Shown in pieces: positions 1 through 64,000 of a DNA stretch of 64,000 nt. The notes under the pieces are model-generated. The model worked only from the letters and a program-made list of their open reading frames with translations, was not told the origin of the DNA and did no database searches. Source of the stretch: Chamaelirium japonicum. Its lineage: Eukaryota; Streptophyta; Magnoliopsida; Liliales; Melanthiaceae. Both the position numbers and the translations under genes were made by a program. The stretch lies in contig OX393549.1 in the NCBI GenBank assembly GCA_947650365.1, positions 97,191,014-97,255,013 on the forward strand. Reading direction: 5' to 3'. Positions within the stretch are counted from its first letter, which is position 1, and each line of letters begins with the position of its first letter.

Positions 1-84
1 CTCCAGCCAACGACATTTGTCCCCTCCCGTTCGATCACTCAGCCCTTATGATGGAGCCCCCTGGTGTTCTCTTGGTGGCATGTA

Positions 85-547
85 GTGTAAGCTTATGGGC
101 TTCCAGATGTGGCCCACATGCCCACATGTGAGGTCCACAGTCCATATAAGGCTAAAACCCAATAAGGATGGGCCTAGGTGATTGTTGATTGGGCTTACCA
201 TAATTATATATGCTCTGGGCTACTGGGCCTAATTTTGAGATCAATCACATCCATTGGATCTGTTTATTCCTCTGATGGGGAGAAATCATAAAGGGTTATA
301 AATAATGGTACTTGGTCCCCCTCCCGGGTAACGACATCTCTACGTGAGTTTTCTGGATACCCCCTCTATCCACACCAGAGAGAGATCCCTCTTGCCACAG
401 GGAGTGGAAACCAAGTCCGGGGAACACGCATCGGAGATCGTGATTCGCAGAAGTTCTTCATCTATGGATTCTTCCGCTTTTGGTAACGATCTTATACTCT
501 TAGAAGTAGGATCTCTCATGGATGATCAGGAGTAAAATCCACTTACA
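85..547 (+). mobile_element. Copia-type LTR, copy A, with primer-binding site
   Basis: Plus-oriented LTR-like sequence. Its right end (ending CCACTTACA) is followed at 550-560 by TGGTATCAGAG, the usual plant primer-binding site complementary to initiator tRNA-Met. The last 170 bp recur at 556-727, and the last 335 bp recur at 8593-8927, so the right boundary is firm. The left boundary is a guess from a TG at about 85, because no other copy reaches that far. The arrangement LTR, PBS, partial LTR suggests a plus-oriented element reduced by internal loss. Lineage within Ty1/copia is inferred only from the company it keeps. Bases 1-84 show no recognisable feature. Confidence 0.55.
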
Positions 548-555
548 ATTGGTAT

Positions 556-727
556 CAGAGAGAGATCCCTCTTGCCACAGGGAGTGGAAACCAAGTCCGG
601 GGAACACGCATCAGAGATCGTGATTCACAGAAGTTCTTTATCCATGGATTTTTTCGCTTTTGGTAACGATCCTATACTCTTAGAAGTAGGATCTCTCATG
701 GATGATCAGGAGTAAAATCCACTTACA
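556..727 (+). repeat. Partial second copy of the copia-type LTR (copy B)
   Basis: About 170 bp repeat the 3' part of copy A, offset by 180 bp, with only a few substitutions. It ends at the same CCACTTACA boundary and abuts minus-strand copia coding sequence. It is most simply the 3' remnant of the second LTR of the same collapsed element. Confidence 0.6.
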
Positions 728-2240
728 AAAATATCAGTATGGACCAAGTCTAGTGTTCCATCACTTCTTATAGCACCTTTAGTGGAGGTCTTGGTCTGCT
801 TGCCCTTTATGCAGTCCACACAGAATCCAAAGTCAGAAAAGGTAATGTTCAATAATCCTTCTCTAATTAAACTTTTGATTCTTTTCTTAGAGATATGCCC
901 TAATCTCCTATGCCATAATAAGGACAAGTGACTACTGGTTTCTTCATTTCCATGCAGAGTTACTAAAGATTGGTTTTGGGAAGTATTAAGAAAAATCCTA
1001 TACAACCCATCAATCAGAATACCTGAACCAATACATTGGGATTGATAGCACAACTGGAACTGGGAATTAATAAAGCTAAAAGCAAATCCCAATGAGTCAA
1101 GTCTTGATACAGAAATCAAATTTCTAAAAAATACAGGAATATAAAAGGTATTTTCTAGATCAAGTACAAAACAAGAATCTAGAAAAAACCTAAAAGTGCC
1201 AACGGATTGAACTTTCGAGCACACGCCATTCCCAGTAATCACGCTACGCTCATCTGGTCTTGGCAGCCTGTTGGACAGGTATCCCTGTATGGAATTTGCC
1301 ACATGCACAGTGGCACCGGTGTCAATCCACCAAGTATTAGATGGAACAGAAACTGAATGCAATTCTAGGCATACCGAAACGAAGGAGTTACCTTTTTTCT
1401 AGAGCTATTTAGCATAGCAAGGGCAATCCTTCTTCATGTGACCTCTTATCTTGCAGAAGAAACACCTAGGACCCTGAATACCAACTTGATTTTTCTGAGT
1501 AGTTGGCGCCCTTTTAGTTTTCTTCTTCCCTAAGTCACGATTCACATACCTACTACTTTCTCCTTTGGTGCGCTTCTGACCCTTATGAGAGATCATATTG
1601 ATGCTATGAGAGCTCTCCTGTCTCAACCTGCTCTCCTCCTGAACACATATGGTCAGTAGTTCATTCACTGACCATTTTTCCTTCTGTGTGTTGTAGGAGA
1701 TATTGAAGGGTCTGAATTCAGATGGCAGGGAGTTCAGTATGAACTGCACCAGAAAGGAGTCCAAGATGATAATTTCAATAGCATTCAGCTGCGATGCAAT
1801 ATCCCGCATCTCCATTATGTGCTCCCGAATGGAGCCTGATCCGGACTACCTCATGGAAGAGAGCTTACTCATTAAGGTGCTGGCCAGTGCCTTATTGGAG
1901 CTAGCAATTAAACTGTTGCTCCACGGCCTCAATGAATTTGCGGGAAGTCTCACAATTGGGGATAGATCCCTTTATGTTTCTTCCGATATGCACTTTCATC
2001 AGTATCAAACTGAGCCGATTAGAGCGCTCCCACTTATCAAAGAAGGCCCTTTGATCTGGGGTAGACCCCTCTGTAGGAGAGGCTGACTTATCAGCCCTTA
2101 ACGCCTGATCTATGTCCATGCACCCTAATAGTATCAACATTCTCTCTTTCCACTCCGTATAGTTGGAGCCATTAAGGATAGGGGGAGAATTATTCATGGG
2201 TAGTAACATAGTAGGATTAACAGATGTAAGACAGAATAAG
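728..2240 (-). mobile_element. Old Ty1/copia element, gag to pre-integrase part
   Basis: Fossil Ty1/copia coding sequence on the minus strand. Reading leftward from about 2209, the recognisable parts are the gag N-terminus (NGSNYTEWKERM), a CCHC zinc knuckle near 1440 (CFFCKIRGHMKKDC), the protease region near 1330 (WWIDTGATVHVANS) and the GAG-pre-integrase region near 880 (LLWHRRLGHISKKR), running into the start of integrase. It is broken, with several breaks, and is bounded on the left by LTR copy B. A younger gypsy element (2241-7346) is inserted just upstream of its gag. Family assignment is firm; the sub-lineage is not. Confidence 0.8.
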
Positions 2241-3450
2241 TGATGGGATGTGAATGCTAAACAAAGCCAAGTGCTGGATTTTTAAGCAGTAAAATCAGAT
2301 TTCAGCATATCAAAGATAAATTTCAGCAAAGCCGATAAACCCGATTCATCATTCATTCAATACCCAAGCATGTTTAATCTGACAAAATGATAAAACAGAC
2401 ATAATAAGATCTAATTTCAGATTATAATAAACCAGTCCAGCAATACCAATGATCACAGTCTCAAATAGAATAAGCCAACGTCTCAAGAACAAGTAAAAAT
2501 CTAAACGAATAAACCTAATGGATGAGACTCTCGGGGAAACAGAATTTTAGGGTTCCTACAATGGAATCAGCAATAAGGCCGGTTGCAAGAAAGCAGGTTA
2601 TCATATGAAAATTATCGAGGATCGATCTCACCGTGCTTTGGTCAATGCCGGCAGCTTTCCGATGCTCCAATGTTGCAGAGGAATGGCGCGGAAGGGGGAG
2701 GTGTGGTCATGAAGACGGGGTGAAGAAGCCGAGACGATGATCTTGAAGAAGAAGAAACTCCACGTCGATCTTCCGTGAAGCCGAGGATGAATAGCGAGGC
2801 GACGGGGTAGAAGCGTGCGGAAGGAAGAGGTAGACAAGAAGCAGAGAGGATTTCTTCGGGAGGGATAACCGAACAAGCGCACACGCTTCTTCAATCTAGG
2901 GTTTCAATTTCAATTCATCTCCCCTCTCAATTAGGGTTTGTGGGGATTTAAAGGGGATGAAACAACAAAAGCCACAAAAGGAAAGGAAAGAAGAGAGAGA
3001 GGGGCCGGTCGGGTAGAGAGAAAGAGAGACGCGCGGGTGAGAGAGGGGGGCGCGGGGCATGTTCGCGGGAGAGAGAGAGAGAAGGCCGGTCGGGTGGGCT
3101 TAGGTTAGGATTTTTTTGGTTTTTAATTCCCCTTCGAATCTCATCCATTGAGATCTATTCTAACCTAACATCCTACGGCTAAAAGTAAACACAGAAACGA
3201 GTCAGTTCGGCATCTGTGGCTCGAACCGGATGCGAACATGGCTCGCACCTACCCAAACCAGAAATAAAAACTGAAATAACTAACGATCCGCTGGTCGGAT
3301 CGAAATAAAGTAAAAACCAAAACTGTGGGGCTTCGATTAAGCTTTCCACTGATGCAGACGGATCGACGATCGGGTTTCTGGATCTCCGGCACGGATGGAA
3401 ATACGCCATCAGCTGTAGAAAAACTGCACGTAGTAGGCTCGTCTGCATCA
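2241..3450 (-). repeat. 3' LTR of the gypsy element
   Basis: 1210 bp, nearly identical to 6137-7346. The short reading frames on both LTR copies (proline- and serine-rich, paired in both LTRs) are chance frames and not genes. The LTR contains AG-rich stretches near 2990-3085. Confidence 0.9.
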
Positions 3451-3462
3451 AGTCCCCCGGAC

Positions 3463-4206
3463 TTAAAAGAACTCGACTCCTGTCGAGCAAGGTCCTGGGT
3501 CCGGCGGGGGCTCTCCTGGCAGCAACTGCAACCGCTGCCTCTGATCTGACTGCTCTCCCGGGTCCGGTGGCCAAGTGATCCGCCTCAAGTACGCAGCAAC
3601 TCCATCTCGTAGCCTCTGCCCCTCGACGCCAAGCGAAGACCTGAAAGGCAACACCAACATCCTCCGCGGCACGATAAGATCATCAAAAGACTCAGATAAT
3701 TTCATGTGATAATAGGAATGTGGGTTGACATGAAATTCAAATGACATGTGAAAAGAAAGGCCGCGGGAGCATAATGTGCTGCGGGTCATCGGCTTGCGCG
3801 ATTGGCAATGGAATATTTGAAAGGCCGTGGGTTGCGGGTGCGTAATGTGTTGCTCAAAATGGCCTGTGCACGGTGCAAAGTAAGGGGATTCTAAACCAGG
3901 AAGATATGTCATGTCATCATTGTCCGGATGCAGTGAATAAAATAAGAAATTAAAGAATCCATCATGCCAATTATTATGATTTCGAAAAATTAAAGATGAT
4001 GGGTTGGCTGAAAGTTGAAAGCATGATTCATAAGTGTTCTGCATCGAAAAGTGATCAGACATGCCAAAATCGTCTTTACTGCTTAGTTCAACACTTGGAC
4101 AACATGGATGCACATATGAATGATCTATGATTGTATGTACGTCAGGCAAATGATGAATGCAAGTGTCATGAATGCCTACCGATTCTAAATGCGATGTGCA
4201 TGCCAT
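3463..4206 (-). other. Tail of the gypsy internal region, next to the 3' LTR
   Basis: A 247-codon open frame lies between the recognisable gag-protease part and the 3' LTR. I recognise no domain. The C-terminal quarter (containing LRDGVAAYLRRITWPPDPGEQ) is charged and proline-rich. It may be remnant or non-coding sequence of the element and is not a host gene. The plus-strand frame over 4131-4343 is judged spurious. Confidence 0.3.
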
Positions 4207-4434
4207 GGAATGCGAGATGTTGCCTAATCCCTTATCAATTCTTAGTAAATCATATGAACATCCAACTAAGTTTTCAGCGAATGGTGGTATGGATGGACTC
4301 TGACTCAGAAGGGCTTGAGGTGCATGGGATCGGTGTTTCCTAAAACATGTAGGCCATAGGGTGACATTGATGCCATCCTTCAGAAAAGTATAGGTGTTGA
4401 CTCTACCGTGATGTTGGACATCTCGGTCGAACTG

Positions 4435-5985
4435 TCATGGACGCCCTAAGATAACATCAGCAACCTCTAGCGGAATGATATCGCACCAGATCTCATCTCT
4501 ATATTGCAGCCCAATGGATAACTTTGCCAAACAACAGTGAGTTACCAGCTGACTCGTGGTGTTGTCTAGCCAGGATGTCTTGTAAGGGTGAGCTAATGGT
4601 TTAACTTTCCATTTCTTGCTCCTAACTACCCTTTCATTTATCAGATTGGTGGTACAACCTCCATCGATCAAGAGACAAAGGTCCATTCCGTTGACAGTGC
4701 AGACTGTTCGGAATAGTTCGAACCTCTGGTTCTTGCAGTGTGGCTTAGGGGGTCCTCCACAGAGCTCGTGGGGTAACAATGCTTTGGGTGCTTGGGGTGA
4801 TGGCGACTGGTGAATGACCAACAGTGGTGCAGTCACATCATCCCCCTCCAAGACTAATTCATTGAAGTGCTCCCCATCAGATTCGTGACTATCCTCGTCA
4901 TTATCCGCAAGATTTGTCTGTGGATGGAATTGACGGCGAGGACAGTCGGCGGACTTGTGACCCGGCTGGTTGCATTTAAAGCACTTTATCTGACTCGGGT
5001 TGGGTCCTAGGACTCCTTTACCCTTCTCAGTGGGTGCAGGAACTGTGCCAGCTACAGGTGAAGGTCCAAGGAGTGGTCTACTAACGGATCCGGATGTCGC
5101 CCTGGTGATGTCATATCGTCGGGACGCAGATCGGGAGTGGTGAGACTCGACTTTCTTGGCCCGACGGTGTGCATCACTGACCTGATACAAGTCGTGAAGG
5201 GACACCACCTCCTGAATTGAAGGCTTGAGACCGTTGACATACCTAGCGACGCTCTGCTCTTCATCTTCGTGCAGATCGTTCCGAGCTTGGAGCTTGTAGA
5301 ATTCATTAGTGTAGTCGTCTACAGATTTATGCTCCTGTCGCAGGTTCTGGAATTTCTGGAACACATTCTGCTTGAAATCAGAAGGGAGGAACTTCTGTTG
5401 CATTTTTCCTCGCATATGTGTCTAGGTGGAAATCTTTTCTTTCCCTTTCCTACCCCTAGCGGTCTGCAACTGTTTCCACCAAATAGGTGCATGACCTTTC
5501 AATTTAAGGCTGACAAACTTGACTTGTTTGTCGCGGGGAATTTCTTTCCACTCGAAGAACTGGTCGATTCTCTCGGCCCATTCTAGAAACTCTTCAGGGT
5601 CCATCCTACCCTCGAACTCAGGAATTTCTATCTTGATGCCCTGATCCCAGCCCCAATGAGATTTCGATCTCCTATGACTTTGCCTACTTCTCCTCTCAGA
5701 CCCGTCAGAGGAACTGACGCTGTCACCCCCGGACTCTAACTCGCTACGCCCTGGTGACGCTCTAGTCCTATGTTCTCGATGGGGTCGAGGCTGATTTTGG
5801 GAATTAGTGAAGGCTACGGTCAAGGTTTCTAGCTGGGTCTGAAGCCTATCCATGTGTTCCTGTTGCCTCATGAAGGCATCTTGCCAAGTTCGGGGCGGAG
5901 AAGATCCAGCCATTACGGATTGTCTCGTAGATGCTATCGAATCACTACAAAGAGAAAGGGATGGTCCTAATATGTATGCGATCAC
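4435..5985 (-). CDS. Gypsy gag with CCHC knuckle, followed by aspartic protease-like domain
   Basis: Coding part of the non-autonomous gypsy element. Near 5900-5420 is the gag N-terminus, with the retrotransposon-gag signature around residues FEGRMDPEEFLEWAERID and KGHAPIWWKQL. The gag domain continues near 5400-5200 (FQNLRQEHKSVDDYTNEF), with a CCHC zinc knuckle near 4970 (CFKCNQPGHKSADC) and a pepsin-like retroviral protease region near 4700-4440 (DLCLLIDGGCTTNLI, then EVADVILGRP). The element product would package its own RNA if supplied with a partner's polymerase. The reading frame is broken about once or twice. Gag and knuckle resemble chromovirus-like or related plant gypsy lineages; I cannot place it further. 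Confidence 0.8.
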
Positions 5986-6136
5986 GCAATGCTGGGGTCC
6001 TAATTAATGCAAGATACAAACTAAAATGAAAGAAGGCAAATAGAAAAAAAATTTCAGCAAACACGAGATGATGCGAGATGCGAGAGGACCGGCCGTTGCG
6101 TAAGGACGCGACGACTAGTGCGCTCTGATACCAACT

Positions 6137-7346
6137 TGATGGGATGTGAATGCTAAACAAAGCCAAGTGCTGGATTTTTAAGCAGTAAAATCAGATTTCA
6201 GCATATCAAAGACAAATTTCAGCAAAGCCGATAAACCCGATTCATCATTCATTCAATACCCAAGCATGTTTAATCTGACAAAATGATAAAACGGACATAA
6301 TAAGATCTAATTTCAGATTATAATAAACCAGTCCAGCAATACCAATGATCACAGTCTCAAATAGAATAAGCCAACGTCTCAAGAACAAGTAAAAATCTAA
6401 ACGAATAAACCTAATGGATGAGACTCTCGGGGAAACAGAATTTTAGGGTTCCTACAATGGAATCAGCAATAAGGCCGGTTGCAAGAAAATAGGTTATCAC
6501 ATGAAAATTATCGAGGATCGATCTCACCGTGCTTTGGTCAATGCCGGCAGCTTTCCGATGCTCCAATGTTGCAGAGGAATGGCGCGGAAGGGGGAGGTGT
6601 GGTCCTGAAGACGGGGTGAAGAAGCCGAGACGATGATCTTGAAGAAGAAGAAACTCCACGTCGATCTTCCGTGAAGCCGAGGATGAATAGCGAGGCGACG
6701 GGGTAGAAGCGTGCGGAAGGAAGAGGTAGACAAGAAGCAGAGAGGATTTCTTCGGGAGGGATAACCGAACAAGCGCACACGCTTCTTCAATCTAGGGTTT
6801 CAATTTCAATTCATCTCCCCTCTCAATTAGGGTTTGTGGGGATTTAAAGGGGATGAAACAACAAAAGCCACAAAAGGAAAGGAAAGAAGAGAGAGAGGGG
6901 CCGGTCGGGTAGAGAGAAAGAGAGAGACGCGTGGGTGAGAGAGGGGGGCGCGGGGCATGTTCGCGGGAGAGAGAGAGAAGGCCGGTCGGGTGGGCTTAGG
7001 TTAGGATTTTTTTGGTTTTTAATTCCCCTTCGAATCTCATCCATTGAGATCTATTCTAACCTAACATCCTATGGCTAAAAGTAAACACAGAAACGAGTCA
7101 GTTCGGCATCTGTGGCTCGAACCGGATGCGAACATGGCTCGCACCTACCCAAACCAGAAATAAAAACTGAAATAACTAACGATCCGCTGGTCGGATCGAA
7201 ATAAAGTATAAACCAAAACTGTGGGGCTTCGATTAAGCTTTCCACTGATGCAGACGGATCGACGATCGGGTTCCTGGATCTCCGGCACGGATGAAAATAC
7301 GCCATCAGCTGTAGAAAAACTGCACGTAGTAGGCTCGTCTGCATCA
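6137..7346 (-). repeat. 5' LTR of the gypsy element
   Basis: 1210 bp, partner of 2241-3450. The primer-binding site lies immediately left of it, which fixes minus orientation. Followed on the right by the target duplication ATAAG. Confidence 0.9.
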
Positions 7347-7351
7347 ATAAG

Positions 7352-8927
<1,576 letters not shown>

Positions 8928-10230
8928 TGTAGATCTCAACAATCTGAAACCGTCCAATCAGATGGAAATAACAGGTGTCGATGGTCGGATCCTGAACCAC
9001 GATACACCATGGTTCGGGGCGAGTAAGTTAAGCGCTTCAAAATCCAAACGAGCTCAAAAACAAACGAAATGATGGGAAATGATAGGGATTACATTCCTCA
9101 CTTCACTACGTGGAATCACATTCTCCGGTGCAGCATTCTCTTACCCCTTCTTTAGTTAAAACTCTCTTGCTACCTAACACGGCCTTAAGGATTCCACTAC
9201 CATACCGAATTACAAAATTTGGTAGCATACCGATCCCATCTCCACCATCCATCTCTTTTTTTGTGCTTCCTAACGGTGGGATCATTATTCTAGGGCATCG
9301 CAGAATCCAATGAATCCATATTCCTAAAAAGCCCACTCTTCCCACATTTCTCTCTAAACTAGTGGTGGCAAAATTCCGGTTCGGGATCGGGTATTGGTAG
9401 TTCATCAAAAAAAAAATTAAAATATTCAAAACATAACTTTATTATCTAAAGTGACAAATCCCATTGAATGGTGGCAGACCGACAACCAGCAGCGGCGATC
9501 CGTCGGTGATAGCCTGGTGACCGGAGACAGCCGTCCGGTGACCAACGGTGGTGGTCCGACGAACTGCGGTGATAGTCCGATGATCGGCGATAGTCTTACA
9601 CCAGTTAGCTCGGCTTCCATATTTGCCTTGTCCCATTTTCACGGTAATGGAGATACTAGATGAAATCAAGATACATTGCTTCATACATGTTGCTTCAAAG
9701 CTTCGAGAAAACAAAACCACCAAAACATGAGCAATAGACAGTCTTGTGCCAGAGATCCAATCCCCTTCTGTTTGAGGATGATGTGGAGAGTGTGAGTTAC
9801 AATCTGCATGCAAGCTCATAAAACGAGGATTAAAATCTTAATCCATCATTACTAGACCGATCGGGACATTCATTAGCACACTTCGAGGGTATATTGTCTT
9901 GGATTACATACTAGTCGTGATAACTAATCATCGTCCATGATCATCGACTGATATATTGTGTTGCCAAAGATGTTAGATACCCTCACACCCCAAAACCCGG
10001 GCTGTAAGGGGAGATCCACAGAGGATATAATACTCCCTCTCATGCGGAGCACATGTGGCAATGATTCTCCCATGCAAAGCACGTGTGCTAAGGCACGATC
10101 GGTGGGGAGCACTCAGAGTAGGAGATGGTGAACCCTAGCTCTAATCCCATGGTATATACCCTCACACCCCAAAATCGGGCTCTGAGGGGAGGTCCACATG
10201 TGGTGTATTAAGCTGGCCTCCTTTTGAGGA
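8928..10230. other. Intergenic stretch
   Basis: No gene supported. The passage beginning ATACCCTCACACCCCAAAA near 9975 recurs near 10150 with divergence, a local duplication of about 75-120 bp. A stretch at 9470-9600 is rich in CGGTGATAG/CCGGTGA-like short repeats. The short frames here show no known domain. Confidence 0.4.
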
Positions 10231-10753
10231 TGTTGGCTTGAAACAAACCATCCAACTCTCCAAAGTTCGTACGCGAAGGACGACGGAAGATGGAGCGGCA
10301 AAAGGGCCTACAGTAGGAATTTCACCTAGGACGCCAGACTAGGCACCCAAGGCGAAATCCAAAGCAAAACAAAACCGTGCACATCAAGAATTTCACCCAG
10401 GGCGATATCTCAAGCAGAACAACACAGTGCAATGTAGGAATTTCACCCTGGGCACCAGTTTGACGCCTGAGCGAAATCAGAATGGCAGGCACGGGTGAGG
10501 TTGGTTTATTGAGGCAGTATTGCATAGGATTGCTTGAGCTTTTCTTGGGATTTGGCATATATTCTCTCACGAGTTGCACACAAACTTGGGGCTATTTAAA
10601 GACCTTCTAGGGTTAAACCTAGGGGGAATTAAGAGGATTGAAATGTTGTTTTAGGGTTTGGAGAGAGAATAGCCGTCATCAAGTGCAATTCTTCACACCT
10701 CGACGTCTTTCTATCGCGAGGGCCTCGTGGAGGGATTGATCCAAATTCCAACA
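10231..10753 (+). repeat. Left LTR of the degenerate copia
   Basis: About 520 bp, shorter than its partner. It begins TGTTGGCTTG and ends CCAACA just before the primer-binding site. Contains CAGGGCGAAATC-like short motifs that recur within the LTR. Confidence 0.65.
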
Positions 10754-12260
10754 ATTGGTACTAGAGCTTTTTGTTGGCGATTACAAAGGCGCAAGGTCGA
10801 AGGTGAAGAAATTGAAGATATCGTTCACTAGGTCGAACATAAAGTTCGAGATTAAGAAGTTCGATGGTCATATCAACTTTGAATTGTAGCAAATACAACT
10901 CAGAGATGTTTTGATCCAGTGCGGATTGTATCATGCTTTGAAAGGCGTCAAACTGGACACGATGAAGGAAGATGATTTGATTGAGTTTGATTTGAAGCGG
11001 TGAGCATAATTTAGATGTGTCTCGTGAAGGTTGTGTTGGTGAACGTCTCTAAAGAGGTTTCTACGACAAAGTTGTGGAAGAAGTTGGAGAGCATGTACAT
11101 ACCTGGTCACTCACGAATAACTGTACATGAAGTAGAAGATCTATAATCTTCAAATGGTGGAAGGTATGAGGATTGCTGAGCATCTCTTAGTCTTCAATCA
11201 ATTTGTACTGACAGAAGAGTTACTTAATATCGATGAATACATGAAGGAGACGGACAAGGTGCTACTTTTTTTTAGCTATTACCTCAGTCATACGAGCATC
11301 TGAAGGTCACGATATTTTATGGGAATGAATCAATCAAATTGGAGGATATCACGAGTATGCTTATGTCAAATGAGGTTCGGTTTAAGGGAGCAAGCAAGGC
11401 GGTTGCTAACACTCAGGCCAAGTTGTTGACAATGTATGCGGGGGTAAAAAAGAAGAAGAGTAAGGTTCGTGCTGGAAATGCGATCGATTTGGGCACTACA
11501 AATTAGAGTGTAAGTAGGAAGGTGGAGCAAATACTGGATTGTTTGGGGTCATCCAGTGGCAACATAGTTGTCCAGGATGATGAATTCATCAGTTATGCCT
11601 CATTGGTGAGAGTCGACGTTGGGTTGCTCCTAATAGCTACCATTGATGTTACATCATATTAGGATTGGATAATCGATAGCAGGTCTACACATTATATTTG
11701 TTCGCACAGGGCATGGTTCAATAAGTATGCGGAGTGCGATAATGACAGAATGACGGCTAGCAATAGCTCCAAGGTGTCGATCAAATGAGTCAGGGATGTT
11801 CAATTTGACATGTCTGACGGACGAGTACAGGCACTCAATAATGTTCGCCATGTTCCAGGTGGCAAGGAAATTTAGTCTCTCTTTTCAAACTAGATTCTCT
11901 TGGGCACAAATTCATCGGAAGCGATGGAGTTGTAGAGGTATGGGGCAAAGCATCCATGATCATGAAGGAGGCCTTACAAAGAGGCCTATACAGATTAACC
12001 AGAGTGGTGGCACAGGTGCAGTGTTCGACGACAAGCAAGTGTGCCGACGGAGCTCGCTCAAGGGCAAGGATAGTCAGGAGATGGGTTCCATTGGCAAGTC
12101 TAATGACTTGGGCAATCACCAAACTCGGTGATTGGGCTCCCGGTGCAGGGGCAAAGTGGCGACAACAATCAGGAGATGGATTTACGGTCCGAAGAGATGG
12201 AGTTTGTGCTCAAGGTTTTCCTCTTGTCTCGTTTGAAGCTAAGGTGGAGATTGATGAGGA

Positions 12261-13030
12261 TACTGGCTTAAAACAAGTCATCCAACTCTCCAAGGTTCGT
12301 GCACGATGGAAGGTGAAATACGAAGCGAAGAAGAAGCGGTTAAAGGGCCTACAACAAAAATTTCACCTAGGGTGCCAGATTGGGTGCCAGGGCGAAATCC
12401 AGAGCAGAACAACATTGTGCACTGCAGGAAGTTTGTCAAGGGCACCCAGGGCGAAATCCCGAGCAGAACAGCACCATGCACTGCAGGAATTTCACTATAG
12501 ATGCCAGTTTGGCACCCTAGGCAAAATTGGGCTAGCAGGCACGGGTGAGGTTGGTTTTTTGAGGCGTTTTGCACATGACTGCTTGAGTTTTTCTTGATAT
12601 TTGGCTCTATCTTCTCTCACAGGTTGCTCACAACTTGGGATTATTTAAAGGCCTTTTAGGGTTAAACCTATGGGGGTAATTAAGAGGATTGAAAAGTTCT
12701 TTTAGGGTTTGAGAGAGGATAGCCGTCATCAAGTTAGAGCGAAGGTTTCTCTTGTACTTTAGAGTGAGAGGACTGCAGGATCTTTTTGTGGATGGGAGAG
12801 GAATTGGTAAGAGGACAAACATATGTGTACTCTTTGTTTTATTTTCTCTAATGAATCCATTCATCTTCGATTGCAGTATTTCATCATGTGTTTGTTCTTT
12901 GTTCTTGGTGATTGATTGTTTCATTCTTTTCATTGGTGGTGGTTCTTAGTCTATCAGTGGAATTCCTCGCATCTCGACGTCTTTCCGTTGCGCGAGCCTC
13001 ATTTGAATCCTTTCAGATTTCAGAATGTTG
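12261..13030 (+). repeat. Right LTR of the degenerate copia
   Basis: About 770 bp. Homologous to 10231-10753 at both ends, including a CTCGACGTCTTTC motif near 12975 that matches one near 10700. The right boundary is approximate. Confidence 0.55.
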
Positions 13031-13450
13031 GGATTACATTCAAACCCATAAACAAAACTCTAGACACAAAGTCCAACACACAGAATCACACACCGACGTG
13101 ACATGCATCCTGCCTAACTGCCCATTGCTGGATGCATGCCACGTGGGCGCATGTTGGTGCTTTGTGGGTCGGGTGTGTATCCGAAAATCCATATAGCATT
13201 GCTCTTTTACACAAAAAAACCCATTTAACTTTCAGATCACCCAACAAACCATGTGAGTGCACACAGACACGACATGCACCAACACAATAATACATCCGGC
13301 TCATGGATCAACACCCACTTCATTCCACTGTTCATGGGCCTCTCTCGTATCTTCACAAACTCTACTGAAGAAAGACAAAAAAAAAAAATCCCCTTATTAG
13401 CTCATATGACAAGGGACTTGTAGGTGATTGATGTTCACTCCCTCTCTTCT
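13031..13450. other. Region downstream of SULTR1
   Basis: Intergenic and 3' flank of the sulfate-transporter gene (which reads leftward). The transcript's 3' UTR should start at 13450 and run left. No clean AATAAA signal is seen; an AATAAG-like motif near 13400 on the minus strand is a weak candidate. No other gene supported. Confidence 0.4.
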
Positions 13451-16400
13451 TCAGGCATCCTCGCTCGCCGTCGGTGCACAGGTCCTCACCGCCTCCCCGA
13501 CCGTCAGAAAGATCTTATCATGGCCTATCAACTCCGTGAACTTGGATTCACGGAGCTTTTCAATCACCACTGGCCCGGGATTCGCGAGAATGAGCTGAGG
13601 AAAATGAACCAGAACTTGTAAGCCACACTTCACCATCTTACCGCATTAACGTTGCATGAAAAGAAAAAAAAAAACCAGTTCTCTCACCTGAACATTCCTC
13701 TTTCGAAGACCCTTGTACAAGTCTTCCAAGGAATGGATGCCGCTGGTGTCGATGTCGGTCACCGCTGCACGGAGCATCGGAAGATTAGTCACAAGCCTGA
13801 AGGCATGTATGGCTGCTGCCATGTAAAACGAGAGGATGAGGAAAGAAGCTGCGTCTCTTACGTGACATTTCGACGACCAAGAAATCAATTTTTGGTAGGC
13901 TGTCCTCTTTTAGTCGGCATTCTTCCTCTGTTAACCATCTTAGGAGCCTGCAATGGAAGCAAAAATTAATGCAAGATAAAACCCAGGCAAAACCTTTTTT
14001 TTTTAGAATCCCTCAAGGGAGGGAGGGGGGGGGGGGGGGGGGGGGGTAGGCGTAAACTGCTCGTCACCAGACTCATCGTAAGTTTTCCAACGTGATTAAA
14101 AGAGGCAAATAAAACAACAAAGCCGAGATGGCTAAAAAAAGATTGCATAAAATATTAGCTAATTTGTCCCTGAACCTACCGTCCGCTCAGGAGATCCACA
14201 ATCTCATAGCGGATTCAATCCTGACGAGGACCACATCGCAGGTGGACACCTTGCCGTAGAAGATCCTACGATTCCATTCGAGGATGGAGATCCTCTTTTG
14301 TAATAGATCTAGTAAAGATCAATAGAAGGTAGTTCCTTAAGATGCCGGAGCTCCACTTTTGAGTACTAGAAGTTTGAGGGCGGAGGCAAAGTTTAAAAAG
14401 GATGATAAGTCTCAAGAGGGTGGAAGCAAATCTTAAATATTATGAATATGGAATTTTGAAGGAGCAGAGAGGAAATTTGAAAAGTGACCTCATTTAGGGA
14501 AGCTAATAATGCCCTTTGGAAGATCAATGGGGACTTCATATTGGGAAGCTGATAATACCCTTGTAGACAATACAATTAAAACATAGCCATTGGTAGTCAA
14601 CAGAGAGAGTTAAATGACAAATCCCAACATATCTTGGGGGGGAACGAGGACTTGTGAAAGAGGGGGTCAAGAGGTGGCATTGTTGATTTTCTTTCTTTCT
14701 TTTAAGCGAAGAAGAGGTACTATAGATTTTAAGTATTTTACTACTTAATCATTTTGTCGGAGAAGGAGGGGGAAAGAGTTTCATTCACAAGACTCTAAAT
14801 CAGAGCCTAGTAAGCTACAGTATTTCATTCTCTGATGTTCATCTCCCACATGCGAAGCATCACATCCATCATAAGAGGCCTGTTAATGGGGAGGCCAGGG
14901 TAGGGCTGGGATCAAACCTGGACAGGTCCTCTGGTCTAGGACAAAGGCCCTAACCCCCCTAGTCCTTTAGGGCAAAAAAAATGATGGGCCCTACACCGAC
15001 CCTTCAAGGGTCAGGACCGAGCAACGGCCAGGAAAGTGTCATTAAGATAAGATCAATGTCTGGTTTATTTAGGCGTTGAGGTCATTAAGGCAAGGGCAAA
15101 ACCATAGTACCCCCTAAATTACTTGTGCCCCAGGCTTTAGGCAGTCATTTAAAGACCTTTATCCAGGCTTAAGACCAGCAATACAACTAAAAGTATTATA
15201 AGTAATATAGAATACTTCTACTAATATAACTGAGAATGAGAAACTCTCATTCTCAGATGGCCACAATAAGTGACCAACTGGTGATTGATTAGCCCAACTT
15301 AGCAACCGATTTAGCCACTTAGTGAGTATTATATTATTACAGACTATATATTAAACATTGTCGAGATGGTCATGCCTCACAAGGGTTAGTCCCACATCGG
15401 TAATGGGAGCGGATGATGAGCTGCTTATATACCCGCCTTGGACCTCTCCTTACAAGCCGGTTTTGTGAGGAGACGGGCATCCAAGGCTCTGGGTTCGTCA
15501 CATGGTATCAGAGCCAAACCCGCTCCGGGAGCTCCTCCCGATTGTGCCCTTGCCACGCGTGTCCCGCGTGAGGGGGGGTGTTGAGATGGTCATGCCTCAC
15601 ACGGGGTAGTCCCACATCGGTAATGGGAGCGGATGATGAGCTGCTTATATGCCCGCCTTGGAACTCCCCTTACAAGCCGGTTTTGTGAAAAGATGGGTAT
15701 CCAAGGCTCTGGGTTTGTCACAAACATAATATATATTTATATGGAGAGTAGGGCAGGGCTCTTCTGTAGGCTTCCCTAGCCCGACCCTCATCATGGAGGG
15801 CTTATGAAAACCGGGACCAACCTAGCCCTAGGGCCCTTGAAGGGCAAGGTTTTGGAGGGCCAGACCGGGCCGGGCAGGATACCCTCTTCAAAGGGCCATA
15901 TTGACTGGCCTAATCATAAGATACCCGAAGTGTGATTTCACGAATTACAATAATCAGAACAATGAAGAGAGACTATACCTCTCCCTGACATAGTTGGAGT
16001 TAGAAAAGTAGATAGCAGAATCAACTCTCACTATCAGCACTCCAGGAACTTTGGTTGCTTCCGGATACTGCTCAATGTTCCTGTATACCGAAGTTCCAGG
16101 AAGATGACCGAGTCGAGCCGTCCTTGGCCTCGTAACTTGAAGAAGGATCTTAAGAAATGATAGCGAGACCTGCAGAAGAGAATCATCAAAATCAGTTCAA
16201 GTGCCAGACAAAAAGCTAGATCCAAAGTTCACTAACATTCGAACCCTGCTCCTTACAGCAATCAAGAGGCCGATCTCGACAGATTTGAAAACCACACCAA
16301 AGAAAGCCCCCATGCAGGCAATGAAGTCCATTTTGTCGGTCTTCCAGATAAGATATGCTGCTTCGTAGTCAATCAGGCCGATCACCGCAGAGATGATGAT

Positions 16401-19400
16401 GGACGACAGAATGGCATTTGGCGTGTACTTGAAGAGGGGTGTGATCAGTAGCAAGGTCAGGAAAACTACAGCCGACATAACTATGTTGGATACGGCCGTT
16501 TGGCAGCCAGCCATGTAATTGACTGCCGATCGCGAGAAAGAGCCTGGAAATCGTATTCATGGCCACTTAGTTTTGCATGGTTTTCCACGCCTAGTGGCAT
16601 TAGGTCTATGACACTCCCAGATAATGGATTTCTTACCCGTAGCGACGTAACAAGAAGTCATTGAACCGATGACGTTCATTGTTCCTAGTGCCACCATCTC
16701 CTTGTTGCCATCCAACTGATAGTCCTTACTGGCAGCGAATGTTCTTCCAATCGCTATGGCTTCCTAATCATTCCACAGCATTTATTATACATAAAACAAA
16801 GCTTTGTTACATATTGGGAAGCGGTGTTGCTAATAGCTCATACCGTCAACGCGATCATGCCGGCAACGGCTCCAATTTTGAATCCTTTTAAAGCATAGGA
16901 GCCGGAGAAATGAATTTGATTAACAGATGATGGGTTGACACCTTTTTTTATGTGTTGCACCTGTTATGAATTGGTAGTACAATCAGTTTCAAATTGAAAG
17001 CCCTCTGCTTAGTTATCCTCTATCAGATTAAGCAGAGATCAGAACTTACAATCTGAACACCTTGTCTTTCAGCATGTGTAATGAACACAAATAAGGTGGC
17101 CAGAATTACAGAGATCATTGGAGCGATCGCAGACACCCAGAAAAGGTTCTTCCTTTTCTTTCCCTGGCAGTCATAAACCACATTAGTACAACAAGTTGAG
17201 ACATTTAACGATCAAATATATTTTGGTACAAAATAAAATTCTTACAATATACTTGGCAAGTAGAAGGAATGCCAAGAAAGCTGACCCGATCAGTATCGTC
17301 TGCCAATTCCACTGTGAAACACAGATTTTCAGCAAAATTAATCAAGGAAAACATCACAAGAGAGGGCACAGGATAAACAAAAACTTACTGACCCCATGGT
17401 GAACTGAACCCCAAACAGATCTCATGACAGAAACGATATCGGTATCTGTGGTGAAATTCTTTATACCAAGAAATCCTTTGAGTTGCTGAAGGCCGATTGT
17501 AATGGCTGCGCCAGCCATGAATCCGACAATGGCAGCATGAGATAGGAAGTCAATTAGGAAGCCTAATCTGAAACGTGGATCCAAAACATATGAATCAGAT
17601 TACCAATTCAAAAACCTAATCTTTGGTACTCTATTGGGATGATATCAAAATGGCAATGGGACATCAAGACAATTGTCTGTAATGCTGGTTTCTTATAGGA
17701 CCATTGTATTTTTTGTTTTGGATGTATTCTAGGTGTGGTTTTTTCTTTCCCATGAATGATCAACCTTTTGAACCTGGGAGGCCACTAATAAGAGCATCTC
17801 CAAGGGGCTCCTAAGCCTTTCATCCTTTGAGACTGCAAATGGTGCATGGTGTTAAAATGGTACTCCAACGGGCTCCGAAATCGTTCGCCACAATAGCATT
17901 TAGCATCTCGCTACTCTTGTGGCTACTATGTGGTCCCCGTGCCCAAGTGGATCACGTCGCTGCCACCCAAACAAATCCCCGCTACTCTCATTACCACACC
18001 CAGTGACGGTTGGGATAGGTCCCCGAGCGAATCCCGCACCCCTTCACATCAAATAGGAAAAGGCTCCAGGAACCCGTTGAAGTGCTTTTCATGTTAGAGA
18101 GGTGGAAACCAAGTTTGAGGAAGCCAAAAGAAGCCTAAAGGTGGAGCCAGCAAGACCAGGACAAATACAGGCTTTGGCCAGGCGAGCCGTTGTGGGTCCC
18201 CGGGTGAGATTCTTCACAGAGCGGATCAGAAAGCAGCAGGTGTAAGGGGAACGTACACACGACTTGGATCGTGCGCAAGAGGCACGACGGGTACTTTATG
18301 CGCACGACCTGGACCTCCAAGTGTGCCGACACGCACGACCTAGCTCTATAAGCGATCGCCGGCACGATCAGCTGGGAACGATCTTCCTAGGATTAGGTTC
18401 ATCATGCGCACGACACCGATGGGATTTGAGCTACGACTAGATCTGATTTTACCTTTTGTGGGGGTCCATATATAAAGGCTTTACATGATTGTTTACCCTA
18501 ACCCTAATATCACACTATCTTGGGAGAGGCTTGACGGCAATAATCGGCTAGGGTTTGCTTCCGAAATCGATGTGGAACAAACCCTTGTTCGTCGATTGGG
18601 GATTCTTGTAGAAGTTTGGTTAAGGTAAGATCCTTCCTTATAATTGAGCGGTTTGCTCTAGTATATTAGAGGTAGTGGAATCGGTGTGGTGGAGGAGGAT
18701 ATAAGCAAGTTTGCCAAATCTTTGTAAATCATGTGTCTCTTTTCTTTAATTGCTTGTGGTTTGTCTTGCATCTATTGTGCTTGCTCTCGGATTTCGTACA
18801 GGTGGCTATCCGATTTGGATGCTAAATTTCAAGGGTCCATCTTACTCTTAGATCATTCTTCGTATTTGGGCCCACCACGTTGGGTGGCAGCTGATGATCT
18901 AGGTGTTTCCGTTGTGCTAGTCTGTTGCTTGATCACCAACACTTCAATCCCCACTCCCTACTTTACCTACGTGGTAGCTAGGAGCTCCTAGAATAGGGAA
19001 GACACCTAAGAACCCGTTGGATGCTCTAATATAATCTATCAACTTCACCAAAAAAAAGGCCATGAAATGAAACAAGAAGTGAGTTATATATGCATTAAGT
19101 CTATTATGCTCATGAAAAAGGAGGACCAGGGGTGCAGAATCTGTAGATAACTCAAACTAGATGCCTCCTTGAACATAAATGATTGAATTTTTTTTTTCAC
19201 CTTTACAAAAGACAGCTGTGCAAGGATTAACCCTAAAAGAAAAACCGAATTTAATGATGCACTTCATGCTTACCTCAGGCATCCAAGTACCACTTGAGTG
19301 ATGCCAGCAAAAAAGGTTGCTGTGAATGCGAGCCGCAGATACTCCACCTTATCTTTTACAGGATCGAGTTCATTCTGGAGCTGTGTGCCCAGCAAGAGAG

Positions 19401-20052
19401 ACACCACTGCTACTGGTCCAATAGCTATATCCCTCGAGCTTCCCATAACCGCGTAAATCAGCGGTGGAACGGCACTCGTGTCTACAAAAATCAGGAGAAA
19501 AAGAAGGAAGCAAAATTCATAAGCAAAGTGAGTCGCACGAGGAATGGATATCAAAATTTGTTTAAGGTAATTGATGTTATAGAACTCACAGAGCCCATAC
19601 TGTCCGTCCAAGTGTGCAAGCTTTGCATACCCAATATCCTATTTAACAAGCCAAATCTCATGTTAGATCATACATTAATCAAATCATTCCATCAAATACT
19701 AAAGTACTCGTACCTGAGGAATACATAGGCTCGCAATTGTCAATCCAGCGATGAGATCTCCTTTGAACATCCTTAGGTTGTAGCCCCTCCCCCACTCGAG
19801 AATTGGAAACAAGGACTGCATACCCAGCTTGAGCATTCCGGATTTGGATTTGTCTTTGTACGGGCGTAAAGGGTCATCTGGAAAGAACGTTTCCTTCAGC
19901 GTTTCGGTAAACTCCGTCACGAGCTTTTTCCGAGGTGGAAACCCCACCTTGTAAACCGGCGGCACATTATTCACCGTATGCCGTTGCGAGGATGACATGC
20001 TGATCACGTCCAATTCCTTTGTTTCGAATTCATCAGCAACAGAATGACCCAT
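13451..20052 (-). CDS. SULTR1: Sulfate transporter, SULTR group 1 type, 13 exons, complete
   Basis: High-affinity proton-coupled sulfate transporter (SLC26/SulP family) of the plasma membrane. Coding exons, minus strand: 19714-20052, 19590-19638, 19274-19481, 17393-17567, 17246-17311, 17050-17163, 16844-16960, 16637-16763, 16257-16543, 15979-16169, 13862-13947, 13688-13764, 13451-13594. All junctions are GT-AG with matching phase and total 659 codons plus TGA, close to the family's usual 650-660. Residues about 1-85 are cytosolic with the conserved [16 protein letters not shown]. Membrane domain is about 90-490 ([71 protein letters not shown]). STAS domain is about 520-650 with [17 protein letters not shown] and [30 protein letters not shown] and the [16 protein letters not shown] passage match group 1 rather than groups 2-4. 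The start is ATG at 20052; an in-frame GTG just upstream is not needed. Introns 3 and 10 are enlarged by transposons. Function is inferred from family; exon structure is read directly. Confidence 0.95.
13948..15978 (-). other. SULTR1 intron 10, 2.0 kb
   Basis: Large intron between exons 10 and 11 that carries the TRIM at 15359-15722. It includes a G-homopolymer near 14026-14046 and a degenerate repeated passage with AGGGCAAGGTT/AGGGTCAGGACC motifs near 14940-15010 and 15770-15880, both describing CCCTAGCCC-type sequence. No gene is seen in it. Confidence 0.6.
15359..15722 (+). mobile_element. Complete TRIM retrotransposon in SULTR1 intron 10
   Basis: A 364-bp terminal-repeat retrotransposon in miniature. 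LTRs are 144 bp each (15359-15502 and 15579-15722), beginning TGT(C/T)GAGATGG and ending GTCACA. Between them lie a 13-base initiator tRNA-Met primer-binding site (TGGTATCAGAGCC, 15503-15515), a 76-bp internal segment with no coding capacity, and a G-rich polypurine tract just before the right LTR. The 5-bp target duplication is AACAT (15354-15358 and 15723-15727). LTRs differ at about 11 of 144 positions, so it is markedly older than the large elements in this window. It lies antisense to the SULTR1 transcript. Confidence 0.93.
17792..19026. mobile_element. Harbinger-like non-autonomous element in SULTR1 intron 3
   Basis: Terminal inverted repeats begin GAGCATC on both sides (left GAGCATCTCCAAGGGG, right complement GAGCATCCAACGGGTT). 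The 3-bp target duplication is TAA at 17789-17791 and 19027-19029, as expected of the PIF/Harbinger superfamily. No transposase frame is seen. About 850 bp of its length is a probable nested LTR (18092-18941). It adds most of the length of intron 3 (17568-19273). Confidence 0.65.
18092..18941 (+). mobile_element. Probable solo LTR nested in the Harbinger-like element
   Basis: Begins TGTTAGAG and ends ACCAACA, with an approximate 5-bp target duplication (TTTCA against CTTCA). It contains a TATA-like TATATAAAGG at about 18469-18478 followed by a leader-like passage, as in an LTR U3-R junction. GTGCGCACGACC-like short motifs recur near 18260-18420. No second copy is present in the window, so the call rests on end structure only. 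Confidence 0.45.
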
Positions 20053-20092
20053 CCTTCGCCTCACGTCGTGAACTGGGAATCGAATGTTTCAC

Positions 20093-20318
20093 CTGTAATA
20101 TATAAGGGAGCATAAATCTTTCATTTTTCCAAGTAGGCTTACACTAAATTCCATATAGAGATAATTACGATAATCATGCCTAACACCATAACCCTGAAAA
20201 CTAGCAGAATGTTCTATTAAAATCGATACTGTAGGATTTTTAGCATTTGATTTCAGCCGACATACCAATACAAAGATTAGAGCTAGTGTGGAATGAAGTG
20301 TAGGGAATGGACGCTTAG
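20093..20318 (-). promoter_or_regulatory. Probable 5' leader exon and leader intron of SULTR1
   Basis: On the minus strand a good splice acceptor (TATTACAG) ends at 20093, 40 bases before the ATG, and a good donor (GTATGT) begins at 20265. This predicts a 173-base intron in the 5' UTR and a short leader exon from about 20318 to 20266. Inferred from splice-site quality and from the position of the TATA box only. Confidence 0.45.
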
Positions 20319-20340
20319 ATCAGAGTCATCGCAACGACCT

Positions 20341-20349
20341 CTTTATATA
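20341..20349 (-). promoter_or_regulatory. Candidate TATA box of SULTR1
   Basis: TATATAAAG on the minus strand, about 290 bases upstream of the ATG and about 30 bases before the predicted leader exon. I looked through 20053-20700 for the sulfur-response core GAGAC on either strand and saw none, so sulfur-starvation control, known for the family, is not evident from this proximal region. Confidence 0.5.
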
Positions 20350-22224
20350 GAAACTACAATGCTAGGTCAACTACACAACTGAGAGAATGATGGCAACTAT
20401 GAATCTAGATTCAAACACATACCACATTCAGGGCAATCAAAGCAACTTGAGAAGGAACGGTTTATTCAAATACTAGCAATCGTTGCACCACGAGCTCTTC
20501 TCTTGCGTGTCCCAGAGATTTGCGCCAACAATGGATAAAGTATAGGGGGGGTGGGGGGGTTGACTTGGAGATTACGAAAGTTTCAGCTCGAGTAAGCAAT
20601 CCACCGCCCCTCCATTCATCGTACTATAGTGGGAAGTCGGGAGTTGAAGTAGTATGATCATAGGCGATGAGTGCAATGTACAAATTGTGCTTGTAAAGTA
20701 AAAAGGAGGGACACGACTTCCATTCACCGCATCCACGTCCCGTCAAGAATGGCACTTCGGTTGGTTGTGATTGTTTCTTCATGGAATCATGAAAAGTATT
20801 GCAACATGTTAGGAATGAAACACTCTCCCTCCCTCCCTCCCTCCCTCCCTCCCTCCCTCCCTCTCTCTCTCTCTCTCTCTTCTAGTACTATGTGTTTTGG
20901 ATGGTTGCAGTGTTCCCCAGTAGAGATTCCTCATAAAAGCAGAAGAATGGATTCCCTAATGACTCGAGAAAATCTAATTTATAGGAAGAAATGAAGGGAT
21001 TTTTTTTTTTTTTTTTTTGTGTTGGGAATTAAATGGGTGATCAAAATTCTCAATGAGGAATTCCTAAAAAAAAAAAAATTCTGAATGGGTCCAATTTCTT
21101 CTTCCTTCCTCTCTACCTACCTACATATTGAGCCTAAAGCAGCACATCATATCACCTCTCACAAAAGTTGCAACACCACATCAATGATCATTCTCAAACA
21201 CGAAACATAAATAGCATGAAACCCAAAAGATCCAAAACACCAGCTTCCACCATCATTAGAGAAGAACCCACTAAACATTTTAAACCAATAATTTTAATTT
21301 AGACCCCAATAAACTTTTAAAGAGAGAGAAAATGTCTAATTAGATTTTTTTTAAAAATTAGAAAAATCCCATTTTAACAGTTGACAGACATCTCAAGCAT
21401 GTGCAAGGGGACAATGAAGAAACCTCTCAATTATCATATTCCTCTTAACCAATTAAGAAACCTTTTTATTCCCATTTAAATATACTTTTAAAAAATTATT
21501 AGTGTGCAAAAAGGCTTAGAGGAACCCAGAAAGGGGGGGGGCAGCAGTGATTGGAGAGAAGCTCACCTCACCTCAAAAGGGCAGTCGAAAGTTCCACATT
21601 GCAACCAAGGATCATGTCCCCCCAAATCATGGCCTCCCACACAAATAAAGGGTGCCCGGGATTCTCCCAATCCTTTCAAAGATTCCCTTCGAGATGGCCC
21701 AGCTCACGACGATTTAAAAAGAGAGAAGGAATTTAAAAAAAAAAAAATTCATATGAAAAGGGAGGGGAGGGGGGGGGGGGGGGGGGGAGGGTGAAATCTT
21801 GACAAAGGAGCGAAGACTGCTCCTGCTTTTTTTTTTTTCTTCGGTCGGTGGGTCCCACCGATCCGAGATTTCCACACTGAGTGGCCGTCATCGGTCTGGA
21901 ATATATCGGTCGCCGATGACTTGCCACCCCGGGGTCAAAAGCCGGGAACCCGTCCACATTCGATGAACCCATGACAAGGAGAGGGGGGGGTGGCGTGGAC
22001 TCGTCGTCGGATCCACGGGGCGATCCGGTTCTATCCAAGTCCAAGACTCCAAGCCCAAGCCCGCCCTCCCTCCACACGAGCGATGGACAGTGAAGAGACA
22101 AAGTCGTAAAGCCAACTGTTGAGGTGGACCGTCCACCGGTCCCGACCCCGCGCCAGGACCGCCACCGGGGGCTTCTCTTCACCCATGCCTCTCTCTCCAG
22201 TGTCCCCCGACCGCCGTTAACCGG
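20350..22224. other. Intergenic stretch upstream of SULTR1
   Basis: No gene supported. Simple repeats: (CCCT)n and (CT)n at 20823-20881, a T-run at 21000-21018, a G-run at 21770-21788 within an AG-rich block, and a T-run at 21830. The 149-codon minus-strand frame at 21733-22182 is GC-rich with no known domain and crosses homopolymers, so I leave it out. Confidence 0.4.
20823..20881. repeat. (CCCT)n-(CT)n simple repeat
   Basis: Uninterrupted CCCT units followed by CT units on the plus strand, about 530 bp upstream of the proposed SULTR1 start of transcription. Confidence 0.9.
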
Positions 22225-22305
22225 TGGGCAAGGGCAGAGCCAGGATTTTTTTTTTAGGGAGGAGGTGGGGCCAAGCTACAAGCTATGATTTTTTCTTTAT
22301 TTTTT

Positions 22306-22570
22306 GGGTTATTTTGACTTTGCCCCCCAAATTTTGCCTTGAATTAGACTTTATCCCCCATATTTTTATTAATTAGACTTTACCGTCCAAAACTAACTGT
22401 TCCGTCAGCTCACCCCCCAAAACTTTATTTCTTTTCCGTCAGCTCACACTTTCTCTTAGATGGTGAGCTGACAGAACAGTTAGTTTTGGGGGGTAAAGTC
22501 TAATTAATGAAATAATGGGGGGTAAAGTCTAATTCAAGACAAAATTTAGGGGGCAAAGTCAAAATAACCC
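22306..22570. mobile_element. Palindromic MITE, Mutator-like
   Basis: A 265-bp near-perfect inverted repeat: the left arm GGGTTATTTTGACTTTGCCC is mirrored at the right end, and the arms stay complementary almost to the centre near 22438. No coding capacity. It resembles the smaller MITE at 41979-42191 (GGGTTTTTTTGACCTTGC ends), which has a 9-bp target duplication. The A/T-run flanks here hide any clear duplication. Confidence 0.75.
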
Positions 22571-23130
22571 TTTTTTTTATCTAACAAATTTTTAGTGGAC
22601 TAAATGGTGCTTCATCCTGTCCAAATAGATTCAATAGCTATTTGAAAGGTTAACTAAACCAAGGTACATAAACTAAATCTTTTTGTGTATATACAATCGA
22701 ACTTTAATATAGAAAATATTGGATCCAGTTAGTTTTACCGGTCGCTTCAAGTTATCTAATTAGCTTAGTATTTAACCGAAGAAAAAAATATTGCAGGTCC
22801 TAGTCAAATAGGGTATGATCATCCAATCATATCAAATTTTATGATTTGCATTGACAAGTTGACACAAGGTTACTCTTGTACTTTAGAGGATAAGCAACAC
22901 TTATTGCACATAGAAAAAGGCAAAAGCGATGCTTTTCTAGTCGGATAAGACGATGGGATACTCATGCAATTTGGAGGATATACAAAGTTAAAAGTGGAGG
23001 AAAGAAGACAAAGTACTTCAACAAAAATGTACATGATTCAAACAAATTGTAAGTGCTATATTAACCGTTGGATAATAGGATGAGACGTCAGGGCCGGCTC
23101 GACCATAATGCAATTAAGACGGTCGCCTAA

Positions 23131-23640
23131 GAGCATCTCCAACAGCCTCATTCGAGGCCGTTGACCCACCAAAAGTGGCGATGGAGTGGCTTTTGAAGCC
23201 CTCCAACGGCCTCTCTTAACCATTGCTACATTTCTTTTCAACTCATGGCACTTGCCCCATTTGCTGGCTAGTTTGAGAATCATCAGATTTTTTTTTTTTT
23301 TTTGACATCGGCAGGTGTCCCGAAATCTTTCGGGCAATGACCCACTTCAGACTCGGACTAATCCCTCCGGGAGTGAAGCCCGACCCACTCGGCAATTCCC
23401 ACTTCACTCCTGGGTAAATCGAGGGGAGGAAGAGTTGAACCCACAACCTCATCACCAAAGCATCAGTTGCTTTGCCAACACTCCAATCCCCTGGTGGGTG
23501 AGAATCATCAGATTTTATGAAGTAGGTAGTGGGTAGGGAGAAAATTGGAGTATGAGCAAAATCCACTCACCAAATATGCTAATGTGGCAAGAATAGCTCA
23601 TCATATTTAGCTTTAGCAAGGGAGGCTGTTGGAGATGCTC
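23131..23640. mobile_element. Harbinger-like MITE inside the hAT element
   Basis: A perfect 19-bp terminal inverted repeat (GAGCATCTCCAACAGCCTC) with target duplication TAA at 23128-23130 and 23641-23643. It is the same end family as the element in SULTR1 intron 3. It is interrupted by a SINE at 23292-23499; without that insertion it would be about 285 bp. Confidence 0.85.
23292..23499 (-). mobile_element. tRNA-derived SINE inside the Harbinger-like MITE
   Basis: About 208 bp on the minus strand with a poly-A tail (poly-T at 23292-23303 on the plus strand). Its flanking direct repeat is 17 bases, GAGAATCATCAGATTTT, at 23275-23291 and 23500-23516. The head, near 23499-23400 on the minus strand, has a box-A-like TGGCAAAGCAACTG and a box-B-like GGTTCAACTC, as expected of an RNA polymerase III promoter derived from a tRNA. 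The long, exact target duplication indicates a fairly recent insertion. The family is not named. Confidence 0.85.
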
Positions 23641-24396
23641 TAAGGCCCTATGTGAAAAGATGACCTCCAAAGTCCAAATTGTTTAAATAGCCTAGGGCCC
23701 CATATGAAAAGAATGCCTTAAACCCACTTAAACATTCTACATCCCCATATAAAAAAACCTAAGGTCCTAATTAAAATAAAACTTTTTACTATACAAAAAA
23801 ATTATTAATATTATTATATTAAGTTTAAAAAATTATTGTTTCGAGTTTTCGCCTTCGGCCTCAATTTGTATCAAGCTGGCCTTGTGAGACATGATCAATG
23901 CCTTCTGTATTTTTGGCCCTTAAATGTAACCCTTTGGAGTTTTTTGTTTTAATCAAACGACCACAACGGGGGGCATTGGCCACTGCACTTCATATGATCC
24001 CCTAACCATCCTGCAACATTAAAAGCATATGGAGATTTTTTTTTAATTTCAGGGGGATGGGGCAACTGCCCCCCCCCCCCCTAGTGGCTCCACCCATGAC
24101 CCAGGCTCCTCTTTAATATGGTCTATCTTCAATATCGCACACCCTGCATGAGCCAGCTTAAGTTTAACTATAGAAAGAATCTTGAAATGCTACGTGGATT
24201 TTATGAGGGGTAATGAGGAGATGGGTTATTGTCACGGAGGGTACCACAGTAGGACCCTCCATCTTATATACTTGTGTTAGACTATGTACATGCTTAGTCT
24301 TGCATAGGTGAGGCTAATCCTTTCTTGGGGTATGTTTATTTTTGATGACCTCAAACGTCACTAGGTATGGATGACATCACAACCATCTAAACCATT

Positions 24397-25350
24397 TGGA
24401 GGGGGTGTGGTTCACTTGCCGATGTGTGATTCACTTGTTAGAGAAAGAGAGATAGTACTATTGATTTTCTTAATTAACATCAAATGACTATTAAATACCA
24501 TTGAATGGTTATCTTTATAGCAAGTTTTTAATATGATTTATGAGAGAGAGAGAGAGAGCCAGTTCACACATGGAGAAGGATTCTAGCTCTTCAAAAGTGG
24601 TCAATATGTCACAACATGGACTAGCGGGCTCCATTTTACATGTTCATCAATGACGCCTTTAACTCTTTCTTTTTTATTGGCTTTTTTTATGTTTCATATC
24701 ATTAATAGGGAATTAGGTGGGCATCATAAATGGAAAAACATTAATAGTTGGAAGGTAATAGGAATATGGATGACAATTCTCAAACCATAACAGGGTATTA
24801 GGTGGCACCATAAAAGGTAAAGAATTAATAGTGTATGGGTGAAAGTAATATGGATGCAATTCTCAACCCGTTGAAGAATCTCAAGGGATTTGCATGTATT
24901 AAGAACTTTTCAAATTCTTTGAATGGAATCATTTAGACGGTTGCCTAGTACTTACATGCATGAAACCATTATGATTGCAACCTCATTAAGGGCTTGCATA
25001 TAACCATTAAGATTGTGACCACATTAAGGACTTGCATGCATTAAGAGCCTGTCATGCATGATTTTGAATCCTCTCTTTCTCTTTCTCTCTCTCCCGATCG
25101 ACGACCAGATTTATCTTGTTTCTTTTATTGATGGCGAACTTGTTATTATCTTGAACGTCTTTTAAAGAGCTAGAATTTTTCTTTTGTGTGTAAACACGGT
25201 TCTCTTTCAAATCCATTTAAAAACCTACCATAAAGATGATAAATTTTCATTCAATGACATTTAATGGTCATTTGATGTTAATCTCTCTCTCTTTAACAAT
25301 TAAGTGAATCACACTCACTTCAGATTTCACACCTCTTCGAACAGTTGCGA
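24397..25350. mobile_element. Long-TIR (fold-back) element
   Basis: The segment at about 24415-24560 reappears as an imperfect inverted copy at about 25190-25335; for example GTGTGATTCACTT on the left arm matches the complement of the right arm, followed in both by ATTAACATCAAATGAC. The arms are about 140 bp. Interior bases about 24637-25165 recur as a direct copy at 27530-28156. No transposase is seen. Mutator-like or fold-back origin is inferred from arm length only. Confidence 0.5.
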
Positions 25351-25478
25351 TATCTTCTTTGCCAGATGATGTGCATCAAGCACATTCGGGCATTGCCCGG
25401 GTTTCTTACTAATTAGATACTAAAACAGAGCCCTCTCTTCTGAGTTGTGACATGTGGATCTCTTTCTCGAAGACTCAC

Positions 25479-27452
25479 TGTAGACACACGAATTTCGTCG
25501 GACCCGAACCCGACTTACGTGTGCCGACGCGGATGCAAACCCGACACGCGGACTTGACTCGCCCGCACCAATGCGGACCCGGACCCGACTCGCACCTAGC
25601 AAAGAGGAGCGGACCCCATGCTTCAAGGGGGGCCGGCCCCTACTAGGGTCCGAACCCCATGGGGCCGGCCCCTACTAGGACCCGAGCCACATGGGGCTGG
25701 CCCTACTAGGACCCGAACCCCATGAGGGGCCGGCCGGCCTTGCAAGGAAAGAAAGAAAAAAAAAAGAAAAAAAAGGAAAAAAAAGAAAGGAAAGAAAAGA
25801 AAAGGAAAGAAAAGAAAGAAAAGGAAGGAAATACCGCCATGCGCGGGGGGAGGTTGCGTATGACGTCTGCACACACGCGGATCTGCGCCGATCCCTCGAT
25901 CCGACGCACAAGAAGAAGCGTCCGATCGCCATCGATTTCGTGTGCGAAATCCAGCCATAATTGCACCCGCCAGAAAAGGAAAACAACTAAATGTTATTCC
26001 CCTCATCAATGGATGAAGAAATCCCGGGTAATTATGAGAGAGATACAAAAGGGATTTAAAATTAAAAGTTCCCATATCTCTCTCCCCTCCCCTTTGCCTA
26101 TAAATAGAGGGGGTGGGGGAATGAAGAAGGGGTCGAAGACTGAAGACGAAACGCCGAAGCTCTGCAGAAGAGGAGACGCTTCTTCACCGACCCAAGGCTT
26201 CACGAGGCACAGTCAAGCCTGTCCCGAGGGATCGGCTTACTGAAAGTCCTCATTAACGTGAAGACCCTTGCACACGAAGATCAAGACTTCGACTCCGTGC
26301 ACGAAGAAGAAAGCTCGGAGAAGAAGACCCTTCGACTCCGAAGATGCCAAAAGTAAAGGCCGGAGAAGAAGCTCGAAGCGGCACTACCCCGTCGGCTCCA
26401 ACAAATCCTCGATCCCGATCAAGCTCCAAAGCCCGGAGGAGAGAAGCGAAGCGTCATCACCCCGTCGTCTTCGACCAACGCCTGCGCCATCCACGAAGAA
26501 GAAAGCCTGGAGCAGATCGTCTGAAGCGTCGCTACCCCGTCGTCTTCATCAACAAAAGCCGACGCTACAACTGTCGCACGGAGACCGTCGCTACCCTCGT
26601 CGTCTTCATCAACAAAAGCCGATGCCACAACCGTCGCACGGAGATCGGTGCTACCCCCACTATCTTCGAAAGCATTCTTCGACTCCGAACACGCCAAAGA
26701 AGCCCGGAGAAGAAGAGAAGTCCAGTCGACACGTAAACCGTCGAAGCACCGAAGAAGTAGCCCACGTCGTTCGAAGAAGAAGATCGAGTTGACGCTGAAG
26801 CTAAAGCCAACGCAAGAAGCCAAAGCAAAGCCCCAGTAAAGCCCGCACCAAAGCAACGAAAGTGCCAAAGCCAAGCGACTACGCCGGCCACGAGCAAAAG
26901 CACCGCACGTTCTAGCCGATACGACGCGAAGTCCGGAAGAACGAAAGCATCGCAAGTCTCTCCCAGCTACGTCCAAGTGCAAGCGCCGAAGCAAAGCAAA
27001 AGCCAGAGCCACGCCGGGGCCGAGCCAAAGCCAAAAAGCCAAAGCCAAAGCCAATGCCAAAAGCTCGATCGACGCCGCGAACCAACGATCAAGGACACCG
27101 AGGTCAAGCAAGGAACGAGGAAGACGCGAAGACCGAGGAACGAAGCCGAAAACATCTAGCCGAGAAAGCGCGAAGCACGGAAGGGACAAAGCAACGGTGG
27201 ACATTCCTTAGCCTCTCCAAAACCCTCTCCCTGTAAAGACTCCTGTCCTGGGCAACTCCTTCAGAGCTCTCGCACGAACACCACGTGGAGACGCGGATCA
27301 AAGGGATCCCCCAGAAGATCTTTCCCATAATCCCCTGATCAAAACTCGCCGCAACCCGGACTCACTACACCCGAGCCACCCGGGTCCCGGCCACACTTGT
27401 AATCTCGTGTGATTCACAATAAAGACGACCCGCGCTTTTTTCCGACTCCACA
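25479..27452 (+). mobile_element. Solo LTR of the Tat-type gypsy family
   Basis: A 1974-bp LTR beginning TGTAGACACACG and ending CTCCACA, flanked by the 5-bp target duplication CTCAC (25474-25478 and 27453-27457). It is homologous throughout to the 5' LTR at 42745-44879, so it is the same family, left behind by LTR-LTR recombination. A TATA-like TATAAATAG lies near 26098-26106. Inside are AG-rich runs (25745-25832) and a roughly 60-bp unit repeated twice at about 26530-26650. Long reading frames on both strands (26268-27204) follow from low-complexity GAAGAAG/CGACTCC-type sequence and are not genes. Confidence 0.9.
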
Positions 27453-27529
27453 CTCACAAATCCTTCTTTCCGAATGTGAATATGGCTCTCGCACTTTAAA
27501 TCCCATTGAAGACCTATAATCAAAAGCTT

Positions 27530-28156
27530 TACATGTTCATCAATGGCGCCTTTAACTTTCTCTTTTTTATTGGTTTTCTTTGCGTTCCATACCATTAATA
27601 GGGAATTAGGTGGGCATCATAAATGAAAAACATTAATAGTTGTAGGTAAAAGGAATATAGATGACAATTCTCAAGCCATAACAAGGTATTAGGTGGCACC
27701 ATTGAAGGTAAAGAATTAATAGCGTGCCGGTGAAAGGAATATGGATGCAATTCTCAACCCGTTGATGTATAAGTATTTAATGCCCGTACTTGTCGGCACT
27801 CAGATAGCCACCTTCGGTGGCAACACAATCCCCAGATTTGAAGGGAATCGAGGGCGAAGAATCTCAAGGGATTTGTATGCATTAAGAATTTTTAAATTCT
27901 TTGAATTGAGTCATTTAAACTATTGCCTCATTAAGTACTTACATGCATGAAACCATTATGATTGCAACCTCATTAAGGGCTTGCATATAACCATTAAGAT
28001 TGTGACCTCATTAAGGACTTGCATGTAGCTATTAAGAGCCTGCCATGCATGATTTTGAATTCTCTATTTCTCTTTCTCTTTTTCCAGATCTTGATCGACG
28101 ATCAGATTTATCTCATTTCTTTTATTGATGGCGGATTTGTTATTATCTCAAACGGT
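27530..28156 (+). repeat. Direct repeat of the interior of the long-TIR element
   Basis: Matches about 24637-25165 in order and orientation (TTACATGTTCATCAATG start, TTATTGATGGCG end), with about 95 extra bases near 27765-27860. The inverted arms of the first copy are not present. A short motif from the same family, GTCACAAC(A/G)(T/C)GG with GGGCTCCATTTTA, recurs again near 29828-29858. Confidence 0.7.
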
Positions 28157-28599
28157 TGTAACATGTTATATAGACACAATAAATCTTTGAATGTTGCAAC
28201 TCTACCGCTTAATCTTTGTCGTTGAATACGTTGATCATATGTCATCTTTAATTTACTTGGCATTGAATGGTTGTGGTTCGAGCATCGGACCCTCTAATTT
28301 CGAAATAATAAAGATGAATCGTTTGCATCCTCAACCCCCGCATCTCTAACGTCTCATCTCATCAAATTATTGAACAATTCTAAACTGGTCCAAAGACATA
28401 CAATCTGGCTTCAAGGGACTATAAGGAACCAAGATGACAAAGATGATTCTTTGCAAGGAAGCAAGAAAGAAGAAAAAAAAAGTATTTTCTCTCTTACTTC
28501 AGAGAATTCATGTATGTCTATATCCTATATTTCTATTATTTCAACAGATTTATCATGGCTTTTTTTTCTTTGACAATAAAGTGGATTAATTCTTTCCAG

Positions 28600-28680
28600 A
28601 ATAAAGATTGGCTGCGTGATTTACTAGCTTTGATGAGAGGGATGCTATATGATAAGTCCAAGGAGCGGGGTCCAATACAG
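28600..28680 (+). other. Isolated exon-like segment of unknown origin
   Basis: An open 81-base segment in phase 0, preceded by a pyrimidine tract ending TTTCCAG and followed by GTCCAG, encoding a helical-looking peptide (NKDWLRDLLALMRG, then MLYDKSKERGPIQ). It looks like an internal exon of a host gene or a captured fragment. I do not recognise the protein and find no matching neighbour exon, so it may be chance. Confidence 0.25.
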
Positions 28681-30093
<1,413 letters not shown>

Positions 30094-30444
30094 CATTAAA
30101 CATTGCATTCATTAGTAACATTTACTTGTTTTTTATTAGTCTTCTCTAAGGAGTTTCTCAAATGTGGCTGTTGGGGGCATGTGGTTCTCATCCGACGGTT
30201 GAGAAAAGCACGAGCCTTAAACTATGCATTCATTGGTAGCCTTTATTTGTTTTTTATTAAGTTTTTTCTAGGGACTCACATGCGTTGTTGGGGGCCATGT
30301 GTTTCCATCCAAGGGTTAAGTGAATCTCGAGCCTTAAACATTGTATTTATTTGTTTTCTATTCCTTTTTCTCTAGGGAGCGACTCACATGCGATTGTTGG
30401 GAGCCATGTGTTTCTCATCAAAGCGCAGAGCGAAGCCCGAGCCT
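30094..30444 (+). repeat. Tandem repeat, three units of about 115 bp
   Basis: Three diverged head-to-tail units, each with a (T/G)CATTCATT...TTATTTG start, a CATG(T/C)G...GTTGGG(G/A)(G/C)CATG(T/G) middle and a CGAGCCT(T/C) end, starting at about 30094, 30219 and 30335. It lies immediately left of the young copia element. Short frames across it are not genes. Confidence 0.75.
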
Positions 30445-30477
30445 CGCCTGGGGGCTTACACTTGTGTATAACTATAT

Positions 30478-31598
30478 TGTTGGAAATCTAATCGTTCTAA
30501 ACTAGCAAATTTAGGATTTAATCAAATTATTAATATTATAATTGATTAGCAAATGTTATTTTCGCAAACAAGGACAAGTCACAAATTTCTTTTAGAAATT
30601 GTTTGCCAAGGCAGAGCGGGTTCTATGGAACCGTCATTCACCTTGCCGAACTTTTCTAAAAGGGAGATACAATCTATCTAAAATATATCTAATTATTTAG
30701 ATTTCTCTATTAGATGCAAGTCGATTATTTTAGATCTAATGTTAGGACAAAAGAAGAGTTAGAAACTCTGGCCTGTGGTCGAAGCGTGCTAAGCACTGTC
30801 CCAAGAATCTTATTGCCCCCCTCGTGCGGGTCTCGTGGCAATTGTTCTCGGAGATACGGCGACCCCGGTCAGGCGACCTCCTTCTCGTCGGCACGACTCC
30901 AAGAAGGTTTTGCGAACCTCGTAGACTTTCAGGAACCCAGCGACTCGATGACGATCTTCTCGAGGCCGGGAGGCAGCACTGCAGCAAGGCTTTGGTCCGA
31001 GAGAGGGAGTCTCTTCGGAGCAAAGGGGCAGCACCACAGCAATACGGCACGAGAGAATGGGAGAGAGAGAGGCAGTAAGCAGGGAGGAATTCCGATTTTC
31101 GGAATGTGTTAATCCCATGGCTGCACCGGGCCTTATATAGGCCTCGGGCTGTTAATGGGAGGCTGAAAGAGGGGAGCGGTTAATGGGCTACGATTAAGCC
31201 CATTAACCTCGCACGTTACAGCTCTCGTAACGGCTCGCATGCAGCAACGGGTCGCATGCAAAACGGCTAGTAGCCAAAAAGGAATTTAATAAATGGGGGA
31301 GGACTTAATAGCAAAAAAAACAAAAAGAGGGCAGGTGCGGACCAGCCCATTTCGGAGGTGCTATCGTGTCCGGGTTCGCGGGCGCACACACACATGCGCC
31401 GCCCAGCCCATGCCCAAGCCCAAGCCCGGCCCGGCTCGGCACGGCACACACACGCGCGCGTGTGTGAGCTAGTGGAGCCCCTCCTCTAGTGTGATGACTA
31501 GTGGGGGGAAGTGGGCAAATCCTTATATGTTGGTAGGGGATTTCTCCCCTAACCGATATGGGACTAAAAGTGTGGTTTTAACACACACACACCCAACA
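30478..31598 (-). repeat. 3' LTR of the young copia
   Basis: 1121 bp, virtually identical to 35830-36950. The matched frames of 132 and 102 codons that appear in both LTRs (for example 30714-31112) are chance frames. Contains a TATA-like TATATAGGCC near 31134-31143 on the plus strand, and an AC/GC-rich stretch near 31380-31460. Confidence 0.95.
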
Positions 31599-32156
31599 AT
31601 CCCCCACATGTGTTTAAAACCACTAAATATTAAATAATTAAAAAGTTTAAAATGTAAAATAGAAAGACTTTGCTGGATTCCTTATACTACGCAGTAGGTG
31701 TAGGTACCTTCCGGTTTGAACCTCCACTTAGTACAGTTGTATACATCCGTGAGGGCTTGGTGGACTACGCCTTGAACCAGCCTCATTTATCGGGTTTCTA
31801 CAAGTAGTACACGTAGTACAGTTTTCGATGGTTCTAAGCGGGTTGCGCTATTAATGGCCTTGCGCAGATATCTTTTCTTGTATGTTTCTAGGGAGCAGCC
31901 CTGGTCCCAGAGTTGCGGCCTCACAACGACATACATATAGGTAAGTCCTAATAGGGGTGTGAGCAAGGCGACACCCCGCCTCATGGGTCTTGGACTTATT
32001 AAGAGTTTTACACTCATCCTACCCCTTGCTTTTAATAAGCACTGACGTCATAGGGACGGGAGCATTATTCAGTGCTCCTTATTTTCAATCACTACTACAG
32101 TTTGTTTCTACCCATTGAACCTCCGTGAGGTTGGGTTCCCACTGCGGTGATTTTTC

Positions 32157-33546
32157 TTATGGGCTTAATCCCATCCCCCTCGACGATTCTAAGACCACTG
32201 TCCTAGATAGGCCCTTAGTTAGATGATCCGCTAAATTCTTTTCGGATCTAACAAAGTCTAGGGCAATTATTTGATTTTTCATCTTATATCTGAGAGATCT
32301 ATGTCTCACTTTCAGATGTCGATTTATTTTCACGTCAGCGTTTTCTTGATTACATTTATCAATAGCTGATCGACAATCACAATGGATAGATATAGCCGGT
32401 AAAGGCTTTTCTATCAAGGGGATCTCATATAGAAGATCTCGAAGCCATTCTGCTTCTGTGCTAGTGGTATCTAGCGCTATCATTTTTGATTCCATGGTAC
32501 TCCTAGCTATAACAGTCTGTTTGGTGGATTTCCAAGATATGGCTCCACCTCCTAGTAGGAATACATATCCGGTTGTGGACTTAATATCTATTGAATCACT
32601 AATCCAGTTAGCATCAGAGTATCCCTCTAATACAGCTGGATATCCACTATAGTGGAGACCGTATGATATGGTTCCCTTAAGATATCTAAAAATTCTTTCT
32701 AACGCATTCCAATGGGACAAATTCGGGTTAGACGTATAACGACTAAGTCTATTTACCGCGTAAGCGATATCGGGTCGAGTATAGTTTGCTAGAAAACCTA
32801 GCGATCCTATGATTTGAGCATACTCGCTCTGTAATCTAGGAAGTCCAGTATTCTTTGTTAGATGGGTATTTGGATCATATGGTGTGGATACCGGTTGGCA
32901 ATCGGGGTCGTAAAATTTCCTAAGGATTTTCTCGACATAGTGGGATTGGGATAACACTAAACCATTGTCCTTCCTAATGATCTTAGTGTTCAAAATAACG
33001 TCGGCTTGTCCTAAATCTTTCATGTCAAAGTTTTTGGGACAAAAAATGTTTGATATCATTTATGATTTGTATGTTTGAACCGAATATCAGAATATTGTCA
33101 ACATACAAACATAAGATGACAATATTATTATCATCTATTTTATGGTATACACATTCATCCGTTGTGTTGATATCAAATCCATAGGATAAGATAACTTCAT
33201 CGAATTTCATGTGCCATTGTTTTGGGGCTTGTTTAAGTCCATAGAGAGATCGAATTAATTTACACACCTTTCCTTCTTGTCCAGGTGCAGTAAATCCCTC
33301 GGGTTGGTCCATGTAAATTTCCTCATTAAGGTCGTCATTCAAGAAAGCAGTCTTAACATCCATTTGATGTATGACTAGCTTATAGATTGAAGCTAAGGCG
33401 ATGAGGATCCTAATCGTGGTTATCCTAGCGACAGGTGAGTAGACATCAAAGTAGTCTACCCCTGGTTTTTGGGTAAAGCCCTTGGCTACAAGTCGTGCCT
33501 TAAATTTATCTATGGTACCGTCGGGTCTAAGCTTTTTCTTAAACAC
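32157..33546 (-). CDS. Copia reverse transcriptase and RNase H part
   Basis: Two overlapping frames cover the copia reverse transcriptase and RNase H. Motifs include [20 protein letters not shown], the catalytic-region CLYVDNI(L) on the 33025-33546 frame, [13 protein letters not shown], and, on the 32157-33059 frame, [10 protein letters not shown] and the [17 protein letters not shown] passage. Element coding sequence, not a host gene. Broken, as stated for the whole element. Confidence 0.9.
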
Positions 33547-33642
33547 CCATTTACATCCTATAGTTTTACAATCAGGAGGTAAATTGGTGAGTTCCCAGGT
33601 ATGGTTTTGAAGTATGGATTGGATTTCATTATCTATGGCTTC

Positions 33643-34640
33643 TTACCAAAAAGGTGAGTCTATGGACTTCATTGCATCTGTATAGGTGGAGGGAGAGTTT
33701 TCCACCATAAGTGCATAGAAGTCATCAAAGACTTTCTCTACACGGGCACGTTTACTCCTCCTTGGTTCGGTTACCGGTTCAGTCTGGTCTTCAGGTTCTA
33801 ATTGGACTTCGGGTTCGATCTGAGTTACCTGATTAGAACTAGAAGCCTGGTTATTGGGATTAGTATTGATCCTAGTCTTATAAGGGAAGATATTTTCGAA
33901 GTATGAAGCATCTCTTGCTTCGATTATGGTGTTATTGGCTATTTCGCTTATTTCAGAGTTAAACACTAAAAATCGATTAGCGTTACTGTCTGAAGTGTAG
34001 CCAATAAAGATAGCATCTACAGTCTTAGGTCCTATCTTCTTCCTTTTGTTATCGGGGATTTTTACCTTAGCTAGGCACCCCCACACTTTTAAATATTCTA
34101 AGTTTGGTTTTCTATGTTTCCATACTTCGTATGGGGTCAAGTCATTGTGTTTAAAAGGAATACGGTTAAGGATAAAACAAGCCGTTATTAGGGCTTCCCC
34201 CCATAAGTTCTCTGGCGCTCCAGAGCTTAGTAACATGGAATTGACCATGTTCATTAGGGTTCTATTTTTCCTTTCCGCTACACCGTTGGATTGGGGAGTG
34301 TAAGGAGCTGTGACTTCATTGAGTATTCTATAGTCATCACAGTATTCACTTAACTCATTTGAGGTGTACTCCCCTCCTCGGTCTGACCTAAGGATCTTAA
34401 TGGTTTCGTCTAATTGGTTTTCAACTAGAGCTCTGTAAATTTTAAATTTACTGAGTACTTCATCTTTAGTTTTAATAAGGTATAGGTGGCAATATTTTGA
34501 AGCGTCATCTATGAACGTTACAAAATATCTATTGCCACCTCTCGATGTTCTCCCAGAATCACAGACATCGCTGTGAATTAATTCAAGTATATGGGAGTCT
34601 CGATCGATGGTTTTAAAAGATTTTTTAGGTTGTTTCGCTT
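33643..34640 (-). CDS. Copia integrase part
   Basis: Integrase core and C-terminal region on the minus strand. It includes the NRTLMNMVNSMLLSSGAPENLWGEAL passage near 34254-34170, typical of copia integrase, and a C-terminal basic stretch (RRSKRARVEK). The catalytic core lies just right of this, to about 34640. Part of the young copia element. Confidence 0.85.
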
Positions 34641-35393
34641 CTACGCATATCTCGCACTTGTCGAGATTCCTAGTATCGGATTTAGGAATGACTTAGACGG
34701 TTGACCCTCTATGTTGTTGACCTTGGGTTTGGATTCAGAGGATCCCTTTTCCCTGAGCCTATGTTGCTCCTCAATTCTAATAGAGTTTAGAACTTGAGTT
34801 AGGGTTAGGTCACCTTGGGTATGACTTAGGTGCTTAGAGAACTCAGACCAAGAAGCAGGTAGTTTATCTATAAGACATGCTATTTGGAAGGTTTCATCAA
34901 GAGTGGAACCATTCGTCTTTAGGTGTTGGACTAGGTTTTCAAACTCATGAATTTGATCATTCATGGGTTTGGAGTCAACCATTTTGAAGCTGTTGAAGTC
35001 AGACGCTTTGAAGCATTTTACTCCAGCATCATCTAGGCCATATTTACGCTCTAGGGTATCCCATAAGTCCTTAGGATTTTGAATGGTATAGTAGATGTCA
35101 TATAGCCTATCAGATAAAGCCCCTAGGATCCTATGAAGGCCATGGTAGTTGATTTCTTCTGGGGTCCTAGTGGGAATGCCAGAAGTTGGTTCAGTTTCAG
35201 GTTGAGAAGTGGAGGCTCGGGTACGACGAGTTTGGCTAGGCCCATTGGATACTCCTGGTGCGGTTTCACCTATGGCTGATAATAACCCAAGTGTGGTTAG
35301 CCAGAAACACATCTGGTTCTGCCACCTCTTGAAGTTAGACCCGTCAAACTTTTCGGGTTTGGCACTAAGGGTTTCACGGTTTGGTGAGGCCAT
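34641..35393 (-). CDS. Copia gag part
   Basis: Begins MASPNRETLSAKPEKFDG and contains NFKRWQNQMCFWLTTLGLL, the typical copia gag N-terminal region, followed by a helical gag core (DLWDTLERKYGLDDAG, and FENLVQHLKTNG). Start chosen at the first ATG at 35393, 436 bases from the inner edge of the right LTR. Retrotransposon coding sequence. Confidence 0.85.
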   Translation of the reverse strand: MASPNRETLSAKPEKFDGSNFKRWQNQMCFWLTTLGLLSAIGETAPGVSNGPSQTRRTRASTSQPETEPTSGIPTRTPEEINYHGLHRILGALSDRLYDIYYTIQNPKDLWDTLERKYGLDDAGVKCFKASDFNSFKMVDSKPMNDQIHEFENLVQHLKTNGSTLDETFQIACLIDKLPASWSEFSKHLSHTQGDLTLTQVLNSIRIEEQHRLREKGSSESKPKVNNIEGQPSKSFLNPILGISTSARYA

Positions 35394-35829
35394 TTCGGAC
35401 CAAAGTAAGAAGTTGAAATCTGTGGATTAAAAAATGAGTTTTGTCAATTTTAAAGCACACTGTATAGATTTGACTTTCAGAAGTCAAAATGAAACTTCCA
35501 AATCCTAACGGCCAGATGGGCTCCAGGTAGGAGGTGGAGCACTAGGCTCGCTCAAATACCAAGCTACCTTGGGCAATTTAATGCCGGTTTGTCAAGCCTT
35601 TCTAGACACCGTAGGTAGTGGAATATTCCAAATAATGACTCTTAGTCTTTTCTAAAATGTATGCTTTTAATTAACTTTTGTAGAGAACTAATTTTGACTA
35701 ATAACTATAGCGCAACTTTTAACAACTAATAATGAAACTATTTATTCTATGATAACAATACTAACAAAATGAAATGCACAATAGAATGATAATATGATGA
35801 ACGATTAAATAACAATAAGATTCTTGGAT

Positions 35830-36950
35830 TGTTGGAAATCTAATCGTTCTAAACTAGCAAATTTAGGATTTAATCAAATTATTAATATTATAATTGATTA
35901 GCAAATGTTATTTTCGCAAACAAGGACAAGTCACAAATTTCTTTTAGAAATTGTTTGCCAAGGCAGAGCGGGTTCTATGGAACCGTCATTCACCTTGCCG
36001 AACTTTTCTAAAAGGGAGATACAATCTATCTAAAATATATCTAATTATTTAGATTTCTCTATTAGATGCAAGTCGATTATTTTAGATCTAATGTTAGGAC
36101 AAAAGAAGAGTTAGAAACTCTGGCCTGTGGTCGAAGCGTGCTAAGCACTGTCCCAAGAATCTTATTGCCCCCCTCGTGCGGGTCTCGTGGCAATTGTTCT
36201 CGGAGATACGGCGACCCCGGTCAGGCGACCTCCTTCTCGTCGGCACGACTCCAAGAAGGTTTTGCGAACCTCGTAGACTTTCAGGAACCCAGCGACTCGA
36301 TGACGATCTTCTCGAGGCCGGGAGGCAGCACTGCAGCAAGGCTTTGGTCCGAGAGAGGGAGTCTCTTCGGAGCAAAGGGGCAGCACCACAGCAACACGGC
36401 ACGAGAGAATGGGAGAGAGAGAGGCAGTAAGCAGGGAGGAATTCCGATTTTCGGAATGTGTTAATCCCATGGCTGCACCGGGCCTTATATAGGCCTCGGG
36501 CTGTTAATGGGAGGCTGAAAGAGGGGAGCGGTTAATGGGCTACGATTAAGCCCATTAACCTCGCACGTTACAGCTCTCGTAACGGCTCGCATGCAGCAAC
36601 GGGTCGCATGCAAAACGGCTAGTAGCCAAAAAGGAATTTAATAAATGGGGGAGGACTTAATAGCAAAAAAAACAAAAAGAGGGCAGGTGCGGACCAGCCC
36701 ATTTCGGAGGTGCTATCGTGTCCGGGTTCGCGGGCGCACACACACACGCGCCGCCCAGCCCATGCCCAAGCCCAAGCCCGGCCCGGCTCGGCACGGCACA
36801 CACACGCGCGCGTGTGTGAGCTAGTGGAGCCCCTCCTCTAGTGTGATGACTAGTGGGGGGAAGTGGGCAAATCCTTATATGTTGGTAGGGGATTTCTCCC
36901 CTAACCGATATGGGACTAAAAGTGTGGTTTTAACACACACACACCCAACA
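35830..36950 (-). repeat. 5' LTR of the young copia
   Basis: Partner of 30478-31598. Followed on the right by the target duplication TATAT. Confidence 0.95.
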
Positions 36951-36955
36951 TATAT

Positions 36956-36998
36956 AGGGTCATTGTCCCATTGAGTAGAATCATTCATTCACTCCCAA

Positions 36999-37046
<48 letters not shown>

Positions 37047-38259
37047 GTATAAATAGCTGCTAGTGTCATATTTGTGCTATGGGGACGTTTAGCTGCACGT
37101 AAGTCTATGAAAGTGGTGGAATTAGTGGAACACCTTGTTATGGATAGAAGTCTCACTTTCGTTGTTTGGTTCTATATAACTGGGATCGGGATTAAAAAAA
37201 AACATCTAAGTAGTTGTATTTGCTATTAATGAATTAGGCATATGCATAGAGTAAAAATGGATAGAAAGCATATGTTTGAATTACCCCTAGTTGTGAGTAC
37301 TAGCTCTACACAGATTAATCCGTCAACCAATGCTACATTCAAAATCATGAAAAAATAAATAAATATGACCACCTATCTATATAGTTAGTTGGGCGGAGAG
37401 GGATGTCACTTGAGATACATTCTCTTCCTCCCCATTATATTATAGTATAGTTGTATTTTTTTTTTCTATTTTATATAGGTAGTGTTCCAATCTATGATGT
37501 TCTTTGGAGTCGTAGATGATAAGTTACATATTTTACTTATGTTCATATTTAAAAAAAATTTGCACTCCTATGTAATAATGAAATCAGAATAGTGGTAGTT
37601 GTTATCTTATTGTTAGAGGTAGTTCTGTAGCAATAATATTGTTATGCTCTCTATCTTCTCTCACACTTCTCCCTTTCTTTGTTCACTGCCTCTCTCTCTC
37701 ACTCCCTATCTCTTTATATCTCTCTTTCTATTTTAGGGTATAGTATAACAAAGTAACAGTAATTTCACTGTGAAATATTTTCAATGTAGCACAATTTTCT
37801 TAAAATTAATATCCATCTCGGTGCTAGTCAATAAAAAGTAAGTTTTCTAAATTTAATTGGTTAGATAAGGCAAGTACGCTTCCATAATTATCAACTATAT
37901 CAATGATCTGGCTTAAAAAAAATAGACCTTTTTTTTCTTCACCCTCTTTTCCCCTGCACCCTCTGATTTTGGACCATCTCTTCCTTGTTTAAAATTTGGG
38001 ATGTGACATGCCGCATGACCTATAATGTCATCACCTTTGACTGACTCACCAGACTTCCCTCTGCCCTTCCATTTTTTTTACCACCAATGATTTTTATTGC
38101 TTTGGCTCATAAGATGTCGTTAGCCCAATCACATTCTAATATCACTGCTTGCTTCATTTCCTTCAATATTTCATGTTTATATATTATTCCTAAATATTAT
38201 TTTTGATAGCTAGCTTACTAAATCGGATTGTATTGTTTCCTTTGATGTTAAATCTTGTA
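36956..38259. other. Intergenic stretch
   Basis: No gene supported. A (CT)n tract lies at 37003-37041 and a poly-T or T-rich run near 37449-37464. Otherwise ordinary AT-rich sequence. Confidence 0.5.
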
Positions 38260-39990
38260 GTGTGTTGGATCATCTCAGTGGGCAGATGATTGGGACTGAC
38301 AGCATGCAAGGTCAACTCTATTAAATGGATCATCCTCATCTTCCTACATTTACTGCTTCCGTCACCACTCCTACTGCTGGACCACTCTTGATTCTTGATG
38401 TGTGGCATCAACGTCTTGGTCACATGTCCCACACTAATCTTTGTCATCTTTTTAGTAGTGGTGTTCTTGGTCGCCCCTCTACTTTTCGATTATCTCCTTA
38501 TTAGGCATGAATGTTGGCCAAACAGTTTATTATTTGTTTTAGACCTTTGAGTATATCTTTATTTTTCTTTTTAAGTTGGTTTACTTTATTCTCTAGGGCA
38601 TATTGCCAATTATCGTTAAAGGTGAAAATCGATATTACATTCTATTGGTCGATGACTTCTTCCACTTCATTCTTTTATATTTTTGGTATTTCATTGATGT
38701 GATTCATGCTTACTTTGTGAGGACAATTCAGGTGCTTACTTTCTTAAAGTACCATTACTTAGCTCTTCTACCTTAGAATGCCTGAGCATAACAGTGCTAT
38801 TGAATGCAATCATCGCTGTATTCTTGAGACAACATATTCCCTTATTCTTTCTGCTCTATTCCTACTCAGTTTTGGGCTAAGATTGTCCTTATTGTGGTAT
38901 AATTTATCAACTATTTGCCCTCCTTTTGTTCTTACTTGTATTCTTCCCATCAACTTTTTATTCGAATATTTTCTCATTCGAGTTTTGGATATACATGCTA
39001 TGTCCTTCCTCCTCATGAGTCCACAAAGCTCTCTACTAAATCGGCTAATTGTGTTTCCTTTAGTTATAACATAAGGGTTATTGTTGTTATGTTTCTGATG
39101 CTCATTAGCTTCATAGTGGTTGTTATGTGATATTCTTTGGTCACCATTTCTATTATGATCATCCACCTTCATGCCCCCCTAATCCTTTGCCACCCTCTAC
39201 TCTTTGACAACCTTACATTTTTCCGCTTTGATCCTCTTCCTTTCTTTTATTGTTGTGCCTGATATGCATGTTCCTTCTCCTATGCAGTCTCCACCTGTGA
39301 CTCTCTCTCCTCGGTCTACAAAGTAGTTATGTAATACTCCTCATCTTCTACCCTTATATCTTCCTACCCCTATGCATATATCTCCTTCTCATCCTCCCAC
39401 TCGTTATGATATTTGTCAACAGTCCATGCTTATATCATCCTTGATGCTTCCTATTTGTGATATGTATCTATTTCACCCCTGACTCTACCTCAATAAGCCG
39501 CTACTAGGTTCGCAACCGACACTCTCTTGCTTAACTGAGTGGATAACAACAGACTTTGATTACCTATAACTATTGTTCCCTTAGCTATTAGTACTTTTTT
39601 GAAATAATCTAGAGTCATGGGGAGCCTTGGATTTACCTAGAGGTATAAGGCTCGCTTAATGGCTTGAGACTTTACTCAAGAGTATGGTAGTAAGTTAGTA
39701 ACTATAAGGAGAACTTTGCCTCTATTGTCAAGATGACCACAATTAATACTCTGCTTACAATGGTTACTGTTTGAGGATGGCCACTCGCTCATCTTGATGC
39801 GAAGTTTACTTTTCTTCATATAAATCTATATGAGGACTATATGCAATTGTCGCCTAGTTTTAACCATCAAACTCAATATGTTTGTTGCATTTGTCATGTT
39901 TTATATATTGGTCTCAAAGAACCCTCTTATGCTTGGTTTGAGAAATACAGTTTCTCTTTAGTTTGTGTTTTGTATTTATTCTTTAAAATA
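38260..39990 (+). mobile_element. Old Ty1/copia relic
   Basis: Reading rightward, copia motifs survive in several frames: the pre-integrase region near 38400 (VWHQRLGHMSHTNLCHL), the integrase region near 38620-39100 (RYYILLVDDFFHF and a FGYTCYVLPPHE-like passage), and the reverse transcriptase region near 39715-39960 (KMTTINTLLTM, GWPLAHLDAKFTFLH, WFEKYSFSL). It is heavily broken and has no recognisable LTRs. It is therefore the oldest of the copia elements here. Confidence 0.75.
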
Positions 39991-40951
39991 TTTTATTAAA
40001 AATAAGAAAAAAGCATCTAAAGCAAATACCGTGGGTTGTTTTTTTTATATATCTTATCTATCTATATTACTAAGTCAAGAGGATAGAGAGATTCTTACAA
40101 ACACCTCGTTGAGTGAGAGGAATAGGGAGGTTTTCGTAGTGCGAAAGAAACCCTCAACCTAATATAATTTTGCACGATCGCTTGCCTTTGCAACACAATT
40201 TAGACAATTGTCAGATTACAAGAACAATTAATCATGCTTTAATGTTCGCTCAGTCCACCTCACTCTCGTTTGTTATAAATAGTTAGCATGCAAGGGGATG
40301 TGAATTCAGTCTCTCCACTTAACGATACAACATTCAGGATGAAGACCTAGGATGCCATCTATGTGTTGCAGGGTGTAAACATACAAAGCTTGCAATAAAA
40401 ATAAAGCATCGAGATGTTTTAAGTGGAAAACACTAAGGAAAATACTATGTTGGCGAACCGGAAGTGCAATCAATCCCCAAGAAATGGTGAAAGTACAAAA
40501 TACACAACATTGTCCCGGAGCTATCTACGATGATTCACAACTCGAATCCACTCAATTGTTGGTCTGATAAGCACCATCGCCTCGAGTTTTCTGCAACCTC
40601 CTTTCCTGAAGCTCTGCCGCTTCCCGCCCTCGGTTGGTTAAGCATTGCTAGCTTCTTTGCCCAACTTGCATATCCGACACAAGTACTTGTACACCACAAG
40701 GCACAACCAACCAATTATTTAAGTATGTACCCTAGGGATCTACCCCCTCATATTCAACAAGAGAGGTCCCTTCACAGATGTATGTTTCCCAAGCCCTTAT
40801 GGGAAGACCCTCAAAGAGGATTTTTTGCACGAACACTAAGAGAAACCCAACTCGTGGATTTTCAATGGCTTTTTTGAAAAACAAGCCTAAACCAAAGGAA
40901 AAGGGATGGACTTGATCGAATCCACGCTAAGATGGGTTCACAAGAACCAAA
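39991..40951. other. Intergenic stretch
   Basis: No gene supported. The 115-codon plus-strand frame at 40530-40877 has no signature I recognise, and its proline- and histidine-rich composition is unremarkable. Confidence 0.5.
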
Positions 40952-41203
40952 TGTCAAGATTGAAAGGTCTGCAAGAAGGGTTCAAGGGCAATTAAATAAA
41001 CTCCAATAGAATCGAAGAACAAATCGGAGATGAAATCCCTGCTAGAAGGAAGAGGGGAGTGGGTTTAAAGAATTTGGGTCAAGATTGAAAGGTCCACAAG
41101 AAGGGTTCAAGGGCAATTAAATAAACTCCAATAGAATCGAAGAACAAATCGGAGATGAAATCCCTGCTAGAAGGAAGAGGGGAGTGGGTTTAAAGAATTT
41201 GGG
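40952..41203 (+). repeat. Recent 126-bp tandem duplication
   Basis: Two adjacent 126-bp copies (40952-41077 and 41078-41203) starting GTCAAGATTGAAAGGTC. They differ at only two or so positions, so the duplication is recent. No coding function seen. Confidence 0.9.
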
Positions 41204-41226
41204 GCTTTTCTCTTGAAGGCTTCAAC

Positions 41227-41670
41227 TAGGGATGGCAATGGGTCGTGTCAAGTCGGGTTCGTGTCGTGTCTAGTTTCGAGTTGTGTCCAAAACCCCTAGA
41301 CCCGTACCTGACCTGTTTAACTAATCATGTCTAGATTGTAAACCCGGACCCGACCCATTTATAAACGGGTAGACCCGCTAGACCCATTTACCACACGGGT
41401 TTATTCAGTTGACCCAATCCGACCTGATCCGACTCAACCCGACATTACCCGATAGACCCGCTGATACTATATATTATAGTATCAGATTGCGGGTAGACCC
41501 GACACGACCCGGTGAATTTTAAACGGTCTTCCCGGGTCTACCGTGTCCAAACCCGAAACCCGGACCCGACCCGTTTATTAAACTTGTCTATCGTGTCGAC
41601 CCGTTTACAACCCGAACCCGTTTAACCCATACCCGCTAACTTCGTGCCGGATCCGAAATTGCCAGCCCTA
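41227..41670. mobile_element. hAT-like MITE
   Basis: A 444-bp element with ends TAGGGATGGCAAT and (complement) TAGGGCTGGCAAT, the common plant hAT terminal sequence. The 8-bp duplication is GCTTCAAC/ACTTCAAC (41219-41226, 41671-41678; 7 of 8). The interior is full of GACCCG/CGGGTC-type short inverted motifs, and the centre is a palindrome near 41463-41483 (GATACTATA...TATAGTATC). It has no transposase. Confidence 0.85.
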
Positions 41671-41978
41671 ACTTCAACTCCACCAAGAATGGCTGCTCTT
41701 CATTGCCCGAATCAGATAAATAATGCCTTTTATAAGGGAATACAATCCCCCACTAATAGCCTTTGGACCTGTCCATCCAAAGATTATGGACTCCACTTAA
41801 GTGCCAAACCCAGGATGCACCAAAAAATGCATCGGGTGCATAAATGGGCCAAATCCTATTTGCGCCATTTATAAGGGGTGGTGTTGCTTAAATCCATAAG
41901 ATATGAGTCGGAATTCAATTAGAGGTTTACTAAGTTGGAGAGGTTGGGAGTTGGGAGGGGCAGTCTTTGTTTATTTAT

Positions 41979-42191
41979 GAGTTTTTTTGACCTTACCTCC
42001 CACTTTATTGGGGTAACTAAAAATACCCCCTCTGATCTTAAGTTTTAAATCTTACCTCCTAAAAATCACTTTTCTATTGCAAAAGGCAATGTGTAATTTC
42101 TGTCAACAAGAGATTTAAGACTCAAAAATTAAGACCAAAGGGGTACTATTTAATTACCCCAATTAGCTGGGGCGCAAGGTCAAAAAAACCC
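41979..42191. mobile_element. Mutator-like MITE with 9-bp target duplication
   Basis: A 213-bp inverted-repeat element. The ends GAGTTTTTTTGACCT and (complement) GGGTTTTTTTGACCT sit between exact copies of TTTATTTAT at 41970-41978 and 42192-42200. The 9-bp duplication points to Mutator-like transposition. It is a diverged relative of the 22306-22570 palindrome. Confidence 0.85.
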
Positions 42192-42200
42192 TTTATTTAT

Positions 42201-42744
42201 TTAGATGAGTGAAACAATTTTGCAAGTTGTGAGAATAAAATACATGCAAGCCCTTATATACCTATCACCTCAATTATGCATCATTCAATCCAGTTCTCTC
42301 ACTCTCATCAATAAATCCTTGTTTTTTTATCCTCTTATTATTTATTTTTTTTGCTAGATCAGCAAGGTGGTCATAGGACAAGTCGCTAAAGCAAGGGCTC
42401 AAAGAGATCCGGAGATCGAAATGGGGGGAGACAGCAACTGCTATTTATTAATTCCATAATCCCCGTGAACATGACATCAACAGTCATGGTTCGCATGTGC
42501 AAACAACGTACAATAGCCTTGAGAGAAAGTTCGCTCATGATATCCATATCTAGAGTCGAACAAGGAACCTCTCCAACATGGGAGACAAGAAGTACCATCG
42601 GGCTAAGAGCCCGACCATGGTATTTTTATCCTCTTATTTGGTTTGAAAAAAAATATAGGTCAATGTATTTTGCAGATAAAGGTTGACTAGAGACCTATCA
42701 ATCTGGCCATCACCAATGAGCTTTGTTACCTATTGCTATGATAC
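42201..42744. other. Intergenic stretch before the Tat-type element
   Basis: No gene supported. The 70-codon minus-strand frame at 42386-42598 (containing VGEVPCSTLDMDIMSELSLK) is not recognised. It could be a short host-gene or element fragment. Confidence 0.4.
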
Positions 42745-44879
42745 TGTAGACACACAAATTGTGTCTAACCTGAACCCGACTCGCATGCGATAATTCGAGG
42801 GCAAACCCGACACACACTCGGACCCGGACCCGACTCGCATGCACCAATGCGGAGGCAAACCCAACACGCACTTGGACTCTAACCCGACTCGCATGCACCG
42901 ACTCGGAGGCAAACCCGACACGCAAACGGGACCCAACCCACACCAAACAAGGGACCGGGTGGGCCCATCCCCAAGTGGGGCCCACCCGGCCCCCTTCTAG
43001 AAATCCGAACCCCTTAAGGGGTGGCCGGCCATGCAAAGAAAGAAAAGAAAAGAAAGAAAGAAAGAAAAGAAAAGGAAAAGAAAAGAAAAGAAAATAAAAG
43101 AAGAAAAAGGAAACAAGCACCGCCATGCGCGGGAGGAGGTTGCGTATGACGTCTACATAAGCGTGGATCTGCGCCGATCTCTCGATCCGACGGACAAGAA
43201 GCAAAGCCGGGTCGCCATCGACTTTATGTGCAAGAATCAAATAAATTCAAAAAGGATTGAGCCATAACTACTCCGCTAGAAAAGGAAGGCAAATAAAGGC
43301 TTATTCACCTCTTCAATGAAAGAATAAATTCTGGGTAGTTATGGAAAAGATATTAAAGGGATTCAAATAAATCTACCCATATCTCTTCCCTCCCCCCTTC
43401 ACCTATAAATAGAGGGAAAGGGGGAAGGCTCAAAGGGTCGAAGACGAAGAGAAGGCGAAGGAGCTCTGCAGAAGAGGAGACACGCTCTTCATCGACCCAA
43501 GGCTTCACTAGGTACCGGCAAGCCTATCCCTTTGGGACTGGCTTAGTCCATTGAAAGCCCTCATCAAAGAAAAGACCCTTGCACAAGAAGATCAAGCCTT
43601 CGACTCCATGCACGAGGAAGAAAGCTCGGAGAAGAAGAAGCCTTCGACTTTGAAGACGCCAGAAGCAAAGGTCGGAGAAGAAGATCGGAGCGGTACTACC
43701 CCGTCGTCTCCAACAGCCTTTGACTCCGATCAAGCCCAAAAGCCCGAAGAAGAAGACCGAAGCATCATCACCCTGTCGCCTTCGATAAACATTCGCTCTA
43801 TTCACGAAGAAGAAAGCTTAGAGAGGGACACCCGAAGCGTCGCTACACTTGTCGTCTTCAAAGTAAAGCCTACACAACAACCATTACACGGAGATCGGTG
43901 CTACCCCGCCATCTTCAAAAGTAAAGTCTTCGACTCCGATCACGCCGAAGAAGCCCAGAGAAGAAGAGAAGCAAAGCTGGCGCTACACCCGTCATCTTCA
44001 AAGTAAAGCCTTCGACTCCGATTACGCTAAAGAAGTCCGGAGAAGAAGAGAAGCAAAGCTGGCGCTATACCCATCGTCTTCGAAGCAAAGCCTTCGACTC
44101 CGATCAAGCCAAAGAAGCCCGGAGAAGAAGAGAAGTCAAACCGACACCTTAACCGCCTAGGAAACCGGAAGAATAAAGAAGCCTTGAAGAAGTAGTCACC
44201 GCCGCTCGAGAAGAAGATCGAGTCAACGCCGAAGCAAAAGTCAACACAAGGAGCCAAAGTAAAAGCCCTGGAAAAGCCCGTGCCAAAGCAACGCAAGTGC
44301 CAAAGCCAAGCAACTACGCCGGTCACGAGCAAAGCACCGCACGTTCTAGCCGATACGATGCGAAGTCCGAAAGAACTAAAGCATCGCAAGCCTCTACCCG
44401 TCTATGTTCAAGCACAAGCGCCAAAGCAAAGCAATAGCCAGAGCCACGCCAAAGCCAAGCCAAAGCTGAAAGCCAGAGCCAATGCCAAAAGCATGATCGA
44501 CACCACGAACCGACGATTAAGGACACCGGGGTCTAGCAAGGATCGAGAAAGATACGAAGATCGAGGAACAAAGCCGAAAACCCCCTAACTAAGAAAGTAC
44601 GAAGCACGAAAGGAATGAAAACAAACGACAGATATTCCTTAGCCTCTCGAGAAACCCTCAACCTGTAAAGATCTCTGTCCTGGGCAACCCCTTCAGAGCT
44701 CTCGCACGAATACCACGTGGAGACGCGGATCAAAGGGACCCTCCAGAGGATCTCTCCCACAATCTCCTGATTAAATATTCGCCGCACCCGGCTTACCACC
44801 CCCGAGTCCCCGGGTCCCGGCCTCTGTAATCTTCGTGTGTTTGCAATAAAGACGACCCGGATCTTTTTCTGCGCATACA
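42745..44879 (+). repeat. 5' LTR of the Tat-type element
   Basis: 2135 bp and homologous to the solo LTR at 25479-27452. A TATA-like CTATAAATAG lies near 43402-43411. An approximately 82-bp unit is repeated two and a half times at about 43928-44133, where the solo LTR has a single copy, so the array expanded in this copy. AG-rich runs at 43036-43112. Frames inside it are not genes. Confidence 0.9.
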
Positions 44880-44948
44880 GATTTCTGGCTCGCCCGGTGG
44901 GACCTCTTCTTTCATCCGTACATCTGAAGGAGTTGCTTCAAGTTTGCC

Positions 44949-46750
44949 ATGGCTGGGACAAGCAATGATGCGTTTGCTCCAAATCTTTCGCCAATCGCCA
45001 AGTCTCCACTACTCCGACACGGTGATCTAGCAAACCCAGAGGGTGATGTTCTCCTGATGGTACGAGTTTACACTCGGTGTACTCGAACTCTTGCAGATGA
45101 CTTCATGCCAGAAACTGCTGCCGAAGATGCTTGCCAAAGCGCCGACGAGGTCTTGGTGCATTAAGAAATGAGCCTCGATCCTGGAATCCATGTCTAGAAG
45201 TTTAGGGAGGACCAGCCCCAACCCTGACCCCGTTCGAATTCTCTGACGAACGTTGCACCTCCTCTGCAGGGGGTAAACATCCGTCATCAAGCAGAAGCAA
45301 GTCGGTGCAACTACATCTCTGACGATGATGGCGAGGATGCAGGCATGCAACATCGAGACATCCTCCGTCATTATCCTCCGTCTGCTCTTCAGCTCCAAGT
45401 CATGCAAATGGGCGAACATATGGCGCAGATTACTCGGCTGATGGAGGAGAAGGATCGTCACATCAACACTTTGTTTCAAAAGCTAAGAGCAAGGGATACT
45501 GCAGTAGTCGATCAACCTCTTGCTTCTCCAATAGCTGCTCCAGCTCCGTCTTCAACTCTCGCTCCTGCAGAGGTTGTTCCAATAATTCTAACAACTACTC
45601 TAGCACTCTCCTCGGTTTTCGTCCCGACGGAAGTCGTCTCTTCAGCAGCTGCGCTTTCCTATCGTCTCTTCAGCAGCTGCATTTTCGTCCCGACGGAAGT
45701 CACAAGGATCCAGCAGCTGCGCTTTCCTATCGGGTTCTAGCCACCAAAGTTCCAGCACTTCGATAGGAAGGAAAATCCACGACAACATGTTGCTTACTTC
45801 ATCGAAACCTGCAACAATGCTGGCACATACGGTGATGAGATGGTGAAGCAGTTTGTTCGCACCCTCAAGGGTAACGCGTTTGACTGGTATGTTGATCTTC
45901 CTCCAGCATCTATTGACAGCTGGGACCAAATGGAGAGGGAGTTCCTCAACCGCTTCTACAGCACTAGACGCATCGTCAGTATGACTGAGCTTACTGCCAT
46001 CAAGCAAAGGACGGACGAACTAGTGATCGACTATATCGATCGATGGAGGAACCTCATGCTAAATTCACGAGACCACTTGTCTGAAGACTCGGCTATCGAG
46101 ATGTGCACCTAAGACATGCACTAGGGTCTGTTCAACATCCTCAAAGGTATCAAGCCTCGGTCCTTCGAAGAACTCGCAACTCAGGCTCATGATATGAGCT
46201 CAGCTTAGCCAATCGCGGGGACTCGAAGAGCAAAGACTTCCCAAAGATAGAGAAGAAGGACAAGCCATCGGCACCAAAACCAAAGCAAGTCGACGTCGCT
46301 TTGACCTCCAAGCCGCTCAAAATCGGTGGTAAGCTGAATCAAGAAAAAGGAGCCACCGTACCACCGCCTCCGCCGCAAAGACAAAGGATAACTCTCGAGG
46401 AGCTCGAAGCAAAGGAATACCCCTTCCCGGACTCGGAAGTCTTCTCCATGTTTGATCAGTTGCTGCAGGAGAAGATGATAGAGCTTTCTCCTTTGAAGAG
46501 GCCCGAGCAAATGTATCGCATCGAAGACCCTCTCTTCTGTAAATACCACCAAGTGGTAAGTCATCCCATCGAGAAGTGCTTCATCTTTAAGGAAAGAATC
46601 ATGGGGCTCGTAAAGTAAGGGAAGATAGAGATCGACTCCGGAGAGGTTGCTACAGCAAACATGACGTCCATCACCTTCGGTTCCTTCCCGTCGGTACTCG
46701 TTGCTACACGACAAGGAACGCCCAAATTATGCATCAATCAGCAAAGGCTA
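44949..46750 (+). CDS. Tat-type gypsy gag region
   Basis: Gag region in several frames. The matrix-like N-terminal part is near 45345-45740, with a MEEKDRHINTLFQKL coiled segment and Ala/Pro/Ser-rich stretches. The core gag is at 45840-46112 (FVRTLKGNAFDWYVDLPP, SWDQMEREFLNRFYSTRR). The C-terminal part is at 46301-46618 (PPPPQRQRITLEELEAKEY and YCKYHQVV-like CKYHQVVSHPIEKCF). Element coding sequence, broken, with several breaks. It forms the virus-like particle shell in intact relatives. Confidence 0.75.
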
Positions 46751-46905
46751 ACCGCGAAGTCAGCTTCACAACTGAAGGGCTCGAAGCAACGATAATGCGC
46801 CACTACGCTCGCTGAGGAGGAAACGTCATTGCCCCGGGGGCAACCACCGCTCACGTCAGCACCTCCCCAGACAAAGCCACGTCTCAACGTACTCTCCGAT
46901 AGAGG

Positions 46906-47280
46906 TATGAGCAAGGAGATCCAGAAGTCGGTCTGTTGGGCAAACATTCGGACAAATTTGACTATTACGTCCTCTACTCAAAGCCTTCGTCCCTTCCAAT
47001 TGAAGAAATCAACCCCACCGACTTGGGATCAGAAGACGAGCCAGTAGAACTTCCGGAAGAGCAAGTCTCTCCTAGTCAAGCTATATCCCAATGTGCTCTC
47101 CAAAAGAGATACGAGCAAAGAGATTCAGAAGTCGGTCTGCTGGGCTAATCTTTGAGCAAATTCGACTATTACGTCCTCTACTCAAATCCTTCGTCCGTTC
47201 CGGTTGAAGAAATCAAGCCCACCGGCTGTGGATCGGAAGACGAGCTAGTAGGGCCTCCGGAAGAACAAGCTACTCTGATA
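46906..47280 (+). repeat. Tandem pair of about 195 bp in the Tat-type internal region
   Basis: Two diverged head-to-tail units begin near 46906 and 47102 and share GCAA(G/A)GAGAT(C/T)CAGAAGTC and CTATTACGTCCTCTACTC. They lie just left of the TR-GAG insertion point. Confidence 0.7.
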
Positions 47281-47369
47281 AATAAGGCTTGTGGCTGCTG
47301 TTCCTGACCATCACCTTAGCAGGGGAGAATCCACTGATGAAGAGGCATGGGTCATGCTACCCCGGAGAC

Positions 47370-47982
47370 TGTGGGTGCAAAAATTGTACCGGACCGGATC
47401 AGAGCGGCATGGGCCCGCGCAACGGCCCAAGTGGGTAAGCCCGCCCGGGTTCATGGGCCCACTCTACAAGGCTCGCAGATCAAGCCCTCCCCCTTATTGG
47501 GCCCGAACAACGGCCCAATAAGGGCCCAGCAATGAGGCCCAGAACCAGTGCCACGTCATCATCGCCACGTCATCACTGCCATATCGGGCACGTGCCTATG
47601 CTACAAAAGGACCCCCAAGGCATCCAGGAAAATGGGTTGGTCATTCAATCAGAGGAAGAGGGATTCCAGCTCCAGAGCAAGTGCAATAGCCTACTTCTCT
47701 CCTCCTAGTTTCTTTTCTTGTTGCTCCGTGCAACCCCCACTGTAAAAAGCTTCACTCGGCTTGTCGAGAGAACGCTTCCCATCTTTATATTTATTATAGT
47801 GGAAACCAGGTGGCACCTCTCGCCCGGAGACGTAGGTCGTAAGACCGAACTTCGACAACAACTCCGTGTGTCATCTCTCTCCTTCTCAACTTTATAATCT
47901 CTAACTCTACAAACCATCCTCATTCAATCAAGGCTGTGGGGCGGGGTTCCCGATCAAGGCGGCTCGGAAATTTCCCCCAACA
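47370..47982 (+). repeat. 5' LTR of the TR-GAG element
   Basis: 613 bp, TGTGGGTG...CCCAACA. A TATA-like CTTTATATTTATT near 47790-47802 and GGCCCA-type repeats near 47440-47535. Followed by the primer-binding site. Confidence 0.92.
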
Positions 47983-48059
47983 ATCTTTGGCGCCGTCTGT
48001 GGGATATCGTTAGAGGTCTTACTCACACCTCTACCGACTCCTATTCAACTTGCGGTGAC

Positions 48060-49774
48060 GAGCCACAAGTCCTCATCCAAATCAACATCAATGCCTTCAT
48101 CAGCCGACATCAACACGCTCGATGGTGAAGGCCAGTACCAACCCACCAAAGGTGGGTGCTGATCGGACAATCGATATGCTGATCGAAGAAGAACAAGAAG
48201 TCTCGGTTGCAGCCAACCGAAGAAATATTTGGGAGCGGCTGGGGCCGCAAGGCAGCCATCTAGAAGGGCACAGCGATCGGCGAGACCCGTCATCCCCGAG
48301 GCGTCGATCTGGCAAAGAACACGCTATTCAAGGGAGCAAGCCTCAGGCTACATACGAGATCTCGGCTGCTGATTTCCAGTTGTTGAACCTTCTCAAGAGG
48401 AACGCAGCCCTCGAGCAAGAGAGGGATTCCCTAAAGAAGGTAGCTGAAAGAGCGGGGGTTATGGCCCACAACTCTCCAACTGCTGATGAAGACCAACCAA
48501 GGGCTCACCCAGCCGTGATTCATCATCTTGAAGAATCACATGTGCCACGTATCGAGAGGCGTCAAGTATCCACACAAGCACCAAGGCAAACGGTGTGGGA
48601 TCGCCTCGACGTCAACGATGCACCCAACTATCACGGAGAAGGATCACCTCAGTCAATAGGGTCCACTAGACATTCTATCCCTTCGCACACGAAAGCAACA
48701 GATGCCCGCGAGCTGCTCAACCGAATAAGGCATACTGCCGACGTGGGACGCCGCCATCAAGACCGTAGGTAACTAATCACCTCGGTGGGGCCACTGCATC
48801 CCAAGGTTCTTGCAACACCATTTCCTATGGGTTGGCGAACACCGAACCTACCAAAGTTCAACTGCATCCGGGGAGACCCTGCTCTCCATATCCTAGCCTA
48901 CAAGCAGGCCCTGACGCCCTACGAATATAAGAACCATGTTCTCTGCCGTATGTTTGCGGGAAGCCTCGAGGGACCTGCCCTCGACTGGTACTACACACAG
49001 CCTACCGGTATGGTGGCCACATTCAAAGAGTTGGCTGAACTTTTCATGGACCATTATCGGCTAAACTTAAAGCCGAAAAAGAGGCTGGATACACTCTACC
49101 AGCTGAAGATGGGCTCCGACGAGTCTCTAAGGAGCTTCACGATGAGGTTTCATAATGAGCATTCTGAGCTTACCGATCGCTCCTATAATGAGGAGGCCAT
49201 CATGCTGGCATTCCAGAATGCTATCCGGCCAGAGCTCCACGTCTACACCGACTTCATCCGACATCCTCCCAATAACTTGGAAGCGATGTTCAAGCACGTA
49301 CAGCGGGAGATAGAGGTGGAAGACAATCAGCGGGCCAGAAGACTACGCGAGCCCCGCGAGTCTCGTGACTCCCGACATAAGACAGATGATGAAGCTCCGA
49401 ATGAAGCACACTACAAGAAGTCTGCCCATGCCGCGTCCGACCAAAAGGTGCAGGCCAAAAGGTACAATGAAGATCCGAAAGCCCCTCCAGCAGAAAAGAG
49501 GCGAACTCCAAGGGAGCAAAGGGTGTTCACTGAGCTGAACACCTCCATTGAAGACATCTTTGCATACTTGCAGAACAAGCCCTTTTGCAAGTGGCCACAG
49601 CCTCTCTCTCCAAATTCCGACCAGGCGGAAGATACGACAGCCAACTGTGAGTTTCATCGCAGCCATGGCCACCCAACCTCTGCATGTCGGAAGCTAAAGC
49701 ATCACATCGAAGACCTGATCCAAGAAGGGCGACTCGATGGCTACCTCGCTAATAAGGAACCAGGTCGAGAGTAG
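48060..49774 (+). CDS. Gypsy gag of the TR-GAG element
   Basis: Two adjoining frames (48122-48772 and 48785-49774) carry a gag of Tat-like type. The N-terminal part is charged and probably coiled (NLLKRNAALEQERDSLKK). The core contains LPKFNCIRGDPALHILAYK, GSLEGPALDWYYTQP and LKMGSDESLRSFTMRFHNEH, followed by a basic region and a Cys-His motif CEFHRSHGHPTSACRKL near 49650-49690. Reads as near-whole gag with about one break. The product would form particles with polymerase supplied by another element. Confidence 0.85.
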
Positions 49775-49913
49775 GAGAGGCTGCAGCAACGGAGAAAAGA
49801 AAGTCAATGTAATACGTGGATGCATAATCGTAACGTCCGCGGGGCAACCTCTGAAAAAGTATAACTGCAACTTTGTTATATCAATAAAGTGTCTTTTTTT
49901 TCTCAAAATCAAA

Positions 49914-50455
49914 TCTCTCGAAATTCGATTCCGCCCATTCAAGTCGGAAGCTCGAAGGTAAGTCGGCTACGCCCTCTCGAGGCTAAAAACCGATAAAAAG
50001 GCTCCTGGCAACCCAGGTCAACCAAAGACCTTCGATTCTGCCCGTTCAAGTCGGAAGCTCGAAGGCAATTCGGCTACGCCCTCTCGAGGCTAAAGTCCGA
50101 TAAAAAGGCTCCTGGCAACCCAGGTCAACCAAAGACCTTCGATTCCGCCCATTCAAGTCGGAAGCTCGAAGGCAATCCGGCTACGCCCTCTCGAGGCTAA
50201 AGTCCGATAAAAGGATCCTGGCAACCCAGGTCAACCAAAGACCTTTGATTCCGCCCATTCAAGTCGGAAGCTCGAAGGCAATTCGGCTACACCCTCTCGA
50301 GGCTAAAGTCCGATAAAAAGCTCCTGGTAACCCAGGTCAACCAGAGACCTTCGATTCCGCCCATTCAAGTCGGAAGCTCGAAGGCAATTCGGCTACGCCC
50401 TTTCAAGGCGAAAGTCAGATAAAAATGCTCCTGACAATCCAGGTCAAGCTAAACT
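49914..50455 (+). repeat. Tandem array 1, about 108 bp, five copies
   Basis: Units share TTCAAGTCGGAAGCTCGAAGG, CTCTCGAGGCTAAAG and CTCCTGGCAACCCAGG. They begin near 49933, 50040, 50149, 50256 and 50363. Copies are similar but not identical. Non-coding as far as I can see. Confidence 0.9.
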
Positions 50456-50465
50456 ATCAACTATA

Positions 50466-51190
50466 CTTATCCGAGGTGACCAATGCCTCGGCACTCTATA
50501 AGCCCAAGGCCCAGTCCTTGGAACTCAATGACAAAGTCCGAGGCGACCAACGCCTTGGCACTCAACAAGCACAAGGCCCAGCCCTTGGCACTCGAAGATA
50601 AAGTCCGAGGTGACCAATGCCTCGGCAATCTATAAGCCCAAGGCCCAGCCCTTGGCATTCGAAGACAAAGTCCGAGGTGACCAATGCCTCGGCACTCTAC
50701 AAGCCCAAGGCCCAGCCCTTGGCACTCGAAGACAAAGTCCGAGGTGACCAATGCCTCGGCACTCTACAAGCCCAAGGCCCAGCCCTTGGCACTCGAGGAC
50801 AAAGTCTAAGGTGACCAATGCCTCGGCACTCTACAAGCCCAAGGCCCAGCCCTTGGCACTCGAATACAAAGTCCGAGGTGAACAATGCCTCGGCACTCTA
50901 TAAGCCCAAGGCCCAGCCCTTGGCACTCGAAGACAAAGTCCGACGTGACCAATGCCTCGGCAATCTACAAGCCCAAGGCCCAGCCCTTGGCACGCAAAGA
51001 CAAAGTCTGAGGTGACCAATGCCTCGGCACTCTACAAGCCCAAGGCCTAGCCCTTGGCACTAAAAGATAAAGTCTGAGGCGACCAATGCCTCGGCACTCT
51101 ACAAGCCCAAGGCCCAGCCCTTGGCACTTGAAGACAAAGTCCTAGGCGACCAACACCTCGGTACTATATAATCCCAAGGCCCTACCCTTG
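50466..51190 (+). repeat. Tandem array 2, about 67 bp, eleven copies
   Basis: Unit contains GAGGTGACCAATGCCTCGG, AAGCCCAAGGCCCAG and CCCTTGGCACTCGAAGA. Period is about 67 bp, with starts near 50473, 50540, 50608 and so on. The matched, shifting frames on both strands across it are repeat artefacts. Copies toward the right are more diverged. Confidence 0.92.
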
Positions 51191-51689
51191 ACACATAAAG
51201 ATAAAGTCCGAGACGTCGTCGCCGACATATTGGCATTCGATCAAAAGTCCAGGCTTAGTCTTGTCACTCAGGTCCAAGCATTAGATTGTCAATGGCCATC
51301 ACATTTTCTCGACGACTAACGGTTCCAAGCCGGTCAGGGGGTGGTTGGTCTGACTCTGTCAGTGCGTGTCTCCACACTGGTGCAGTCGACGGTGGGTAAC
51401 ACGGGATAAAATGGTGCTTCCTCGATCCTGGCCAAGTCAACACCCTCGCGTGACCGTAGTACCTGATGAATATAGTAACCAGGTACGGTAATACATTGGG
51501 TGAAGACCGGCTGGCCATCATGCGTCGTCATCCTAGATTATCTCTAAGAAACCCCCTCGAATGTAGCATTGTCCCTCGCCGACATCCTCGCGCACCAGCG
51601 TTTTACCGAAAAAGTGTCGGTTTCAAAGGGGGCTGAAATTCGAAAAATACACTATTTTCAATACCGACACTTTTTGACCTCTTCTAGCA

Positions 51690-52840
51690 GCCCCAATAAT
51701 GGGGTGTCGACACCAACAAGCAGCCCCCCCTCGGTTTCGCATAAAAACCGAGTAGGAAAGGAATGACGGCACACCATCAACAGCACACCCCTCGGTTACG
51801 TCAGAAAACCGAGAGGGGGTGTGTGTCGGCATCGACAAGCAACCCCCCCCTCGGTTTCGCACAAAAACCAAGTGGGGAAGGGGTGACGGCACCCCACAAG
51901 CAGTCCCCCCATCTCGGTTTCACAAAAAACTGAGAGGAGAGGGGGTGTTGGCATCAGCTACAACCACCCCTCGGTTTTGTCAGAAAACCGAGAGGGGGTG
52001 TGTGTCGGCATCAACAAGCAGCCCCCCCTCGGTTTCTCACAAAAATCGAGTGGGGAGGGGGTGACGGCACACCGTCGGCAGCACACCCCTCGGTTTCATC
52101 AGAAAACCGAGAGGGGGTGTGTGTCGACATCAACAAGCAGCCCCCCCTCGATTTCGCACAAAAATCGAGTGGGGAGGGGGTGACGGCACACCGTCGGTAG
52201 CACACCCCTCGGTTTCGTCAGAAAACCGAGAGGGGGTGTGTGTCGACATCAACAAGCAGCCCCTCCTCGGTTTCGCATAAAAACCGAGTGGGGAGGGGGT
52301 GATGCACACCATCAGCAGTACACCCCTCGGTTTCGTCAGAAAACCGAGAGGGGGTTTCGTCAGCAGCACACCCCTCGGTTTCGTCAGAAAACCGAGAGGG
52401 GGTGTGTGTTGGCATCAACAAGCAGCCCCCCTCGGTTTCGCACAAAAACCGAGTGGGGAGGGGGTGACGCACACCATCAGCAGTACACCCCTCGGTTTCG
52501 TCAGAAAACCGAGAGGGGGTGTGTGTCGGCATCAACAAGCAGCCCCCCTCGGTTCCGCATAAAAACCGAGTGGGGAGGGGGTGGCGACACACCATCAACA
52601 ACCACCCGTCAGCAGCACAACTCTCGGTTTCGTCAGAAAACCGAGAGGGGGTGTGTGTCGGCATCAACAAGCAGCCCCCCCCCCCCCCTCGATTTCACAC
52701 AAAAACCGAGTGGGGAGGGAGCGACGGCATACCATCAGCAGCCCACCCCTCGGTTTCGACAGAAAACCGAGAGAGGAGGTGTTCGGCATCAATATCAACC
52801 CACCCCTTGGTTTCATCAGAAAACCGAGAGGGGGGGGTGC
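51690..52840 (+). repeat. Tandem array 3, hairpin-bearing units of about 120 bp
   Basis: About 19 short hairpins at roughly 60-bp intervals, alternating in two types. Both have a stem of CCCCTCGGTTT pairing with AAACCGAG(A/T)GGGG; the loops are TCGTCAGA-like and CGCACAA-like. Two hairpins make a unit of about 120 bp, nine or so units. Frames here (for example 52238-52939) are repeat artefacts. Confidence 0.92.
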
Positions 52841-53205
52841 TCGGCGCCATCCAAACTTATTAGTCAATCCAATTCAAGTGACATTCGCACACAAGGATCA
52901 GCCAAAGACGAAGAGTTATCTTCCATTGGAATTGGTTGAATAGCATCTCCACCTAACCTATTGAGTTGGCCGTACAAACTTCGCAAGCAAAATTCCTCCT
53001 TATTATCTGGGGGTGGACTCGTGGTAACCGTCGCGTCATCACTAGGGCCCGACTGCAGTCCCTAGTGAATACAGTAACTAGGTGCAGTTGGGTGTCGAAC
53101 AGAGACGGATGAGTTACCGCGTATCGATGCCTCTTCAAGACGCGCGTAGGACACTCGGTCAACGCGTTCTTTAGAGTCATCTCTTTATGAAGGTGATTAC
53201 TGGAA

Positions 53206-53660
53206 AAGTTACTCGTCAAGGTATATGATGTTTCACGTCCACTTTGACCGTTTTTTCAGCGCCTACACAACGGCACCTTATACGCATTCATCTGACGCAC
53301 ATATGAAAAGTTATGGCTGTCGAAAGTTTTCAAAGTCTTTTTCTCCGAATACATGCATTGGAAATATTACACGCAAAGGTGCCCGACGCTTTACGTCCAC
53401 TTTAACCAGTTTTTCAGCGCCTACGCAACAACGCCTTATACGCATTGATCTGACGCGTGTATAAAAAGTTATAACAGTAGGAAGTTTTCGAGGCCTTTTC
53501 CTCCGAAGGCAGGCATCCGAAAGGTCACACGTCAAGGTGTGCGATGTTTCACGTCCACTTTGATCGGTATTTCGGCTCCGACACAACGACACCTTATACG
53601 CGTTGATCCGACGTGTGTATGAAAAGTTATGACTGTCTGAAGACTTCGAGACTCTTACAC
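53206..53660 (+). repeat. Tandem array 4, about 158 bp, three copies
   Basis: Starts near 53206, 53366 and 53526. Shared parts include CGTCCACTTTGA, ACGCATTGATCTGACGC, AAAAGTTATGAC and CTTTTCCTCCGAA. Copies are diverged by roughly 10-20 percent by eye. It lies directly before the APR piece. Confidence 0.85.
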
Positions 53661-53689
53661 GGAGGGAAAGATTACAGAGGAAGTTGATC

Positions 53690-54606
53690 ACGAGCATTGA
53701 TCTCATGGCCTCCGTTGTGCCTTCTCGGGTTCCATCTCCCTGCACACAATCGTCCCCCGCGAGCCCAGAACGGCCCAGATCAGCGTCACCAGGCATCTGG
53801 AATCCTCGCCGGCGGCCAGAATACCTCCCCGGCGGCGATTGATGGCGAGGCCCGCCCGCACCGTGGAACCGCATCGTAGGAGCGAGTCGGTCGCCCCCTT
53901 TGGCCGCCACGGCAACGACGGCGGGGGTGGAGGGCCCGGAGAGGACGAGGGAGGAAGAGGGTCTCGATTGCGAGAAGCTCGCGGCGGAGCTGGAGCATGC
54001 CTCCCCTCTCGCGATCATGGATCGAGCCCTCGAGCGGTTCGGGAACGACATCGCCATCACCTTCAGTGGAGCGGAGGATGTCGCATTGATCAAATACGCT
54101 CGGCTGACAGGCCGGCCTTTCAGGGTCTTCAGCCTCGACATCGGCCGGCTGAACCCAGAGACCTATAGGTTCTTCGACGCCGTGGAGAAGCACTACGACA
54201 TCCACATCGAGTACATATTTCCGAACGCAGTGGAGGTGCAGGGGCTCGTGAGGACCAAGGGTCTCTTCTCATTCTACAAAGATGGGCACCAGGAGTGTAG
54301 CAGGGTGCGGAAGGTGAGGCCGCTGAGGCGGGCCCTCAAGGGCCTCAGGGCTTGGATCACCGGCCAGCGCAAGGATCAATCCCCGGGGACCAGAGCCCAC
54401 ATCCCCGTTGTTCAGGTCGACCCTCGAAGGCATGGACGGCGGAGCCGGTAGCCTAATCAAGTGGAATCCCGTCGTGAACGTCGACGGCAAGGACATCTGG
54501 AGTTTCCTCCGAACCATGGATGTCCCCGTCAACTCCCTGCACTCACAAGGCTACGTGTCGATCGGGTGCGAGCCGTGCACGAGGCCGGTCCTGCCGGGGC
54601 AGAGAG
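53690..54606 (+). pseudogene. APR: Captured APS reductase (APR) gene fragment
   Basis: Encodes the N-terminal plastid-transit-like region and most of the reductase domain of plant adenosine 5'-phosphosulfate reductase, which reduces activated sulfate to sulfite in plastids. The presumed start MASVVPSRVPSP is at 53705; then a Pro/Arg/Ser-rich leader, then the conserved [35 protein letters not shown] (nucleotide-binding loop), [54 protein letters not shown] and the [14 protein letters not shown] cysteine motif. The copy stops there: the glutaredoxin-like C-terminal domain of plant APR is absent. The coding sequence is continuous in DNA with no intron, but its frame is broken at least twice, so I regard it as a captured pseudogene carried by the TR-GAG element, not a working enzyme. 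GC-rich, unlike surrounding repeats. Confidence 0.9.
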
Positions 54607-54936
54607 AAAGAAAGAAAGGAAAAAGAGAAAAACTGTTCTTTCACCAAAAGGGTCTCGGTACCCTCTCGGTATTCTCTCGGTACCCTCTCGGTATGCTCTC
54701 GGTACCCTCTCGGTATCCACTCGGTCGGAAAACACACTGCTTTTTCGGAAACACTCCCTTGCAAAACCGAGACTTTTGGCCCGCGCCAAAAGGGTCTCGG
54801 CATCGGCAGAAGGAGACTCTGCTAATGCGAACCGCAGCACCGACAGCCCTTGCCAACCGCGACAGGATCCTAAGGCGTTTGCACCTCGGAATCCCAGCCG
54901 ACCCAGGGGGTCCTGACCCGACTGGGAGGGGGTAAC
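54607..54936 (+). other. Junction between APR fragment and 3' LTR
   Basis: AG-rich run at 54600-54632, then a 54648-54728 stretch of short CTCGGTA(C/T)CCT-type units in about ten copies, then roughly 200 bp with no recognised content, ending in a polypurine tract. The CTCGGTA motif resembles the TCGGTTT stems of array 3 and may share an origin. Confidence 0.6.
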
Positions 54937-55549
54937 TGTGGGTGCAAAAATTGTACCGGACCGGATCAGAGCGGTATGGGCCCGCGCAACGGCCCAAGTG
55001 GGTAAGCCCGCCCGGGTTCATGGGCCCACTCTACGAGGCTCGCAGATCAAGCCCTCCCCCTTATTGGGCCCGAACAACGGCCCAATAAGGGCCCAGCAAG
55101 GAGGCCCAGAACCAGTGCCACGTCATCATCGCCACATCATCACTGCCATATCGGGCACGTGCCTACGCTACAAAAGGACCCCCAAGGCATCCAGGAAAAT
55201 GGGTTGGTCATTCAATCAGAGGAAGAGGGATTCCAGCTCCAGAGCAAGTGCAAGAGCTTACTTCTCTCCTCCTAGTTTCTTTTCTTGTTGCTCCGTGCAA
55301 CCCCCACTGTAAAAAGCTTCACTCGGCCTGTCGAGAGAACGCTTCCCATCTTTATATTTATTATAGTGGAAACCAGGTGGCACCTCTCGCTCGGAGACGT
55401 AGGTCGTAAGACCGAACTTCGACAACAACTCCGTGTGTCATCTCTCTCCTTCTCAACTTTATAATCTCTAACTCTACAAACCATCCTCATTCAATCAAGG
55501 CTGTGGGGCGGGGTTCCCGATCAAGGCGGCTCGGAAATTTCCCCCCACA
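54937..55549 (+). repeat. 3' LTR of the TR-GAG element
   Basis: Partner of 47370-47982, with about ten differences. Followed by target duplication GAGAC. Confidence 0.92.
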
Positions 55550-55554
55550 GAGAC

Positions 55555-58500
55555 GAAGGCCACGGCAAGCAAGGCAACATAAGCAAGACCAGGTGATGAG
55601 GAGACTTCCCGAGCGAAGGACTTTCAAGAAGAAAAGCAAGACTCCAAGAAGAAAGGCGTTCAAAGTGCCACCGAAAAATCTAAACGATCTCCTCCAGCAA
55701 AGCCTTCCGGAACCAACAATGTTGCAAGAGTTCTTCCCCGATTACTTCCTCCCAATCGATCAGCACATCAGGGTCTCGTGTTGCATGGTTGAAGTTCATA
55801 AAATGTCGGAAGGAAAAGGCAAGATCGAGACTTCTGAAGAAGGCGACTCCACCGACAAGAGAGACGACTCCGACAAAGAAGGCACTGCCTCTCATGACGA
55901 GGCAATCTTGCACTTGCCGCTCGTAAAAGCTTTGCACCCCCCGAAGAAAGCTCGCCTAGCAATGGCTGCAGCCTTGGCGGACCCAGACAGCTACAAGAAG
56001 AAGAGGAAGGATGGCGAGAAGGGCAAGACTGTGGTCTTATGCGACGCGACGATAACCTTCTCAGACGAAGACTTGCAACTCAGAGCACGATTGCACAACC
56101 GGCCCGTCTACGTCTCGGGATACATCAAGGAGATGCCAGTGAATCGAATTCTGCTAGACTGTGTATCCGCCGTCAACATCATGCCCATCCAGACAATGCG
56201 GCAACTCGGCATCACCAATGACCAGCTCTCGCACAGCCAGCTGGCCATTCAAGGGTTCAACCAGGGCGGGCAGCCCACCATCGGAATCATCCGTCTGAAA
56301 CTTTCAATCGACCCGCTCGACACAACGATCCTCTTCCACATCATTGATTGCCAGATGTCGTATCACCTTCTGTTGGAAAGACCATGACTACATGAGAATG
56401 GTGTTGTAGTATCCACTTGGCATCAGTGCCTCAAGTACTACAAGGAAGGCATAGAGAAGTGCATCGTCACTGATGATATGCCATTCAATGAAGCCGAAGC
56501 ATACCTTGCTGACGCCAAGTTCTATCAGGCGAAAGACCTTGTAGCAGAAGTCCTTCCAGCTAAAGCCCCTTGAATCCAAAAGGCTGAAGAAGTGAAGCAA
56601 TATAAGGCTCCTCCACCTGCAAATATGATGCAACCTTCCGACAAGGTGATACTCGAAGTCAAGGAGCGTCGAAATCAAGACAAAGGAGGCATATCAATTC
56701 CAAGCCGAGAGCAATGCAACATACTCCATTGCCCGTTCAAGTGACACCAGTCCTGCGCCTCGCACCTCAATGGCTTCGCAAACCCGAGCGACCGCCTTCT
56801 ACTTCGGCAAAAAAGCCAGTCCCGTCATTATCGTAGGCCAATGTCATCACTCTGCAAGAAATGACATTGTCGTTACCTAGTCTGACGCAAGCTTCAAACC
56901 CAATCGGACCTGACGGATCTACCGACAACAATCGACTCGAATTCAAGCCAAAAGGGAGTTGGGGGCAAAACACCTCCAAGTTGCTATTCAAAGCCGGCTA
57001 CAATGAAGGAAGCGCTATGCCAATGGGCACACTTCTCCCAGCGGCAATGCCACATGGGATGACCAGGACTCAAGCTCGTCCGTTTCAAAGCGGCGAACAA
57101 ATTCTCCCGAACCGCCGAGGTATCGGCTCCTGTCAAACCCCGATGGTCGTCAAGATTGCAACGAAGAAGACCTTCACCTCCAACTATATTGAGGTGAAGA
57201 TGATAGACGAAGCAGCTAAAGGATCGACAATCTTCGATGCACGCTCCACCTATGCTAGCCGTACGGATAGCAAGAGAAGACAGCGATGAGCTCGATGCCA
57301 AGCTATACTCCAGAAGCAAAACAAAAGCAGTCAAAGTCGGTCGAATCTAAAGCGTATATCCATGTTCGAAATACTAGGGCCAATCAAGTAACCAAAGAAG
57401 AGGTCGGTATTTGACCATTTGGGAATTTCAATCGAGGAAGTCGTTTCAACACCCGCCCACCCACCCATGGCGGTTGTCAATCATATCTCCATTATCGAAA
57501 CTGACAACGATGATATTTCTACTTCGGACGACAAGTTGCAAGATGGCCTGCCGGTCCTCGAAGAAGGGGGGGCAGTCCACCGTTGATGACTTGAAGGAAA
57601 TCAACTTGGGCATAGAAACGGAGCCTTGGCCTACATTCGTCAGTACATTCTTGACTCCTGAAGAAGAAGCTGCATACATCAACCTGCTCCAAGAATATCG
57701 AGATGTCTTCGCATGGTCCTACAAGGAGATACCGGGTCTCGATCCTAAAATCGCAGTGCACCAGCTCAGCGTCAAACACGGAGCTAGTGCCATCAAGCAA
57801 GGACAAAGACGCTACCGGCCGAAACTTGTACCCCAAATAGAAGGCGAAGTAAACAAGTTAATCCAAGTCAGCTTCATCTGAGAGGTCAAGTACACGACAT
57901 GGATCTCTAGCGTCATCCCAGTCAAAAAGAAGAATGGTCAAATCAGAGTGTGCGTGGATTTCAGAGACTTGAACAACGCATGTCCGAAGGATGACTTTTC
58001 GTTGCCAATCACAGAGCTAATGGTGGACGCGACGACAGGCCACGAGGTGCTAACTTTCATGGATGAATCCTCAGGCTACAACCAGATCCGGATGGTACCC
58101 AAAGACGAAAAACTCACAGTATTCCGCACACCAAAGGGAATCTACTGCTACAAAGTTATGCCATTCGGCTTGAAAAACGCAGGAGCCACCTACCAATGAG
58201 CCATGCAGAAAATCTTCGATAACATTCTTCATCAAAACGTGGAGTGCTACATCAATATCCATGTTGTAAAGTCTAAGAAGAAGTCGACACATCTGTAAGA
58301 TCTCGAGCTGATCTTCAAATGACTATGAAGGTACCAGCTCTACATGAATCCGCTCAAGTGCACGTTTGGAGTCTTCTCGGGTAAATTCCTTGGCTTCGTC
58401 GTACAACATCGAGGTATTGAGATAGATCAATCCAAAATTGATGCTATCATCAATATGCCCGCACCAAAGACCGTGTGAGACCTCAGAGGTCTCCAAGGGG

Positions 58501-60874
58501 ATCTGGCGTATATCCGAAGATTCATCGCCAACCTAGCTAGGAAGTACCGCCCGTTCAGTCGCCTCATGAAGAAAGGAGCGTCGTTCAAATAGGATGATGC
58601 TTGTCAAAAAGCTCTCCAAAGCATCAAAAGCTATCTACTGAAGCTGCCAGTTCTATCAGCACCAGTTCAAGAAAGGTCGCTAATTCTCTACATTAGTGCC
58701 CAGAAGCAATCCTTGGGGGCACTTCTAGCTTAAGACAACGAGCTAGGCAAGGAGACGGCATGCTACTACTTGAGTCGCACTCTCGTAGGCGCAGAGCTAA
58801 ACTACTCCCTAATCGAGAAGGTCTATCAGGCGCTCATCTTTGCTACAAAGAAGCTGCGACACTACATGCTGGCTCACACCGTTAGACTCATCTCGAAGGC
58901 CGACCCCCTCAAATACATCGTGTCAAAGCTAGTGCTCTCCTAACGTCTAGTGAAGTGGGCACTACTACTCCTCGAGTTTGACATCACCTTCGTACCACAG
59001 AAGGCAGTCAAAGGGCAAGCTCTCGCAGACTTCCTCGCATAATATCCCCTCTTGGCAGAATGGGAACTATCAGAAGATCTCCCAGACGACGAAGTGTTCT
59101 CCATCGGCATTACCCCCTCCTGGAAGATGTTCTTTGACGGTGCAGCAAGACAAGACATAGCAGGAGCCGGGGTAATTTTAGTCACTTCAAACGATGAGAT
59201 ACTCCCCTTCTCGTTTCTACTGTCGAAACCTTACTCCAACAACGTGGCAGAATATCAAGCTCTATTCATTGGCCTCGAACTCGCCAACGATATGAAGCTT
59301 CAAGGACTCGAGATTTTCAGTGACTCTCAGCTCGTCATCCAGCAAGTCTTGGGGGTATACAAAATCAACAAAGAAGACCTAGTGCCACTGCACGCGCGAG
59401 CTTTGGAACTCCTCGGCAAACGTGAGGCTGCTTCTATTCAACATGTCTCCAGAAACCTCAACCAGTAGGCCGACGCACTCACGAACTTGACGGTTACACT
59501 CCCGTTTCTAGAAGAACACCAGCTCATCATCACTGTCTGCAGAAGAATAGTGCTCACCAAAGAAGAAGCCCCTATCGGGATCCTAGCTCAAGCCAATGCG
59601 ATGCACGTCCTCAAAATTAAAGAGCAAGACTGGAGGCAACCCTTTGTGGATTACCTCATCCATGATAAACTCTCCGACGATCCAAAGCGCAAGATTGACA
59701 TTCGTCGGTGGTCTCTGAAGTTCTACAACTTCAACAATGAGCTGTACCGTCGAAGTTACGATGGCACAATCCTGAGGTGCCTCGCAGAGGAAGAGGCAGA
59801 AGCAGCACTGGAAGAAGTACACACTGAAATCTGTGGCTTGCACCAGTCTGGTCCAAAGCTCCACTTTCGCATCAGGAGGATGGGCTATTACTGGCCCACC
59901 ATGATTAAAGACAGCTTGGAGTTCGCAAAGAAATGTCATACTTGCCAGCTACACGGTGACTACATCCGTCAACCGCAGAGCCTTTGCACCCAACAATCGC
60001 ATCGTGGCCCTTCGACGGATAGGGACTCGACATCGTCGGTCCCCTGCCCAAATCATCCAAATAATATCTTTATATCCTGGCAGCAACAGACTACTTCTCC
60101 AAATAGGCTGAAGCAATACCTCTACGGGAAGTTACAAGACACTCCGTCATCAGCTTTATCCAAAACGACATCATCATCCGGTACGGAATCCCTCGTTATA
60201 TCATAACGGACAACGGAAAACAATTCAAAAATGCTGCTGTCAGCCAGTTCTGCGCCAAGTACGATATTAAGTAGAAATGCTCAACAATATACAACGCTGT
60301 GGCCAACGATCTGGCAGAGGCCTTCAATAAGATTCTTTGCAAGCTTCTGGAGAAGATCATCTCGAAAACAAAGAAGGACTGACACGAACTCATGGGCGAA
60401 GCACTATGGGCCTACCGAATGTCCTTTCGTACTCCAACGCAAGCAACTCCGTACTCCCTCGTCTATGGGGTAGAAGTCGTTCTTCCACTCGAGCTTCAGA
60501 TCCCGTCGCTCAGGATAGCCGTCTAAGAAGGCCTCACCAACAACGACAACGCCCAGCTCCGCCTAGCAGAATTAGAGGTATTGGATGAAAGGTGCCTCGA
60601 AGCTCAGCAACGTTTGGAGTGTTATCAGGCCAGATTGACTCGCGCCTTCAATAAAAAGATCCACCCTCGATCCTTCCAAACAGGAGAACTGGTGCTGGCA
60701 GTCAAACTCCCCATTATTCTCTCGCATCGAGGAGGTAAGAAGTTCGACGCCAAATGGGATGGACCGTATGCCATCAAAGAAGTCTACTCCAACGGCGCTT
60801 ACCTCCTCACCACGCCAGAAGGGCTCACACTCGGCCCTATCAACAGCAAGTACCTCAAAAGGTACTATGCCTAA
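55555..60874 (+). CDS. Tat-type gypsy pol region
   Basis: Resumes right after the nested element. Protease-like region is at 56090-56387 (VNRILLDCVSAVNIMP, MSYHLLLERP). Reverse transcriptase near 57600-58420 has VDFRDLNNACPKDDFSLP, FMDESSGYNQIRM and KVMPFGLKNAGATYQ. RNase H near 59100-59468 has FFDGAARQDIAGAGVIL and IFSDSQLVIQQV. Integrase is at about 59480-60490, with a zinc-binding HTEICGLHQSGPKLHFRIRR and a C-terminal region 60581-60874 (FDAKWDGPYAIKEVYSNG). Element coding sequence, broken by many changes. Confidence 0.85.
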
Positions 60875-61474
60875 AGCAAGGCCATACTCCTTGCGTAAAA
60901 AAAAAAAAAAAACATGAACTACGTGTGACTTGATCCCCCTTAGGGGGGGTACGTAGGCAGCCTGAGAAGTCACTTCATGTTCAGTCTGACAAAAAGAAAA
61001 AGCCAACAATGGTCCATGCAAATGATTTACGAAATATGATGATATTATTAGATATTCGAGGGAAGACGGTACATGGCATACGTTCTAAAGAAAAACTACA
61101 ATGCAAGATGACAAGACAAGAAGCAGCTAGAAGAAAGTATCTAAAGCTCGAAGACGGTGCAGTAACTCCTCTCTAGTGGCCTCTACTCACTGTAGCTCCA
61201 AAGGACGTGTGGCCAAAAGCTCACGACGGACTGACAGGTCTGATTGCTGCTTCAAGAAGCTCGCCTTCAAAGCTCTCTTCGTAGTCTCGACCCGCTTCAA
61301 ACGAGATTCTACCTTTCGAAGCAAGATGCGCACCGATTCTACCTTCTTCTATGCCTTCGTCAGACTAGAAGCGGCCTCCGCAAGCTGGTGCTCTGACTGA
61401 CATAAACTCACCTCGGCAGCAGCCAACTCAGAAGGAGTACTCCCCTCTATTAGAGCCCGTCGGGAACGATAAGC
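60875..61474 (+). other. Post-pol spacer of the Tat-type element
   Basis: A poly-A run at 60898-60914 lies in a passage that is typically conserved just after pol in Tat elements (AACTACGTGTGACTTGAT near 60920, GTACGTAGGCAG near 60950). Nothing else supported. It leads to the antisense ORF remnants. Confidence 0.5.
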
Positions 61475-63989
61475 CTAACTGTCAGTCACGAGCAAGTTTA
61501 TTTGCGCGACAAAAGAAGAACTGTCCACCTTGAAATCCTCCAGGCTTGCACAGAACTCAACACGATCAGTTGACCACCAATCTTGGAGGGCACCAAAACC
61601 TGCGTCTTGAAAGGACTCCAGCGTCAACCTGATGTACTGCCGATAACTTGCAAGAAGAAACTCTGAAACTCTGCTCCTCGGCCTTAAACTCGGGCGGGGT
61701 GCCTCAGAGTACGTGGGCAAAACCTTCCCCTCCACTATGGTCGCCACGGGAGCTGCCTTCGTCGATGAGGTCGGCAAAACTGGGGGAACTGCCACCACTG
61801 CTGCAATAATCGTCTCCTCCACCAAGCTCGAGAGGATGGCGATCGGAGAATGTCGCCTGTCGACACTCGAAACTTCGGCCTCCTCATGAAAAGACAAAGC
61901 CTCAACGTCGATGCCATCTAGATCGATATCGCCACTAGAAAAGTTCTCCCTGCAAAGCCCGAGAAGGTCTAGATCATCCGGAGGAACGTCTAGCCCGCAC
62001 TTCCCAGGCACTTCCTTTGCGGCCCCAGTAGACGAATGCCCGTGAGATGCTTTCAAAGAGTTCGCCTCATACTCCACTACTACAATGGAATCTGTCCGCA
62101 AGAAACACGCTACTCAGCATAATGGAACCCCCTGAAGTCGGAAAGGAAGTAAAATAAGAAGAACTTCATGCATACCTGCAAGGTCAGACAAAGCTGCCCC
62201 AGATGGAGGGATTACCTTATCTCCTAAAAGGTCGGGCTCCTCGACATCCTCGACCGGATAAGGAACCCTCAAAGTCACCCCACGGGGAATGCACACCTTT
62301 CATCTCTTGGATGGGGCACTCTCAATAGCTGTCTTGGGAGAAAGGACAGCCCTGGGGCATTCGTAATATCGGCTTCTAACACGAGAACCGAAGAGGGAAC
62401 CCGATGGGCACTGGAGAGATAACTGTAACTCTTCTCGGTCATCTGAATCCCCAACCGGAGGCGACGATCCACCAATCCCGCTGTAAGGTCAAAGCTAAAA
62501 CTTTTAAACTCGCTACTTGCCAGAACATCAACCGGGAGACTCGCAAGTAATGGAGATACTCGCTCTTCAATCCACTTGCAGTAACTTGGAGTGGCGACGT
62601 CCCGAGACCCCGACTTGGTCCCAAGAAAGAAGCTACTGCTAGTCAGCCAAGCATAAAGAGAAGCCCAGAGGCGATAACCCTCCTACGGGCTGATACACCC
62701 TTGCAACCGCTACGGCATACCAGGTACCTTCTGCCGAAATCCCTGCTGGCGAGCAAAGTGGTGAGGGAAGTACTGTTCCACCTCCATTATATCCCCTCGG
62801 CGCCAAACCAAGTAGCCGGGGCGACAGCTGACCATGTTCCAATACAAGCCATCCGAGAGCTCCCCGTTGTCATGGACCGTCGACCTCTCTAAAGGTAGCA
62901 CTGAGTGCTCCGACGTAAACTCGAAGTCTGTGTTTCCCATCCTCCACAAAAGAGTTCGAGCACACTCCTTCGGGCGTTCCCAGCTGATAAAGGCATTCAG
63001 TATTCCTCCTATGCCTGGCAAGAATGGCAGGTCGGCTGGGTGCCCACGTCTGGCGAAAATCCCTTTTGGAAAGTGAAGAGCCATCCAGCCATACAGATAG
63101 TGTAGAGGACTAAAGGCATTAGATCGGCCGAGCTCCCCTTTGGCGTTGTCCGAACTGGACAAGCTCAAGTAAGTACAACTAAGCCCCTGGTACAAGGCAC
63201 ATAAGATTGCCGGAGCCAGATTGACGAGCTCCCCCCTCGCCATCCGAGACGCTGCAAGAAAGGTCCCTGGACGGATGGCCTCGCTGGTACAAGGAAGCAC
63301 GAACCGACAAAGGAAGATGACCAACCTGGCGGCTCGGTAAACTGCTCGTTGTCATGCCTAAGATCGAGAATCTCTCAGGGGCTCTATCTCCCCTACATTG
63401 AATGCCTCACTCGGGCCAAAGACTCAATAGGCCTCACAAAGGAACACAGCGGAGGCCTATTCATCTGGACAATCTTCCACATCGGGTGAGCTGAAGGTGT
63501 CGGGGACCTGTACTCGCCTCTGAACCAGAAATCGACCCAAGAAGAATGGCGAACTCGGTCCGACTGATCCTGCGCTACGATGATGGCGTATGCCTTGAAC
63601 AAGAGAAGGCAGGAGCTCGGGGCAAAGCTGCTATCTAGCAAATCCTTCAAAGTTGGTACCTTTTCTTGATAATAGTTTCACACCTCGGGGCATCCAGAAA
63701 CGATGTGGACGTCGTGGAGGGAGATCCCAATTTCTCCCGTTCCAGTGAGAAAAGTGTTGGTATCCGGGCACCAGAGTTCGCAGAGAGCTCGATACATCCC
63801 CTCAGGGCGACTGTATTCTCGGTGAGCTAGCGCTAGAAACTTAGCCAACGACTTCATCTCAGGTTCCGCCTTGAAGATTTCGGAGAGCTCGCTCATCCAC
63901 TCACGAAAACCGTAGAGGTACTGGACGTCCCCCCGAGGCCAGGAGTCGATACCCCATCGGGTCAAGCGGGAGAAGATCTTCGAAGCCAC
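61475..63989 (-). CDS. Antisense ORF remnants with plant mobile domain
   Basis: Between pol and the missing 3' LTR, frames on the opposite strand carry a conserved-looking coding region: 63678-63989 (DVQYLYGFREWMSELSE and the GEIGISLHDVHIVSGCPE motif of plant-mobile-domain proteins), 63393-63650, 62710-63324 (LVNLAPAILCALYQGLS, HYLYGWMALHFPKG) and 61475-62101 (acidic, Ser/Pro-rich tail). Antisense extra ORFs with this domain are known in Tat-lineage gypsy elements. Remnants lie in separate, broken blocks. Its function in the element is not known to me; it is presumed transposase-derived. Confidence 0.65.
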
Positions 63990-64000
63990 TACCGGTATGG

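Follow-up and report, generated by a model that had tools for sequence, protein, structure and literature searches.

A spliced host APS reductase mRNA piece carried in many copies by a gag-only LTR retrotransposon family

An LTR retrotransposon in the 64,000-nucleotide stretch of DNA analysed here (the window) carries part of a plant APS reductase (APR) gene, which raises the question of how a host gene piece entered the element and what became of it there. An earlier note, made from the letters of the window, had placed the piece at 53690-54606. By alignment with the donor gene, we found that its true span is 53648-54602, beginning about 40 bases earlier and ending 4 bases sooner. These 955 bp lie in the sense orientation, that of gag, and comprise 57 nt of donor 5' UTR upstream of the ATG followed by donor codons 1-301, ending past ...RPVLPGQ, with introns 1 and 2 absent. 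The two reading frames of the piece were run separately against TIGR00424 (plant-type APS reductase); the first matched profile positions 73-244 (E=1.1e-95) and the second positions 243-306 (E=1.9e-37). PF01507 also recognised the piece, and the P. aeruginosa APS reductase structure 2goy matched it (E=2e-49). These matches confirmed an APR gene piece in an LTR-gag-LTR element, an identity far beyond chance. Relative to the donor, deletions of 1 and 5 nt and an insertion of 1 nt break the frame of the window copy, so that the transit-peptide region, which the earlier note had read, lies out of frame. IMG/VR was also searched with the APR piece and gag, and no relatives were confirmed there.

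The element that holds the piece spans 47370-55549 (8,180 bp) and has the structure of an LTR retrotransposon, with paired LTRs ending in TG...CA and GAGAC on both sides (Table 1). The LTRs differ at 10 of 613 sites (7 transitions and 3 transversions); at the rate used for LTR dating, 1.3e-8, the divergence K of 0.0165 corresponds to about 0.6 million years. Four kinds of tandem arrays precede the APR piece, which sits between the 158-bp array and the 3' LTR, the position that the earlier note had given it. The sequence GGGAGGGGGTAAC before the 3' LTR is one that we take to be polypurine-tract-like. The palindromes of the array with units of about 119 bp could form RNA hairpins.

Table 1. Features of the element in the window
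Feature	Position	Strand	Basis
Target site duplication GAGAC, 5' copy	47365..47369	.	flank comparison
5' LTR, 613 bp	47370..47982	+	98.4% to 3' LTR
Presumed primer-binding-site-like stretch TTTGGCGCCGTCTGTGG	47983..48003	+	adjoins LTR end
gag reading frame, TAA at 48770-48772	48122..49774	+	ORFs 48122-48772 and 48785-49774, same frame
Tandem array, 106-bp unit	49924..50447	+	repeat search
Tandem array, 67-bp unit	50470..51212	+	repeat search
Tandem array, ~119-bp units with short palindromes CTCGGTTT...AAACCGAG	51701..52840	+	repeat search
Tandem array, 158-bp unit; last copy contains 5' edge of captured piece	53201..53647	+	
Captured host APR mRNA piece	53648..54602	+	donor alignment
Purine-rich tract at APR 3' join	54603..54632	+	sequence
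3' segment common to sister elements, CTCGGTA repeats	54638..54936	+	comparison with siblings
3' LTR, 613 bp	54937..55549	+	LTR comparison
Target site duplication GAGAC, 3' copy	55550..55554	.	flank comparison

The coding content of the element was examined with Pfam. The gag domain PF03732 was found in the second part of gag (48785-49771, E=2.1e-7); neither the gag ORFs nor four of the six ORFs of at least 90 aa overlapping 49775-53640 showed a pol domain, a DUF7622 match among the latter falling below the cut-off. The element called complete in the earlier note is so in structure, but not in coding, as a TAA interrupts gag; a copy on C10 (L066) has an open frame of 649 codons at the expected gag position. 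The founding TR-GAG paper of Chaparro et al. in 2015 is said to describe short elements, under 4 kb. At 8,180 bp the element exceeds that length, so we rejected the strict TR-GAG label and kept the earlier note's term TR-GAG-like. That term agrees with the operational definition, in which gag, or gag plus protease, is the sole coding domain between the LTRs in the text available for PMC6022998, since gag is the only recognised coding domain in the ORFs searched. A reading of the surroundings as part of a Gypsy-type element was dropped; the ORF at 55503-56384 has no Pfam match.

We searched the genome (1.52 Gb, 3,253 contigs) for the donor of the APR piece. The search traced the piece to a gene of the host plant itself, C2:81758913-81760590, the only locus found, among 51 candidates scored, that joins an APR reductase part to a C-terminal redox part. 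It matches TIGR00424 positions 4-464 in four exon matches, implying three introns; the other match to this profile, at C1:3714543, is weak and covers positions 351-455 alone (E=8e-6). Two donor introns, of 90 and 86 bp and both GT-AG, lie inside the captured span, and the third lies 3' of it, visible as an exon gap. Intron 1 was missing from all 22 APR copies and intron 2 from all 19 copies that reach its site, the other three ending earlier, indicating that a spliced mRNA was captured. The piece is thus a captured (transduced) host gene, with its donor found and the donor introns precisely absent, and it was captured from spliced RNA. The earlier note had argued for capture through RNA provided that the donor has introns in this span, and the intron comparison that it called for bears the argument out. 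The copies are 94.5-95.7% identical to the donor, values obtained with a donor piece spliced one base off per intron, which affects about 2 bases in 950.

The same search, also called for by the earlier note, found the APR piece at no fewer than 22 places in the genome, the window included (a lower bound: 26 rows minus three donor rows, with one copy split in two rows), so that the possibility that all sibling elements lack it falls away. The copies share their junctions. In all 11 carriers for which the start of the 3' LTR was in hand, that start is identical and preceded by AGGGGGTAAC, and both elements with two flanks in hand have 5-bp duplications (GAGAC and ATGCC). At C19:2832592-2835972, two identical APR pieces 2.6 kb apart form a local tandem duplication.

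To describe the family beyond APR, we searched with the window gag, which gave 2,218 first-look candidates (40 scored, all at 97% or more), and with the 3' segment, which gave 1,460 first-look candidates and 91 rows, of which 40 full-length rows were used. Three APR-less siblings were read from gag to past the 3' LTR. The first, L070 (C3:56325700-56332400, element on the minus strand), carries an N-terminal BRR2 piece between the 158-bp array and the 3' segment; it matched the U5 200-kDa helicase in PDB (E=3e-15), and Pfam found nothing in it. The second, L072 (C12:4466500-4473000), carries at its positions 3390-4550 an antisense P450 piece (PF00067) and, after it, an HSP90 piece in sense (PF00183). 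No recognisable gene was seen among the open frames of the third. We then took eight more 701-bp stretches upstream of the 3' segments of other siblings, which had been ordered by their similarity to the first one. They yielded BRR2 again (PF21188; L077, the second sampled sibling with an N-terminal BRR2 piece), a C-terminal HD-ZIP IV piece (PF25797) and a protein piece without a Pfam match (L079 1-456 and C10:23469222-23469677), which may resemble a plant embryo-arrest protein; the other five held low-complexity frames only, as judged by eye. Sister elements thus hold host pieces in the same interval as APR, in 5 of the 11 sampled siblings if the piece without a Pfam match is included, and five identified host genes have so far been found as cargo in the family.

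The abundance of these cargos was assessed by genome searches, in which places are sequence matches and LTRs were seen only in the elements read. Besides the 22 APR places, the results showed 17 places for HSP90, 17 for P450, 12 for BRR2, 7 for HD-ZIP and 30 for the piece without a Pfam match. For HSP90, 17 places were counted from 42 rows, leaving out the P450-cluster rows, HSP90 gene exons on C7, C5 and C2, the short row C7:50835547 and C6:41005124. The P450 search gave 28 rows, 11 of which are gene copies (C2 cluster and C61) and were not counted, and the BRR2 search gave 16 rows, with 12 places besides the presumed donor (C4:48815656 onward). From 14 HD-ZIP rows, the 7 at 98-100% were counted and the 7 at 68-91% left out; from 39 rows for the piece without a Pfam match, 9 short or weaker rows were left out, and the 30 counted places may include the donor. 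One of the six known cargos was found 2.9-5.8 kb downstream of 12 of the 40 scored gag loci and within 2.5 kb upstream of 6 of the 40 full-length 3'-segment rows. Cargos are also joined to each other: a P450 piece lies beside all 17 HSP90 places, with HD-ZIP IV added in two of these, and in a C10 APR carrier the piece without a Pfam match lies 537 bp past APR with no LTR match between.

The HSP90 piece offers a second proof of RNA capture. Its donor (C7:13418854-13430435) has a 98-bp intron and an intron of about 10.9 kb; the first is missing from all 17 places and the second from all seven that reach it. The captured span of BRR2 has no intron in the donor, so it is uninformative on splicing. 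The P450 piece, putatively CYP84A/F5H, is 96% identical to a gene in the C2 cluster. Its antisense orientation is unusual, since transduced sequences in plant LTR elements usually lie in the sense of gag and pol according to the available part of PMC7264820.

The captured pieces could matter as sources of small RNAs that act on the donors or shield the element, a reading that we regard as unlikely, though less so than the three rival explanations taken up below. Of the 21-mers of the window copy, 311 of 935 match the APR donor exactly, and the copies taken together cover 843 of 968 donor positions. Among singletons of the copies, 102 of 134 are C>T or G>A changes, and 75 of these 102 lie in CG or CHG context, the baseline being 333 of 631 donor C or G sites; such decay is as would be expected for methylated repeats. 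The P450 piece is antisense at 17 places, and TE gene captures in maize act as siRNA reservoirs, as stated in the accessible part of a 2026 review (PMC13317346). Against this, the APR piece lies in sense, which leaves the earlier note's suggestion of antisense RNA against the host APR without support, and codons 1-301 of the donor are open. Judged from the shared 21-mers, cross-targeting of the donor by the window copy would be possible in principle only.

How the APR mRNA entered the element was approached through the joins. Relative to the A of the start codon, the captured sequence starts 57 nt before it in APR, 12 nt before it in BRR2 and 28 nt after it in HSP90, so that, among the four identified sense cargos, three begin no more than 60 nt from the start codon; the HD-ZIP piece, a C-terminal end, and the antisense P450 piece are both off this rule. 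The APR donor has a TATA-like TATTTAT 50 nt upstream of the point where the captured sequence begins, suggesting that the piece lacks perhaps 20 nt of the mRNA end. The 5' join of APR has a shared GAG-type word in a GA-rich donor stretch. The 5' joins differ between cargos, that of APR lying inside the 158-bp array and that of BRR2 about 400 bp past the end of the array match.

The 3' joins were compared with the donors for APR, BRR2 and HSP90, and all three lie in purine-rich tracts. In the longer APR copies, the donor continues after CAGCAC with GAGAGGGAAGGGAGG and the element with AGAGAAAGGAAAAAGAG; the BRR2 and HSP90 joins are of the same kind, a purine-rich donor stretch against purine-rich element sequence. 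Longer purine-rich and low-complexity sequence occupies the 3' join position in other APR carriers and in sister elements. When the 20 bases 3' of each break were compared with 20-base windows of the donor sequence examined, the share of windows with equal or higher purine content was 0.016 (APR), 0.031 (BRR2) and 0.076 (HSP90), in a test that was devised after the joins were seen and covers these three cargos. These purine-rich 3' joins point to template switching.

Taken with the spliced donor sequence, we consider it highly probable that a non-autonomous, gag-only LTR family of high copy number took up a spliced APR mRNA by template switching, most likely once, and multiplied it as non-functional cargo. 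Reverse transcriptase would copy the element RNA toward its 5' end. Once the purine-rich tract of the element had been copied, the end of the nascent cDNA would pair with a purine-rich stretch in an APR mRNA packaged alongside, and synthesis would move to this second template. The APR mRNA would then be copied to about 60 nt upstream of the start codon, near its presumed 5' end, where the enzyme may switch back to the 158-bp array of the element via the short GAG-type match. Three parts of this scheme are inferred, namely that the two RNAs were packaged together, in which order the switches took place and what the purine tract contributed. A simple first-strand switch does not yield the antisense P450 piece.

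Read-through transduction would have the element lie upstream of APR and be transcribed into the gene, with the transcript spliced and packaged and its APR part later internalised. Among the routes by which plant retrotransposons capture genes, it is named first in the portion of the 2026 review at hand (PMC13317346), and passing through RNA it would likewise remove introns. The APR piece, however, begins inside the 5' UTR, about 50 nt below the TATA-like box, without promoter sequence, and it is flanked on both sides by element sequence well inside the LTRs. Since several unrelated genes occupy the same interval, several separate read-through events would also be needed, and we hold this route to be very unlikely.

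We also considered whether the APR frame is kept and still serves the element or its host, for instance as a reductase domain that has been domesticated. The results showed no indel or stop across the 301 codons in 5 of the 22 copies and frameshifts or stops in the other 17. A +1 insertion and a 5-nt deletion are common to 15 copies, two of which are the local tandem pair on C19, and two copies have independent frame breaks. In a tree of 21 copies and the donor, which left out one split copy and in which 3 of 18 inner branches reached starred support, the 14 rows with the shared break form one clade (support 99/96), indicating that most copies found descend from a frame-broken ancestor. One intact-frame copy, at C9:62.0M, has LTRs with 2 differences in 580 and is the youngest copy seen; the intact frames may therefore only reflect lineage and youth. 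Counted from the first Met, the open frames of four of the five intact copies run for 422-499 codons, and we rejected the parts beyond APR as fusion proteins, as these tails are low-complexity array sequence.

Plant-type APS reductases have the [4Fe-4S] cysteines CC...CxxC. In the window copy the CC motif reads C-S, the second Cys being replaced by Ser. Codon 199, TGC in the donor, is AGC (Ser) in 21 copies and ATC (Ile) in one, so that the second Cys is lost from all 22; the C-terminal redox domain is absent from the copies as well. The piece is therefore not a member of the plant-type APS reductases and, judged by these residues, is predicted to be dead as an enzyme. Pooled pairwise dN/dS was 0.61 in the five intact-frame copies and 0.48 in 14 frame-broken copies (three of the 22 were dropped: one identical duplicate and two with independent breaks), and donor-to-copy values, which include the donor's own branch, were 0.26-0.62. 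We rejected a dN/dS below 1 as a mark of constraint, as the frame-broken control is lower than the intact group; there is thus no sign of protein-level constraint, and the piece is a passenger. Retention of a working APR frame is accordingly highly improbable, despite the open frames and the young copy on C9. The APR piece shows that cargo can multiply after enzyme function was lost, so captured-gene copy number is no sign of use.

A processed pseudogene of APR made by a LINE that landed in the element would likewise lack introns, yet pseudogenes of this kind retain the 3' end of the message with its poly(A) and sit between target duplications. The APR piece instead contains the 5' end of the message and breaks off inside the coding sequence; what follows it is a mixed purine tract and no plain poly(A), and its flanks share no word longer than 4 nt in the 25-31 bases compared, which makes this the least credible origin of all.

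Beyond the single APR event, the interval between the tandem arrays and the 3' LTR, with its many purine tracts, may be a standing capture site that repeatedly takes host mRNAs by template switching, the family picking up, fusing and amplifying transcript pieces; this wider reading is a serious possibility that we advance tentatively. Capture of host genes by LTR elements is already known. Bs1 of maize, an LTR element with transduced segments of three host genes in the consulted part of PMC13317346, resembles the present element in holding such segments; its chimeric gene is transcribed and translated, whereas the APR piece here is predicted to be dead as an enzyme, and in the present family one interval is occupied by different host pieces in different sister copies. 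LTR elements that contain host gene fragments have likewise been counted in maize (425 elements from at least 189 captures; PMC2774510), and LTR-captured genes in rice (672) and sorghum (1,343; PMC3726574), as given in the extracts of these surveys. In the extract of the maize survey, no element combined pieces of two or more standard nuclear genes (PMC2774510), whereas here 17 places join P450 and HSP90, two add HD-ZIP, and one place joins APR with the piece without a Pfam match.

The window element shares with TR-GAGs, one of which has been shown to transpose in Arabidopsis (partial text of PMC8704663), its two LTRs and gag as the only recognised coding domain, and differs in its 8.2-kb length, long tandem arrays and host pieces. 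With Retand, as described in the sections available of PMC11963269, it shares tandem arrays between the coding region and the 3' LTR, which are present there in about half of recent elements; an antisense TRP28 frame occurs there in 97% of clusters, whereas no pol or TRP28 domain was found in the window-element ORFs tested. In titles and abstract openings, with most subscription papers outside the search, no account of repeated capture by one family was evident, and repeated capture into one region of one gag-only family was not found described. The only paper found that joins 'LTR retrotransposon' and 'APS reductase' is the rocket genome paper, by the opening of its abstract.

Discussion of how LTR retrotransposons acquire host genes has drawn largely on isolated examples. 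The family described here is recent and has many copies, its donors are known from its own genome, its spliced cargos come from several genes and its joins are preserved, which opens the mechanism to direct tests, through the purine-tract and mRNA 5'-end bias of the joins, the frequency of cargo fusion and the action on donors.

Two minor observations were made along the way. The HSP90-like sequence at C6:41005124-41005547 is 88% identical over 87-510 of the captured piece and continuous across the position of intron 1; it could be either another retrocopy or a gene without intron 1. The window also holds other retroelement pieces on the minus strand (4438-5415, 32160-33059 and 34644-35393), which include gag with a zinc knuckle (PF03732 and PF00098), Copia-type gag (PF14223) and a below-cut-off reverse transcriptase match (PF07727).
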